Below are positions 1-64,000 of a DNA stretch of 64,000 nt, piece by piece. Made by a program: the position numbers and the translations under genes. The notes below the pieces were generated by a model. That model had not been told where the DNA came from. It made no database searches and saw only the letters and a list, made by a program, of their open reading frames with translations. Location: assembly GCA_018902385.1 (NCBI GenBank), contig JABSSW010000009.1, positions 848,418 to 912,417 of the forward strand, given 5' to 3'. Each line of letters begins with the position of its first letter. Position 1 is the first letter of the stretch. The stretch is from Physcia stellaris (Eukaryota; Ascomycota; Lecanoromycetes; Caliciales; Physciaceae).

Positions 1-1
1 C

Positions 2-1591
2 GAACTGGACGAGGATCTTTTACTGGAGTTGGACGAAGTTGTCCGACAGAATCAAGTAGCATGTATGCCCTTTTCAAAAAGTGGCAGAGCAGAGGCAGAG
101 CTGTTCGACCGGTACCCTGAACTCATCGATATTGTCGAGCGAGGAAGACGCGCAAAGGTTGATTCGTTTCGCTTGCAGTCTCGTCTGAGAGATGAGGAGA
201 GCTACTATGCAAGTGCTGCCAAAGCTCGCCCGGTGACCAGAGATGGGAAAGAGGACACAAAGAGAGTTCAAAGCCTGAACTCCAAAACGTCGGACTATGA
301 TCCAGGCGCAACAGGAGCCTTAAAATCCCAGAGTTCCGTTGGGGACTTGATGTTCGAAATGGAAGAAGAAAATAATGAGACTTCTGCAGCTGTACCCAAG
401 GCAACCACGCCATCACGCGCTCCATCCCAGCTTCGGCCTTTCGGCAAGTCGCAAGCAGCTTCCCCAGCCCTGGCATATGCCGGGACTGGTCAATCACCAG
501 ACCTTGCCTCTTCTTTTGATACGTCGGTACATCCTGCACAAAGTAGCTCATGGATTTCACATGATCCACCTGAAAATCCTACTCCGAAATCTTCTGGGGG
601 CACTAAGTTCTGGGGCTCTTCTGTACTCGAATCATCAAAATTAGACATGAAGGAGATCATTGCTCAAGCATCCTCTCAGAAAGTGTCCGCATTGTCTTCA
701 GGCTTGACGAATAAATCTCACACCTCCAGCAGCGGTGGCACTAACAGCCATACGGCCAAGCTTTCGCAAAGAGAACGCAAAAGGCAGCAGCAGCAGCAGC
801 AATTACAACAAGACGTTAGCCCTTCTGTCATAGACGTACACGAACCATCAGAGCAAAGTCCGATATTGAAGCCCTCGCCATGGCGTCAAACATCCACAGG
901 CCAAAAGGTATCACTTCACGATGTTCTTAGCGCGGAGAGCAGCACCTCTGCAACTACTCCATCGGAGCAGGTGCACCGCAAAGCATCTAATCCGCCTCTA
1001 ACAATGAGACAAACAGTCCCAGGAAATGCTGCAGCCCTTCGACGATCCGCTAGTGGAGATCCCGCACATAGTACAACAGCTCGACCAACCCCGAGCACCT
1101 CCACTCCTAATGTAACAAACAAGCTCACTCCATCCAAAACTCCATCTGACATCAAGGGTACACCATCCCCAACGATCCGATCTGTCCGTCACGCGCCGCT
1201 CCCTGTCGAGCCTTCGCTCCAGCTTTCTATGTCAGATATACTCGTGCAGCAGCAAACAGAGAAAGATGTCATCAAGGAAGCAGTCTCCAAACGCAGTCTG
1301 CAAGAGATTCAAGAGGAGCAGGCCTTCCAAGAATGGTGGGACCAGGAGAGTAAGAAGGTGAGAGAGCAGGAGGAAGAGAACGCCCATGACAAATCCAGGC
1401 GTTCCTCTCGGGGGAGGAGTAGTAGCAGCAGAGGAAGGGGAAGGGGTAATATTAGGGGAAAGGGAAGAGGGTCTGGCAGTGGGAATGGAGTGGATAAGCC
1501 ACAAACAGGAGGCAGTAAGAGATCAGAAGCAACAAGTACTGACTCGCCTGGTGGCAGGATAAGTCGAAGTGGGAAGGGAGAGGCGAAATAA
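2..1591 (+). CDS. C-terminal part of a probable BTB-ankyrin-RCC1 (IBtk/Btb3-like) protein, 5' truncated by the window edge
   Basis: The frame is open from base 2, where the codons read ELDEDLLLELDEVV, to the TAA at 1589-1591. No initiator is needed inside the window, so this is the 3' end of a larger gene. The visible 530 residues start with a short conserved acidic/helical stretch (about residues 1-70), then a long Ser/Thr/Pro-rich disordered region with a Gln run near base 790. A conserved C-terminal helix follows (about 1280-1370, SLQEIQEEQAFQEWWDQES), then a basic Arg/Gly/Ser tail. A helix of this type before an RG-rich tail is, as I recall, typical of fungal relatives of IBtk and S. pombe Btb3, which carry ankyrin repeats, RCC1 repeats and BTB domains upstream and act as Cullin-3 adaptor-like proteins. 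Those domains lie outside the window, so the family call is inference; the coding call is firm. Confidence 0.6.
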   Translation, partial: ELDEDLLLELDEVVRQNQVACMPFSKSGRAEAELFDRYPELIDIVERGRRAKVDSFRLQSRLRDEESYYASAAKARPVTRDGKEDTKRVQSLNSKTSDYDPGATGALKSQSSVGDLMFEMEEENNETSAAVPKATTPSRAPSQLRPFGKSQAASPALAYAGTGQSPDLASSFDTSVHPAQSSSWISHDPPENPTPKSSGGTKFWGSSVLESSKLDMKEIIAQASSQKVSALSSGLTNKSHTSSSGGTNSHTAKLSQRERKRQQQQQQLQQDVSPSVIDVHEPSEQSPILKPSPWRQTSTGQKVSLHDVLSAESSTSATTPSEQVHRKASNPPLTMRQTVPGNAAALRRSASGDPAHSTTARPTPSTSTPNVTNKLTPSKTPSDIKGTPSPTIRSVRHAPLPVEPSLQLSMSDILVQQQTEKDVIKEAVSKRSLQEIQEEQAFQEWWDQESKKVREQEEENAHDKSRRSSRGRSSSSRGRGRGNIRGKGRGSGSGNGVDKPQTGGSKRSEATSTDSPGGRISRSGKGEAK

Positions 1592-1862
1592 TTCAACATT
1601 TGTAGTTATGACCTGGGAAAGCATTACCTACTTTGGAACTGTTTATATCTTCACTCGAAAGTGAACCAGTACCTGATTACTCTAATCACAAAGATGCTCA
1701 AGAAATCACTTTGCCGAGCATGGAAAGGAAAGTTCCACAAAAATTAAGGTACGTAATACTGAGGAAAACTCGAAACCTTGATTCGGCTAGATTGGCTGAC
1801 ATAATGCCAAGAGTGCAGATCGATCTTGAGAACCGAGGAAACATTTTCAAAGCCAGGGAGCG

Positions 1863-3038
1863 ATGAGTAGAAGATCCTTCTCTGCGGTACACCACTTGGG
1901 ACATGAAAATCCTCTGGTTAGCCTTACAGCTCTTTGATCACTACAATAACTTACCTTATACTTAGGGGATCCCCTCACGCAGACCTCCACCTCAAATCCC
2001 TAGGCGCGGTCTCCCACCCAAGCGCCGAATACCAAATGTCCAAAAAGTCGTTGCAGTCTCTTCTGCCAAAGGTGGAGTTGGCAAATCAACAATAGCAGGT
2101 CCATTGCCTATGCCACTTCTCCCACACCCATGATGTCTCATACCGCGCAGTCAACCTTGCTCTGCAGTTTGCGCGCAATGGCCTCCGAAGCGGGATATTG
2201 GATACGGACATCTTTGGTCCTTCAATCCCGACCATAATGGGCATGCTTGATGCTGGCGAGCCTCGACTCACTTCTCGTGAGTGTTGCATCGTATTCCTTG
2301 GCTTTATGGAGATTGATTCATGGCGGATGTACCAGAGAATCACCTCATACCTCTTTCGAACTATGGTGTCAAGACTATGTCAATGGGCTACCTTGTTCGG
2401 CAAGATGCTCCTGTCGCTTGGCGGGGGATGATGGTCGTGAAGGCTCTGCAACAATTACTACATGAAGTCGATTGGGGTGGGCTTGATATGCTCGTATTGG
2501 ATTTACCTCCCGGGACCGGCGATACGCAATTGACGATCGCGCAACAGGTGGAGCTAGACGGTGTGTATACACGTTGCCAGTAACTATGGATCGAGGAATG
2601 GTGCTCATGGCATGATTAGGAGTGGTTATTGTCTCGACCCCACAAGATGTCGCGCTCAAGGATACACTAAAGGGCATATCCATGTTTCAGAAGATGAACA
2701 TCAACGTGAGTTTATCACTGTCTAGGCTCCATCCTTCAGATAGCGCAGTTCCCTCTGACAAGCGACAGATTCTCGGCATGGTCCAAAACATGTCTACGTT
2801 CATCTGCCCGCAGTGTCACCATCAAACTAGTATTTTTGGTTCTACGGGCGCGAAGAAGGCTTGCGATGAACATGATCTGTACTTCTTAGGCGATGTCCCA
2901 CTCCACGAGAAGATATGCGATGATGCGGACAGGGGAAAGCCGACTGTGGTTGCAGAACCGGGGAGTAAGAACGCCGAGGCATTTGAAAACATTGCCAACA
3001 GAGTATTGAGAAGACTCGGGTCTGTGGGAACGTCATAG
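1863..3038 (+). CDS. IND1/NUBPL-type iron-sulfur P-loop ATPase (Mrp/NBP35 family)
   Basis: Six exons can be joined: 1863-1916, 1966-2098, 2151-2276, 2336-2560, 2620-2705 and 2769-3038, giving 297 aa with all phases consistent. The start [11 protein letters not shown] is Arg/Ser-rich, which fits a short mitochondrial presequence, and an in-frame stop lies just upstream. Seen motifs are the deviant Walker [11 protein letters not shown] (exon 2), the [10 protein letters not shown] switch (exon 3), the LPPGTGD motif (exon 4), [11 protein letters not shown] (exon 5) and the metal-binding pair CPQC (exon 6). In this family these define an ATPase that assembles or transfers [4Fe-4S] clusters; mitochondrial IND1/NUBPL serves respiratory complex I. 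The protein ends in RLGSVGTS. The exon 5/6 junction reads MNINILGMV where relatives usually have two more residues, so that splice site is the least certain. The presequence is what favours IND1 over cytosolic Nbp35/Cfd1. Confidence 0.88.
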
Positions 3039-3802
3039 GGGCCTTGGTTGATACGAGAAGATGCATATATGGGATAAAGGCTTATGAGGTATGTACATGC
3101 AAGTATGTATTCTCAAGTCCTCCGCACTACTCCATGTGGAGCTCGGTAGGCCACTTCAAATACATAATCTGTAGTACTCTACCAATGGCGCTTCTGGTTT
3201 TCAATCTCCGATGCAGTCTCTGTCATCATCTTTTGGATCGGTGATGAGAGATCTCGCTCTCCCGTTTCCTAGGCCAGGGGGTTATGATTTGATATCTGAC
3301 CGCATGACAGCCATTCGGAGGGGCCAGGGATTTTTGGGTCATACACCAATTGTCCAGGACCCAATAGACGATTGTCTATGATATCTGACAGAACATCTGT
3401 ATGCTTACATATTTTACTCATTATTTCAGTCAAATTTGCTATGAGGGGCATGAATATTTGTCTCGCATTGCCGTCGCTAGGATGTAGTATCACGTGTTTG
3501 CGTGATTCCTTCTTTGAAACACGCTGAGTGGCCGAAACGTTAGCGAATTTAAGCGCCATGCATCCAAACTGCATCCCTGCAGCTTGTCTCACATGGTTAG
3601 TGAACACTGGCCCTTTCAGATAGATTGCTCACTTCTGCATTGCCTGCTCCAACCACTCTTTACTCGTATCGTTACAGAATCCCTATTTGCTACATTTCAA
3701 CGGCTATATTCTGATCACAACGAGCACGGAACTGCACTTTGAACCAAGAACAAGTCCGAACAACCGCCGGACCATAGCAGCTCCCAGCTCTCTTCACTCA
3801 TC
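3039..3802. other. intergenic, no supported gene
   Basis: An open frame on the minus strand (3269-3607, 112 codons) has no recognisable motif and no clear codon bias. The last ~120 bases, ending in a C-rich stretch, are probably the 5' untranslated region of the gene that starts at 3803. Confidence 0.5.
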
Positions 3803-4770
3803 ATGCCTGGAGTTCGTAAGTACTTCCCAGTCCTCAAACCTCAGCCCATTCTGCTCACATGCTGTCTCTCCTCACGTTTCATGAGTCTAGTGAGCTTCTC
3901 CGCTGACAGCTATCTCCGTAGCACCCGACGCCCTCGCCCAGGTCAAACGCGGACTCAAAGGGCTTTTTGGCCGCAAAAAGAAAGCCCACGCCCAATCTCA
4001 AGCCGATCCGTCCTCTTCCCAGCAGCAGCATGTCCCCAGTCAAACTACCTCAGAGGCACAAAACCCCACAATCACGACGACTGCCCCGTCGCCGAGCCCG
4101 GGTCAGGGCGCTGAGGGGAAGAACAGGATTGGTATGTTTACATCTCCCACATTAGAGTACTCGCCCTAGGCAAAAGCGAGCGCTGAAGCGTTGCGAAGGG
4201 CTGGGTGCTCTATTTGGGAATAATTTGTAATGATAGTTGACTGATGAGAATCTACGAACAGATGACGGCTTCCCTCCCCCTCCGCCAGGTCCTCCACCTC
4301 ACAACAGCGACGGCGGGGCTTCTTCTCTCCCATCGCAAGCCCAGCAGATCTCCGAGCCAGCCTCTGTAGGCGAAGCAAAGAACATCGATCTCAATCCATC
4401 ATCTGCCTCTGCTCCGTCTACAACGACAGCTCCTACGACCACATCGACCGCCCCAGCTGACACACCCGCTACGACTATGAATGAGACCACCAACCCGTCT
4501 GCCACAAGCCGTACGGCCGCTCCTTCTGTGGCCCCGAAACCAACAGTGGATTCGAATGGCATGAGCGCTACTTCAGGCCCTTTAGATGATTCTATGGGCA
4601 TCGGGGCTTATGAGCCTGGCAAGACGAGCGTCGATGATGCAGATGGGAGCAAATTTTTACAGAAGGAGAGGGACTTAGAAAATGATATGCCGGTTGGGGA
4701 TGTGCAGGCAGGACAAGGAACAACTACTTCTCCTGAAGCCAGGAACGTGGGCACTGCTGCAAAAGTTTGA
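3803..4770 (+). CDS. Ser/Thr/Pro/Ala-rich low-complexity protein of unknown function
   Basis: Three exons, 3803-3815, 3922-4131 and 4262-4770, give a continuous 243-residue protein. The tiny first exon encodes MPGV and is joined through a split Pro codon to PDALAQVKRGLKGLFGRKKK. That gives a short amphipathic basic helix (residues about 6-26) that looks like a conserved anchor. The rest is disordered: a Gln/Ser-rich part, a proline run (PPPPPGPP, near 4270), an Ala/Thr/Ser-rich central region, and an acidic end with FLQKERDLENDMPVGD. Introns are 106 and 130 bases with GTAAGT and GTATGT donors. I know of similar N-termini in hypothetical proteins of filamentous ascomycetes but no function. The frame, splice sites and conserved N-terminus support a real gene. 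Confidence 0.7.
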
Positions 4771-5688
4771 CCGGCTCTGGGATATTGCCTGGATGCTCGC
4801 ATGCCTTGCGACAACAGCGTCGTTGTCCCTTCGCACAGGATGAACTGATCGGCTGACGCCGGGAGAAAGGAGACTTGATATTTTACGGAGCCTGGCAACG
4901 GGCGTCTACACTGTGCTTTTATTTGGTTTCATTGATTCGGACTTGTGATGGAGCAAGCCCCCTGTTTGTACTGGATACCCCTAGCAGCGAGCGTGTGCGC
5001 ACGAGATTGAGATGGTGTATCGAAGGGAACATTTGTCGAGCGATTAGTAGAAAGCAAACCCGATGTTTCAGCCCTGATATTGCGCATGCAAGAACAGTGC
5101 TTCAATGACGATATTCTTTCAATAGCAGGTAACATAGTTTCACATTGGACAGACTTGTGATCGCATCGTAGACTCTTGAAGCTTTCAATGGTCATCCCAA
5201 ACATTGTTCAAGCGTTTGAAGCCATGACCAGGTCCTTGATGAATTTGAAATTTCTGTATAGAGCTCAATGACTGATCTATTGTCAGTAGTATATCCTGAC
5301 GATATCCAAGCTAGACTCAACATAAAGTGTAATTCTTGAAGATATATGGCCTTTTGTAGGCCCGTCCGGAGGCTGCGGCGGTGGAAAGGGCCGACAGGGC
5401 AATACATTGTTCCGATACAAACTACGCAGAATCCAAATCCAACCTCCAAACCAAATATGATTCTTGATATCTTCGCCTCAATAATGCCCCAACATTGCTG
5501 TTCCAGATTTCCTCAAGGCAATACAACAAGAACCATGTCAGGCTTTGTGTTCAAGCTGAATCCGCTAAACCCGGAATCGTTAGCGTCTCAAATGATTTCC
5601 AAACAACATGAGGGCATTTTTATCAATTCTTGGGAGTCGAATCTTCCAACCCATACCCACCAATACTCATCTTGCCATCAAGACAAAG
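4771..5688. other. intergenic/5' region of the zinc-cluster gene
   Basis: No coding frame here is supported. Several short frames overlap on both strands without motifs. The last part runs in frame into the next gene (from 5608), but that stretch lacks conserved sequence and is treated as leader. Confidence 0.5.
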
Positions 5689-8487
5689 ATGGCATCACCA
5701 CCGGGGCATTCTTATCCTTCCCCAACCCAAGCACAGATAAGTGATGGCGCACATCCATTCTATGCGCCACACCAGCAACAACCGGCCCCGCAGGCCATCA
5801 TGGATCCTCAGCATCAGCCTCGAGAGCAGTCAATGCCATCGAACCAAGAGCCAGAAAGTTATCCATCACGAGCTGTGGCACCGCATCCTCACTCTTATAG
5901 TGAGAATCACGGTCATTCGGAGTATGCGATGCAGCAAATGCAACAGCAACCCCCTCAGCAACACCCTAACTTAGATGCGTCTGGTACCCCGGTGTCAAAG
6001 CGTCCAAAGACTACGAGAGCTTGTGATCAGTGTCGTGGGAAAAAGGTCAGTATCTTCTTTCTTTCTGAATCTCATTGATGTGGAAGTATTCCCACTACGC
6101 TAGAAGTATACGATGCTTTCCGATTGCAGAGTTTGCTTTACTCAAGGACTAATAATCAAAACGGGACCTTGCATTGAGTTTGTCACCCATTGCAAGGCGA
6201 TATTTTCATCAAATTCTCTGATCAATCAATTGAAGATGCTAATCTTTATAAAGACAAGGTGTGACCCGCTGGACGCTGACGGCACACAATGCACCAGCTG
6301 CCGAAAGAACAATCAAATGTGTGAATTCAGCCGCGAGCCGCAAAAGAGAGGACCAAGCAAAGGGTAAGTGCATCATGCCAATAGGGAGAGATATTAGATT
6401 GATCTTTTGCAGCTATATAAAGGAGCTCGCCGAACGCGTAGGGGCACTTGAGAGTGATAGAGTCCAAATTGCACAGAGTCCTAGCGCGCATTTTCCGGCA
6501 CTAAGCCCCGTAACCCAATCCCACGGGTTACCCATTAGCTATTCTGGTACTCCACCGCGCTACGGCTCTAACAAGCGAACTCATTCTATGTCCGAAGACC
6601 TTCAGAATTCACCCGCTCTACAAGCTCAACTTCAAGCTTCTGTTAATTTACCGACGAAACCTGGGCCAGGCCCATCGGTGCAAAGACCAATTACCACTGA
6701 GGGTGATCGTGTATCGTATCCTGTGGAAGAAATGGAGACCGCACTCAATGTGTAAGTCCGGCCCCCTGATACGCACTTTTGTTTCTACCCATCATTTCAT
6801 TTGGCCCTGTGAACCAGTCAAGGATACAAAAGTCATCAGGTCAATCTTGATGTGGTACTTTCAGAGACAGTGAAGTGGCGATCCACTAGTAGAATAAGCT
6901 GTCTCTGTCTCTGCATCTGTATTTTTATTGTTACTCTTGAAGATATCACTCGATGGAACTTTTTATCGCTAATACAAATATATAGGTACTATACCAAGAC
7001 TCACCCATTCCTGCCTTTCCTCCCTCATAGCAAGGACCGACTTCTTTCGGCCCTTGCTAAGGTATCGTCCCCTGTGCACGAAGCCTTCAATGCAGCACTT
7101 ATTTTATACGCATTTCCTGCAAGGTTTGGTACACTGCCATCTTCACGTAGCGAGAGCTTGAAAGACCCTTCATCGAGCTTGACACAGGCGGTCAAAGATC
7201 TTCTACATGATCATCATGCGACTCAGACGCAAACAGAGAAGTTGGTAGCACTTCAAGCAGTTTTGCTTATGATTTTCGCCGACGAAGTCCATCACCCTAG
7301 AGAGATTGGTAAGCTTGTCACCGTCGTTATCCCATACCCTGAAGTGTTGGCCAAAAAGGGAATTCAGAAGCTAAGCTTGCTTAGGGAATCGCGGATGGTA
7401 CGGTCAAGCATTTGTAGCTTCCACTTTCATGTTTCAAAACCTTCGCTCCGTCCGCAAGCATGGAGTCGGCCTCATGGATGATCTAGATGCCCACCATCTG
7501 CTTCTGCGTCGTGCGTTCTTGTCATTAGTGGCTATGGAGCGTTGGAACGCTGCTGGGACATCTGCGCAGACTATAATACCCGAGGATCTCACGTATCTAG
7601 TAGCAGCCGACAAAGTGCTTCTTGGCGATCTCGGATACAGCGCTCTCAGTAAGTACCTTTTTTCCATTTCGACTTTGGTGAGAGGACTTGAATGTCGCGG
7701 ATACGTATTCCACTCACAAAGACATCTTTCCCTCTTAGAAATATGGCGTAATGTTGTCATTGTCATGGATAGTCGATTTGTCCACGGAGAATCCATAGCT
7801 AATCTCTCGTAGATGCTTCTTTTGTCCTCGGTCACGTCACAGACATTGTTCAGGATCCAACTAATAGTCCTGACAACAAGCTTTGGAGAGCGACTTGCGC
7901 CGAGAAGGACCGTGTGGTCCAGTTCTTAGAGCTGGAGAAGGCCGCTAATAACGCGTTCTTACCGAGCTTCGTCGACCTCTACTTTCATCAACAAGTCCCT
8001 TCTAGGCTGACCGATCTTTGCCCGCCTACGCGTACTCTCAACAAGGCCATATCGATGTTGAGCCTGCTCGCCAAATCAGGTACCAGCTTTCCGCTAAATC
8101 ATCACCTGACAGCATTAGCTCTCATGGTAGGATTTACTAAGCTTTCGTGCCAAGGATCTATCACTGACAAATATTTAGATCCTTGACGAAGCCATTCGCA
8201 AGCGCGAAATTGGCATCGAAGCGCGACAAACGCTGGAGGGTGTCCATGACGGACTTGCCAGAGGGGTGATATCTGCGGGTGAGACGTGGACCCGCACGCT
8301 CTTGAGCTTTGTGGAGGAGTCGCTGTCTCGTCTTCCGGACGGCGGTACCACTGACCGCGCGGGCTTACAGAATCTAGCTGACGCAGCTGTTGGCGAGACT
8401 GAAGACGGGGTTACGGGTAGCCATAATTTGGCTCCAGAGGATCAAGTCATTGTGCGCACTGGATATCTGACGTATGTAATTCAGTAG
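5689..8487 (+). CDS. Zn(II)2Cys6 transcription factor, Rgt1-like (KRGPSKGY type)
   Basis: Seven exons were joined: 5689-6045, 6254-6363, 6413-6751, 6986-7308, 7376-7648, 7813-8126 and 8179-8487, about 674 aa. The N-terminus is Gln/Pro/His-rich and disordered. The binuclear cluster (residues about 112-142) is exact: C-x2-C-x6-C-x9-C-x2-C-x6-C. It is followed by KRGPSKGYIKELAERV, a linker shared with yeast Rgt1 and its filamentous relatives, which repress or tune hexose-transporter and other glucose-responsive genes. The middle region contains YYTKTHPFLPFLPHSKDRL and RRAFLSLVAMERWNAAGTS, typical of the regulatory domain. Introns 1 (208 b) and 3 (234 b) are long for this window and either could hide a small extra exon. 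The extreme 3' end (GTATGTAATTCAG then TAG) could instead be a splice donor. A target in glucose regulation is inference by family only. Confidence 0.8.
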
Positions 8488-9393
8488 ATATCATCTCGCG
8501 TCTGATGGCGTTGGCGGCGGAAGTAGTCATTATTGTTCAGAGAGGACCGGCTTTGGGGTCTGAGGTAGCGAGCTCCCATCTTCATGGCTTAGTGGGTAAT
8601 CAGGCTCTTAACCTCCTGACATTCTCATGAGAATGCTGGCTCTCTGACTAGTGAGAATAACTATTTTGTACGGATAGTGATCTCTATGGTTGACAATGCA
8701 ATCAGCCGAGAGCGTCATTGCCTGGATACCTTCCTGTCTTTTGTGGCTGTTGAGAGTAAGTAGGCATGCAATACGGAGTTGAAGTCGCAGGGTCGCATAT
8801 TGATAAGGCGACACCCATCATAAACCTTTTTTGGGCGTAGCTCCGGGAAGTCGGGACAGACTCCGACCGCTTGACATTCAACTTTCCAATCTCTATCGCC
8901 ACCATCGCTTTGTACGAGTACATGCGGATTCTGCCAACTGTTGACGATCTAAAAACCCAAACACGCAGGATCGTACGTATATGTTTCTGATCAAGCAATT
9001 TTGTATGTCCCTGATCAAATAATTTTGTTTGACCCAGCCTTCGATACAAGAAGTTTTCGATAATTCGGGATTATCTCTCGCCAGTATTCAAATAACGCAC
9101 CACAAGGGTGGCGATGCCTGAAGGCAAGGTATCGCTCGACTGATGCTCAGGCGATCCTGCTACTGTTGTGGTTAAGATTTCCCATAGCGAATGTCTCTTG
9201 AAGGCTTCTGCAGTTGCGTCGCTGCGGTTGAAGTGGCAAAATGCACGTTTGCCTTGTTTTTATTTTCGTCATGCAAGCTGGGGATACACAGCGATAGAAT
9301 TCCGTGCCCCTTCAGGGCTTAAGTTACCCATATAAGTATGCCCCCGGGTTTTCAAACTCCATAAGACAATCATCGTGGTTTTATACTCCAGCT
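8488..9393. other. intergenic between two zinc-cluster genes; TATA-like box near the 3' end
   Basis: No coding sequence is supported; a 115-codon minus frame (8702-9049) has no motif. TATAAGTA at 9331-9338 lies 56-63 bases upstream of the next ATG and is a plausible core promoter element. Confidence 0.45.
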
Positions 9394-11389
9394 ATGGTGG
9401 GAAGGCGCAGTGCTCATAAATGCGATGAATGTAGACGGCGCAAAATCAAAGTAAATCGCAGTTGAGCCCCCATGAAATGGTATATCTCTCTAACAGAAGA
9501 ACATCACAGTGCGACTCAGGTCAGCCATCCTGTTCTCAATGCAGACGCGCAAGCCTTGTATGTCCTGGTTATCGGGTGTTTTGGGACTTCAGGGATGCGC
9601 AAGGTCGACTTGTCCAGGAATCCAGAAATGGGGTCAGCGCCAGAGGAACGCAGTCTGGAGATGTCCCAGCTATTGCAAACAAGGTAATCTATCAGCAATC
9701 TACACGTCTTTTATCTAATTGTGAAGCTAAATAGCAGCCGAGCAATGTACAAGTAATGGTCATAGCATCAAGCAATGTACCTCACCCGTCACGACTCGCC
9801 GTTCATAGTGAGGCGCTGAACAAAGACGCCTTCATCAACATCCTTTCCGATCGGTTCTTTCTGCCCAGCAAAAGCTTTGAGCTTGACTCCCATAATACAC
9901 CCAATATATGCTCAGGATGGATGACATACGCGCTAGCTTTGGGTAACGGTAGGACGCTACTCTCAGAAATTCTTCTTGCCTTGTCAAGCGTAGTAGTCGC
10001 CGCAGATCTTCAAGATCCTTCAATTTCCGGAGATGGCCGTAGGAGATATCAGACAGCCATTAGTGGCATTAGCCGAGCTATCGAAGCCCACAATTCTGCC
10101 GCTAATGGCACCGTCATAAGCGAGTCGATGCTGATGACATGCTTGGCGTGTGCAAAATACGAGGTCAGTATTGCTACTCGGTGCGGTTCTTAGTGAAGGA
10201 CCATAATTGGCTCACTTGATTTCGATGGAAAACCGCCTATCCAGCTATGGTCAATCTCAGAACTGCGTCGAGTATCTTGCCTACCAAAGAAATTTTGATT
10301 AACCCTAATCTAGCTGCTTGCCAACAAATCTCTATCAAATATGGCTCGCCATATGAGCGGTCTCGGCGCCCTCTTCCAGCGACGTGGAGTCCAAGGTATC
10401 AATACCGTGGGCTTACGAGAGCTTTACTGTGAGTGTAGACCGACAGAGGTAAGTAATTTCCCAAACCTAAGCGAATCTGACCATCATTGACCTGGAGAAA
10501 GATCAGTATTTGCCTTACAGCTAGTCGTGACTCGGTCTTTAGCTTAGATGTCTGGAGGAATCCACCGTGGAAAGTCCAGTATTCTGCTGCCGCAGCGCCG
10601 TTGCAGCATTTACTCGATATTGCTTTCGGTCTACCTCCATTGCTAGAGAAGTGGAAGAACGCTAAGCTGAACAGCCTGCAGGCTGTGGCTTGTCAGAACC
10701 GACACCCAGATTCTCGGGACTCATTGTCTACTGCTGGCATGACAGATCTACTCCGCGATATGTTAAAAATTCATGACGATATGTATACATGGCACGATGC
10801 ATTCTGGAAGACTCATCAACATTCCTTGCAGATCGCCTTGCAATGCTCAACTTGGCAGAACCACTACTTTGATCCCGAAGAGGCGACGGAAGGAAAACTG
10901 TTTTCTACATCCTACGCGTTCTCGCACTTCCCTGTCGCCATGACATTAATCTATTATGACTGTATCCGTATCCAACTTTTCAAAAACGCTGACGAGATAT
11001 GCACCGAATTAGTAGCAAGATCGGAGAACTCCACAAATTCTGGCTCAATGGGCTCTCAAAATCAGTACATTGCAACGCTTGATTTCCTGCGGGGCGAAGA
11101 ACTCATCACTTCCATCAATCGGGTTTTGCAATGTGCTGAGTACTTTCTGGACAAGGATAAGAGATTGGTTGGGCCCACGAGTTATATGTTCGCCTTTCAT
11201 GTTTCCTTCAGCGCGCTTTGCCGACTCAGCAAAATCAATCCTAGAGGTACCTATCGAAGACAAATTAGATGGTGCCGGCTTATCTCAGCGAAATATGAAG
11301 AAGCTCGACTAGCGTCGCTGACATCGTTGGACATTGGGAAACTGATCAGTAATGTCATTGAGATGTTTGCTTTCGGCAATCCTGGCTGA
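9394..11389 (+). CDS. Zn(II)2Cys6 transcription factor with Fungal_trans_2-like regulatory domain
   Basis: Five exons, 9394-9450, 9510-9683, 9735-10163, 10314-10448 and 10502-11389, join in phase to 560 aa. The protein opens MVGRRSAHKCDECRRRKIKC. The cluster at residues 10-37 is C-x2-C-x6-C-x6-C-x2-C-x6-C, followed at once by PGYR, the layout of the DUF3468/Fungal_trans_2 group rather than the Gal4/Rgt1 group. Later segments fit that group: ACAKYE at the end of exon 3, HMSGLGALFQRRG in exon 4, and PLQHLLDIAFGLPPLLEKW in exon 5. Exon 5 uses an AAAG acceptor at 10501, chosen because the better-looking acceptors give stops. The gene sits between another regulator and a broken carotenoid oxygenase on the same strand, so a former local pathway role is possible but unproven. 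Confidence 0.82.
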
Positions 11390-12500
11390 GGAGCAGCCTT
11401 AATGTGACCATTGGGATGTATATCGGCCAGAGGGTTAGAAGGTCCAAAAACCATCAACTCAGTGGGTTATGCTTAATTGACCTCCAAATTTCAGTTGACA
11501 CCAAGCGGTGAAATACTATTTAAGCACCGGCTATCAGACTATCGTTCACTCGAGTTGGCATCGAAAAAGCACTAAAGGAAGTCTATCTAATTCATAAATT
11601 CTCGCCATACCTCATCTCACAGAGGGGTACGCGATATTTTGGTGAGGTTCACAACGAGACAACTCAATTAGGAATTTTTCCTAGATAGTACAGTTGCAAT
11701 ATGCTGGGATATAGTGTGATACAACTTGCGAATCTGAAAATGATCAAAGTTCTTCAGTCTATCACCACCACCACCGCCATATCAGACCTAACGGCCTTCG
11801 AAGCGATTTGGCCTTCCGAGTTGAGGCCAATCGTGTCCATCCATTATAGGCTGCAGAAAATGCCCATCAGTCGCCACGCAGGTCTATAGAAACCGAGTAG
11901 TGGATCCTCAGCTTTCCTTGCCACTGCATCACCGAAGAAGCTGGACAGGCTCTCTGCGATGCCGCCTTGTTGACGCGCAGGATTTAGTACGATTTCGGCA
12001 TCCTCCACTTGATACATCGAGTATCACAGCATCAGATGCGCCTTTGCGACCTTTCATAGGGCAAACAGAGGCTTGTGTAATGTCTCATCCATGTGCTTCG
12101 GCAAACCTCGGCATCATAGTCTGTGGGACTTATAGTGTTCGGATCACAAGAAAGTCGAAGAAGGTCAAGCAGATGAGCCTGCAAGCGAGGGGCTGTTCGA
12201 AGTCAAGGCCCAAAAGTGCACTTCGTGCCTCTTGGAGGCTCAAACGCCATCGATGAGCTAGATATGCAACTTACGCAAAATGAACCAAATCGGGTTAGTG
12301 GGCTCTAGCCAGCGGCGTTGTCTCGTCTCAGCTCATGGTACCTTCTCCATCCTTGTTCGCTTTGTTTAATTACTGGTCGATCAATTCTAGTCAAGTACAG
12401 ATAAGATGCTTGGATTCCCAGAGCCAGAGCAATGCTCTGATCCTCAGGAAAAAGACTTATTCAAGAACAGTGCTTACCGCGTGTCCATCAACAGACCACA
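11390..12500. other. intergenic, no supported gene
   Basis: Short overlapping frames (for example 11701-11889 and 11900-12256) carry no recognisable motif. The minus strand between 12250 and 11800 also has broken frames only. It may hold decayed coding sequence but nothing can be assigned. Confidence 0.45.
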
Positions 12501-13313
12501 ATGGCAAGTAATGAGCCGAGATTATTCTCAAATGATGCGCCCCACGGCGTAAGGAAAGGCCAACAAGCTTACAATGATTGGCCCAATGATTCTGGTGTAA
12601 GAATCGCCTTGATCATCGTGATACCTATAATTGTTGATCGCAAAACTTAGTTCGAAGTTTTCCATGAGGATCTCGAGCCTGTGGAATTGAAAGTATCTGG
12701 GAAGATTCCGGCATTTGCTGCGTATGCAATGACCTAGCCTTCATCAACCATATTTGAGACTTATTCCAAAGCAGAGGCACGTTGTATCGAACAGGTCCAG
12801 GAGGACATCAGACGGAAACTGCCAAGAATAAGATCTTTGAGGCATCCCATGTATGACATACCCTAATGACCTGGACTTCACGGCTCTGTTAATGAAGACC
12901 CACAGTGGTTTGATGGATTTGCACAAACTCACCGATTTCAACTCTGTCCACCAGAGAATGGTCAATACATTACGCGTATACTGTATAATTCTCGGCACAC
13001 ATGTAATAGTCTTATCGAGAGAGTTCGCAGAACGGGTGACTTGTCCTCGATCACGTTCGGCCAAAAGATCGATCCGTGTGAGAGCTTTTTCAAGAAGATC
13101 ATGTGCTCCTTCGAAGCTGTTGCGGGTCGAGGTTCGCGGGACGCCACAGATATCAACATTGGAGTCACTGTCCAGAAGAACTTGCCAGGGTTACCAAATC
13201 TACCCGGCATCAAGCGAAAGGCAGTCAAAGACGAGAGTGCAGCTGCGGTTAGCAGTCTCTGGCTCAAGACGGACAATTCAACGCTTCAACAGCTTGACCC
13301 GGCCTCACTCTGA
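12501..13313 (+). pseudogene. N-terminal part of a carotenoid cleavage oxygenase gene (RPE65 family), interrupted
   Basis: Four exons (12501-12596, 12651-12721, 12775-12850, 12906-13313) join in phase to 216 residues. They read as the start of a fungal carotenoid oxygenase: NDWPNDSGFEVFHEDLEPVEL, GKIPAFAAGTLYRTGPGGHQ, then HWFDGFAQTHRFQL, which are the family's N-terminal landmarks. SSITFGQKIDPCESFFKK and LWLKTDNSTLQQLDPASL follow. A TGA comes directly after that at 13311-13313, where relatives continue for several hundred residues. The missing remainder, including the iron-binding histidines, is found 0.85 kb downstream at about 14160-15246. These enzymes are non-haem Fe(II) dioxygenases that cleave carotenoid or stilbene double bonds. 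No canonical GT donor lies before the TGA, so simple splicing across the gap is not apparent. As it stands the piece cannot form an active enzyme. Confidence 0.85.
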
Positions 13314-13573
13314 ATTGTGTTTTGTGAAGTTCAATGTGAGTTCGTCAGATTATCCGAGCTGAACTAGACGTATTAAACGGTACTATAATTGTAAAACGCC
13401 TGCAGTGTCTAGTATTTTTTGCCCAAAAGGCGTGTAGGTTGAATGGCGGGAAATGTTCGGGCCGAGAGTAGTGGTTATAAGCCTTGCATCCAACCTCACC
13501 TTCTTCCTCCTTTCGCACCTTCCTTCCTCCATAACCTGCGGAATCCTTGCTTTATAAACCAAGATCCCACAAA

Positions 13574-14205
13574 ATGAAGTCTGTCTCGCCCGCAAATTCT
13601 TCAAACAAGCTTATCAGCACTACTACCGCAGACTTAATAGACTTAGAATCACAAGAAATCATTTCCAATCATTTTGCGTCACAGTACACTCTATCACCAT
13701 CAGATTCCGATTCTTTCCAGCTCCCACCCTCTTACGCGTCCGTCCGGGACATGTCTAATGCTCACGACGATAATCACGACGATAATCTGCAATACCACTT
13801 GGGAAAAGTCTTAGATTGGGCCTTTCAATCAGAATGGAGATTGTCGATCGTTATCACAGCCCACACAGCCTTCATGTTTTCTCAGTCCACAAGAGCATAC
13901 GATGTCCTATTCTTGGACAAGCTTATGGTGGAGTTCCTGTTTGCGGTTTTGCCGCTGTTCATTATCTGGTTTATGACGACCATTCGCGAGAATTGCCGGG
14001 CGTGGGCACCGTCGGTTCAAACACAGAGGTACACCTTATGGTGCGTACTACTGGTGCTATGGATAATCTATTGTTCGCTTGTAAATTCTCAACCATGGCA
14101 ACGGTATGTTTCTGTATCCTTACTGTGAGATAAACTCTAATAAACCAAGAACATTCCAGGCCTGCGAGGGAGAACTGGCCTGTGCGACCAGATACAGCAC
14201 AATAA
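13574..14205 (+). CDS. small multi-pass membrane protein of unknown function, lying inside the split carotenoid oxygenase
   Basis: The model has exon 13574-14103 and exon 14160-14205 (191 aa), with a GTATGT donor and CCAG acceptor. The first about 75 residues are soluble, Ser/Asp/His-rich and include two HDDNHDDN-type repeats. Hydrophobic segments follow at about 88-104 (SIVITAHTAFMF), 112-135 (VLFLDK..FLFAVLPLFIIWFM) and 154-171 (YTLWCVLLVLWIIYCSLV), giving two to three membrane spans. A TATAA at 13476-13480 precedes the ATG by about 95 bases. The second exon overlaps the open frame of the carotenoid oxygenase remnant in another phase, so the true C-terminus may end differently. I do not recognise a family. 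Its position suggests that it arrived with the segment that interrupts the enzyme gene. Confidence 0.55.
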
Positions 14206-15246
14206 ATTTCACCCAGATCTCCGCGGCCCCCTAGCCGCTGCTCACTCACGCACAGACCCTGTAACAGGCGATACCTACAATTTCAATCTCGCCTTCGGCC
14301 GCCAAGCTACATACAGAGTTTTCTGCATCTCTGCTTCAACCGGCGAAACAACTATTCTCGCCACCATATCCGGCGGACCAATCCTCGGTGCATACCTTCA
14401 TTCTTTCATGCTCACAGAAAACTACGTTGTCCTCTGCATCTTCGACTCTTACCTCGCGAAAGGCGGCATGAAAATGCTATGGACAAGGAACATCCTCGAC
14501 GCCATGGAATTCCACCCCGACCGGACCAACAAGTGGCTTGTGATTGATCGTCGCCAGGGCAAGGGACTGGTAGGTATCTATGAATCCGATCCCTTCTTCG
14601 CTTTTCACCCAATCAATGCCTGGGAACAACCATCGGAAACCGACCCGGGGAAAACAGACATCATAGCCGACATCCCCTGCTACAAGAACCTCGACGTCCT
14701 CCAGCGTTTCTACTACGACAACCTCAAAGGCACCTCCCCCACAGCCCTCAACTACGTAGGCGACAACGCCAGCCGCGGCCGCGCCCAGCTCGTGCGTTGG
14801 AAACTCCCCAACGTTGCCAACACCACAATCCCAGTAACCAGTCCTCTCGGCAAAGCGGAACGCATCTTCACCGCGCCCAGCAGCAACACGGTCGAGTTGC
14901 CGACCTTCAACCCCCGCTACGCGACCAAGCCGAGTAGGTACATGTACGGCGTCAGCGACGAGGGCCATTCCACCTTCCTGGACGGCCTCATCAAGTACGA
15001 TTCCCACACCCGGACGGCGAAGAAGTGGCGCGTGCATGCGCATTCCCGGGCGAGGCTATCTTCTTGCCGCATCCTGAGGGGAGGGAGGAGGATGAGGGGA
15101 TACTGTTGTGTGTGGTGCTTGATGGCGTGAGGGGGAGGAGCTATCTTCTTGTTTTGGACGCGAGGACGTTTGGGGAGGTGGGGAGGGCGGAGATGGAGTG
15201 TGTGGTTGGGTTTGGGTTTCATGGGGCGCATGTTGGGGCTTTTTAG
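14144..15246 (+). pseudogene. C-terminal part of the carotenoid cleavage oxygenase gene, with a frameshift near 15044
   Basis: The frame is open from 14144, and homology is clear from about 14180 (GLCDQ..NKFHPDLRGPLAAAH). It includes DPVTGDTYNFNLAFGRQATYRVF, GAYLHSFMLTENYVVL, the WTRNILDAMEF block, FFAFHPINAWEQP and NLKGTSPTALNYVGD. The histidines in AAAHSR, LHSFM and FHPINAW match three of the four Fe(II) ligands of the family. At CATTCCCGGGCG (15041-15052) the frame is lost. Reading one base out of phase gives PGEAIFLPHPEGREEDEG and ends VGFGFHGAHVGAF at 15246, which supplies the fourth histidine. One missing C in the C run explains this. Together with 12501-13313 it accounts for a nearly complete enzyme. 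The gene is therefore either a recent pseudogene, or functional in other strains with the frameshift being a sequence error here. Confidence 0.85.
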
Positions 15247-16909
15247 GGGGTGCTGGAGGGCGGGATCGAGCTTGGGGCTTCAACTTCATCGAAAGGAGAT
15301 TGGGCCGGTGGGTTGTGGGCTGATAGTAGATATTACAGTTCAAATAGCATACACCGCAGCCAGAATCCGATTCGGGACCTGATTCGTTTTTTCTATGCCA
15401 TCTACACATGTTCTATCCCGGAACCGGGAACAACGTTCTTGTTTGTCAAAACGGGCGCACCTTCGTATTCTCCAGACCATCAGATCCCCCCCCCTCCTAC
15501 CTATCTCAACTACCTTGAGTCCTCTCTTCTCCTTTCGCCTTAATCCATATCTCGCCTCGACAGTGCTCACATCCAAGAAACATTTCACATCGAATGTGCA
15601 TCTAAGGCCTTCGTCGACAAATTAATGGACGTTGCAGGTTGATTTCGTAATGGCCATGTTTCGTTGTTTTGGGCTGAGATTGAGATTGAGATATCTGCTC
15701 TATCCATCCCCCCTATCTATCCGAATATATCCTCGCCTTCTGCCCTCCCTCCCGGTTCCAAGTCTTTGTGGGGGAGGGTGTGTGAGGTTTGCCTGTTTTG
15801 GGGGTTTTGGATCCGCGGTTGGGGTTTGATTCGGGGTTTTGTGGATGTCGAATTCGATTTTTATATTCTTTGAGACTTTTCGGTCTTCGATAAGAGTAAT
15901 GGGTTTCTCGATTTTTCAGTAACTATCTATCTTACTAGAAGTTTCATGATAAGGCTTCGTTTTATGCCATTCAAGAACACAGCTTTCTCAATTCTAAAAA
16001 TCCCTGCATGCCACAAATAAAATCCAAATTTTCCCAAAATCGTCAAGGGGAAGACGGTCATCGTTTCCTTACCTTTTTTCTTTTCCACTTTCCCTCACAC
16101 CTTTCCCTCCCACCTTGTATCCTCTCACACCCTCCTTTTCCTTCCCCTTTCCCCCTCATCCTTCCTCTTTTCACAGCAAATTCATCAACCTCCATCCCAC
16201 ATCTCATAAAAGAATGACACAGAATAATGTCAGTCGGGAGATTTGATGCTTCCAGCGTTGAGAGATGTCTGTGGCGCAGAGCAATTAGGTCTTGGAATCG
16301 TGAGATCAGGAATGTGAGAGAGGGAAGAGAAGGAGGTGGTGGTGATATCTAGCCATTGTGAGAGATTTAGGAGAGATGAGAAAATTTGAAGAAAGAGAGA
16401 TGAGAAAACGATACTGACAAATTATGAATGACTGACATAGTTCTGCTCTGTGTTGAGAAGGAGAGAAGGAGAGAGACTAGAGTGTGGAAAATAGAAATGA
16501 AAAGACCAAGAGCATCGCATATCCTTTCTATCAAATCGAAACAAAAAACTTCACCCACTCACCCGAAGATCCCCTCTACAGAGCCCTAACAATCATCTCA
16601 ACACGCGCGCATCGTTCATCTCGTACAAAAATCAACAATCAGGGCTCAGTATTCCCTATCTAAACATCCGGCCTTGAAACGTACATGAAAACATCTCATG
16701 AGCGAGAAATCAACAAGTACAAGAGGTGAGGCCGCCCTGCAAGAAAGTCCAAGCAGACCCCCGCGGGTCCAGCAAGGCAGGATAAAACGAGAGTCCGAGA
16801 GGGGGGTTTGATAGGATGGGGGAGAGGATGTATGGAAGGGGGTTGGTTTTGGGGTATAGAAGAGCAGGGGTTAGAAGGGGGATGGATTCTTTGATTTGCA
16901 GTAAGTAAT
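15247..16909. other. intergenic, pyrimidine-rich, no supported gene
   Basis: Strongly C/T-skewed stretches (for example 16070-16190) create long but motif-free frames. No intron-exon structure or conserved motif was seen on either strand. Confidence 0.5.
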
Positions 16910-16911
16910 GA

Positions 16912-17665
16912 GAAGTACAGAGGCTTGATGCATCGTTCTTCTTAAATTATGGTCGGTTTTGTAACTTTTATTTTTTTCATTTTCAGTTCGGCTTTTTGGT
17001 GTTGAGATGAAATGGGATGGGATGGAGTAAAACATGGACGGAAGGGAGATTTACTAGAGGGATGGGGAAAATGAACGTGAATGAGAAAATAGGATGGAAG
17101 GAGATAGTTTCCAAGAAAAAGAAGAACGGGGATTAGAGGGGTAAAAGTCTTCTTATCGTATTCGAAGTTTTGCAGCGAATAATTTGAAGCACAGAGGCTC
17201 ATAGTCATCGTTTTATTCTCACTTCAATCGCTGTCGGCCGCGCACGTCTCCCTTTCTCTTATTCCCACCACCGCTTCCTCCATTTGTTTGCTTTTGGGAC
17301 GGGATGGGATGGAGGAAGATATCAAAGTTAAGTTCGAGAGGTGAATTTGAGAAAAGGGGGGAAATCATTGGGATGGGCAGGAGATGGGAGGAGGTAGTTT
17401 TCGGGGCGAAGAAGCACAGAGGCTTGAGCAACCCTTTTCCCTCACCACAACCACTGGCGGTTTCGCATGCCTCATCCCCTCACTTCCCACTCCGCTTTTT
17501 GCTATTGGGATGGGATACGACGTAATGGAGTAAAGAAATTAAAGTTCAAAAGATGACTTTGATAGAAAAGAAGACTCATCGAAATAAGAAAGTACTGGAG
17601 AGAAATCAGTGTTTAAGAAAAGGAACAACAGAGACTAAAGAGAAGATGTCTTCTTTTCATACTCG
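16912..17665 (+). repeat. degenerate tandem repeat, three units of about 220-280 bp
   Basis: Three copies begin with CACAGAGGCTY or TACAGAGGCTT (near 16917, 17192 and 17415). Each continues with a cytosine-rich or T-rich section, then a GGGATGGGATGGAG-like block (near 17010, 17300 and 17505), then a purine-rich section. Copies one and three end with AGTCTTCTTATCGTATTCGAAG or its variant GTCTTCTTTTCATACTCGAAG. The copies are clearly related but well diverged, with length differences. No coding frame is conserved across them. Confidence 0.6.
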
Positions 17666-17744
17666 AAGTCCCGCACGGCTATCGTGATCGCTTTCCCCCC
17701 TTCCCCCCCCCCCCCCCTCTCCCCCTCCCCGCCCACCACAACCC

Positions 17745-18503
17745 CTACTTCGCAGTCCTCCTAGCAAGCGCCTGGATACTATCCCCGACATCCTTAAACG
17801 TCTGCTTATTCTCCTCGCTCGGGCTACCCCCCTCCATCTCCTCGCCGTTGTCCCACTGCACCTCGAAGGTACTGAGGACGATGCGCGTGTCGAGGCCGTA
17901 GATGTCTTCGGTTGGGTTGCTGGGCAGGCCGGCGAGCTGCTTGACTAGGTCTGTGAGGGTGTTTACGTCGCCGCTGGTGGGGAGGGGGTTAGTTGGGGGG
18001 TTTTATGATGGGGGAGGAGGGGGAGATAGGGGGAGAAGGGGTTGGGGAATTGTGGGAAAGTAGGGAGTTGGGGGATTGTGGGAAAGTAGGGAGTTGGGGG
18101 GTTGGTGGAATTGCAGTAGCCGATTACGTAGTAGTTAGAAGAAAAGGGAAGGGAGGAAGACAAAGGCAAGATTATTCGCGAGTACATAGGAGCCAATTGT
18201 GCCAGGAACGGTCTAGCTTTAAGATACTCGGGATAATGGAATCATGGACTCACGCATCGATTTCGCCTTGTTTGGTGAGGATCGTTTGGTTCTGGGCGCC
18301 GACGTGGTTGGTGACTTTGACGGTTGCAGGACGGTTGGGTTCCCCGATGATTTCGATTTTCTCGGTCGGGGTCTTGCCTGTCAATGGATGCGTTCTTAGT
18401 CGCCATTGAAGAGGATTTGTGGAAAAGGGTGGGCTTTACCGAAGCTCTTGGTGAGTCGGATTGAGAATTCCCCGGATGGGGGAGGGGCCATTGAGCGTGG
18501 CAT
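17745..18503 (-). CDS. small conserved fungal protein of unknown function (138 aa)
   Basis: Three exons on the minus strand (18503-18440, 18377-18254, 17973-17745) join in phase. The protein starts MPRSMAPPPSGEFSIRLTKS, continues through KTPTEKIEIIGEPNRPATVKV and VGAQNQTILTKQGEID, and ends with a helical region DVNTLTDLVKQLAGLPSNP and LSTFEVQWDNGEEMEGG. The acidic hydrophilic tail is rich in Glu/Lys. Two GT donors with good context (GTAAAG, GTGAGT) and CAG acceptors support the model. I recall similar short proteins in many Pezizomycotina without a known role. A long C run (17703-17717) lies just downstream of the stop. Confidence 0.75.
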
Positions 18504-21216
18504 GGTGATTTATTGGAGGTCACTGATTTATGTGTAAAATGGACTTTTACTATTCAAAGTACTGGTGGATACATGTGCAATGCGATGCAATGCAAATTGA
18601 AGGAGAGAAATGTCAAATGTTGTGGATGATAGACGTCATCGACCCTTCTAGGGCTTTTGAGGGCTGCTTAGTAAGCATTCGCATTGTTCATTCTCGCCAG
18701 TGTACGTTCTTATGCTCGGTCAAGTGCTACATGGGATAGTTCAAGCAGGGACAACTAGAATAGGATAGCTAGATCACGTTATCGAGACATCGGTTTGAAC
18801 ACCAAATACATAGGATTGATATGGACATACATACCTACCTCTACCCTGAACAAGGAGGTCTGTGCTGGTTGCTTCGTATGGTAGGAGGAAATGCAATTGG
18901 CGCACTAATTGAGGTGACAGCATGTTGGTTGTCTGGTAACGGCATCCTAACCAGCCTCCGGACAATATTCCGGATAGTGAAAAGCATGTAGCTGGTGGAA
19001 AGCAAGATGATGAAAATGGGTCAGGCCACGAACATTGAGTTCACCCACAGCGTCTCGAAACAAAAGAATCGATTCAGAAACGGCTTTCTTCTCTTCTTCA
19101 AGAACATTGCACAGCTAAAAATGTTGAAAATTGAACGTGGTCTTGACTTGCCAGAGCGCGAAGCCATGCGCAGGGAAGGGTCTTTTGTACCGGCAAGATT
19201 GAGCGAACAGGTAAGAGACTAAGAGACTGATGAAAGGCTTCTATGCTTCTATGCTCCTCGCCATATCTAAGTGTGTAGGAATTTTCATGGACATAAACGC
19301 CGAGAGTATGGAGAATAGTCCGCCGTATAGGAAGCCGACTGGTCTCTGTTTTATCTGTCCAAGGTCAGACATGTCAGATGATGAGGGCGACGGCATCTGT
19401 CCATATGACTGGTCGCGTAGCGCCTTGCATGTCCGCCTCGTCACCAAATTGTTTGGGTTGAATAAACTGCAAGGTCAGCCTGCAGGATTACATCCGAATG
19501 CTGGACAGCATGCTTCTAGAAGATTGGTCTCGCACTGTTAGTCATATCAAGGAATCATGCTAGCCCTTTTTCGAGTCTAAATTCGGCGGGGCCGAGAGTA
19601 CTGACGTCTGCATCATGAGAACTACGCTGGTCCGGCAGATCTCGGGATTTTTCCAGTCTGGCGGCTCTGTCTTAGGTAGGCAGACCCTTAGGATTTTTGG
19701 GGATTCGTGGGCGTAATCCGTCATGTGTTGAGTTAGCCGTTTGGGATCTGGACCATGGCTCGCATGGGTGTTGAGAATCCTCCTGCATGATGATATTGGG
19801 ATAAGCAGTTTCAAGATCGTCCCGAGAAGCCTTACCTAGCCTTGCCAACATACGACCTGCATTAAGCACAATAATTTTGAATTGCTCGCCCCTCGACACG
19901 TCGATGTTCATAACCCCTCGTCGGCACGATGGTAGACGGACGGATGTCGAACTTTCGAACCAATTTGGCGTTGGTTTGCCAAGCATCTGTGCCCCGCGTC
20001 CGGCTTCCAAATAAGCTCGTCCAAGCTTCGAATCGCCACATTCAAGCTCCATGGTGAAGGGTTTTTTGAGCTTACGTAATTTGGGAATCATCGACGTCCA
20101 GACTGTTCTCCGTGCTCAAGTCTGGTTGGTTGGTACCTTCTGTTACCGTATTGCTACCGAGATCCACCCTCAAAATGACAGAGGTTGTGGCAAATCAATT
20201 GCGGAGAGATGTCCGATACGGCAGAGAAAACCTAAGATCATCTGATGCTCTAGTCACTTCTCACTCAGTAGTGCTCTGTTAGAAGATGAGGGAATTAAGA
20301 CCATAGATCATTATTATTAGTGGTCCAACCCGTCATTGTTGCAAAACCCAGGGAGACATGTTCGAGACTCGAGTCCTGGCCTTTTTCGCATCGTCGTTCA
20401 GCCCTAGCTGTAGCCCCACCTTTTGCTGACAACGATGTGACCTTAACTGCTTTGGTGTGGTCAGAAGAGAAGAGAAATGGAAGTACTAGCGCGAGTACCG
20501 TTGCATCGGCTAAGAAGTCCAAAGATTCGAACGGCAATTCAACTGAATTGGTTCTCGTGCTGATTGTTGCAGCACTGCAGTATCAGGCATTGTGCGTTGT
20601 GGTCATGCAGGAAGCCTTGGCCCTGCGTCTGTCCGGACAGGATTGTGTCCACGCTCTATTGGGCAATCCTGTGAATCTGCTGGATCTGAATCGAGCAGCC
20701 TCGAGTTCAGCCTTCACAATAACACGTTATTCACGCTGTGAGGTTCTGTTAAACCCGTACCCAGTGGAGCAGGATATAACCTTCGGCGTTATTATTTCTC
20801 TTCACGCTCGGGTGACGGGACCCCAGGATTTGGCTCGTGGTAAGCCAGCCCGGACAACTCTAGGTGTGCGGTGGGCGTTCTTAGAGGCACACTCACCATC
20901 AAGGACATACCCAGTCATGTAGAAGCGTGTTAAGAGTGAAGGAAGTGAAACCTTGCCCATCACTGCGGCCATTGCATTAGTGTGCCTTGATAGGTGAATT
21001 GAAGTGAGAGCCAAACACCGAGCTGGCATTCCGACGATCACCTGTACAACGACACATCCCTGTTCCCTTCATGGGTACAGAAACACTCCAAAATATATTT
21101 ACCACAACCGCTCGCTGTACCTCCCCTCGTTACCCTCGACCCTCTCATTCGGTGTAACGGCGAGCTCTGCTTTCCACCATTGTCTATTGTCACCCCACAG
21201 CCGAGGAACCGCTACG
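18504..21216. other. long intergenic region with unsupported frames
   Basis: About 2.7 kb without a convincing gene. A minus frame at 19672-20091 (139 codons) and a plus frame at 20320-20922 (200 codons) are the longest. Neither shows a family motif, start context or codon bias that separates it from chance, although the second has a Leu/Val-rich stretch. The stretch 21040-21210 is probably the leader and promoter of the transporter. Confidence 0.45.
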
Positions 21217-23421
21217 ATGGATCCTGAGAAGAGCAATGTCGCACACCTTGGCAATGGAGCCGAGTGAGTAAACACCAGCCCAGATAGATCCCCCAAACCC
21301 TCCATCTTGCTTCTGTTCTGATACTGTCATAGCCCCGAAAAGTACGAAGAGGTTCCTCGCTCTGGGAGTCGCCAGCAGTCTGTGAGCTTGAATCGCAACG
21401 TCACCGCGAGGTAAGATCAGCCATCCCGTCAACGGTGCCATCTTGGCAGCCAATGCTGATACGCGCGCGACAGGATCCAAAATCCATTGGCCGGTATTCC
21501 CCGTGCCACACTATTCCGCAATGTCGAGGATTTTGCACGTGATGCGAACATGGTCGACCAGATTCCGCTTTTGCAAAAAGGCGCCCTCGTTGCTCAGGAT
21601 CCACCTTCTTTCGAATCGGTTGACGAGTTGGACGAGGCCGAGAAGGATGCTCTTCGCAATGAGGTCCTCCACAAGTGGCGCCAACCTTTTGCCCTCTACT
21701 TTACCGTCATCCTCTGCTCCATAGGCGCCGCCGTTCAAGGATGGGATCAGACTGGTTCTAACGGTGCCAACCTGTCATGGCCCGTGGATTTCAATGTCCC
21801 GGATACTCCACCCGCAACAGGTGCTGTGCCTGGTGTTGACTACGATTACAACAGCTGGATTGTGGGAGTTGTCAATGCAGGGCCATATATCGCGTCGGCA
21901 TTCATGTAAGTGGACGATCGGGACAAACGCATTGTCGCAATGATTGACATAAATTCCAGTGGATGCTGGCTCTCCGACCCTCTGAATAACTATTTCGGCC
22001 GTCGTGGTACAATCTTCTTCGCTGCGATCTTCTGCCTCTTCTCCGTCATTGGCTCGGCCTTTTCGCAGAATTGGTATCAGCTTTTCGTGACTCGTTTGTT
22101 ACTGGGTATTGGCATGGGTGCCAAAGCATCAGTTGTGCCGATTTACGCTGCGGAGAATTGTCCTGCCGCGATTCGTGGTGGTTTGGTCATGAGCTGGCAA
22201 ATGTAAGTAAAGAATTCTTGAAACCAGCCCGCGAAGAGACGCAAAAATACAAAAACCCCAGCAGCCAATGCAATGGAAACACGATCATTACATTAAAGTT
22301 GATATACTGACTTATCTAGGTGGACCGCTTTCGGTATCTTCCTCGGATTCTGCGCCAATCTGGCAGTCTACGATGTTGGAAGAATCGCATGGCGTCTCCA
22401 ACTAGGCTCAGCATTTATACCCGCCGTCCCCCTGGTCATAGGCGTCTACTTCTGCCCCGAATCCCCTCGCTGGTACATCAAAAAGGGACGCTATGGCGAC
22501 GCTTTCAAGTCCCTCTGCCGTCTCCGGAACACGCCCCTCCAGGCCGCTCGCGATCTGTACTACATCTTTGCGCAAATCCAAGAAGAATCCGATATCATTG
22601 GGAAATCCAACTACGTTACCCGCTTCATCGAGCTCTTCACCATCCCACGTGTACGACGCGCCACCCTCGCCTCCTTCACCGTCATGCTGGCGCAGCAAAT
22701 GTGCGGCATTAACATCATAGCGTTCTACTCCTCGACCGTCTTCGTCAACGCCCGTGCCACCAATCTACAAGCGCTGCTCGCCTCCTTCGGCTTCGGGCTC
22801 GTCAACTTCGTCTTCGCCTGGCCCGCCGTCTGGACAATCGACACCTACGGCCGCCGCGCGCTGCTCCTCTTCACGTTCCCGCAAATGGCATGGACGCTCC
22901 TCGCCGCCGGCCTCTGCTTCATCATCCCAGAGGAAGACCGCGCCCATCTAGGCCTGATCGCGTTCTTCATCTTCCTCTTCGCAGCCTTCTACTCCCCCGG
23001 CGAAGGCCCCGTGCCCTTCACCTACTCCGCCGAAGTCTTCCCCCTCTCCCACCGCGAAGTCGGCATGTCCTGGGCGGTCGCCACGTGCCTCTTCTGGGCC
23101 GCCGTGCTGAGCATCACCTTCCCGCGCCTGCTGCGCGCTTTCCACCCCGTCGGCGCGTTCTGCTTCTACGCCGCCTTGAACCTGACCGCGCTCGTTATGA
23201 TCTTCTTCTGGGTGCCCGAGACCAAGCAGCGGACCCTCGAGGAGCTGGATTATGTGTTCGCGGTCCCGACGAGGACGCATATGAAGTATCAGCTTACGAA
23301 GGCCCTGCCGTATTGGTTTAAGCGCTATGTGTTTCGGAATAAGAGTGCGAGGTTGGAGCCGCTTTATAAATTTGATGGGGCGGTTGCGGAGCATCAGAAG
23401 GTTGCGGTGCTTAAGGAGTGA
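21217..23421 (+). CDS. MFS sugar/polyol transporter
   Basis: Five exons, 21217-21263, 21333-21410, 21474-21905, 21960-22202 and 22320-23421, join in phase to 633 aa. The cytosolic N-terminus is long (about 140 residues) and acidic near [13 protein letters not shown]. Twelve hydrophobic segments follow. Sugar-porter hallmarks are present: [12 protein letters not shown] after the first spans, [33 protein letters not shown] in the central loop, [17 protein letters not shown] in span 7, DTYGRRALL, and [15 protein letters not shown] after span 12. The segment [19 protein letters not shown] resembles a filamentous-fungal subgroup whose substrates are largely uncharacterised. It should move a hexose or polyol across the plasma membrane by proton symport or facilitated diffusion; the substrate cannot be read from sequence. 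It is about 12.7 kb from the Rgt1-like regulator, too far to imply co-regulation. Confidence 0.93.
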
Positions 23422-23787
23422 TGGGGGTGTGCGGTTGTAAGGATGGCGCCTGATGTTGTTTGCCATCTTTGGCTTGTTTACTTCACTCCAGATAAGTGTG
23501 AGGAGGGTGTAAGTGATTGTATGTAACGAAGAGTGTTTGAGCTGTGGCTGTTGACGGAGAGGTACCTTTCGTTTCGAGCATACTTACGTTAGCTTCGAGC
23601 ATGCGATTATTGCAGACATATGCTTTATCCAACTATTCAAGTTCCAGTCTGCGAATCTTTGTTTCAACAGCATCCATTGATAAGTACGTAACCTGACCGA
23701 TGGATGTACCGCACCCATGACCCCCATAGAGTAGCCGAGTTCCCGATCCTATAACAGTAGCTATAGACCATCCCCAGAATCTCAGAC
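23422..23787. other. 3' intergenic between convergent genes
   Basis: No gene is seen. The stretch lies between the transporter stop and the 3' end of the minus-strand coiled-coil gene and probably holds both terminators. Confidence 0.5.
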
Positions 23788-25793
23788 TTATGTTATAACC
23801 GACGAAAACACCATAACAAACCAGGATTCAAGAGGCCCCACCCCCATCAGCAGCCCCGGCGCCAGCCCCAGCGCCAGTGGTGCCCCCGAACCAACTCCCC
23901 GTCCACTCCCCAGCGCTTTAATCCCTCGACTGCGCTTACCCATCGGCTCGTCCAGCTTCACCAGCACCGTGGGCTTCACGAGCGTTATATTGCTTCCACT
24001 TCCACTTCCCCCTCCCCCTCCCCTCCCCCTCCCCCTCCACCTCCACCACCACCCCCACCACCACCACCACCATCTTTGCCAGGAGCTTTCAGCAGCGAAG
24101 GCTGCACGATCAGCATCTCCTCCCCAATCCTGCCATCGTCCGCCACTTTCAGCACGCTGTCCGGTCGGATGACTTTATTAGTGGCCATATCGACCATACT
24201 GGCGCGCTGGATGGCGCTGTAGTAGACTGGGATATGCTGTCTCTCCCTCTCTCTTTCCCTTTCGCTACCATCCTTCGCGGTACTGACATCTTTCGTAGAC
24301 GGCCGGCTCCAGATCCGGTAATCGACGATCGAGCGCCGCATGCTGGTTGCCAGCTTCACGGCTGGGAGGGTGACTTGGTCGTGGAGCGCTTTCCAGCCTT
24401 CGTCGCGGGGTTGGGAGGGCGGGAGGAGGGGCTGGAGGGTGCTGTAGAGGGACTGTGAGACTGAGAGGGCTTGGTGCGATTGCTGGGAGAGGAATTCGGG
24501 CATGTGCGAGAGGCCTTGTAGGGTTTCGGAGCGCCAGCGGCGGATGGTGATTTCATCTGGACAGGCGAGATTAGCTTCTTGGTTTACGGAGTCGTGGGGA
24601 AAGGTTTTGGAGGAGAGGTGAGTGGAATATGGGGGAGAGGAGGAGATGGGGACGACTTACCCCGCGGAGGCTCCAGTTCGTGCATCCCTCGCTCGATGCC
24701 TGCGAAGAGTTCGATGCTGCGGGAGTCGAGCCCGAAGAGGTATACGTCGTTACCGAATATGAAGTTCTCCAGGTACCGATGCACGACGAAGCGAATGATG
24801 AACGGCTGGGCATTCGGACTCTTCTTTCCCAAGCGGAGATGCTCATCGGTCAAGTACGGTTTCAGTGGCTCAGGCAAATCGTCGGCTTTCCCGAGAGCCT
24901 CAAAGCACGTCTCCATCCCTTGCGAGTCCTCCGTCTCGTCGTCCACCCATCGTGAAATGTGCTGTGTGAGGCTGGAGTACTGTTCTGCTAGCTCACTGTC
25001 CGGGATCTGGCTCGGAGGCTGCAATCTGAGGAGATCGTCTTTGCATTCTGTGAGGTTCTCGTGAAGATCTCGGTTTTGTTTCTGTAGCCTCCTCGCAGTG
25101 GCTTCGTGCCCCAATTTCTCGTCATTGGCCTCTCGGGTTTGCAGAGTCAATGACTCCACCAACGCTTTTCGCCGGATGAGCTCTTGCTTCAGATACGCGA
25201 TGTGGTCTTCTAGTCCCTCAACGTGCTCATAGAACTTGTTCCGTTCATGGTGGATCTGGTCTCGGTGTGTGTCTGCATTCTCGTTCCGCACCCGACACGT
25301 CTCGCGGAGCTGTGCGTTCTGCTTTTTGACATCCCGCAGCTCGATTGATTGGTCGCGGTTCTCACGATTGAGGGCTTTGATTTCCCGTTTGAGGTCGTCG
25401 GTGTCATTGACGAGGTCCGACACCTTCATCTTGACTTTGTGAATCGAAGGGGCTTCGGAGACATCCTTGCTAGGAGGTTTGGTTGTTTTCACGACGATTG
25501 TCCGTGCTTTTGTATCCTTTTGATCTTTCTGAGAAGGTGGCGGTTGCTCTATGGTTGGCAATTCAACTAGAGGAATATGGGATCAGCTGCATACTTCTCG
25601 AACAGATAATTGTCGACCTACCTTCTTCAAAGTCGATCAACGAGTCTGAAGTTGATGCCTTAGGAGACGAGGGAAGGTCATGATGGCTCTTAGAGATACT
25701 CTGTAAGCTTAGACAGGGTTCCTCAATCGATCGAGGTCTGAGACTTACCTGGTCCCCAGGTTCAATCTGGGTCATCTCACTGCTGGATGCCAT
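23788..25793 (-). CDS. coiled-coil protein of unknown function with a poly-Gly tract and uncertain C-terminus
   Basis: Minus-strand exons 25793-25749, 25700-25622, 25566-24661 and from 24556 downward join in phase. The protein starts MASSSEMTQIEPGDQ. A charged coiled-coil follows (about residues 60-230, with DLKREIKALNRENRDQ and HERNKFYEHVEGLEDH), then a conserved globular part (FIIRFVVHRYLENFIFGNDVY, SRSIELFAGIERGMHELEPPRG). Exon 4 contains WRSETLQGLSHMPEFLSQQ and DSVLKVADDGRIGEEMLIVQPSLL and enters a run of about 18 glycines. In that frame it stops at 23985. A different frame continues at once as ITLVKPTVLVKLDEPMGKRSRG to 23788, which looks like real coding sequence. A small intron or a frameshift in the G-rich tract would join them. 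No domain of known function is recognised. Confidence 0.72.
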
Positions 25794-26624
25794 GCCGAAA
25801 CTCAGCGCGCTGTTCACTTCATCATTTCGGACGACATCTATCCCACACAAAGTCTTAATGCTCTACTATTGCCAGGCATCTTCGGCTGTCTCTCTTGAAG
25901 CGAATGTCATGAAAGCAAAGCCTCCCCACGGAGAGCCTCACAGCCTGGTCGCGTTGCGGTCGACTGATACGCGGATTGCATAAGCGGCACAGCGCAGTGG
26001 CTATCGGCTTGCATGGAGGGGCTTAGTCAAAGACAAGAAGCAATTAATATCAGGTCGAACCTTGCAAGTCGCAGGCACTTGGCTCGCAAAGTTAGAGTGT
26101 TGGTGGAATTGGCCAATTGACAGTCTGCCTGCGAGGCTGACTGATGACTCCCTCCCTTCTGCCGAATCAGCCCGCAGCGTCTTCCCCCCCACCATTTCCT
26201 CCAAGGCTGCAGAGCAACCAGACCCCAAGCAGTCCAATCATCCAAGCGGGCATTGAAACAACCATACCCAAGCTGGGACAACCATCACAAGATCCATTGG
26301 GTCGCCGAAAATGGCGCGACAAGGTGTCGTATCACATGCTGTCTTTCGGCGACATGCACCCACGCTCTGCAGGTTTCGGAACGAGCAGGCTTGGGTGGCC
26401 TCAATCGACCTTTCCCAAAAGGATGAAGCTTTCAAACTACGGCTTGGAAGCTATGGTGCAAAGGACTCAAGGAAGCCTGGCAGCCTTGTTCATTGTAGCG
26501 AACGCTTGGGACGATAACATCCTATGAGCTCCCGGCCTGCCCTCAACGAGACTGACTTTCTTGGAGTACAAGCATCCCTCGATTGCTTCCAGAGCAGCAC
26601 TTTCTCTAGCAGTGCTGTTGTATC
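25794..26624. other. divergent intergenic region
   Basis: This lies between the minus-strand coiled-coil gene and the plus-strand Hsp70-like gene and probably holds both promoters. A plus frame at 26144-26527 (127 codons, Pro/Ser-rich) has no motif and is not called. Confidence 0.5.
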
Positions 26625-28731
26625 ATGGAGAAATCAATGGAGAAGAACACTTCCGACCTCTCAAACATGAACATCGAGGATGACAATGCGTCAGACCGGA
26701 AGCTGCTCATTGCTGTCGACTTCGGCACGACATACTCTGGCGTAGCATGGGCTCAAACAAGAAGGGTACGTTGGGATATTCGCCTGATCGAGACTGTTCA
26801 CTAAAATGTGTACAGCCGGATGTGCAAACGATCATCATACAATGGCCCGAGACTGCCAATGGAGGGCTCGAAGGAGTCAGCAGCGACAAGGTCCCGACGT
26901 AAGTCATATCCTTCTGCTGTTCTATGGCAGTCAGCGCTCTCACCTGGCTTCGACGTCGCCGATGACTGCCCAGACGGCAGCACACTCATAACAATGAATC
27001 ATTCCTTTTAATGGAACACCCATACCTTATGCCGGAATTTTTCCCTGAGTGCTGACAGAAATTAGGGAACTCCGTTACGAAGGTGACAAATGCCACTGGG
27101 GCTTTCAAGTCGATGACTTCGGCTCCCGCCATCAATGGTTCAAGCTCGACCTCGACCCATCCCAGCCCCGCGGCGTTTCCGACCTCAGCAGACAGTTTCC
27201 TGACCAACATGCCCTCCCTCCAAGCTACACTGCCAGCGCTGAGAAGCTCTGTACCGATTACCTCACCGCCCTCCGTACCCATACCGAATTAGTGCTCAAG
27301 CATAAGCTCCCCCAGAGCGTCCTGCGCTCCACTCCTATTGAGTACATCATCACCGTTCCTGCAGTATGGTCAGATACTGCGCAGGCTAAGACAAGAGCAT
27401 GTGCCGAGAATGCCGGCATGGGCAAGGCACTGCAGATCATATCTGAACCCGAAGCTGCTGCTATCTACGCTCTACATGCGATGGATCCGCACAGTATTCA
27501 AGTGGGCGACACTTTCGTGCTCTGTGATGCTGGGGGAGGGACGGTCGACCTTATATCCTATACGGTCTCTGCCCTTAAGCCCATCCTGCAAGTCGAGGAG
27601 GCGGCAATGGGCTCTGGCCGTATTTGTGGTAGTACATTCTTGAATCGGATCTTCCAGAAATTCCTGGTCGACAAGCTTGGCTTGAACGAAGAGTGGGACG
27701 ATGAAGTAGTCGAGGACGCCATGAAGCGCTTCGAGCTCGTCACCAAGAAGGTTTTCCGCGGCGAGCTTAATGAAGAGTTCGTGATCCCAGGTAAGCAGGC
27801 ATCAACGCCCATCGACCTTCCTCCTTCCTTCCCCTACCCGTCCCTCGTATCAGATCTCAATGCATGCCCATGCTCATGAACTACTACAGTCCCCGGCCTA
27901 GCCGACGACCCCGCCCAAGGCGTCCGCCGCGGCAAATTCCGCATGACCGGCGCCGAAGTCTCCCAAATCTTCGCACCCGTAGTCTCCGAAGTCGTCGCGC
28001 TGGTCCGGGGCCAAATCGCAGCAACGAACAAAAAAGTGAACGCGGTCCTCATGGTCGGCGGCTTCGGGCAAAACGCCTACCTGCGCGAAACCATCCGGGC
28101 CTCGATCGACCCCAGCATCGAAGTGATGCAGCCGCCCAACGGCTGGACGGCCGTAGTGCGCGGCGCGCTGATGCGCGGCCTCAGCAAACTGGCGCCGACG
28201 ACGGAGCGCGTGAAAGTGCAGTCGCGGAGCGCGAGGAAGCACTACGGCACCGAGATCATGAGCAAGTACGACAGCGCGAAGCACGCCAAGAGCAGCTCCT
28301 TCTGGGACGAATACGACGGCGAGTCCAAAGTCTACGACATGAGCTGGTTCATCACCAAGGGCTCGCCCGTCACCGAGGATAAAGCTTTCGTCAAGCATTA
28401 CCACAAGGTCTGGCGCGTGGCTGAGGGCCCGAGGCAGTCGGTCGCGCAGGATATCCTCATGTATGAGGATGCGAACGATACGGGCGCGCCGATCTATAAA
28501 GATGGCGGCGTCGGCAAGGACGGTACTGGGGGTGTCAAGCATCTTGCAAGGCTGACGGCCGATTTGAGCTGTATCCCCTCTGGCGAGCTGGAGAGGAGGC
28601 GTGGCAAGGATGGCAGGGATTATTATGTTGTTTATTATGATATTGAGATGACGTATTATAGTGCGTGCACGAAGTATGCGTTGGTTTATAAGGGGGTTCG
28701 GTATGATAGTGTTAGTGCGGAGTATGTTTAG
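26625..28731 (+). CDS. Hsp70-superfamily ATPase, HSPA12-like fungal type
   Basis: Four exons, 26625-26765, 26816-26898, 27066-27790 and 27890-28731, give 596 aa. The actin/Hsp70 fold motifs are complete: phosphate-1 at residues 31-40 (VDFGTTYSGVAW), phosphate-2 (LCDAGGGTVDLISY), the SEPEAAAIYAL segment between them, and the adenosine motif (VLMVGGFGQNAYLRETI). The substrate-binding domain and EEVD tail of classical Hsp70 are absent. Instead the C-terminus has a conserved region with KHYGTEIMSKYD and MSWFITKGSPV. This matches the large family of Hsp70-like proteins expanded in filamentous ascomycetes, often of unknown client range and sometimes linked to non-self recognition clusters. It should bind and hydrolyse ATP in the cytosol. 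The first Met of MEKSMEKNTSD was chosen as the start. Confidence 0.9.
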
Positions 28732-28740
28732 GAGACTTTT

Positions 28741-28845
28741 GGGTTGGGAATGGGGGTGGGAATCGGGGTGGGAATGGGGGTGGGGATGGGGGTGGGATTA
28801 GGGGTGGGAATGGGGGTGGGATGGGCAATGGGCATGGGGCAAAGA
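28741..28845 (+). repeat. G-rich minisatellite, about 12-bp period
   Basis: Repeats of GGGAATGGGGGT and variants (GGGGATGGGGGT, GGGATTAGGGGT) begin 10 bases after the Hsp70-like stop codon, so they fall in its 3' region. Many closely spaced runs of three to five G on the plus (sense) strand could form G-quadruplexes in DNA or RNA. Confidence 0.8.
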
Positions 28846-29579
28846 GGAAGGAGAGGGAGAGGGTGCCTTTTGGATGAGATATGATCCGGTTGGCTAGGGT
28901 GTTTTTGGATAGGCTTGTTGTTTGTAGCAATTGAGGTAGGGAGCATTGATATAAATCGATTCTAAACAAGCACCCATCCCATGGTCTGATGTGTCGCCAT
29001 TAACACATTCAATATGACAAGACGCGTACCCCGGCTTTGACACAAAACACATGAAGATCGACATGAAGATTGGAGATGATATGAAAAAGACACGAAACTC
29101 ATTTTATCTTGTAAGTTCGTTCCAAGTGGGACGATCGTACCTTTCTACCAGACCATGGAACAAGCGGTGCAGAGTGCTTTATCGGCTATGCTGTGATAAG
29201 ATGCACCCTATGCATTGGATCTACTTTTGAAGCTCTTCTAGGCTGTCTATCCAAAACAGAGGACTCAACAGACTTCGAAAACACCGATGAAAGAACCACT
29301 AAACAGAAATGATTACTCCCGCTTAGTCGTCAACCCCCCAAGAAAAGCTAGAACAGAACATGATGTCGTAGCATATGCGTGCAGTGATGCGAACTCCCCA
29401 TTTTCCCCAAGAAAGACCCCCTGTGTCCAAGATGTCCCAAAAGCGCAAATACTTGAAAGAATTTCACTCCCTGTCGCTTTGTCCATCTTTCGTCCATGAA
29501 AGGTCTTTTGTTTCCGATCTCGACTCATTGTTGCTTGGCTGAGATGTTGCAACGGCCGGTCTACCTACGGTGGAAACAC
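28846..29579. other. intergenic between convergent genes
   Basis: No supported gene. Short frames only, none with a motif. Confidence 0.5.
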
Positions 29580-30698
29580 TCATTTGGTGAGGAAGCCTAG
29601 GTATTGGGCGACGATTAGGGTGACCATGCTGTAAGAGTAAAGACGTCAGTAACAGTTTTCCCTGAGACCTGGAGCAAGGAATTCTTAATAAAGGTGGACT
29701 TACGCATGAGGTGCAATCCGCACGTAATACGTCCCAAATCCTCTGTAAAACCGCAACAGTCCCTCTTCCTTGGCGACCTTCCTGAAGCAATCCGCCATCC
29801 CGCTGTACGGCAGCTTTCCGTCCGGCCCTTTCGTCTGCTTCTGTAACCTCGTCTTCACGAAGTCGAACGGCAGGCTGAAGAAGCTGGCAAAGAACCCTCC
29901 AAAAGCACTAGCGACGAATGTCTGTGTCCGTTCGTTCCATTGAGTCTTTGCTTTGAGTTGAGACTTCGCTTCCGAGAAGAATGCTAGCTGACCGAAGTTC
30001 AACGCCATGGCTCGGACAACGGTAGGCGAGGCCCCAGCCCAGAGAGCCCCTATCCCCTCAGCCTTGGCGATCCGCGTCAAGGCATCGATGACAGAGCTGT
30101 AATTCGCACGAGCAGCAGCAGGCTTCAGCCCATCGCTCTGCATCCGTATCAAGGCCAAATCGGCCGGATTGCCAATCAACGCCGCTAGGCCTCCTGCACT
30201 TGATCCAGCGACGGCTCGTTCTTTGAACCCTATCTTCTGGCCTTTGGCTTCTGTCCTGGTTTTCATGACGTTGAGGAAGGTATCGAAGAAGCCTATCCGA
30301 GCGGTTGTGTATACAGCTTGCCGTAGTATGCCCGCTGACAGGCCGGTGTATAGATCTGTGATCTTGCCTCTTGCAATGATATCTCTTGTGACGGCTATGG
30401 GAGATGGTCTGGGCCCGGTCTTTCCGCCTTCGCCGGCGAGTTGTATGCGGACTTTGACCATGTCGATAGGTTGGATGAACGTTGTGGCTACGATACCGCT
30501 GATGCCGCCATTGACGAAGGGGAGGGCGGCTCGAGTGTAGGGGTGCTGGATGAAGGAGCGGGTTGCTTGGGATGTTTCCGATAGTGGTGTTGTCACTGCC
30601 TCAGCCGCTTTGGAAGTAGTGTTTGCCATTCTGGACGCGGGTATTCGGGGCTTTGGGCAGGGGTTGTACAGATCAATGGACGGGGTCTCTAGGGGCAT
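29580..30698 (-). CDS. mitochondrial carrier, 2-oxoglutarate/malate (SLC25A11) type
   Basis: Two minus-strand exons, 30698-29704 and 29628-29580, encode about 347 aa. If the internal Met at about 30629 (MANTTSKAAEAV) is the start, it is about 324 aa, closer to the family length. The three signature repeats are visible: PIDMVKVRIQLAGEG, PADLALIRMQSDG and PFDFVKTRLQKQTKG. YTGLSAGILRQAVYTTARIGFFDTF and YYVRIAPHAMVTLIVAQYLG also match the oxoglutarate carrier subgroup closely. The second repeat has Asp at the acidic position of P-x-[DE] but Leu where a basic residue usually sits, as in oxoglutarate carriers. It should exchange 2-oxoglutarate for malate or another dicarboxylate across the inner mitochondrial membrane. 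The short last exon encodes 16 residues. Confidence 0.9.
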
Positions 30699-32045
30699 TG
30701 TCAGCTGCTGGCTGGTAAACGAAGAGATGATGGGCTAAATGCCACTCAGGCAGACATTAGACAGTGGGCTAGCTACCTTGCAATCTATAATAAAGAGGTT
30801 GTCCGGAACCCTGGGAGAGAAGGCTTCGAACTCACCGATAGGCAAATCCGGGAAAAGCTTTCGAGCTGTGGGTCAATGACTGCAAGTATGGTCTAGTGTG
30901 ATGGTGCCAGAGTATGTTCGTTAAGACGCTAGATGTCTAAAGTCAATTGATGATTCTATAGCGTAGGTCTAATTCGCATAAGCATTCATTATCGACCTCA
31001 ATCTGGAGCTTGGAGTAGCAGGACGCAGGTCCACTGGTCGGTCGAAGGTATTGGGAACCTGCCGTACGGGCGAGGACTTAACCCTTGGTGCGGTAGGCGG
31101 TAGGCGGACATGGTGTGGGAAGGCGCAATGAAGTGGGATTATTGGCGTGAAGACTGCGGGGAAAGGACGAAGGTTGCTGTGACCTGAAGCCCGATGTCGA
31201 TGCCCCACTTGTGCAGCACAAGTACAAGTTATGCAACGCCTTGCATAAATCCCGATCTCTTGGCGTTCGCTGGGATAATTAGAGTAGCTAGCCACCTCGA
31301 GCCGCCTTCGTTGTTTGTCTCCGTGTCTCCTCGACGAAATCTGTGCAGGCCTCAGACCCTTCACAAGATCGACCATCACCGCCCGAGTCGTTAGCCATGC
31401 TTATTCTTAGGAATACCGAGCGACTAAACTGAGGCGAGGTTATAGAAGAGGGATTCATGAAGGTATGAATAAGTAAGGAATCTGTAACCTTCTGCTATGA
31501 TTGAGCTCTGGAGTTATCTACATCACGCTATGATGGGGAAGCTGTCCCACAGTGAAAAAGGATAGGTAGGCCTTTTGATATTAAAGTAGCACCGCACCAA
31601 GTCACGAGATATATTTACGTCTACTTTGCTCAACGATGGCAGTCCTCATCGGTATATGTCTCTGAAATGCTTGATTTTTCTCTATGAGTCTCTATAATAG
31701 TGAGGAACAAGAGAATGGTGTTGCTGACTAGGACTCGCATGTTTGAAACGGGGATGTCTGCGCGCACACCATTAACGTCAAGTCCCTCACTCCGGGTACA
31801 AGAAGCCCCTATCTTGTACCGGGAGCGGCAAACTCGCGATCACGGATAGTTTCAAAGTTTCAGTTAGCGAATAAAGAGCTAGACTTTCTCACTTTCTAGC
31901 CGCTATCCGCAGCTCTATCTATAAGAGTCTCATATCCCGAATGTGGAATATCCATCAACGACAGAGTGTATGTGAGCATTCTCTTTTGGTGATTGTTCTT
32001 CTCGACATTGGAGCTGAACCATCATCATTCTCCAGTTCATTAGAA
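30699..32045. other. intergenic, start of the gene-poor accessory region
   Basis: A minus frame at 30969-31379 (136 codons) lacks motifs and is not called. The stretch 31600-32045 may contain the promoter of the secreted-protein gene; TATAAGAG is at 31920-31927. Confidence 0.45.
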
Positions 32046-32809
32046 ATGGATTGCAAACATACTGGAACCCGGCTGCTGTTCATCCTAATCTTAAATCTCT
32101 TGCAGAGAATTGCGGCTATGGTGTTGCCTGTGTCAGATTCCTCTCTTAGCCTCAACAGCTCAGGGCATGGATTCCTCGCCAATCCAGTGCCCATTTGCGT
32201 TCACAGTGGTGATTGGATGGGTCATGACATACAGGTTGACGACTGCCATACAGTCATTGAAAATATGTACCAGTATTACAAAAGTTACTTTTTCTACTTT
32301 TATAAGTTTACCACCAGAGATAGAGCGCCGTTCGAACCCAACGATGTTGTGTTTACGCCCATCAAAATGCATCATGGTAGGTCGGTTTCGAGGGCAGTGC
32401 CCTCCAAGGTCACTATTTCCACTAACAAACATGGAAGGAAGCTGTACCCTGGCGATTACTATGATGACAGCAGATATTGATCTACCTAGTCGACCAAGGC
32501 AGACTTTCTGGTCGACCGATATCACAACATTCGATGCGATCTGGGTGGCCGCTCATAGTATCAACGATTGGTGTGTAGGCAGACACGGGAGACCTGGTTG
32601 GACGGCTAGCGGTTAGTGCTCTCCAGCTATATGGCTGTTTGAGGGGTACAAAAGCCTGATGACTTGATATTACAGGTGCTCGACAAAGTGTAGGGATTAT
32701 GATCTGGCATACAGGCTCCATCACGGACCGACGGATCCGTGGATGGGACGGCTTGAGTACTTGGCCAGAGTCAGGAAGTGCACGTATTGGAGGCCCGGCT
32801 AATAACTGA
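32046..32809 (+). CDS. predicted secreted protein of unknown function (212 aa)
   Basis: Exons 32046-32376, 32438-32611 and 32676-32809 join in phase. The start at 32046 gives a signal-like segment (LLFILILNLLQRIAAMVLP). An upstream in-frame ATG at 31941 would add 35 residues ahead of it and spoil the signal. The mature part has Cys in CVHSGDW and DDCHTVIENMY, then GSCTLAITM, a conserved-looking block TFWSTDITTFDAIWVAAHSINDWCVG, and GIMIWHTGS near the end. This Cys/Trp pattern resembles short secreted proteins common in plant-associated ascomycetes, but I cannot name a family. It is the first gene of the accessory region and lies on the strand opposite to the small membrane-protein genes that follow. 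Confidence 0.65.
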
Positions 32810-33240
32810 AGAAATGGAGAGCATCTGTGACAGATCCTTACACACTTAAGAGTTGGAATGGTGAACCTCTCACATCTTCCCTTATCTCAACGAGGTTTTT
32901 GAGATAGACGATCCGCGCCTTCACTAAGAGACTTCAATTATTTCGATCCTGGGGTCTAAACTTATCTTTCACACTCATAAAATTGACCTTGCCAGAAAGA
33001 GACGATCACTGATTATCTACTAATGGATTTGGAAACACCTCTTGGCTTTTGGCACAGAATTTCAATACGGCCATGCGTTCAGCAATTTCACGACAGAATT
33101 CTCAGGAGGACATTGAAAATGGACTTCCGGGATATATCACCTGAACGATTCCCATAATCCATCCAGATCCAGAGACTCTTATTTCCTCGATTCCTGGTCA
33201 TTCCTCACCCAAGTCCTGCCGCCCAGTCCCACTGATGAGT
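32810..33240. other. intergenic between convergent genes
   Basis: No gene is seen. Confidence 0.5.
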
Positions 33241-33562
33241 TCAACTATCCTTCTTGGGAGACACGTCATCGATCCCCATTGAGTCGTCGTACTCATTCAT
33301 CCCCATCTCGGCAAGGGTGTCCTCTGACTTCTTCCGTCTTGTCTCACACCCTTTCACGCAAATGAAGTAGATGAAGCCGAACTTGACAATGGCGACAGCA
33401 AAAGCCAAACATGTTATGGTCAACCATCCAACAGCCTAGGCTTTATATTCAGTAAAACCCCAAGAGGATGGTGAGGATGGACAAAATTACCTCAGGCCTG
33501 TTCTGTCTCGGAGCCATTTCTATGGGCGGTTCGTAAACCTTGGGGATTCGATCTATATGCAT
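33241..33562 (-). CDS. small single-pass membrane protein (88 aa), orphan
   Basis: Exons 33562-33491 and 33435-33241 join in phase with a 55-base intron (GTAATT donor, CTAG acceptor). The protein has a short outside-type N-terminus (MHIDRIPKVYEPPIEMAPRQ), one strong hydrophobic span at about 25-47 (VGWLTITCLAFAVAIVKFGFIYFICV), then a basic stop-transfer (CETRRKK) and an acidic tail ending SPKKDS. No family is recognised. It is the first of a minus-strand series of similar small membrane proteins. Confidence 0.6.
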
Positions 33563-33939
33563 GTCGACTCTGATTGATCTAGGATTATAGCGACAACTTG
33601 GAAAGGCTCCTGGAAATGATCAGTAATGCGAGTTGGTGTACGATCAAGAATGAAAGTGGGTGTTCTTTTATCAAGTGGCGGAGCGTTTTAGGTATTTGAA
33701 AGGCTTTCCAGAGTCAACAAAAATTTAGGAAGGCGCCTCAACCAACCCTTCGTGCTTGGCATATGGTCTCTTACGGTCATGGTGCACTTCCGCTCCTCAA
33801 CGAATATGTCATGCATGCACAATCAATCCGATGGAAACAGCTCGCAATAGAAATCCCAAGGTTACTGCGGCTTTATCTATACAATCGAGTGTAGCCAACC
33901 CATTGTCCCAGTATTAGGTGCGGCCGCTGTATTACAGTA

Positions 33940-34425
33940 TCACATATCTCTACTGTACGTCGACGCCTGATGTATCACAAACTCCGGCAGGTCCTCCACA
34001 CACTGGTAGACCGGTGGCTGCTCGGTCGGTCCCATGTCACAGAGTCTATCACAACAATCGTAATCCATCCCTACACACCGACGTACTTCCTCGCTCGGCA
34101 TCACAGTGGAGATCGGCGCACAATCAAAGTCCAGATACGGGTATGTCGCTTCGCTTGCTCCTCGAAAGCTGTTGGGATCAAATCGGGGCTTCTCCACATC
34201 CCCAACCTGAGCTTCAAGGTCTGTTTTCACAGTCCGTTTGTTTGCCAATTTCACCTTCTGCGCATCCCGTTTCCAAAGCAACTCCTCGAGATAAGACATA
34301 AACACGAACATGATAGCGATCATTGCGAGAAAACTGGCAGTCGCAATTGGAAAAAGGATCCAGTAATTCACCGTCTCGTGAGAGGCTTCCTCTCCGTATT
34401 TAATCGCCGGCTTTGGCCAGTCCAT
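33940..34425 (-). CDS. single-pass membrane protein with Cys-containing tail (161 aa), orphan
   Basis: A single-exon frame from MDWPKPAIKYGEE to TGA at 33940. There is one span at about 21-44 (YWILFPIATASFLAMIAIMFVFMSYL), followed by a charged helix (EELLWKRDAQKVKLANKRTVK). A C-terminal part holds several cysteines (FDCAP, RRCVGMDYDCCDRLCDMG, VYQCVED). The frame stays open for some codons upstream of the chosen Met, so a further 5' exon is possible. No family is recognised. Confidence 0.6.
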   Translation of the reverse strand: MDWPKPAIKYGEEASHETVNYWILFPIATASFLAMIAIMFVFMSYLEELLWKRDAQKVKLANKRTVKTDLEAQVGDVEKPRFDPNSFRGASEATYPYLDFDCAPISTVMPSEEVRRCVGMDYDCCDRLCDMGPTEQPPVYQCVEDLPEFVIHQASTYSRDM

Positions 34426-35271
34426 GGGCTTTATCCAGTCCTTGTGGTTTGACCAGTTCGTTAGCAGAGAATACTCCCATGGTAGTGAGAATCAACATTG
34501 ACATACCCCGTAGCCTGCCATATACATAAGACTTAGGTCGGGCATGTCGATTGGAGAATTCGAAGTTTTGAATGTTATATGGTTATTATGTAGGTCTCTG
34601 GAGAATGGCAGGATGTATTTTGTGATGGAAAGCAGCGGGCGGAGACTGCTACAAGTATTCATCCACATTTGTTGAGATTAAGCCCAATTCCACGACTCCG
34701 GCAATCAAAAGCGTTGAGCAAAAGCTAATTCGTGCTGACTTGCGTATGGTTCCACTTCTTTCAAAAAAGCTTGCGTGCAGTACGACTCAACAGCTCGCTC
34801 AACCAATATTCGTTAACTACTCATACTGAAATCTACAATCTACATCCTGCTTTCGAGACTCCACCAAAAAAAAGATAGCTTCAGTCATTTGAATCAGCTC
34901 GCTTTGAATTGATCAGAAAAGTTTTCCATGGCGTTGTATATTGGCGCCTTTTTTATACACTACCAAAGAGACTTAACAGGGAGAAACAGCAGTGATCCAA
35001 GGGAAAATGCATAATATCCACTTGCCACTAACTTCAACAACCTCCCCAACCCAACCGCCACCAAAAAGCTTAAAAATCAACAGTCCCAAACAACCAAACC
35101 ACCGCCCCCCTCCCTCCTTCGCCTCCTCTCATCCATCAAGCACAATACGCCGGCGGCGGCGTCCTAGTCCCTCCCTCCCTCTCCCTCTCCCCCTCCCCCT
35201 CCCTCTCCGCGCTCCCACCCCCACCCCCAGCACTCCCTCTCTGCGCCTCCACCTCCCCACCCCACACCCTC
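34426..35271. other. intergenic, pyrimidine-rich toward 35.2 kb
   Basis: The stretch 34990-35270 is highly C-rich with CCCTCC repeats and gives false frames on both strands. No gene is supported. Confidence 0.5.
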
Positions 35272-35530
35272 CTAGCCAGACGCTTCCGCTCCCCCCCGCT
35301 CCTTTCCACGCTGATAGCGCCGATCTAAAATCACTGCGATGCCGTACAGCGCGATGGCCGAGACGAGGATTATCCAGAAGAGGTCTGTGGGGGTGGGGTG
35401 GGTGGGGTTGTGGGATGATGATGCTGGGAGGGTGGTGGGTAGGGTTGAGTTCTGTGGGTGGGGAGGTTAGGGGGATGGGGGAAGGGGGAAGGGGGATTGG
35501 ACGTACGGTGGGTAGGTCTGAGAGGGACAT
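35272..35530 (-). CDS. small single-pass membrane protein (67 aa), orphan
   Basis: Exons 35530-35507 (MSLSDLPT) and 35451-35272 join in phase; the intron is 55 bases with a GTACGT donor and ACAG acceptor. The N-terminal part is Ser/Thr/Pro-rich with NST and a possible glycosylated stalk. One span at about 31-51 (DLFWIILVSAIALYGIAVIL) is followed by a basic tail (DRRYQRGKERGG). The layout is the same as that of its minus-strand neighbours. The frame would be missed by single-exon gene finding. Confidence 0.6.
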
Positions 35531-36296
35531 TTTTGGGGTGGGTTGTGTGTGGATGGGTTATTTGGAGTTGTGGTATGATATTCTGATTTTTGTTTTTGGA
35601 TCTGGGTGGTAGCTTGGGTGCGATGGGATCATGTAGGAAAAGATCTGGGGGCTGAGTCGGCTGGTATATTAATCAAGTAAGGGGTTATGAGAGGGTTGGC
35701 CACTTGTAGGCAGGACTCGGCTTGTAAAATAATGGATGATGGGGATGATGAAAACGTTGAGAAAGTTTAATGGTAAATTCTTTCCAGACGAGAACTGCAT
35801 AGTGCGAGCGGCTGACTAACTTTTGTAGATTGCGGATGTTGGAAGACTTTATCTACGTTTTCAGGCTGCAATACTGCCTACTGTAAGATACCTTAGCAAC
35901 ATGGCTGGGAGAAGCACAGCCTCCTCGCCTCGGAAGGCTCGGATAGCCTTTGCTGCTGCCATTAGGTAGAGGATCTGCGCGTTCATTGATTCCTATTTCC
36001 AATATCTGGATGTTAGTATTAGTGTGCCCGAATCTCTCCATATATCTTAGTCCAAGGTTCAACCAATAGCCGCCTACTCATAGTCCTGTGCCTGTAAACC
36101 TATTAGCACTTATTTTACGCAGAGCAAGTGGTTTGGGGGAAGTAGGAATCTCCGTATCCTCGAGAAATTTGTGTATGAACTTTTCCTTTCTCTCAGCATT
36201 GAGTAGCACGTCCTCCTTCCACCGATCTCTTCTCTGCCTTCCATGTCTTCTAGCAACATCCCCTCTCATCCATTCCTGCCCCAAAGCGCGACCCCA
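35531..36296. other. intergenic, no supported gene
   Basis: Short frames only on both strands. Confidence 0.5.
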
Positions 36297-36536
36297 TCAA
36301 TCCATATACTCCAACAACTTCTCCTCCGCCTCATCCAGGACTCTCGCCCTCATCGCCCTCCTAAAGTTCCACATCAAGATGTGCTCAATTGCCACCAGCG
36401 CTGCGGAAAGTATCATGAGAATCCAGAACTCGAGCGGGAGCCCACAGGATGGGGTAAAGGGGCTTGGGTCAAATTCGATTACATTCTGGGCGTATGTGAG
36501 GGTGGAGTCGGGGGTACATGGTGGTGTTGGTGCCAT
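36297..36536 (-). CDS. small single-pass membrane protein (79 aa), orphan
   Basis: Single exon. The N-terminal about 33 residues are Pro/Thr-rich with two cysteines (PPCTPD, TPSCGLP). One span follows at about 35-56 (LEFWILMILSAALVAIEHILMW), then a basic stop-transfer (NFRRAMRARV) and a helical acidic end (LDEAEEKLLEYMD). Same layout and strand as the neighbouring small membrane genes. Confidence 0.6.
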   Translation of the reverse strand: MAPTPPCTPDSTLTYAQNVIEFDPSPFTPSCGLPLEFWILMILSAALVAIEHILMWNFRRAMRARVLDEAEEKLLEYMD

Positions 36537-38173
36537 GGGTTTTTTGGTTCTGTTGGTTGGCGATGGTCAGTTCTGTTTTGTTTCTTTGGTAGTAAGTCAG
36601 TGAAGGAGATGAGAGGAGGGGAAGGAGGAAGATACGAACCTATGTCTAGTCAAGAGGCACCAGTAGCCGAGTTTCAGGGTCTTCTTGGGGATGGTGATGA
36701 TGGTGAGGATTTGAGAATATGGAAGGAGGAAGTTATGGGAAGGGAATAGAATATGAGCAGGGGAGGCTAGTGAGAGATGTTGAGGAACTTGCGGCTGTGG
36801 CTTGCGATCCTGCACCTCCCGGATCTTGCTCAACCTCGTTGCTCAGCCACCGTGCAAAGACTGGACCATTTCGCTTTCGGTACTTAGCCCCTATTGGATG
36901 AGATTAGATGCTGGCACATTAACATAGGCAGATGAACATAGCCCCCGAGATCGGATCGAGACGCGGTTTTATGAGGTTTGGCGGTTTCCCAGAGAGGTGA
37001 TAGAAAAAGTGACACTACTACCTGCTCGCTGGCTAGAGGGTACAGACTGCTGTGTGGATGGACTCGCTTTGTTCTGGAGCTTCCATGCTTCACGGTCATA
37101 TATGTGGTACTTTGTTCGCAAAGTGGCTTGAACTTTCTGACATTGAATGTGAAATTTTAGGACTACGTACACGATTAGTCGACCGCGTGAGCGGAATAAA
37201 AGTGGACTTCTTAATAAAAAGAATAGATATTTCTTACGATTAACTCAGTTTGTAGCTGTTTTTCATTCCGAGACTAAATCTGTATGTGCTGAGAGGCACA
37301 TCCGGCAAGTCCCAAGCCGATTTCGCAATTGCATCATGAAGCGTTTTCGAAGCTGAGATGGTGAATCTTGATAATAGCCAAGTAGATGCTATAGCGAGTG
37401 GCGCGAGTTTCGAGACGAGCTCTATTATCGGTCTACTCCCTGGATCAAGTCTTTCCCACTCATAAGTGGGTGTGGCACTTTTAATCAAAGACGTATGTAC
37501 AAGCGTTTGGAAGACCAAGCTTTTACTGGGTTGATACATGCCATCGAAGAGTCCTCAAAACCTCTATCAGGGATTGATTCCCACGGTCCGAAAACTACTA
37601 GGACACCTTTCGATGATGTTTATGCGAACAGCGTTCCCATTGCCAACTGATATCGGCGTATGAGACTCCTTCCTCTTTCCCATGGATAAATCCAATACTG
37701 CTGATGGTATTTCAACTTCGAGGATGATAACGCCGAGTATGCCTTCAGTGGGCGCTCCGAAGAACTATTTTGAGTACCACATTTATTGTCCGGTTTCGGA
37801 AGCCTATCCCTGCATTTAGGCGCTATTGATCGCTTTTGTATTGTCGGAGTTTTTCTGCGGTTGTCGCCAGTACAGGTTAAAAGGTACGTCCTCTCCTTGT
37901 TTTTTGCTAGTACTCCATAGTAACTAGTGAGTGCGTCTGTTCGCCTGTCTGGAATCTGTCCCGTAGAATTCGTTAAAGCTTGAGGACATGCGGGGCCAAA
38001 GATATGCAATGTCAACAGACTGCAGGATCATGGTTCCCTCCATGGATGTTTTGACGATGGATTTACAGAGTATAAGCGGTTTTGCCGATGGTCTAATGCA
38101 CTGTTAGCCGCCCCATGAAGACTTACTTGTGAACTTATCGCTCGAACCTTCGACCCAACTTCTCGTCTTTGTG
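36537..38173. other. intergenic, no supported gene
   Basis: Frames at 37240-37539 and 37620-38015 on the minus strand lack motifs and are not called. Confidence 0.45.
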
Positions 38174-39301
38174 ATGCTTTTTGTACTATCTCCTTGGAAT
38201 CCCTGCGGATCGGGTATCACCATAATTGCATCATGTTTACTCGTGCTTTCGAGTATTGCTCCGACTATTGCACTCGATTCTCAAGGATCGAGCTTTGCAA
38301 ACAATGTCTCGTCGTCTGCACCTTCTCGGTAACGGAAAGAAATTAGCGCAGACTGGAAGGCCATACTGACAACCAATAGAAACCAGTCATACCATGTAGA
38401 TGTTTTTCCACCGGATGGGCGATTTAGATGTGAGCTCGACTACCAGAACAATGAACCTGTACTCGACCGCACCGAAATATACGCCACCGCCATCTCCCTC
38501 GTTTATCGGATATCTGAATACGACATGCGCAAATACTGGGAGCATAATCAATTTCAACTAAGTCGATACGATGTCTGCATTCGCTGGCGCTCAAAGAACC
38601 GCCCTGGTGAGGGACATTCTCAAACATTGCTGCAAACTCGTTTCATAACCAACGCGATGTTTTTCATAGGCGATGACATGGCTGCCGTGGCTAGTTGGAA
38701 ACCAGTTACCAGCCGAGTATACTGGTACAGTGAGTTAGTGGGGTACATCATCATCGGCCATAAATGTACTGGGCCCCACCTCCAGGACGACTTGATCAAC
38801 GGTCAACCCGGAAATAACACAGCAATGACCTCAACAAGTCTATCCCTCTATTCCGGACCATCCAAGAATATCACTTCTTTTGCAGATGATAGTCAGATCA
38901 GTATACAGTATAGCTTCCTCGATACCATGTTGAGATCCATCCCCGTCTTCCTCATGTGCCTCGGAGCTATGACCGCGGTTATCGAAGCAGGTCTCGATAA
39001 TCGATGTGCGGAGTTTACTCCAAGGGGCTTCATAGACTTCTCTATCAAAGCGGTGGAAGATCGTTTTGGAAACGTTAAGCTGCGGTACAGTCATATTCTC
39101 AGGGTTCTCTACAAGATTCCTTTGGAGATGGTCGCGAAGCTTCGGTGTGCTGAGGTGAATTTTGTTGTTTTTCTCGGAGATACGGCGATTGCTCATGGGA
39201 TCTTCGCAAAGATGAGACAAGTCTCGGATGTTGCATACGGTACTGCTGTAAGCCGGAAGCCTCTATGGCCTGTTGCCACGGCCGATGTTGCTGCCGCATG
39301 A
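38174..39301 (+). CDS. predicted secreted or membrane-anchored protein of unknown function (358 aa)
   Basis: Exons 38174-38328 and 38380-39301 join in phase. The N-terminus reads as a signal peptide (ITIIASCLLVLSSIAPTIALDSQ). A conserved-looking module follows with FRCELDYQNNEPVLDRTEIY, SLVYRISEYDMRKYW and YDVCIRWRSKN. The second half has a hydrophobic segment (SIPVFLMCLGAMTAVIEAGL) that may be a membrane span, and several N-x-S/T sites. The layout suggests a surface protein. Length and intron phase support a real gene but I do not recognise a family. Confidence 0.62.
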
Positions 39302-41902
39302 AAGACGACATTTTGAATATAAAATATTTGCGACTTGTTCATTGCATGGCTTACTTGTACACCTTGCAAGCCTTTGCCGGCAAATCCGTGGATCAAATGA
39401 TTCAGACTTCAAAATGAAGTTTTTTGCGAAACCCAATAGCCCACCACGCAAGGATGTGAGCCTGTCATCTGTGATGCAATGTATGTACGTATCTAGTAGA
39501 ATGGAAGCATTCTAAAATAAAATTTCCCCCTTATGGATCCTTTGTCGGCAGACGATGTTTAAAGATTGATTAGGAAAAGACTCCGGAAACGGGACGAGGG
39601 ACGTGCAGCATAGTGTCTCGACTAAGGTAGAGGAGTTCTTCTGCTGCAACGCCCCGGCCCACTACCGCCCTGTCAATACTCATTACTCGACTACCAAACA
39701 ATTGACAGCATCTTACGAGGTTCTGATATTGAATCTGATGAGCCACCATTCGCAGATGCTCGATGGATGATATGAGAATAATGGATACCCGAAATTCCAT
39801 TCAAGGCAGAAAATTGCGAATTGTGGAAAATTCTTGCATTTGATAGAGCAGCTTGATAATGCCTCAAAACAGAGCACGTGAGCGGATGTTGACAATAAGT
39901 CAAGTGGAAAAAGGGCTGGAAGTCGGTTTAAAGACGATCGATGTTTCTTGGGGCCTATCTTCATGGAGTCGACAAGGAAATGCTACTCTGAACGTATAGA
40001 AATGCGCGGATTGTTTTGTATGAATGACCTAGAGGACCAACCTCGTCATCGATTTAAGAGCGGCGCTAGAAGTCTGCTAAAAGCGGTCCGAAGCCCCATC
40101 TGTTAATGAAACCCCTGGAAGAATCGTGTTCTAACCACCATAACGAGAGAGAGCAGGTTAAGATACAACCTAGTTCACCAGGGACTGAGCTGAACGGCAC
40201 ACCAGCTTTGTCTGGCATCTCAATTGCCCCAGCCACATACCAGAGTTTGCCGATATCATGATAGACATTGACGGTCAGCGACATCAAAACACTTTACCTC
40301 CCGGCAAGGTCCGTGCCGCAACTTGAACGAAGTAGCGAGGACAATGCATTCAAGTACTGCGCAACGGTGAACAGTTTGATTGGCAAGGTAAAGACTCCAT
40401 TCGTAACCGCCGTGGCCGACTTCCAGGATTCGGAAGCATCGTTTCTAGATGGAAGAGTGCTTTCCGTCGAGAAGACACTGGCTCTATTCCGCCCGCGTGT
40501 AGCGCAAAGTAACGAATGAGTCGGCGGCTGACTGTATGTTATTAAAGACGGTGATAACGGGAGGAATAGAGCTATTGGAATGGCAGCAGGAAGTGATGGA
40601 ATTCGCTCATCTTAATCGACCATGGAACAATGCTTGTGGGAGTAGATTGCTCTCTGGATACCTGGTCTGGAGGTACCATGACCAGCGCGATAGTTTGGCG
40701 TTGGTAGCAGCTAAGTGGGTTGTCTCCTACGGAAACGGGGCGGATAAGCAGTCTGGACAGTCAGATCAGAGTTGATTTGCTACATCGTGATTGCCTGACA
40801 TCTTGATGACAACAACGTCAGTAACCGTGCCAGCGTTAGTATTTCATCTAGAACGTCTGTGCAGCTGTCAAAGTTCCTTTCAATGCCTACTTGATCGCTG
40901 AACGCTCCTGCGGGAATTGTCAAAGCTCGCACCGACACATTGCCCTTCCCGCTCGGCGGATCCTGAAGAGACAATAATGATGAGTAGCTACTTCGAGAAG
41001 GTTGGCCGTTCTCGGGATCATGGCTTGGACATTCGTCCTGATAGATTCACCTCCATAGCAGACTGAGTTTTGAACTCAGATCAGAAAAAAGTCCTCCCTG
41101 CGACTAGTCCTAGGATCGGGCCTAGAATTAACTCCAAGGAGGGAAGCGCCTTCGAGATGCAACACCCGATATTACTCACCCTCGTCAATTGGAAACCCGC
41201 GATGAAGCTGGAAAGAGAAAAGGAAGAGTAGGCAATTCAGTCGGATACGGGACGTCGAGAACATTTCTATATCGTACCCGCGAAAGGAGGGTGGCGTCCA
41301 AATCTGTGTCGCCGGGTAGCTGAAGACCATCGAGCGATGCAAGATGCTGATGAACCCAGAGCTCTGACCGGAGTCTGACCCTCAGCTGTGCGCCACAAAT
41401 ACAATCGCTACAAGTATCCAACGCAACCTGACATTGACAGGTCGGAGGAAGCTCAAGCCCGAGTGCTACTGTGGTAAACGCGGCTTGCATGAACACGAGG
41501 TCAAGTCAATCAAGATCGATCGATCTAGAATCTCGCCTTCACGCTTTGGGTCCACGCTATCCTACATAAGGAAAGTACAGCAGCTTAGCCGCCAGCCCGC
41601 TACCCGTAAGCGAGATATACAGCCAATCCAATCCATCCGCTCTCTGCTAACATTGATGGACTGAGTCTACAGTTTCGTAGGGATGGATCAAGCTTCATCT
41701 TGTAAACTCGGAAAATTGAATCCTACTCTGGATCACCACCCTACAGTCGAAGCTCGCGGAGGATATCTTGACCGAGTCTATAAGATGGACCTCAATCTCC
41801 CTCTTTTTCTGGACATAAAACACCATGCGTTCAATCCGGCTCAGCCCTTCTTGACTTGTCGACCATCTAGATCTGAACAAATCTCAAGATTAGCTCCGAA
41901 AA
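39302..41902. other. long gene-poor spacer
   Basis: 2.6 kb with short frames only. A minus frame at 41185-41496 starts with a hydrophobic stretch and has four cysteines close together (CQCQ, CSDCIC) but no other support. Plus frames at 40268-40519 and 40536-40775 look like chance or decayed sequence. Confidence 0.45.
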
Positions 41903-42918
41903 ATGTATATGCAAGCTTCCTTCATCGCCTTTGTGGCGCTATTCCACCAGGCTCTAGCGGCACCGAGCGAAGTCAGGGTCGAAGAACGAGGTCCGTTACG
42001 ATAATACACATCGACTGCATCAGGCACCTGAGACTAATACTTGGACAGCGTTGAAAAATAATTGCAATCGCGATAATCTCTTCCGCTCATTCATCGACCC
42101 GCGCTATAGTGCTTCAGCAAGTGCCTTCTGCAGCACCTACATCCGGTCAACCGTCAAGGCTACAGCTACTGAGACCACCACGTAAGCATGTTCCTTGGTA
42201 CTGCCGACACTGATACCTCTAACGGCCAAGTAGCACTACTGTCACTGCCAGTAAAGGAAAACGGGATCTCCCTGCAACGACTTCGTTCCCAGCATCAAGA
42301 CTTAGCAGCGCTTGCTCCTGCATTCTCACAGCAGCTCCCTCGCCTACAACTGTTTCCACAAAGGTGGTTACTACCGTCACAGTCACCAAATCTTCGACTT
42401 GCTCTGTGCCTACCCCGATTGTCAAGAATGGCGATTTCGAAACCGGAGCTCTCGCTCCTTGGACGGTCACCCCGTACGCCGATTATCCTGCAAATCTCCT
42501 CACTTATGGCGTGAAAGGGCCAGGTTATGCCGGATCTAAATACGCCCTGATTGCTAACGACACGCTTGCTGCGTCGTACGTCGAACTCGACTTTGAACAG
42601 TCCTTGACGGTTTGTCCGGGCGCCAAGTATAACTTTGCTGCAAAGTTCTACATAACTGACCCTGGAGATCAGCCCTCAAAGCACAAGAGGCAAGCCACCA
42701 ACCCGAACAAGCAAGTCTATGTCGAGGCGTTCGTGGATGACGTGTTGATTGCGTTCAATAAGGATGACGCTCCGGCTGGACCACCAATCGTTTGGTTGAC
42801 ATTAACGGGCACTTTCACGGCGACTTCCAACAAGGCGCAGCTGAAGGTTGAATTCGTTACCACGGACTTTTTGGTTGTTGAATTGGGTCTGGATAACGTG
42901 GTCGTCACACCAGCTTGA
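41903..42918 (+). CDS. predicted secreted protein with a CBM/CenC-like carbohydrate-binding domain
   Basis: Exons 41903-41971, 42024-42181 and 42234-42918 give 303 aa in phase. The first intron is the weakest call because the donor GTCAGG is poor and a nearby GTCGAA donor also fits. A signal peptide is clear (MQASFIAFVALFHQALAAPS). Next comes a Cys-containing segment typical of fungal surface proteins (NNCNRDNLFRSFIDPRYSASA, FCSTYI), a Thr/Val/Ser-rich linker with SSACSCILT, then the beta-sandwich domain from about base 42410: PIVKNGDFETGALAPWTV, YVELDFEQSLTVCPGAKY, and LKVEFVTTDFLVVELGLDNVVV at the end. This start (NGDFE..W) and end pattern is that of CBM_4_9-like domains, which bind glycans on enzymes or cell-wall proteins. 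No catalytic domain is attached. Confidence 0.78.
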
Positions 42919-43947
42919 GTGTGACTAGCTTCGTTAACTTCGAGTGATCCAAAGGTGGCAAGAAGGAAAGAAACTAATACGAGAAAGGTACTCGGCAAGG
43001 AGGTTTCATACATCTAAATGGATCTCGTTATAGCTAATGTTAGACTAATTCAATTTCGGCATTTATCTTCAAGAATTCGGCCTCGAAATACGAATTTTGT
43101 AGTTCATTAATGTTCTAATTGCGGGTACCGCCGCTGGTCAAACCTTTATTTCGGTAGACTCGGTAACATTCTAGCAGATTCATGCTTCGGATCATTACAC
43201 GCTCTCTATCCCACGGCCTGGTACTTGTACGTACCAATGTTTATATCTTAGCTCTGACGGACCTGCAATTACTCGGCTTTGGTGATATTTCAAGGTTAAT
43301 GTCTTTCTCATATTACTATACTCATATGCTTTGCGTCAACAGCGGTTACGCATTTTGCCACGATGGATATTCAGTGAAGATGAGATGTATGAGAGGCAAG
43401 ATCGCACTATACCAGACCATAGAATGCTCTGTATCTCTCACGGTATGATTTCGATCGTCCCACAGATTCTTCGCCTGGATGGGTACCCTCCAGCGTCGCA
43501 ATGCTTGACAATCTTGCCGCCTGCGATCATCCGCGATCCTTCAACCTTCATCTCTCGAATTCACTTCCAGGCAAGGCGGCTGCTATATTTCTAAGCCATT
43601 GGGTGTGATACATTTCCCAAATATTGCTGCGAACAATGGCGGGATTCCGGGTGTTCCGATGGGGTTTGCTTGATTGAACCTTTTGACTGGATCTTGACTA
43701 CGAAAATCATCATGAAAACCGGGGAAACAGTATTGATAATATGGTCCGAGAATATGGTACGCACCTAATTTAACAATACGACTGAGATATACTGATAGAC
43801 GCAAAAGTGCAACCAGTATCCCAGACTCTTCAACAATTGGAGAAGAAAATCCAACCCAGACAAAAGCTCAATCTACCGCTCTCATGCTTGTAGATCTTCC
43901 CATTTTCCTCCTTATAGCTATTCAATGTCCGAAGCACTAAGTGTTGC
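42919..43947. other. intergenic, no supported gene
   Basis: Short frames only; none with motifs. Confidence 0.5.
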
Positions 43948-44793
43948 TTACACCGGTACACGACTAGACGAATCATACCTGTCCCTGGTCCTCTCATTGA
44001 AGAAGGCGCAATTCTTCTTTCTCGCCTGTATCTCAGCTGCATACCTCTCCATCTCTTTGAAAACGGCATCTTGCCTATCAATCAGCTCCTGCATCTCCTC
44101 TTCAGGATACTTCCCTGCAGCTGTCGCCGAGCTACTCGATGCTCTTCTCCCAGAGTTGTCGATATCTTCCCCCGAATTGTCGACGAGGGCCACCCAGTGC
44201 TCTTCGGAGCTGTCGTCGTCTTGGACAGGCGTCTGTGATCCATCAGGGACTTCGGGACCATCCTCTTCTGCGGTCTGCGGATCCTCATCTGGCGCCTCAC
44301 TATCAGCTTCTGGATCCTGCGACTCGCCGTTTGACGTCCCACTATCGTCTTCCGACGTCTGACTATCCTCATCAGACGTCTCGCTGCTCTCCTCTGACGT
44401 CTGCAACTCCCCAACAGCGCTTTTCAACTCCTCTACCGAAGCTTGCAGTCCCTCAATAGAGCTCTGTGCTTCCCTCACCGAGTCCTTCAACGCTTGGTTA
44501 GCCGCCGCCAGCTCCTGAATGCTCTCCTTGAGCTTCCTATCCATTCCGTCTCTCTTCTGCGCCTTCTCAGCCCTCCTTTTCTCCTTGGCCCGCTGCCTCA
44601 GCTTCCCGGGCCGTCGTATGAGCCACACTATGCATGATCCGATGAGGAGCCAGTAAAGCAGGAAATCCACAATTTCAGACGTAGTGAGAGGCCTGTCATC
44701 GTGTGGAGGCTCATCGAACCTTAGGAAGGGCAACATCCTTTTGTTGTTGGCTCGGATGGCCTCCTCGACGTGCTTTTGGAGTATGGCGTCCAT
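43948..44793 (-). CDS. single-pass membrane protein with coiled coil and acidic repeat region (281 aa), orphan
   Basis: Single exon from MDAILQKHVEEAIRANNKR. One span at about 41-59 (IVDFLLYWLLIGSCIVWLI) is followed by a basic stretch (RRPGKLRQRAKEKRRAEKAQKR). A long coiled coil follows (ELAAANQALKDSVREAQSS..), then an acidic Ser/Glu/Asp-rich region made of imperfect SETSDEDSQTSEDD-type repeats. A final helix (PEEEMQELIDRQDAVFKEMERY) and basic segment close the protein. It is the largest of the minus-strand membrane-protein series. No family is recognised; the architecture would suit a membrane tether. Confidence 0.65.
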   Translation of the reverse strand: MDAILQKHVEEAIRANNKRMLPFLRFDEPPHDDRPLTTSEIVDFLLYWLLIGSCIVWLIRRPGKLRQRAKEKRRAEKAQKRDGMDRKLKESIQELAAANQALKDSVREAQSSIEGLQASVEELKSAVGELQTSEESSETSDEDSQTSEDDSGTSNGESQDPEADSEAPDEDPQTAEEDGPEVPDGSQTPVQDDDSSEEHWVALVDNSGEDIDNSGRRASSSSATAAGKYPEEEMQELIDRQDAVFKEMERYAAEIQARKKNCAFFNERTRDRYDSSSRVPV

Positions 44794-45446
44794 TGCTGAG
44801 GTTGGCTTACCTTTTGTCGGTTATTAGGATTGAGGTGGTGATGCTGAGAGTAGTTGGAGTAATTGAACTGTATATTGCGACCTATACTTGTGAGTTATAG
44901 CCTTTGAATTGGGGAAGACTAGGCGAATGTAGCTGAGGTGAGAGGAAGTGGATTTTTATACTACTATGAGAAGTTACTCACGCCACAAATCCAATACTTA
45001 ATAGGTACTGATGATGGAGAGAGTGTTAGATTGCTTGTTGTATGATAAACAGAGATTTATACTCGTGACTTTCAGATGAGTTGAGAATGAATCGGATGGA
45101 GCAGAGGTGAGAGAGGGTACCCTTATATATTACTATAGGGAAATCGACTCTTGATTTAGTCAACGAGTATTTGTTGAGCGAGTTGTTGAGAATATTACAC
45201 GCCACAGATCTAGAACTCCTTTCGAAAAAAAAAAAAAACAGATGATAGCCTGTTTTGTGAATGATATCGAGTCCGGTAATTGATTCTTATTCCTTCTTGT
45301 TCCTGAATATGCAGGTCGGGTGATCTTGATCTGGCGAGTAATGCATCAAACCGTTATGAGTTCCATCTGGGATGAGTGACCAGTTATTTCCATAGATCTT
45401 GAATCCCCTCCCACTACCCCACGTATCCCCACCATTCCAAAACTTT
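44794..45446. other. upstream spacer with internal duplication
   Basis: Holds two copies of CACGCCACA (44979-44987 and 45198-45206) in related contexts, with ATGAGTTGAGAATGAATCGG-like sequence between them. A run of 14 A lies at 45225-45238. No gene is supported. Confidence 0.5.
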
Positions 45447-45707
45447 TTACCCTCTCATCTCCTTCCTCCCTTCACCAAACAGACCTTCCTCCCCTTTCCC
45501 CCATCCCCTCCTCCCCCAAATCTCTCGGTCTTCCACCCTCTCTCCTTTCCTACCAATCCCGAACGCCTCGAAACAATATCCCACCGCCAGCACCGCCACA
45601 AAGACATACATCACCCCCGCGCTCGCAGCAGCGGTGATGTTGGCGCTTGTTGGATGTTGTGATGGCACCCTATTGGTAGGATTGGGGCGTCGACGTTTGC
45701 TAAGCAT
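45447..45707 (-). CDS. small single-pass membrane protein (86 aa), orphan
   Basis: Chosen start MLSKRRRPNPTNRV at 45707. The N-terminus is basic. One span at about 24-46 (ITAAASAGVMYVFVAVLAVGYCFEAF) is followed by a charged tail rich in Gly/Arg/Glu (GRKGERVEDREIWGRRGWGKGEEG). The frame is open further upstream without Met until much earlier, so a spliced first exon (for example from the MATTKAPPN start at about 45823) is possible. Same layout and strand as its neighbours. Confidence 0.5.
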   Translation of the reverse strand: MLSKRRRPNPTNRVPSQHPTSANITAAASAGVMYVFVAVLAVGYCFEAFGIGRKGERVEDREIWGRRGWGKGEEGLFGEGRKEMRG

Positions 45708-46213
45708 AGGGAGAGGGGGAGGATTATTTGATGTGATCGTGCTGCTGGGGAGAGGGGATGAGGAGGTGAGGATGGGGAGGGAGGGGTGGCTTGGACTGTG
45801 TTTGGAGGTGCTTTGGTGGTGGCCATTTTTTTGGAGTGAGATTGTTGTGGTGGGATTTTTTTCTGTTGGGGGTGATGAATGAGAAAATGGGATTCTCGCT
45901 GCTAGATGACGGGATAAAGGAATCTGAGGTGATAAGAGTGGCGATATGGGATGCAGGTATGAATGGAAGACATGATCGCGGACTATTGATACAGAATTAA
46001 TATACCTTGGGACCCGTACCGTTGAGGCAGAACTAAAAATTCGTAAAATCCAATAGGTGTACTCAAATTGAGGAATTGTTGAGCGCATCGTTGAAAATCG
46101 TGCACGCCACAAACCTAACCTCTCTCAGCACTTCATCGAAATGTCCTCCATAGTCCATCATATTTCCCATCTAAACCGTCTCTACTCTCCCAGTCTCTAA
46201 ATATGCATCCCAC

Positions 46214-46489
46214 TTATCCCCCCTCTGCCTCCTTCGCTTTCCTCCTCTCCTCCAAACACCACCGCACAATAGCGACAAACATCCCTCCCACTCCCACGCA
46301 AGCCGCAACATTCAAAGCAGTGAGATCGTCGATTGCGGTCTCCACGGTTTTCAAAAACAGGAGTAGACACCCAAATGCGATGCCGATCCCAAGTAGCGAG
46401 AAGAGGAATGAGAAGATGGTGGGAGGTGGGGAAGTATTGGCGGTCTCGGAGGTGTCGGTGATCGTGATGGTGGGTATTTTGGTGGACAT
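46214..46489 (-). CDS. small two-span membrane protein (91 aa), orphan
   Basis: Start MSTKIPTITITDTSETANTS at 46489, a Thr/Ser-rich head. Two spans follow at about 25-47 (IFSFLFSLLGIGIAFGCLLLFL) and 57-77 (ALNVAACVGVGGMFVAIVRW), then a charged tail (CLEERRKAKEAEGG). Single exon, minus strand. No family recognised. Confidence 0.58.
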   Translation of the reverse strand: MSTKIPTITITDTSETANTSPPPTIFSFLFSLLGIGIAFGCLLLFLKTVETAIDDLTALNVAACVGVGGMFVAIVRWCLEERRKAKEAEGG

Positions 46490-47472
46490 ATTAGGGGATT
46501 TTGGTGGGTGCGAGGGGTGGATTTTAGATGGTTTTGAGGTAGGCGATGGAGGATTGGGTTTTGAGAAACTTTGGGGTATAGGTAGCTTGATTGTGCGAAG
46601 AAGGATCACCGGAAAGTACGAAGAAATCCTGGATATAAGAAGTAGACTCATTTGGACAATAAATCGGAAGAGCATGGAATGTTTATAGAGATTCAACTTC
46701 TGGAGTAGTATCCGTGCGTAAGGTTGAGGTTGAATCAAAAGCGAATTGTGGCTTGAGAGGGTCTCAACATTGAATTTGATTGATCGGATGCTGGAATCGT
46801 TTGAAAATCATAGCATTATCATTTTGCATTTCTCCGGCAGTAATCGAGTAAATCATGAAGGTATGTAATACTGTTGAGGATGCTGCACGCCACAAGGCCA
46901 ATAGATAGTTCAATATGCAAGAATACCATCGGAGCCCAGAATCATCTCATCAAATCGTCGACTTTATTTATGGTATGCTTCTAAGTCACTCGAGCCTTCA
47001 AATATCTAGAAACGGAGACAAAGAGAACAATGTTCCCGGGAATTACTTCTTTCCATAAGACTTTCTTTTTTTCCTTATAAACCCTACTCCGCATAATAAA
47101 TCTCCTCTCGTCACTACCCGCTCAACCTTTATAAAAGAGCGGGTCAAAGGTATTGCATAGTGAACAGTCCCGAAAAAGACTGTGACGTGTAGAAAACATC
47201 ATCTTTTGACTTCGTCTCAAATCGCGTATTCGTAGGTCTATAAAGTACCCACAAGATCGGTTCCTGATCAGTTAATCAATTCTCTTCATGCTTTGCTCCA
47301 CTATGCAACATCTTTGACCCATTCTTTGTTTCGTAGCCCACCTTTCCTCTTACCATATCCAGCTTCCAGATCTCCATCTCCATCCCAATTCCAATCCCAT
47401 TCTCCCTCACCATCGCTACATCTTCATCAGTCTGCCCCTTCATCATCCACATATATTCACACCGTACAACAC
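46490..47472. other. intergenic spacer with one CACGCCACA copy
   Basis: No gene is supported. A plus frame at 47293-47481 is a low-complexity Ser/Pro/His reading of a CT-rich stretch. Confidence 0.5.
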
Positions 47473-47760
47473 TTACACTAATTTCCAGAGAATATAATCA
47501 AACCTATTAAAAACCCTCCCGATGCCAACGGAGCGGACAACGAAGACCGGGATCACCACCATAGAAAGCAGTGGACTCAAGAGACACACAATGACCCTCC
47601 CAACACTTGGCTTTTCCATTAATATGCTGAAAGCAAGCCGCCAGAAGCTTATTACGGAGGATGATATGTAGAGGAACAATACGAAGAGGGCGAGCAAAAA
47701 GATTGAGACCGGTATGGGGATCGTACGAGGACGAGCTTTGGGCGAGGTGGAGGAGACCAT
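47473..47760 (-). CDS. small two-span membrane protein (95 aa), orphan, at the edge of the AT-rich block
   Basis: Start MVSSTSPKARPRTIPIPVS at 47760. Spans lie at about 16-40 (PVSIFLLALFVLFLYISSSVISFW) and 54-76 (RVIVCLLSPLLSMVVIPVFVV), with a short basic or aromatic tail ending ILWKLV. Single exon, minus strand. It ends the series of small membrane genes and lies under 200 bases from the sharp change to AT-rich sequence, a location often occupied by fast-evolving genes in fungi. Confidence 0.58.
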   Translation of the reverse strand: MVSSTSPKARPRTIPIPVSIFLLALFVLFLYISSSVISFWRLAFSILMEKPSVGRVIVCLLSPLLSMVVIPVFVVRSVGIGRVFNRFDYILWKLV

Positions 47761-47940
47761 TTTCGGAGACGACGTGTGATGATAGTGGATTCTGTTTTGA
47801 TGGATGGGTGAGTTGGGTATTTGAGCTAATGCTCCTGAAGACTTCTGTATAGAGACTTTGGTGATTGGCTCGGCCAGCGAACATCGTCTATGCAAAAACA
47901 TTTTACCTGCAGATTGACAGTTTCGAAATCTGAAAATGCA

Positions 47941-50900
47941 AACCGCGCGTGACGTTATTAACGTGACGCTATCGTATAATCAATAAAAACTCGAATTTTA
48001 TTGATTAATTTTGACACGTGTAATCGCGAAAATGAAATCGCGTAAACAAATCATGTTGTGATGATGTCGTCGTTTCATTTTTCGTAACAAACATTTTCGT
48101 TTTTATCGCAACATCATTTGTTTAACAATCAATGTTTTGTTGATTTCGTCAACATTATATAATTGACGTACGATGTAAAATGTTTGAAATCAAATCGATT
48201 CGATCACAATTTATCGATTTTGAAATCAACGCGATACGATCATATTTGAAAAAATTATTTTCAAAAAAAACATACATCAAACGAAAATATTTTTTGTAAC
48301 AAACATTTTCGATTTTATTGTATTACAATCAATTTCGCATATAACGTTTTTTGTTTTCGTTCAAAATCATTTTTGACGTACAATGAAAAATATTTAAAAT
48401 TAAATCGATTCAATCATCGTTTTTAAATTTTAAAATCAACGATATACGATTTTTTTGAAAATATTATTTCAAACAAAAACAAATAACAAACGCAAAATAT
48501 TATTATCATTTTTTTTATTATCGTTGTTCGAAATTTCGACAATTCGATTTTGTTATTGTAAAATTATTAACGATATACGATTGAATTCGTTTTTACAAAT
48601 TTCGATTAATTAATCGTTAACAATTCGTTGTTTTTGTTTATAATGATTTGATCACATCAAAATGACGAACAATCAATTTTTCGCATTTTTTACAATCGTC
48701 GAAATATTTTTTTCGAACGAATCAATTGAATTTGTTGTATGATATCACATTTTTGAAACAAAACATGACGTTTTTATAATTTACGTCGAAAATCATAATT
48801 ACAATATCAAAATTAAACGATTAAAATATCGTTCAATTATAAAAAATAATTCAATTATCACGAAACGTTTTAAAATTACGTTTGAATGCGATTAAAATTG
48901 TTCATAAAAAATCACATGTTACAAAAACGTTCGTGCGACGTTATGAAAATTCACAATTAAAACGAAATTTTATAATTATTCGTTCGTTTCAACGAAAAAT
49001 TTTCGTGTATATCACAAACATCAAATAACAAATAAAATTTTGAAAAAAATTTCAATTGCAAACGACAAAAATCAATTTTTTAATCGACAAATTCAATTTT
49101 CAATTTAACAAACATAAATATAATTTCGATCGAAATTTTAAATGATTTGATCACGAATCATTTCAATTATTTTTTCATTTTTCAAAATATTTACAATGCG
49201 AAAAAAAAATCAAAACGCGAAAATTAAACATTGACATTTTTATAAAAATTTTGTACAACGTTTTTAATTTCGATTTTATCAATTGATTTTGTTGTTGTCG
49301 TGATGCGAAATATCACGATCGTTTGAAAAAAAAAATTTTTGTCAACAATTATGTCGTTCAATTTTTATTCAAAAATTTCGAAATTTTCGTGTTGAATAAC
49401 ATTTGCAAAATCAAACAATACGAATTGTTGATATTTGTTTTTTTGAAACAAATTTCATTAAACATTAATTTTTATTGAAATTTAATTTTTATTAATACAA
49501 AAAATAAAACGAATTTGACATGAATGATGAAAAATATCGATCAATTGTATCGACAATTAAATTTTCAATTTTTTTTCGTAATCGTTTTTATTTCGAATTG
49601 AATATTGTTCGAAATTTTCGAATTTCGATATTCAATAACAAAAATTTTTTTTTTCATTTATTACATGAACAAAAAAATTCGAAAACATTGCAAACATTTT
49701 TTTAACGATGACAAAATCGAACAAAAATGATCATCATTCATGAAACATTGATTCGAAATTGTTTACGTTTTCATTCGTGAAAATTACAAATTAATTTGAA
49801 AAATTTGAAAAATAAATACGAACGTTTTTATCGCGACGAAATCGTGTATTTGTGCAAAATTTGATTTAATGTTTCATAACGACGTTGTTTTTGCAATTAC
49901 AACATCAACGACATATTGCATTTCAACGTTTATAAATTTTTTCGAATTGAAAACGATTATCGCATTTTGAAACAAATGTTCAAATATTTTATTGACAATA
50001 TAAAATTTGTAATCAAACGTTTGAAAATTTTATTTTTTAAATAATATAAAAATTATTTCAAAATCGTTGAACAAATTCGAACGAAATTAACAATTACGAA
50101 ATTTAATCGACAATTTTATCGCAATTTGTTTATTCAAATTACATTTCACGTTTTGCACAAAATCGAAAAACAATACAAACGATTTATCAAAATCAAAAAA
50201 AAATCGAATACACATTTTTTTGAATCGTGTATTGATATTCACAATATCACAATAAATATTTCGTGTATTCACAATATACGAAATATTTTGAAACAATTCG
50301 AAATCGATCAATTTAAAATGTATCGTTGTTTTCGTTTGAATTGTTTCATTTTCATTTCAAAATGTTAAAATTTAAATTTTTTTTATCATATCGAAATTTG
50401 ATATTATTTCGTTTTGAAATTCATTGATCACGCACGTCGATTCGAATTCGAATTCGAATTGAAATATTTTGACATCATGAAACGTTTTTTGACGTAAATT
50501 ACGTGTTATGAAATAATCGCGATCGATTTTAATCACGTTTCGTTTTTTTCGTTTTATCGATTGACGATAAAAACGATGTTTTTAATTTTGATCGTGTTTT
50601 CGATAATAATAATGTCGTCGATATTGATCGAAATGACGATTTTGTTGTCAATAATGACGATATTTTCGATATTGACGATAATGACGAAAATTCAATTGTT
50701 AATCATTCGAATGACGATATTTTTCGAATTTTGTTTATGTTTTCGATAATGATAATATTTTCAATTTTGTTCACGACGAAAACAATGTTTTTAATTTTAA
50801 TCACGTTGATGATATTGACAATATCATGAATATTAATTATATTTTCGATATTGACGACGTCGACATTATTAAAATGACAAACAAAAAATTTGCAATTATC

Positions 50901-51022
50901 GAATTGAAAAACAAACATCGAAAATCACAAAACAAAAACGACATAACAATTCGAATCAAAAAACGAAAATCAAAATTCATCGATCGAAATTCTTTTGATC
51001 ATAAATCGAAATTTTCAAATAT
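47941..51022. other. AT-rich decayed sequence, no genes
   Basis: Base composition changes sharply near 47,940. C occurs almost only before A or G, and G almost only after T or C. Frames here (for example 50561-51041) are chance or long-dead repeat sequence. No tRNA or intact gene was seen. Confidence 0.85.
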
Positions 51023-51205
51023 TGTAAAAATTCAAAACTAATAGAATTAATGTGAAAGATCGTTTGATTTTATATAATAAACTAATCGCAAAAAACGCAT
51101 AATTGATTTTGACAAAATTCAAAATCAAAATTAAATTTTGAATTTTAGACGAATATATCGTTTCGATTGTCGAAAAATTTTCTGTCAAACAATTTGATCA
51201 TTACA
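51023..51205 (-). repeat. 3' LTR of the gypsy element
   Basis: 183 bp, TG..CA ends. It aligns without gaps to the copy at 57968-58150 with 15 differences, all transitions. Confidence 0.9.
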
Positions 51206-51526
51206 TTTTTTTTTTTAAACAACAAACAGATAAACAATCATATTGCGCATCATCAAGAAAATTCTCGCAAACATCGTAAGTTGATTTCAAAACGTGTACG
51301 AAATAAATATTTGAAACAAGAATGTTAAAATCGTTTGAATGTCAACAAAACATATTTTTTTTATTTTTCGACAACAACAGCATGATCGAAAAATTCTGAA
51401 TCATTTGTAAAATAGTTTCGTTTTCAGACAATTTGTATGCGCAACTGACTGATCGAACGATAATTTATGACAACAATCGCGCGCGAATTGTCAATCAAAC
51501 GACGATAAATAAAATTCAAATCAACG

Positions 51527-52432
51527 ATGATCGTGATTAATAATGAGCAGTTTTTAAATCGTTTGACGACGCAATTTCGTGAAAAGCATTCGAATTTGCG
51601 TCGAACAATAATAAAAATGAACATCGAATATTTCGAAAATGAAAATCGCTTTCAGATTACGCATTTTCAAAATTTGACAGTTATTCTAATTCAAATAAAA
51701 AATTTTTCAAATTTTCAATATTTTTTCGTTGAACGCGTACGATGATCATCAACGTTAACAATTGATTTAATGTAACGATCGAAAAATTGAATTTTCATGC
51801 AATCAATGTTCGAACAATCGCTCGTTCATTGTTTGTATGATTTTCACAAACGTCACGTCAATCAAAAAACATGCGACAATTGCATTTACATGCATCGTGT
51901 TTTCGAATGTTCTTTTAGCAAATACGTTTTCGTTACAAGTTTTGATTCGATAATTGAGCAACACAATATTTCAATTACGTTCGTTAATCGAATTGATACG
52001 CGTGTTCACGACGATGCGATTGACAATTTATCGTCGTACTTTTTTGTGCGAATCAATCGACGAAAATTTGAAATATTATCAATTTCAACGATTTTGTTAT
52101 CGTTTTCATCGCAATCAATGTTTGCAATGACATCGATTGCGACGACGATTCAAACGCAATTCGATCAATCATCAAATGAAAATGAAAATATTTTCATGAA
52201 CGATGAAAACGATTCGATGTTTTCGTCGTCAACTTCATCGTCGTTCGATATCGCGAATGAAAAATTCGAATCGACGAACGAAAACGAAATATCAAAGTCG
52301 AATCAATCAACACAATCAACGATTGTTGCACAATCATCGATTGTAACACAATCATCGATTGTTCAAAATTTCGAAACGATGTCGTTTTTTGATTTTCCGA
52401 AATCAAAATCATTTTTTTTTGATTTTGATTGA
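51527..52432 (+). pseudogene. antisense open frames inside the retrotransposon, between integrase and 3' LTR
   Basis: Two plus-strand frames (51527-51745, 72 codons; 51797-52432, 211 codons) run opposite to gag-pol in a region where most frames are short. The second contains TCDNCIYMHRVFEC, a C-x2-C-x9-C cluster, followed by a long Ser/Thr/Asn/Gln-rich tail. They may be parts of an accessory protein of the element or captured host sequence. Decay prevents a firm call. Confidence 0.45.
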
Positions 52433-53399
52433 TTGCAACGACGATTTGAACAACGTCGTCAAAATAAAAAAAATGATACACGTTTCGAACGTGTTCATGT
52501 TTTCGTCGTCAAATCTAAAAAGTCGATCGTTGCGTTACGACGTTAAAAAAAAAAACGTTCGATCGTTCGATGTCGTGATATCGATAACGTTGAAAATTAA
52601 AAATTTCGTAAAACATGATTTTCGAGATGAAAATTGAAAAAAGCGATAAATTTTTTTTGTTGAAAATTAGAGATTCGACGTTGAGCGTTATTTGTTTTTA
52701 TGAATCATGTTACGAAAAATCAATGTTATAAAAAACGATTTCATCGTGTTTGCGTTACATGCGACGATACGAAAAAATCAATCGATTATTTCTTGATTGC
52801 GTTGATTCATGATTTACTCGTATTTTAAATCAAATTTCACAGAACGAAACAAAGATGCGAAAATTTGAATAATAAATACGATTTTTTTCACTTTTCGGAA
52901 ATCTCAAAAGGAAAGAACGACAGTAACAACAACAATAACATAAAGAAAAAACAACAAAAAAATTCGATTTTTCGCTTGAAATCACTTTGTATGAATCGTA
53001 CAAAATTCGACAAACATTTTTTTTTTCTAAATGATTCATATTATGTCATCGTTTTCAAAAAATTCATCATTCGAAAATGACATATAGTTTTTCATTCGAA
53101 TTTTTTTTCAGCATTTCGAACTTTGCGCGATTTGTCACGTTTTTTTTTTCGATGTTACGACTTTTTCGCAACGACGTCAATGATTTTAAATTGTTTTTGC
53201 TTTGAACGAACGTTCGCGATTTCTAAACATACGTCAATTTTTGTTCATTTTTCATTCACATTGATCAATTTCATTCGATCATCATTGATAAAATACTTAT
53301 TTGACGACTTTTCAGACGATTTGAACACATAAATATTCAAAATTTCATTGCGTACGATTTCGTAAAAATCATATCAATCGATTTCGAATTTTTTGATTT

Positions 53400-54980
53400 T
53401 TTCGTTCATATCGATATCTTGTCGTTTTCGTGAAAAATTTCTTTTGATTTTCGCATTTCAGATTGTTTTGTTTTTAACACGTTGCATGATTTTTTTTGAA
53501 TGTTTTTTGCGCGTTCACGATTCAAAAATGAAATCGAATCTATTTTTTCGTCATAGAGATTTGAAATTGACTCATCGACATCGTCAAACAAAATCGAATT
53601 AACTTCATAGAAAAATAAAAAAATGAAAAGTCAATCGTCGTATGCGTTCGAATTCGCGTGACGAACAAAATCTGATTCAAATAAATGTTTCAATTCTTGA
53701 TAAAATTTTCAATGCAATATTTGATCAACATATGATTCAAAACGTCGTTGAAACGTTTCACTGTTTCGTTCGTTCTTGAATGATAAAAAATAATATTTTT
53801 ATGTTTGATTTTAAGCAACGCAAATGTCTTGATCATAACAAATGTTCACAAATTGACATTTTTATCAGTGATGATTTTCTTGAAAATTTCGTAATCACGA
53901 TAAATATCGTTGATCACGAAGTTCGCAAAAGTTTCGAAAATTGTTTCAGAAATAACGCGTGCAACAAATCATTGATCGTATAATCAATAACAATCACGAT
54001 TCATTTGTTATCATTGATAATGATAAATAATGATTCGATCAAATCGAAATTTCAACGTTCAAATGATTGATTTTTATCAGATCAAGTTTTTGAAAAATGC
54101 ATTACATCTTTTTGACGTTTTTGAATTTGACGATCAATTGACATTCTGAACACGTTCGCACAAAATGTTTGATGTTTTTGCGCATGTCGAATCATCATTG
54201 TTTGATTTTAATGATGTTAAACAAAATCGTATTCGAGCAATGATCATAAATTTTGTGAACATAATTCAGATAATTTGCACGAACTCAAAATTCGATGTAA
54301 AAATTCAATTGTCAACGAAAAATTTCGATGATGCGAAACATTATCGTCGTTCAATTTGAATTGATTTTCATATTTTTTCAATTTCGCATTTCATTTCATT
54401 TTATTTGACAGAATTTCATCGCGCGTATAAATTATCATCGTTTCGTCGAAAATGATAATACGCAAATTTATTTGCAAAAATCGCAAACGATAGTCGCTTT
54501 TTCGATTCAAAATATCGAACACAATCATTTCAAATTTCGATTTATATTTGATGTTCAAACGATATTTTCGAATTTAACGAATCAACGAATCAGACGATTC
54601 GATGATTTAAAATCGTATTTTCAAATGTTGCAATTCGACGTGATTCGTACGCATCAAAATTGTCGTTTCATTTTTCACGTAACATTTTCATTTTCAAACT
54701 TTTTTGATGATCAAAAGTTCAGGCGTTCGTGAATCGCATAATTACGTTCGACGAAAAAAATGCTTTGTTTTCGAAAACATTAAAATGTTTTTGTCATCGA
54801 AATCTATTTGATAAAGTATCGTTTTCATTCGAAATTCGAAACATCGATTTCAATGATGAACGACAAAAACGTATCAGATTGTGTCAATACACGATCATTA
54901 CACATGACGTTTTTGATGATCGTAAAAACGTTTTTGATCGAAAATGTCATAAACATCGATTTGTATTTGCGATTTTCAGT
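53400..54980 (-). pseudogene. RNase H and integrase remnant of the gypsy pol
   Basis: The frame around 54,300-54,120 on the minus strand contains the integrase zinc-binding region ending HFVRTCSECQ (CSEC codons at 54152-54141). Two adjacent TGA stops at 54197-54192 fall where gypsy integrases have two tryptophans, as expected from G to A change. The RNase H part lies at about 54.98-54.45 kb. Confidence 0.75.
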
Positions 54981-54999
54981 TTTTGAATAAGCTCGTAAA

Positions 55000-56450
55000 G
55001 TGACTCAATAATGATGACGAAATTTTTATGAATTTTCGATAATAAACACAAAAATTCAAAAAAAAACGAACATCGTGTATCGTTTGAAACGACGATCAAT
55101 TTTGTATAATTTTCAATTTGATTTCGTTCATGCGCATTTCATCGTTGTCAACGATATGTTCACAAAATTCAATTTGCTGTTGAAAGAAAAAACATTTCGA
55201 CGATTTCGCATAATAATCATGTTTATGAAAAATTTCAATCACGAGTTTCACATGTTCGAAATGTTTTTCGTCGTTTTTGAAATAAATCAATATGTCGTTC
55301 AAATAAACGATCACAAATTTGTTCAAATACGATTTCAACATATCATTCATGATTGTTTGAAAAATCGCAAAAACATTAATCAATTCGAAAAACATGACGC
55401 AAAATTCATATTTGTTTCGTTTGATATTGAATGTTGTTTTGTGACGATTTTTTTCGATCACATTGATTTGTCAATAGTCATTAATTAAATCAATTTTGTT
55501 AAAATTTTTCGCTGTTTCGATCATGTCTAAACAATCTTGAATTTTCGACAGTGAATAATCGTTTTTTTGCGTTATCGCGTTGAGAATTTTATAGTTTATA
55601 CACATACGTCAAAAGTCATTTTTTTTTTGACAAAGAAAATTGATGCTTTTCATGACAACGTGCTTGATCGTATTAAATTTTTTTTTGTTAAATAATCGAT
55701 TTGAATAGCTTGTTCGTTCAACTGCTTCTTAAAAAACTCGTACGAAAACTTGTTTATTGATTTAACGTTTTCAATATCAATACGATGATTTTGCGATCTT
55801 TTCGGAAATGATTGATTCGAAAAATCGTTTCTAAAGATTTTTTCAACACATCGAAATTCAAAATTTTGTTCAGTTTCGCGTTGTCGATAATGTGTTGAAT
55901 AAAAGCAAATTTCTTAGACGATTTGACGATTTCTTGATCAATAATACGAACAACGTACAGATAAATTTGAACGTTTTCGTATCAATCGCTCGAAAGCACG
56001 TCTCGTTACAATTTGAATTTTAAATGATTGATTTTCGAAAAATTTGCAAACGAAAATTGTGATCTTTCATGTTCGCAAGCAGAAATTTCTGATTTTCGTC
56101 TGTTACACGCATATCGAGCGTATTGTAATCAGAAATTAGACGATATTTTTGTCAAAAATTTTCGTCTAAAATCAAATCGTTATTCATATTAAGAATCAAA
56201 CAATCAATGATTGTATGAAATTCATTTTTGTTTTAATTAAACTTAGTGAAATCAACGACGTCAACAGTCTTATCGCTTTTCAATTGCATTTTGTCAAAAA
56301 AATGTTGTAATTTTAATTTCAACAAATCGACAATGCGTTGAACAATGAAACAATGAAAAACATTCGAATTTGCAAATACAACGACGCGACGTTTTTTTTT
56401 GCGTTCACGTCGAAACGTGTCACGTTTTCGACATACGTTTATTAGCATTC
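55000..56450 (-). pseudogene. protease/reverse transcriptase remnant of the gypsy pol
   Basis: The best-kept frame is 55461-55096. It holds the palm motif as YLNDILIYF (55305 downward), where active enzymes have two Asp after Tyr-x. The first Asp codon is changed to Asn (AAC at 55299-55297), consistent with a G to A change after G. The protease lies somewhere near 56.2-56.5 kb but is not readable. Confidence 0.8.
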
Positions 56451-56699
56451 AGATTGATTAAAAACATCAATTCGTTTTCGATTGTATTTTTGAAATGTAC
56501 GAATTTTTTCACGAATTTCAAAATTTCAAGATTTCGACGTTTTTATATTTGACATCTTCGAAATCGTGATTGTGATAAACGAAATTTGTTCATTTTCAAT
56601 TATCGAATCGTTTTTTGTCGATTTTGAACGATTAAATCGCGATCATCGTGCAATTCATGCGACGACGATTTCAAACGTTTTTCGAATTTCTGTTTTGTC

Positions 56700-57831
56700 A
56701 CGATTTTTATCGTCTCAACGAAATCGTCAATTTGACGAATCGGCTTTCTGACACGATAAAATTTGAACAAATTGAAAACAAATGATTCGTCTGATCACAA
56801 TTGTAACACTTTTTCGCGAAAACATTCATAGCGTTTAAATTTTTTTGTTGTTTATTGTTTTGAACGACAAAAATTTGTGTTGATTGATTCGTCGCTAAAA
56901 TTGCTCGAAAAACACGAAAAACATATTTTTTTGCGTTGACATTTTCGTGTTTCGAAACATTCGTCATCATATTGTGCAAACTCATATTCGAATACATTTG
57001 ATTCTGATTGAAAATGTAATTTCGAATATCGATTTTAATTCGTCACGATATTTTTTTGATCGCAAATTGATAACGTGTTCGCGAATGTTTTCGTACATCG
57101 ACGTGAATTTGTTATTGTAATCGACGATTTTGTTGTATGCGTCAAACTGAATGATTTCGTTGTATATTTTGAGAAATTTCTGTTGTCAATCGTGCTCGTT
57201 TCAACGAATGAAAAAATATTTTTGAATTCGAATCATTTGTCATCAGATTTTTGCAAATGAACAAACAAAAAAAATAAATCGTTCGACAATTTTGTTCTCG
57301 AAATACTGTTCGATGACGATGAAAACGTTGATTTTATTGACTAAATATGAATTAAACACATGAAATTTCTCGTGTTTAAACAAAAAATTTTGATTTCAAC
57401 ATGATTACGTTCACGTTTCTGAAAAATTGAAAAACGACGATCGATGATTTAATGTCGAAAATGATTGCGTTTCAATTTGCGCGTCAAAAAAATAAAATCA
57501 GACAAATGATCGTCGTCGTTAAAATCAACGATGTTCGCAAAAAATTGATTGTGATTCATGAATAAATTGATTCGTGATGTACGTTCGCGATCGCGACGAA
57601 ATTGATCATTTAATTGAACGACGGCGTCATTTTCGACGACGACATCATTTTCGATCAAATCGACGTTTTTTCGTTCGAATTTTCGACGATTTCGTCGACG
57701 ATTTCATCGAATTGATTGTCGAATTCTGTTGCAATGTTCGCAAAATTTGAGAAGTCGAAAACAATCGTACGTTGTGAAAAATCATCTGAACGATCACGAC
57801 GACGTTTTAAATTATCATCTTGAATAAACAT
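56700..57831 (-). pseudogene. gag remnant with CCHC zinc knuckle
   Basis: The frame opens at an ATG at 57831-57829 (MFIQDDNLKRRRDRSDD) and breaks within 70 codons. A later frame, 56997-56707, contains C-x2-C-x4-H-x4-C (residues 64-77), the nucleocapsid knuckle. Confidence 0.75.
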
Positions 57832-57967
57832 GATGATTAATGAGTAAAAAATTTTAGAAATTTTGAATTCTCAAATGAATATCAAGTGCAGCAGAAAGCA
57901 ATTTGAATTGACAAAAACAATGAACACAATCAATACATTGTAAATGTAAAAAAAATGATGTTATCGA

Positions 57968-58150
57968 TGTAAAAATTCAAAACTAATAAAATTAATGTGA
58001 GAAATCGTTTGACTTTATATAATAAATTAATCGCAAAGAACGCATAATTGATTTTGACAAAATTCAAAATCAGAATTAGATTCTGAATTCTAGACGAATA
58101 TATCGTTTCGATTGTCGAAAGATCTTTTGTCGAACAATCTGATCATTACA
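57968..58150 (-). repeat. 5' LTR of the gypsy element
   Basis: 183 bp, TG..CA ends; partner of 51023-51205. It retains more CpT/ApG sites in its middle part (for example AGATTCTGAATTCTAGA) than the left copy. Confidence 0.9.
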
Positions 58151-58254
58151 ATATGACGATTCGAAACAAAAACGAAATTGATCGAAATCAAAATTACACG
58201 AAAAAAAATTGTCAAAATGACGCAATCGATTGAAATTCAAAATATATTAAAACG

Positions 58255-58312
58255 TAATCGAAATCGCGATGATCGAAATCGCGATAATCGAAATCGCGAT
58301 AATCGAAATGAA
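58255..58312 (+). repeat. 15-bp tandem repeat, about 3.5 copies
   Basis: Unit GATAATCGAAATCGC, within a plus frame (58178-58486) where it would encode a DNRNR repeat. The frame is otherwise unremarkable. Confidence 0.8.
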
Positions 58313-60215
58313 AATGTCACACGCAATAAAATGATAATTGAAAAATCAATAAAAATTTTCAACGACAATTTCGATAATTTTGACAATATTTTCGAAAAAA
58401 ACAATTATTTCGATCGTTTGTTTAACGATGATAATTATAAAAACGCGAATAACGAAAATCATGATTCGAATTTGAACATTAAATAATTCAATTTTTCAAA
58501 AAATTGAAAAATATAATTGTTTGATTAAAAAATTTAATAAAAAGCAAAATGTTCAAAAACAATCACGTCGACGTTGATAATATTATAACATGTATTCATA
58601 AATAAATTTCAATCGAAAAATATTTTTTCAACAATTAAAATTATCAATACAATTATTTTTCGACGTTCGATGTTATTATTTTTGAAAATGTTAAAACGTA
58701 CGATTAAAATCATATATGTATACGAATTTCATGAATTATCATTAATTTTACATGAAAATGCAAAATACGTAAAACAAATTCATATCGCTGATATTTGTTT
58801 TTCGTGTCATTTGACGTTTGAAAACGAATTTTTTTTCGTTGAAATTCGTTATTTCGAAAATCAAACATCAGTACACTTTATATTCGCATAACGTTATCAA
58901 CAATACGTCATCGTTTTTGAAAATTCAACAAAATACGACATCAAACATTTTTACATTTCAAAAACTGTTATGAAAACGATACACATGATTTTCGCATGTA
59001 ATTTAAATAGTTTTTTTTCACGAAAAAATGAAAAAAATTGAAAAAAATTAAAATTGCATAAATGTGATTATCGAAATCTTGAATGAAAAAAAATAAAATC
59101 AAAAATTCAAATATTTGAAATATGAATAAAAATATTGATTACAATGATTTCGTCATTAATAATTTGAATTTTGATATTATTATTCGTGATATGAACATTT
59201 TGTATAAAAATGAATGTATTGTTTTGTAAAATACAAAAAATTTAATATTGAATGCAAAAATTATTATTAAAAATGTGTTTGTTGTATTATATAATGTTTA
59301 CATTTCAATGTTAAATTCAAATATGTTAATTTAAAATTTTAATATTAACAATACAAAACAAATGTATTTTATTTCATTTTTTTTCGTTTAAAACAATTAT
59401 TTTGTTCATTTTATAATTGATCAATTTGAAAAACAATTTTTCAAAAATCAAATCATGCATGACAATTATAATAAAATTCTTGATATTTTATAATAAACAA
59501 ATTTCAAATAATTTCGATAAATAAATTCAAAAAATTTGAAAAATAAACATTATTTTTGCGAAAAATGTGACGATAAAAAAACGATTAAATAAAAAAATTA
59601 ATGAATATGTTTAATATTGAATATTGATTTTCGTGAAACGATAATTGACACAAATGCAAAAATTTCGAAAAAAAATGAAAAAAAAAAAAACATGTAAAAT
59701 TTTTTTGAATGACGTATCGTGTTTATATATGCAAATAAATAATCGATGATTTAACGAAATAAAATCGATTTGTTAATTTAATAATTAAAATTGCGATTTA
59801 AATTGTAAATGATAAATTTTTCATTCAAAAAAATGTTCGAATTCGATTCGTGTAATAAACATTTGATGTTACAATTGAAAAAATCGAACAATAACAATTT
59901 TGAATTTAATAAAAACGTTGTAACAATATTTAATTATCGAATTCGCGTTTCGACATTTAATTAATTAATTTGAAATCAATGTTAAAATGTGAAATATAAC
60001 AAATAACAAATATCGTTTTTGTTGTTATGATGACGATATTGAAAATTCGTGAATATTTTGCGCAAAATACGAAATTGAAAAAAAAAAAATTGTCGATTGA
60101 TTTGATTGAAAAACGATAAACGCGATAAAACAACGATTGAAAATAACAAAAAAAAATTATAACAAAATAAAAACGATGTAATAATATCGTGAAAAAAATC
60201 ATGATTGAATAAAAA

Positions 60216-60410
60216 TGAAATGATCGTTTGAATTGTAATCGTTTGCGCGAAATTGAAAAAATCGAAATGATCGTTCGAATTATAATCGTTTAAACGAAAT
60301 TGAAAAAAAAAAAACAAAAAAATCGTAACATGATAAAAACGAAATAATCGTTTGAATTTAATAATCGTTTAAACGAAATTGAAAAAAAAATCGTAACAAA
60401 ATAAAAACGA
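60216..60410 (+). repeat. imperfect tandem repeat, three units of about 47-77 bp
   Basis: Units start at about 60217, 60264 and 60341 and share GAAATGATCGTTTGAAT, TAATCGTTTAAACGAAATTG and a following A run. The spacing differs through the length of the A tracts. Confidence 0.7.
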
Positions 60411-62264
60411 AACGAACGCATTTGAACGAAAAAAATAATAAAAAAAATTGCAAAAAAAAAAAAATTCATTGAAAAACAATTTGATTTAATTATTAATTAC
60501 GTCGTCGATAATAAAATTCGATGTTATTGATTTCGTTTTGTTGAACGAACGCCATTTTATCGCGATAAAAGTTTTTAATTTTTGACGTGTATAAATTTAC
60601 GACGTAATGAAAATTATAAAAACGCGTTAAATCGTGTCAAAAACACATTTTTAAAATTCAAAATTTCGTATTACAATTTATCGTCGTAAAAATGAAAAAT
60701 CAAACGTCGTGTAAAAAAAAAAACAAAAAAACGAAAAATTAAACGAAAATGCAAAATTAAATTTCATCGATTTCGTAATAACAATTTCACGAATTGATGA
60801 TTATAAATCAACATATAAAATGAAAAAATAACATAAAAAATAAAAACATTTATTTTATCATATTTATTGATCAATTGTTATAATTATTAACATTTCGTTT
60901 TAAATATTTATAAATTGTTGTTTTCGTATCATTTCAAATTGCAAATATCAAAATAAAAAAATCATTTTTTTTATTCAAAACAAAAATTAAATATCATCAA
61001 AACATTTTAACATTAACAAAATCAAATCAAATCACAATTTATAAAAAATAATTGTTTAATAATATCAAATTTATTAAATACAAAAAAATTGTTTATTAAT
61101 CAATCGCATTTATTAAAAACATTTTCGTACGAATGATATAAAAAAACAAAAAAAAAAAAAAACGAATCAACGAAATTTATAAATGAAAAATAAATACAAT
61201 GCAAATTTTTTTGATACGAATAATGTCAATTTTTTCACAATATCGTGTATGACGATGTTTGCAATAAAATCGTTTTTATAACAAAATTTCTCAATACATG
61301 ATTATTGAAATAATATTTAAACATTTAACGTTCGACGTCAAATTTTTTTATGCGTCGCAACACGTTCGATTTTATTTTTTCAAATTTCGCGTTTTATTCG
61401 TGATCGTTTAATTGTTGAAAAAATTTAATATAAATTACAAAATGATGTTTTACAATCGCGAAAAAACATGATTGTTTCAAAAAAATTCAAAAAAATTCAT
61501 AATCAAACAACAATACAAATTATTTTTTTGCAATTTCGTATATAACGAAAAATGCAATAAAATCGACACATAACATGATTATTTTTTCGAAACAAAAAAT
61601 TCAATTATGTTCAATTTTATTTCAAATCACAATTTCATTTCATTATTTTTCGTTTTCGTCGATTGATTCGACATTTTTCATTTGAATATTCGAAAACGAT
61701 ATTTTCGTCAACGTTTGATACATTTTTTTGTTTGATTTTTCGTCGACACAATTTTCAATATTTTTTTCGTTTTCATTCAACATCGTTTGATATTTTTTTT
61801 ATAAATCAAAAAAATGAATTTTTTTCAAAATGTTTTTAAAAAACACATTTACAATTTTTTTGCGACGCGAAAACGACGCGATTTTGAAATTCAAATTGTA
61901 AATGTTTTGTAAAACGAAAATTCGAAATTTTTATTTTTCAATTGATCGCGAAAATAACGATTTGAAATTCGATAAAATCGAATCGTTCGATTTCGAAATC
62001 GTCAAATTCGAAATCGTCGAAATTGTCGTCGTGTTCAAAATGAATTTTGTGTTTATATTAATTCGTTTTCATTTTGAAACGAAAATAATAATTTATTTTT
62101 GTCGATATCAATCGATTTTTTGTAATCGTTCGCGATTGTCGTAAATTGATTGATGAACAATTTTGACAATTTGATTGTGTTACGAAAAAACACGTTTCGA
62201 AATTCGACAATGTTATTTTTATAACATTGATACGAATTCGCGTGTTTTTATTATGCATAAAAAA

Positions 62265-62295
<31 letters not shown>

Positions 62296-64000
62296 TGAAA
62301 AAATCGAAAATATTATTTTGCGATTGCAAATTTTACGCGTATCAATTTACATCATAAATCAATAATCGTTTTATTCGTTTCGAATAAAACGAAAAAAAAA
62401 CATATTCATAAATATTTCGACGTTTTGTGTTTTCATCAATATTCGTCGTATGTTTCAAATTGCGTTGATTGACGACAAACGCGAAAAACACGATTGTTCT
62501 GTAACGACGTAATAAATGCAAAACGAACGTAACATTATGATCGATAATTTGAAATTGCGCCAACAATGTTATAAACATTGAAATTGAAATTTATTTGAAT
62601 AATCAAAATTTTCACTGTTTCTGAATTAATAATTTGAAACGAACGAAACGATCGACGTTCGTCAAAAAATTATATAATTGTCGTACCAATAAATTGAAAA
62701 AATTGCTTGATAAACGCCACGAAATTTCGCCATATCAATCAACGTGTGCGTATTTTTTCGTATTTACTATGACGAAAATATTGACGTTGATAATAATTTC
62801 ATCGAATACGTTTAAACATATATCAAAATCATATACATTTTCGATTCAATAATACATTTACAAACGACATTGATTCGCGTTACGAAACATGATAATAATG
62901 ATCGTGATATTTAAACAACAAAAAAATTGAAATTCATATAAACAAAATAATTTTACAAACGACGTTAATGATAAATATATGTTGACGCGAAAATATTTAC
63001 ATGTTGAAACAATAACAATTTATCAAAAATATCGTTGTTAATTAAAACGAACAATATTATCGTAATTGCATAATATCAAACAAAAAATTAACGATTATTT
63101 AATTTTAATTGTCATTTTTCGTCAACGTACGAATATAATATATTAAAAAATAATTTAAATATCGAAAATATTCATATTTTCATTGTTTTTTTAATCGAAA
63201 ATATTTATTTTTAAAAATCACGATAACGTAAAATCAAAACACAATTTACATTATGAATTACAAAAAAACAATAATACATGAAAAAATAATATTGTTGAAA
63301 AACATCGTTTGAATTCAAAAAATTGATAACGTGTAATCATTATAACAATTTATGAAAAAAATATATTTATCGTTGTCAAATCGATGTTTTTGCATATTGT
63401 ATTCATAAAACAATGATGTTAAAATGAATTTGTTATATTTGATTTTATTCACGTTAATTTAATGTAATTTTGTTTTTTAAATTTCGACGTTCAAATTTTC
63501 ATTCGTGCGAAAACGTTAATATAAATTTTTCAAAAATAAATATTATATGTTATATCGATTGTGCATTAATCGTGATAAAATTGTTTTAATGTTTTTATTT
63601 CATATAAATTTATAATTATGATTTCGTGATGTTAATATTACGAAAATCGACAAAATTTAATTTCGCAAATTCGTTTAATTTATTATTCGTTTTCAATTTT
63701 TTCGTTTTTTTGTTTCAATTTGCAATCATTATATTACATTGTTGCAATATTTTTTCATCATGACGATGAATTGTAATTCGAAATTTTAAATTTCAAAACG
63801 TATTTTGACACGATTCAACGCGTTTTTGAATTTTTACGCGTCGTAAATTTTATACACGTTCAATTGTAATCGTGCGATCATGTTTCGATAACGACGAAAT
63901 AAATCGTTTTTCATATCAATACGGCAAATTGATTTTTTTAATCATTAACAATTTTACGATTTGTTACGTTTTTTTTTTATAATTTAAATTAAGAAATTTG

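Follow-up and report, generated by a model that had tools for sequence, protein, structure and literature searches.

Loss of cytosine before pyrimidines from repeated DNA of the lichen fungus Physcia stellaris, probably through a RIP-type process

Which process removes nearly every cytosine that precedes a pyrimidine from a stretch of DNA and leaves CpA and CpG in place? The question is raised by an AT-rich block in Physcia stellaris, a lichen ascomycete that hosts CpY-depleted repeats (CpY stands for CpC or CpT, the complementary GpG and ApG being counted as well). The block lies in a window of 64,000 nucleotides, the whole stretch analyzed here (contig JABSSW010000009.1, below C9, positions 848,418 to 912,417), and is seen on the right only up to the window end, which is also the contig end (912,417 bases). 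Direct counts for 47941-64000 (GC 0.255) give 985 CpA, 7 CpC, 986 CpG and 115 CpT, compared with 3166, 2944, 2457 and 3124, respectively, for 1-47000 (GC 0.495). These counts confirm an earlier note, which had claimed that CpT and CpC are gone from the block while CpA and CpG are kept; in two lines that it cited, all C indeed precede A or G (10 of 10 in 48661-48720, 7 of 7 in 49201-49260). The CpY-poor pattern stands, but its start moves from 47941 to about 47944, with CpY at 47969 and 47990 and the next only at 50992. The note had also set a gypsy element apart. More CpY is left there (210 of 2103 C/G sites on both strands, 10%), but CpC is lost there too (0.3%; C-context fractions of.003 for CpC and.097 for CpT, about 10% of CpT being left). 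In the remainder of the block (47944-51022 and 58151-64000) CpY makes up 25 of 1995 C/G sites (1.3%), against 12176 of 23656 (51%, both strands) in 1-47900. When the mononucleotides of the block were shuffled 200 times, the CpY fraction was always at least 47%. The kb-scale GC of its saturated parts is 17-26%.

The block consists of an older repeat element into which a younger retrotransposon is inserted (Table 1). Two adjoining stretches (C14:231070-237128, C14:237125-240259) match the two parts of the older element and form a copy that lacks the insertion, and the ATAT on both sides of the LTR pair is a 4-bp target-site duplication. CpY substrate/product ratios are 0.002 in the left part of the older element and 0.007 in the right. 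The left part has about a dozen related stretches at 90-99% identity and one at 72%; most of them start at query position 101, i.e. near 47900 in the window, where homology with other copies begins. For the gypsy element, 33 of 43 matches, itself counted, are at least 84% identical. Its LTRs differ at 15 of 181 columns (14 C/T differences at CpT, one at CpG and no transversions). No high-GC copy of either element is among the matches listed.

Table 1. Features in and beside the CpY-depleted block (positions in the window)
Feature	Position	Strand	Remarks
Unmutated flank, duplicated	46643..47900		95% to flank of sister block copy on C23
Dispersed short repeat (~75 bp) at block edge	47825..47900		window copy retains CpY
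Older repeat element, left part	47944..51022		almost without CpC/CpT on both strands, GC 0.236
Younger LTR retrotransposon (gypsy) within older element	51023..58150	-	LTR pair, reverse-transcriptase remnant
First LTR	51023..51205		starts TG, ATAT just before
Reverse-transcriptase remnant PF00078	55165..55629 (C9:903582-904046)	-	2 TGA stops
Second LTR	57968..58150		92% to first, ends CA, then ATAT
Older repeat element, right part	58151..64000, to contig end		CpY nearly absent, GC 0.217

Beside the block, the duplicated flank shows no CpY bias: over 1255 columns its C/T differences number 11 at CpA, 10 at CpT, 7 at CpC and 3 at CpG, with 19 transversions. The edge repeat has 30 short matches at 76-94% and CpY positions from 47881 on. 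At the single boundary inspected, no leakage of CpY mutation into single-copy flank is visible. Aligned over 9802 columns, the duplicates on C9 and C23 differ at 32 CpT and 3 CpC sites, and at CpG (20) and CpA (19) too, with 11 transversions. Dating the process from this duplication was dropped, as the differences are few and mixed.

The direction and context of the change can be read from a transposon family, L035, in which eight fetched mutated copies were compared with two high-GC copies taken as reference. These high-GC copies rule out intrinsic AT-richness of the elements for this family. C>T change affects 3444 of 3750 CpC (92%) and 2325 of 3358 CpT (69%), whereas the spared contexts CpA and CpG are changed at 138 of 3643 (3.8%) and 42 of 3625 (1.2%). 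Overall, 41% of C became T and 43% of G became A; any other change stays at or below 0.5%, and A and T positions are altered at about 0.5%. The 5′ base has little effect, with 89-94% at CpC and 62-74% at CpT across the four 5′ bases; for instance, TCA and TCG are mutated at 29 of 987 and 9 of 1095 sites, against 737 of 787 for ACC and 970 of 1086 for GCC. The mutated share is lower for CCC (81%) than for CCA or CCG (96%), as would be expected if the middle C of CCC often becomes T first. The least-mutated copy, L039, has the same ranking (CpC 356/466, CpT 163/415, CpA 7/456, CpG 2/454). In the gypsy family, where columns in which one or more C survive were counted, the share of T is 86-92% at CpC (few columns, 61 and 80 cells), 81-83% at CpT, 13-15% at CpA and 4-8% at CpG. 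CpA varies more in these columns than in the directional L035 comparison. The order of targets is CpC > CpT >> CpA > CpG, the inverse of that in Neurospora. The earlier note had proposed from the window that C>T change strikes before a pyrimidine and spares CpA and CpG, in contrast with Neurospora RIP, and the family alignments bear this out: changes fall at CpC and CpT, and the contrary outcome, most changes at CpA, was absent.

The loss of CpY is not confined to the window, and the block is repetitive in the genome. Among 20 pieces of 1 kb sampled at fixed positions, 18 look normal and two are AT-rich, the latter with 0 CpC and 33 CpT in 543 C contexts. Retroelements and DNA transposons are hit alike, and TGA stops predominate in both: 150 reverse-transcriptase rows hold 250 TGA, 33 TAA and 3 TAG (10 rows are without stops), and 10 DDE_1 transposase rows hold 44 TGA, 3 TAA and 0 TAG. 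The best 33 database relatives of one mutated frame (8,726 residues, all ENA-sourced) contain 0 Gly and 4 Pro, with 330 Gln, 231 Met and 191 His. Of the best 120 of 214 relatives, 69 lack Pro and Gly, 98 have at most two and 22 have more, a comparison biased in that a query free of Pro and Gly finds relatives of the same kind; P0182 and P0224 retain proline. Species other than P. stellaris were judged by amino-acid composition alone.

Mutation also occurs in patches on single strands. In L039, CpC is converted at 77 of 83 sites on the minus strand and 9 of 66 on the plus strand over 1 kb, and the strand switches within one copy. Conversion on the mutated strand of the best-defined patch reaches 93% at CpC and 44% at CpT, with CpA at 0 of 76 and CpG at 0 of 62. 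The L039 patch looks like the result of a burst confined to one strand, not of a clock running on both, and such patches offer a snapshot of an apparent single event in a wild fungus. This asymmetry, together with A/T change of only about 0.5%, makes it unlikely that CpY was lost slowly, through methylation of repeats (e.g. by a DIM-2-like enzyme) and spontaneous deamination of 5-methylcytosine over a long time, although a DIM-2-like gene is present and the 32 CpT differences between the C9 and C23 duplicates show that some CpT loss followed duplication.

Single-strand C>T patches could also be left by an APOBEC/AID-like cytidine deaminase that acts on the cDNA of retroelements or on transcribed single strands. 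However, known deaminases of this kind read, to our knowledge, the 5′ neighbor, which matters little here, and the change of strand within one copy fits them poorly; such editing is quite improbable. Editing of cDNA is disfavored in addition by the DDE_1 remnants, whose TGA signature is identical. Since CpC and CpT are dipyrimidines, ultraviolet damage in an exposed lichen thallus might be considered. TpC is a dipyrimidine as well, yet TCA and TCG are spared, and ultraviolet would neither halt at a repeat edge nor leave 18 of 20 sampled pieces normal; this origin is rejected as having practically no probability. Nanopore and Illumina reads were combined in the published assembly (PMC7513301), so that nanopore miscalls at modified C come to mind. 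An artefact is hardly credible, as strand patches and patterns common to copies are unlike miscalls and the 33 ENA-sourced relatives, whose sequencing method is not given, share the loss of Pro and Gly.

A search of the genome for RID/Dim-2-type methyltransferase genes, to which the earlier note had pointed, finds two RID-like genes and one DIM-2-like gene (contig C3). The RID-like gene on C5 has the motifs PPCQFFS and EQT, with later motifs in a downstream exon; its divergent paralogue on C6 has PPCQSFS and EET, and two in-frame TGA that both lie in apparent introns. Judged from sequence, an apparently intact RID homologue is encoded. Both genes carry the catalytic domain PF00145 and are placed apart from DIM-2, as is characteristic of class I fungal DNMTs (RID/Masc1). 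We take them to be RID relatives from Pfam and characteristic motifs, the tree being without a named N. crassa RID. This tree, a quick one of 61 rows, combines 58 relatives selected from 240 listed with the three P. stellaris genes, the DIM-2-like one serving as an outgroup on a very long branch; in it, the C5 gene falls among proteins that include those of the named lichens Heterodermia, Dirinaria and Usnea, and the C6 gene falls in a 14-row clade (SH-aLRT 99) that includes Heterodermia. Candidate mutators are the C5 gene or the C6 paralogue, with the DIM-2-like gene perhaps helping; that the C6 paralogue sets the context is a conjecture drawn from its presence.

Known RIP systems provide both likenesses and differences. 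As in Neurospora-type RIP, C:G to T:A transitions are strongly concentrated in repeats, AT-rich blocks result and RID-like and DIM-2-like genes are present. N. crassa, however, follows CpA>CpT>CpG>CpC, and in T. reesei CpA and CpG are about equal with CpC last (both in passages of PMC5496416). In addition, 0 of 31 block windows pass the published RIP thresholds (product >1.15, substrate <=0.75, composite >0; PMC7882544); the control fungi of that source score strongly positive on CpA indices. CpA preference is the usual hallmark of RIP and not its strict definition, with published exceptions in T. reesei and Microbotryum. CpT-rich RIP is likewise already in print: CpT>TpT is a target, sometimes dominant, in Magnaporthe, Botrytis, Sclerotinia and Neurospora Tad1 (PMC4352252 among sources), and Talaromyces marneffei has a CpT-type signature (PMC3464222). 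In the former, unlike P. stellaris, CpA is also hit according to the source passages; T. marneffei is comparable on CpT alone, the passages giving no CpC or CpA figures. CpG-directed RIP-like mutation in Microbotryum (TpCpG) and Rhizoctonia AG8 (PMC4352252, PMC4014442) also has a non-CpA context but the opposite 3′ neighbor, CpG being best protected in P. stellaris. Among lichens, Cladonia rangiformis has strongly AT-rich repeats, RID and DIM-2 homologues and a ripped peak at ~16% GC (PMC12542154, whose available text has neither "dinucleotide" nor "CpA"), against 17-26% here. Cladonia metacorallifera and Gyalolechia flavorubescens have 5-9% RIP by CpA-based indices (PMC7882544), positive scores that show classical RIP in these two lichens. 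CpC-first, CpA-sparing RIP was not found in the literature searched, a scope outside which the main survey (Clutterbuck 2011) lies.

The block is probably repeated DNA mutated by a RIP-type defense of P. stellaris that targets C before a pyrimidine. Concentration in repeats, single-strand patches and RID-like and DIM-2-like genes together argue for a RIP-type process with changed context; the "different deamination or methylation system" of the earlier note is too open a description. Duplicated DNA would be recognized in the sexual cycle, as in RIP, and a RID-family cytosine methyltransferase-like enzyme would attack one strand of the duplex over ~1 kb or more, reading the 3′ neighbor in its state at that moment. 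Repeated rounds on both strands would leave DNA almost without CpY. Against RIP proper stands the absence of its CpA preference (CpA 3.8% vs CpC 92%). RIP in N. crassa needs at least 400 bp and at least 80% identity (PMC3017866), limits under which the ~75-bp repeat keeps its CpY as expected; however, the 1.26-kb flank duplicate, 95% identical, is also unmutated, and the two high-GC L035 copies, 95% alike, persist. The process is therefore not universal or not continuous. A more specific and tentative proposal is that a RID-family mutator, possibly of the C6 clade, evolved 3′-pyrimidine reading and exhausts ~90% of CpC on one strand per event.

If this reading is true, the defense would act through TGG>TGA and the loss of Pro and Gly codons, not through CAR>TAR stops, because CAA, CAG and CGA are left untouched. 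Most descriptions of RIP and most methods for its detection treat it as a CpA process. The clean inverse specificity in P. stellaris lends itself to comparisons aimed at the residues with which RID-type enzymes read the 3′ neighbor. With none of the 31 windows flagged, index-based surveys can call a saturated block RIP-negative. Other fungi may have mutation before a 3′ pyrimidine as well, which surveys based on CpA would overlook, and RIP may be under-reported in some of them.

The earlier note held that CpC and CpT (together CpY) have been lost from the AT-rich repeat block at about 47941-64000 of the window, with CpA and CpG (CpR) spared, and the loss is borne out by dinucleotide counts, by shuffles and in both lines it quoted (48661-48720 and 49201-49260). 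Counted per kb, CpC and CpT fractions round to 0.00 in 48001-51000 and 60001-62000, and 51001-59000 has 6-12% CpT and 0-1% CpC left. The left edge of the block is abrupt; GC is 0.494 in 1-47900, 0.236 in 47944-51022, 0.295 in 51023-58150 and 0.217 in 58151-64000. Under the published RIP index thresholds (PMC7882544), none of the 31 block windows is flagged, nor any of the 94 normal windows.

Direction and context of the change were scored in a transposon family found with L035, a contig C5 copy that was located as an open reverse-transcriptase frame without stops. The search returned 41 match rows: L035 itself, a copy on C12 (L036) and 39 rows at 69-82%. The high-GC pair (C5:1164500-1168500 and C12:58500-62500), 95% alike, persists beside these 39 rows, its GC and dinucleotides normal and its frames open for about 1,000 codons. 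Eight of the 39 rows, the next by score, were fetched, a sample that favours less-mutated copies because of this order, and only sites where L035 and L036 agree were scored. C>T changes affected 3444/3750 CpC, 2325/3358 CpT, 138/3643 CpA and 42/3625 CpG; about 0.5% of A and T positions had changed, and the 5′ neighbour had little influence. The order CpC > CpT > CpA > CpG is constant from the least mutated of the eight, L039 (.764/.393/.015/.004), to the most mutated, L046 (.974/.819/.055/.013). The same order emerges when gypsy-family columns are tallied, with CpA more variable (13-15%); no unmutated copy of this family was found among the matches listed, and only columns keeping a surviving C were counted.

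In L039, one strand carries most of the change in places. At reference positions 200-1200 the minus strand has changed at 77/83 CpC, 20/45 CpT, 0/76 CpA and 0/62 CpG and the plus strand at 9/66 CpC and 3/52 CpT; a like bias at CpC is found at 2400-2800 (23/23 vs 3/13). With one strand nearly exhausted and its partner nearly untouched, the patches speak for a processive, single-strand event. Both strands are mutated outside the patches. Another mutated copy, L040, nearly equals L039 in counts at 1400-2400 and 2800-4000 and has additional plus-strand changes inside the patches; the two therefore seem to derive from a common mutated ancestor, with L040 then hit again. Strand bias of this kind was not seen in the mutated copy L041.

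The window (848418-912417) reaches the end of contig C9, which has 912,417 bases. The two C14 stretches matched by the block are adjacent and overlap by 4 bases, so the flanking parts form one older element split by the gypsy insertion (see table), which contains a reverse-transcriptase remnant and is the younger of the two. It is less exhausted than the older element (CpY 10% vs 1.3%). Among 30 fetched gypsy loci examined, 27 have CpC at 0-0.9% and CpT at 0.4-13% of C contexts. One gypsy copy on C59 has a flank GC of only 0.14, below expectation from CpY loss alone starting at about 50% GC. The nested locus has a second copy on C23, 95-99% identical; this segmental duplicate (C23:651107-668583) includes 1.26 kb of unmutated flank and reaches the contig end. 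A dispersed repeat of about 75 bp (30 short matches, 76-94%) lies exactly at the block edge, 47825-47900. Its window copy has kept CpY, in line with a length threshold.

Nested elements of the block and methyltransferase genes of the genome
Feature	Location	Observation
Older element, left part	window, about 47900-51022	matches one C14 copy
Older element, right part	window, 58151-64000	matches adjoining stretch of the same C14 copy
Gypsy insertion	window, 51023-58150	183-base ends, 92% alike, begin TG and end CA; ATAT on both sides
DIM-2-like gene	contig C3	open across 1,118 codons
RID-like gene	contig C5	PPCQFFS and EQT; later motifs in downstream exon
Divergent RID-like gene (L001)	C6:790057-794028	PPCQSFS and EET (C5 gene: EQT); apparently intact

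Physcia stellaris belongs to Lecanoromycetes, Caliciales, Physciaceae. Its published assembly, which combines nanopore with Illumina data from axenic ascospore cultures, is described as 46.57 Mb in 184 scaffolds with 43.32% GC in a genome note (PMC7513301) whose text lacks the term 'repeat-induced'; the genome analysed here has 43,974,083 bases in 147 contigs. From the published GC and the window values, the affected share of the genome may be about a quarter. One 1-kb piece was sampled from each of contigs C1-C20, always at position 300001; two of the 20 are AT-rich in both halves (CpC 0 and CpT 33 of 543 C contexts), and the remaining 36 half-pieces have 23% CpC and 27% CpT. This small sample contained no AT-rich piece that bears a CpA signature.

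A PF00145 search of the genome returned four pieces representing three genes, which we take to be of the RID and DIM-2 classes. The C5 gene is 99% identical to the P. stellaris hypothetical protein G7Y79_00005g016670, and the two TGA of the C6 gene fall within apparent introns with GT...AG ends. In a quick tree of 61 rows, the C6 gene lies within a 14-row clade (support 99) that includes Heterodermia, and the C5 gene groups with RID-like proteins of other lichens. Both types occur in Heterodermia aff. obscurata, as one protein each, and the C6-type genes are possibly a separate subfamily. Class names follow those in Amselem 2015 (PMC4352252).

A simple, always-on form of RIP is at odds with two observations: the 1.26-kb duplicated flank is unmutated, and the pair L035/L036 survives. 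Differences between these two copies lean only mildly to CpY (C/T differences 84 CpY, 57 CpR; 43 transversions). The context also differs from described systems: RIP-like defences have a CpA preference in common, according to Badet and Croll 2025 (PMC12543289), Paecilomyces has a CpA context (PMC6300479), and CpC ranks last in T. reesei and N. crassa (PMC5496416). CpA, CpT and CpG signatures are listed by Amselem 2015, and in published cases RIP changes CpT strongly or even predominantly, with T. marneffei the nearest precedent (PMC3464222). In a survey by RIP indices (PMC7882544) two lichens reach 5-9%, and the CpA kind is therefore not lost in all lichens. No report of CpC-first, CpA-sparing RIP was found in the literature searched, which did not extend to the text of Clutterbuck 2011; that work, which several of these papers cite, appears to employ a CpY class (PMC4188875).

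With CpY lost, TGG becomes TGA and the codons for Pro and Gly disappear; CAA, CAG and CGA are kept. Stops in the 150 best scored of 527 candidate reverse-transcriptase rows number 250 TGA, 33 TAA and 3 TAG, with 10 rows free of them; ten DDE_1 rows hold 44 TGA, 3 TAA and 0 TAG, with one row free. Pro, Gly and Trp are absent from the 264 codons of the longest open frame in the mutated copy L041, where Gln occurs 12, His 5 and Met 8 times; in the L035 frame of 1,024 codons Pro occurs 74, Gly 50 and Trp 13 times. A search with the L041 frame, biased toward Pro/Gly-free proteins, found 214 database relatives, of which 120 were listed (P0121-P0240); the top 33, ENA-sourced as listed, have no Gly and 4 Pro in 8,726 residues. 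The result places the signature in other database records, not in particular species. Among the 120, 41 are without Pro or Gly yet contain Trp, which suggests a gene caller reading TGA as Trp. Fungal contigs mutated at CpY may look like those of a code-4 organism.
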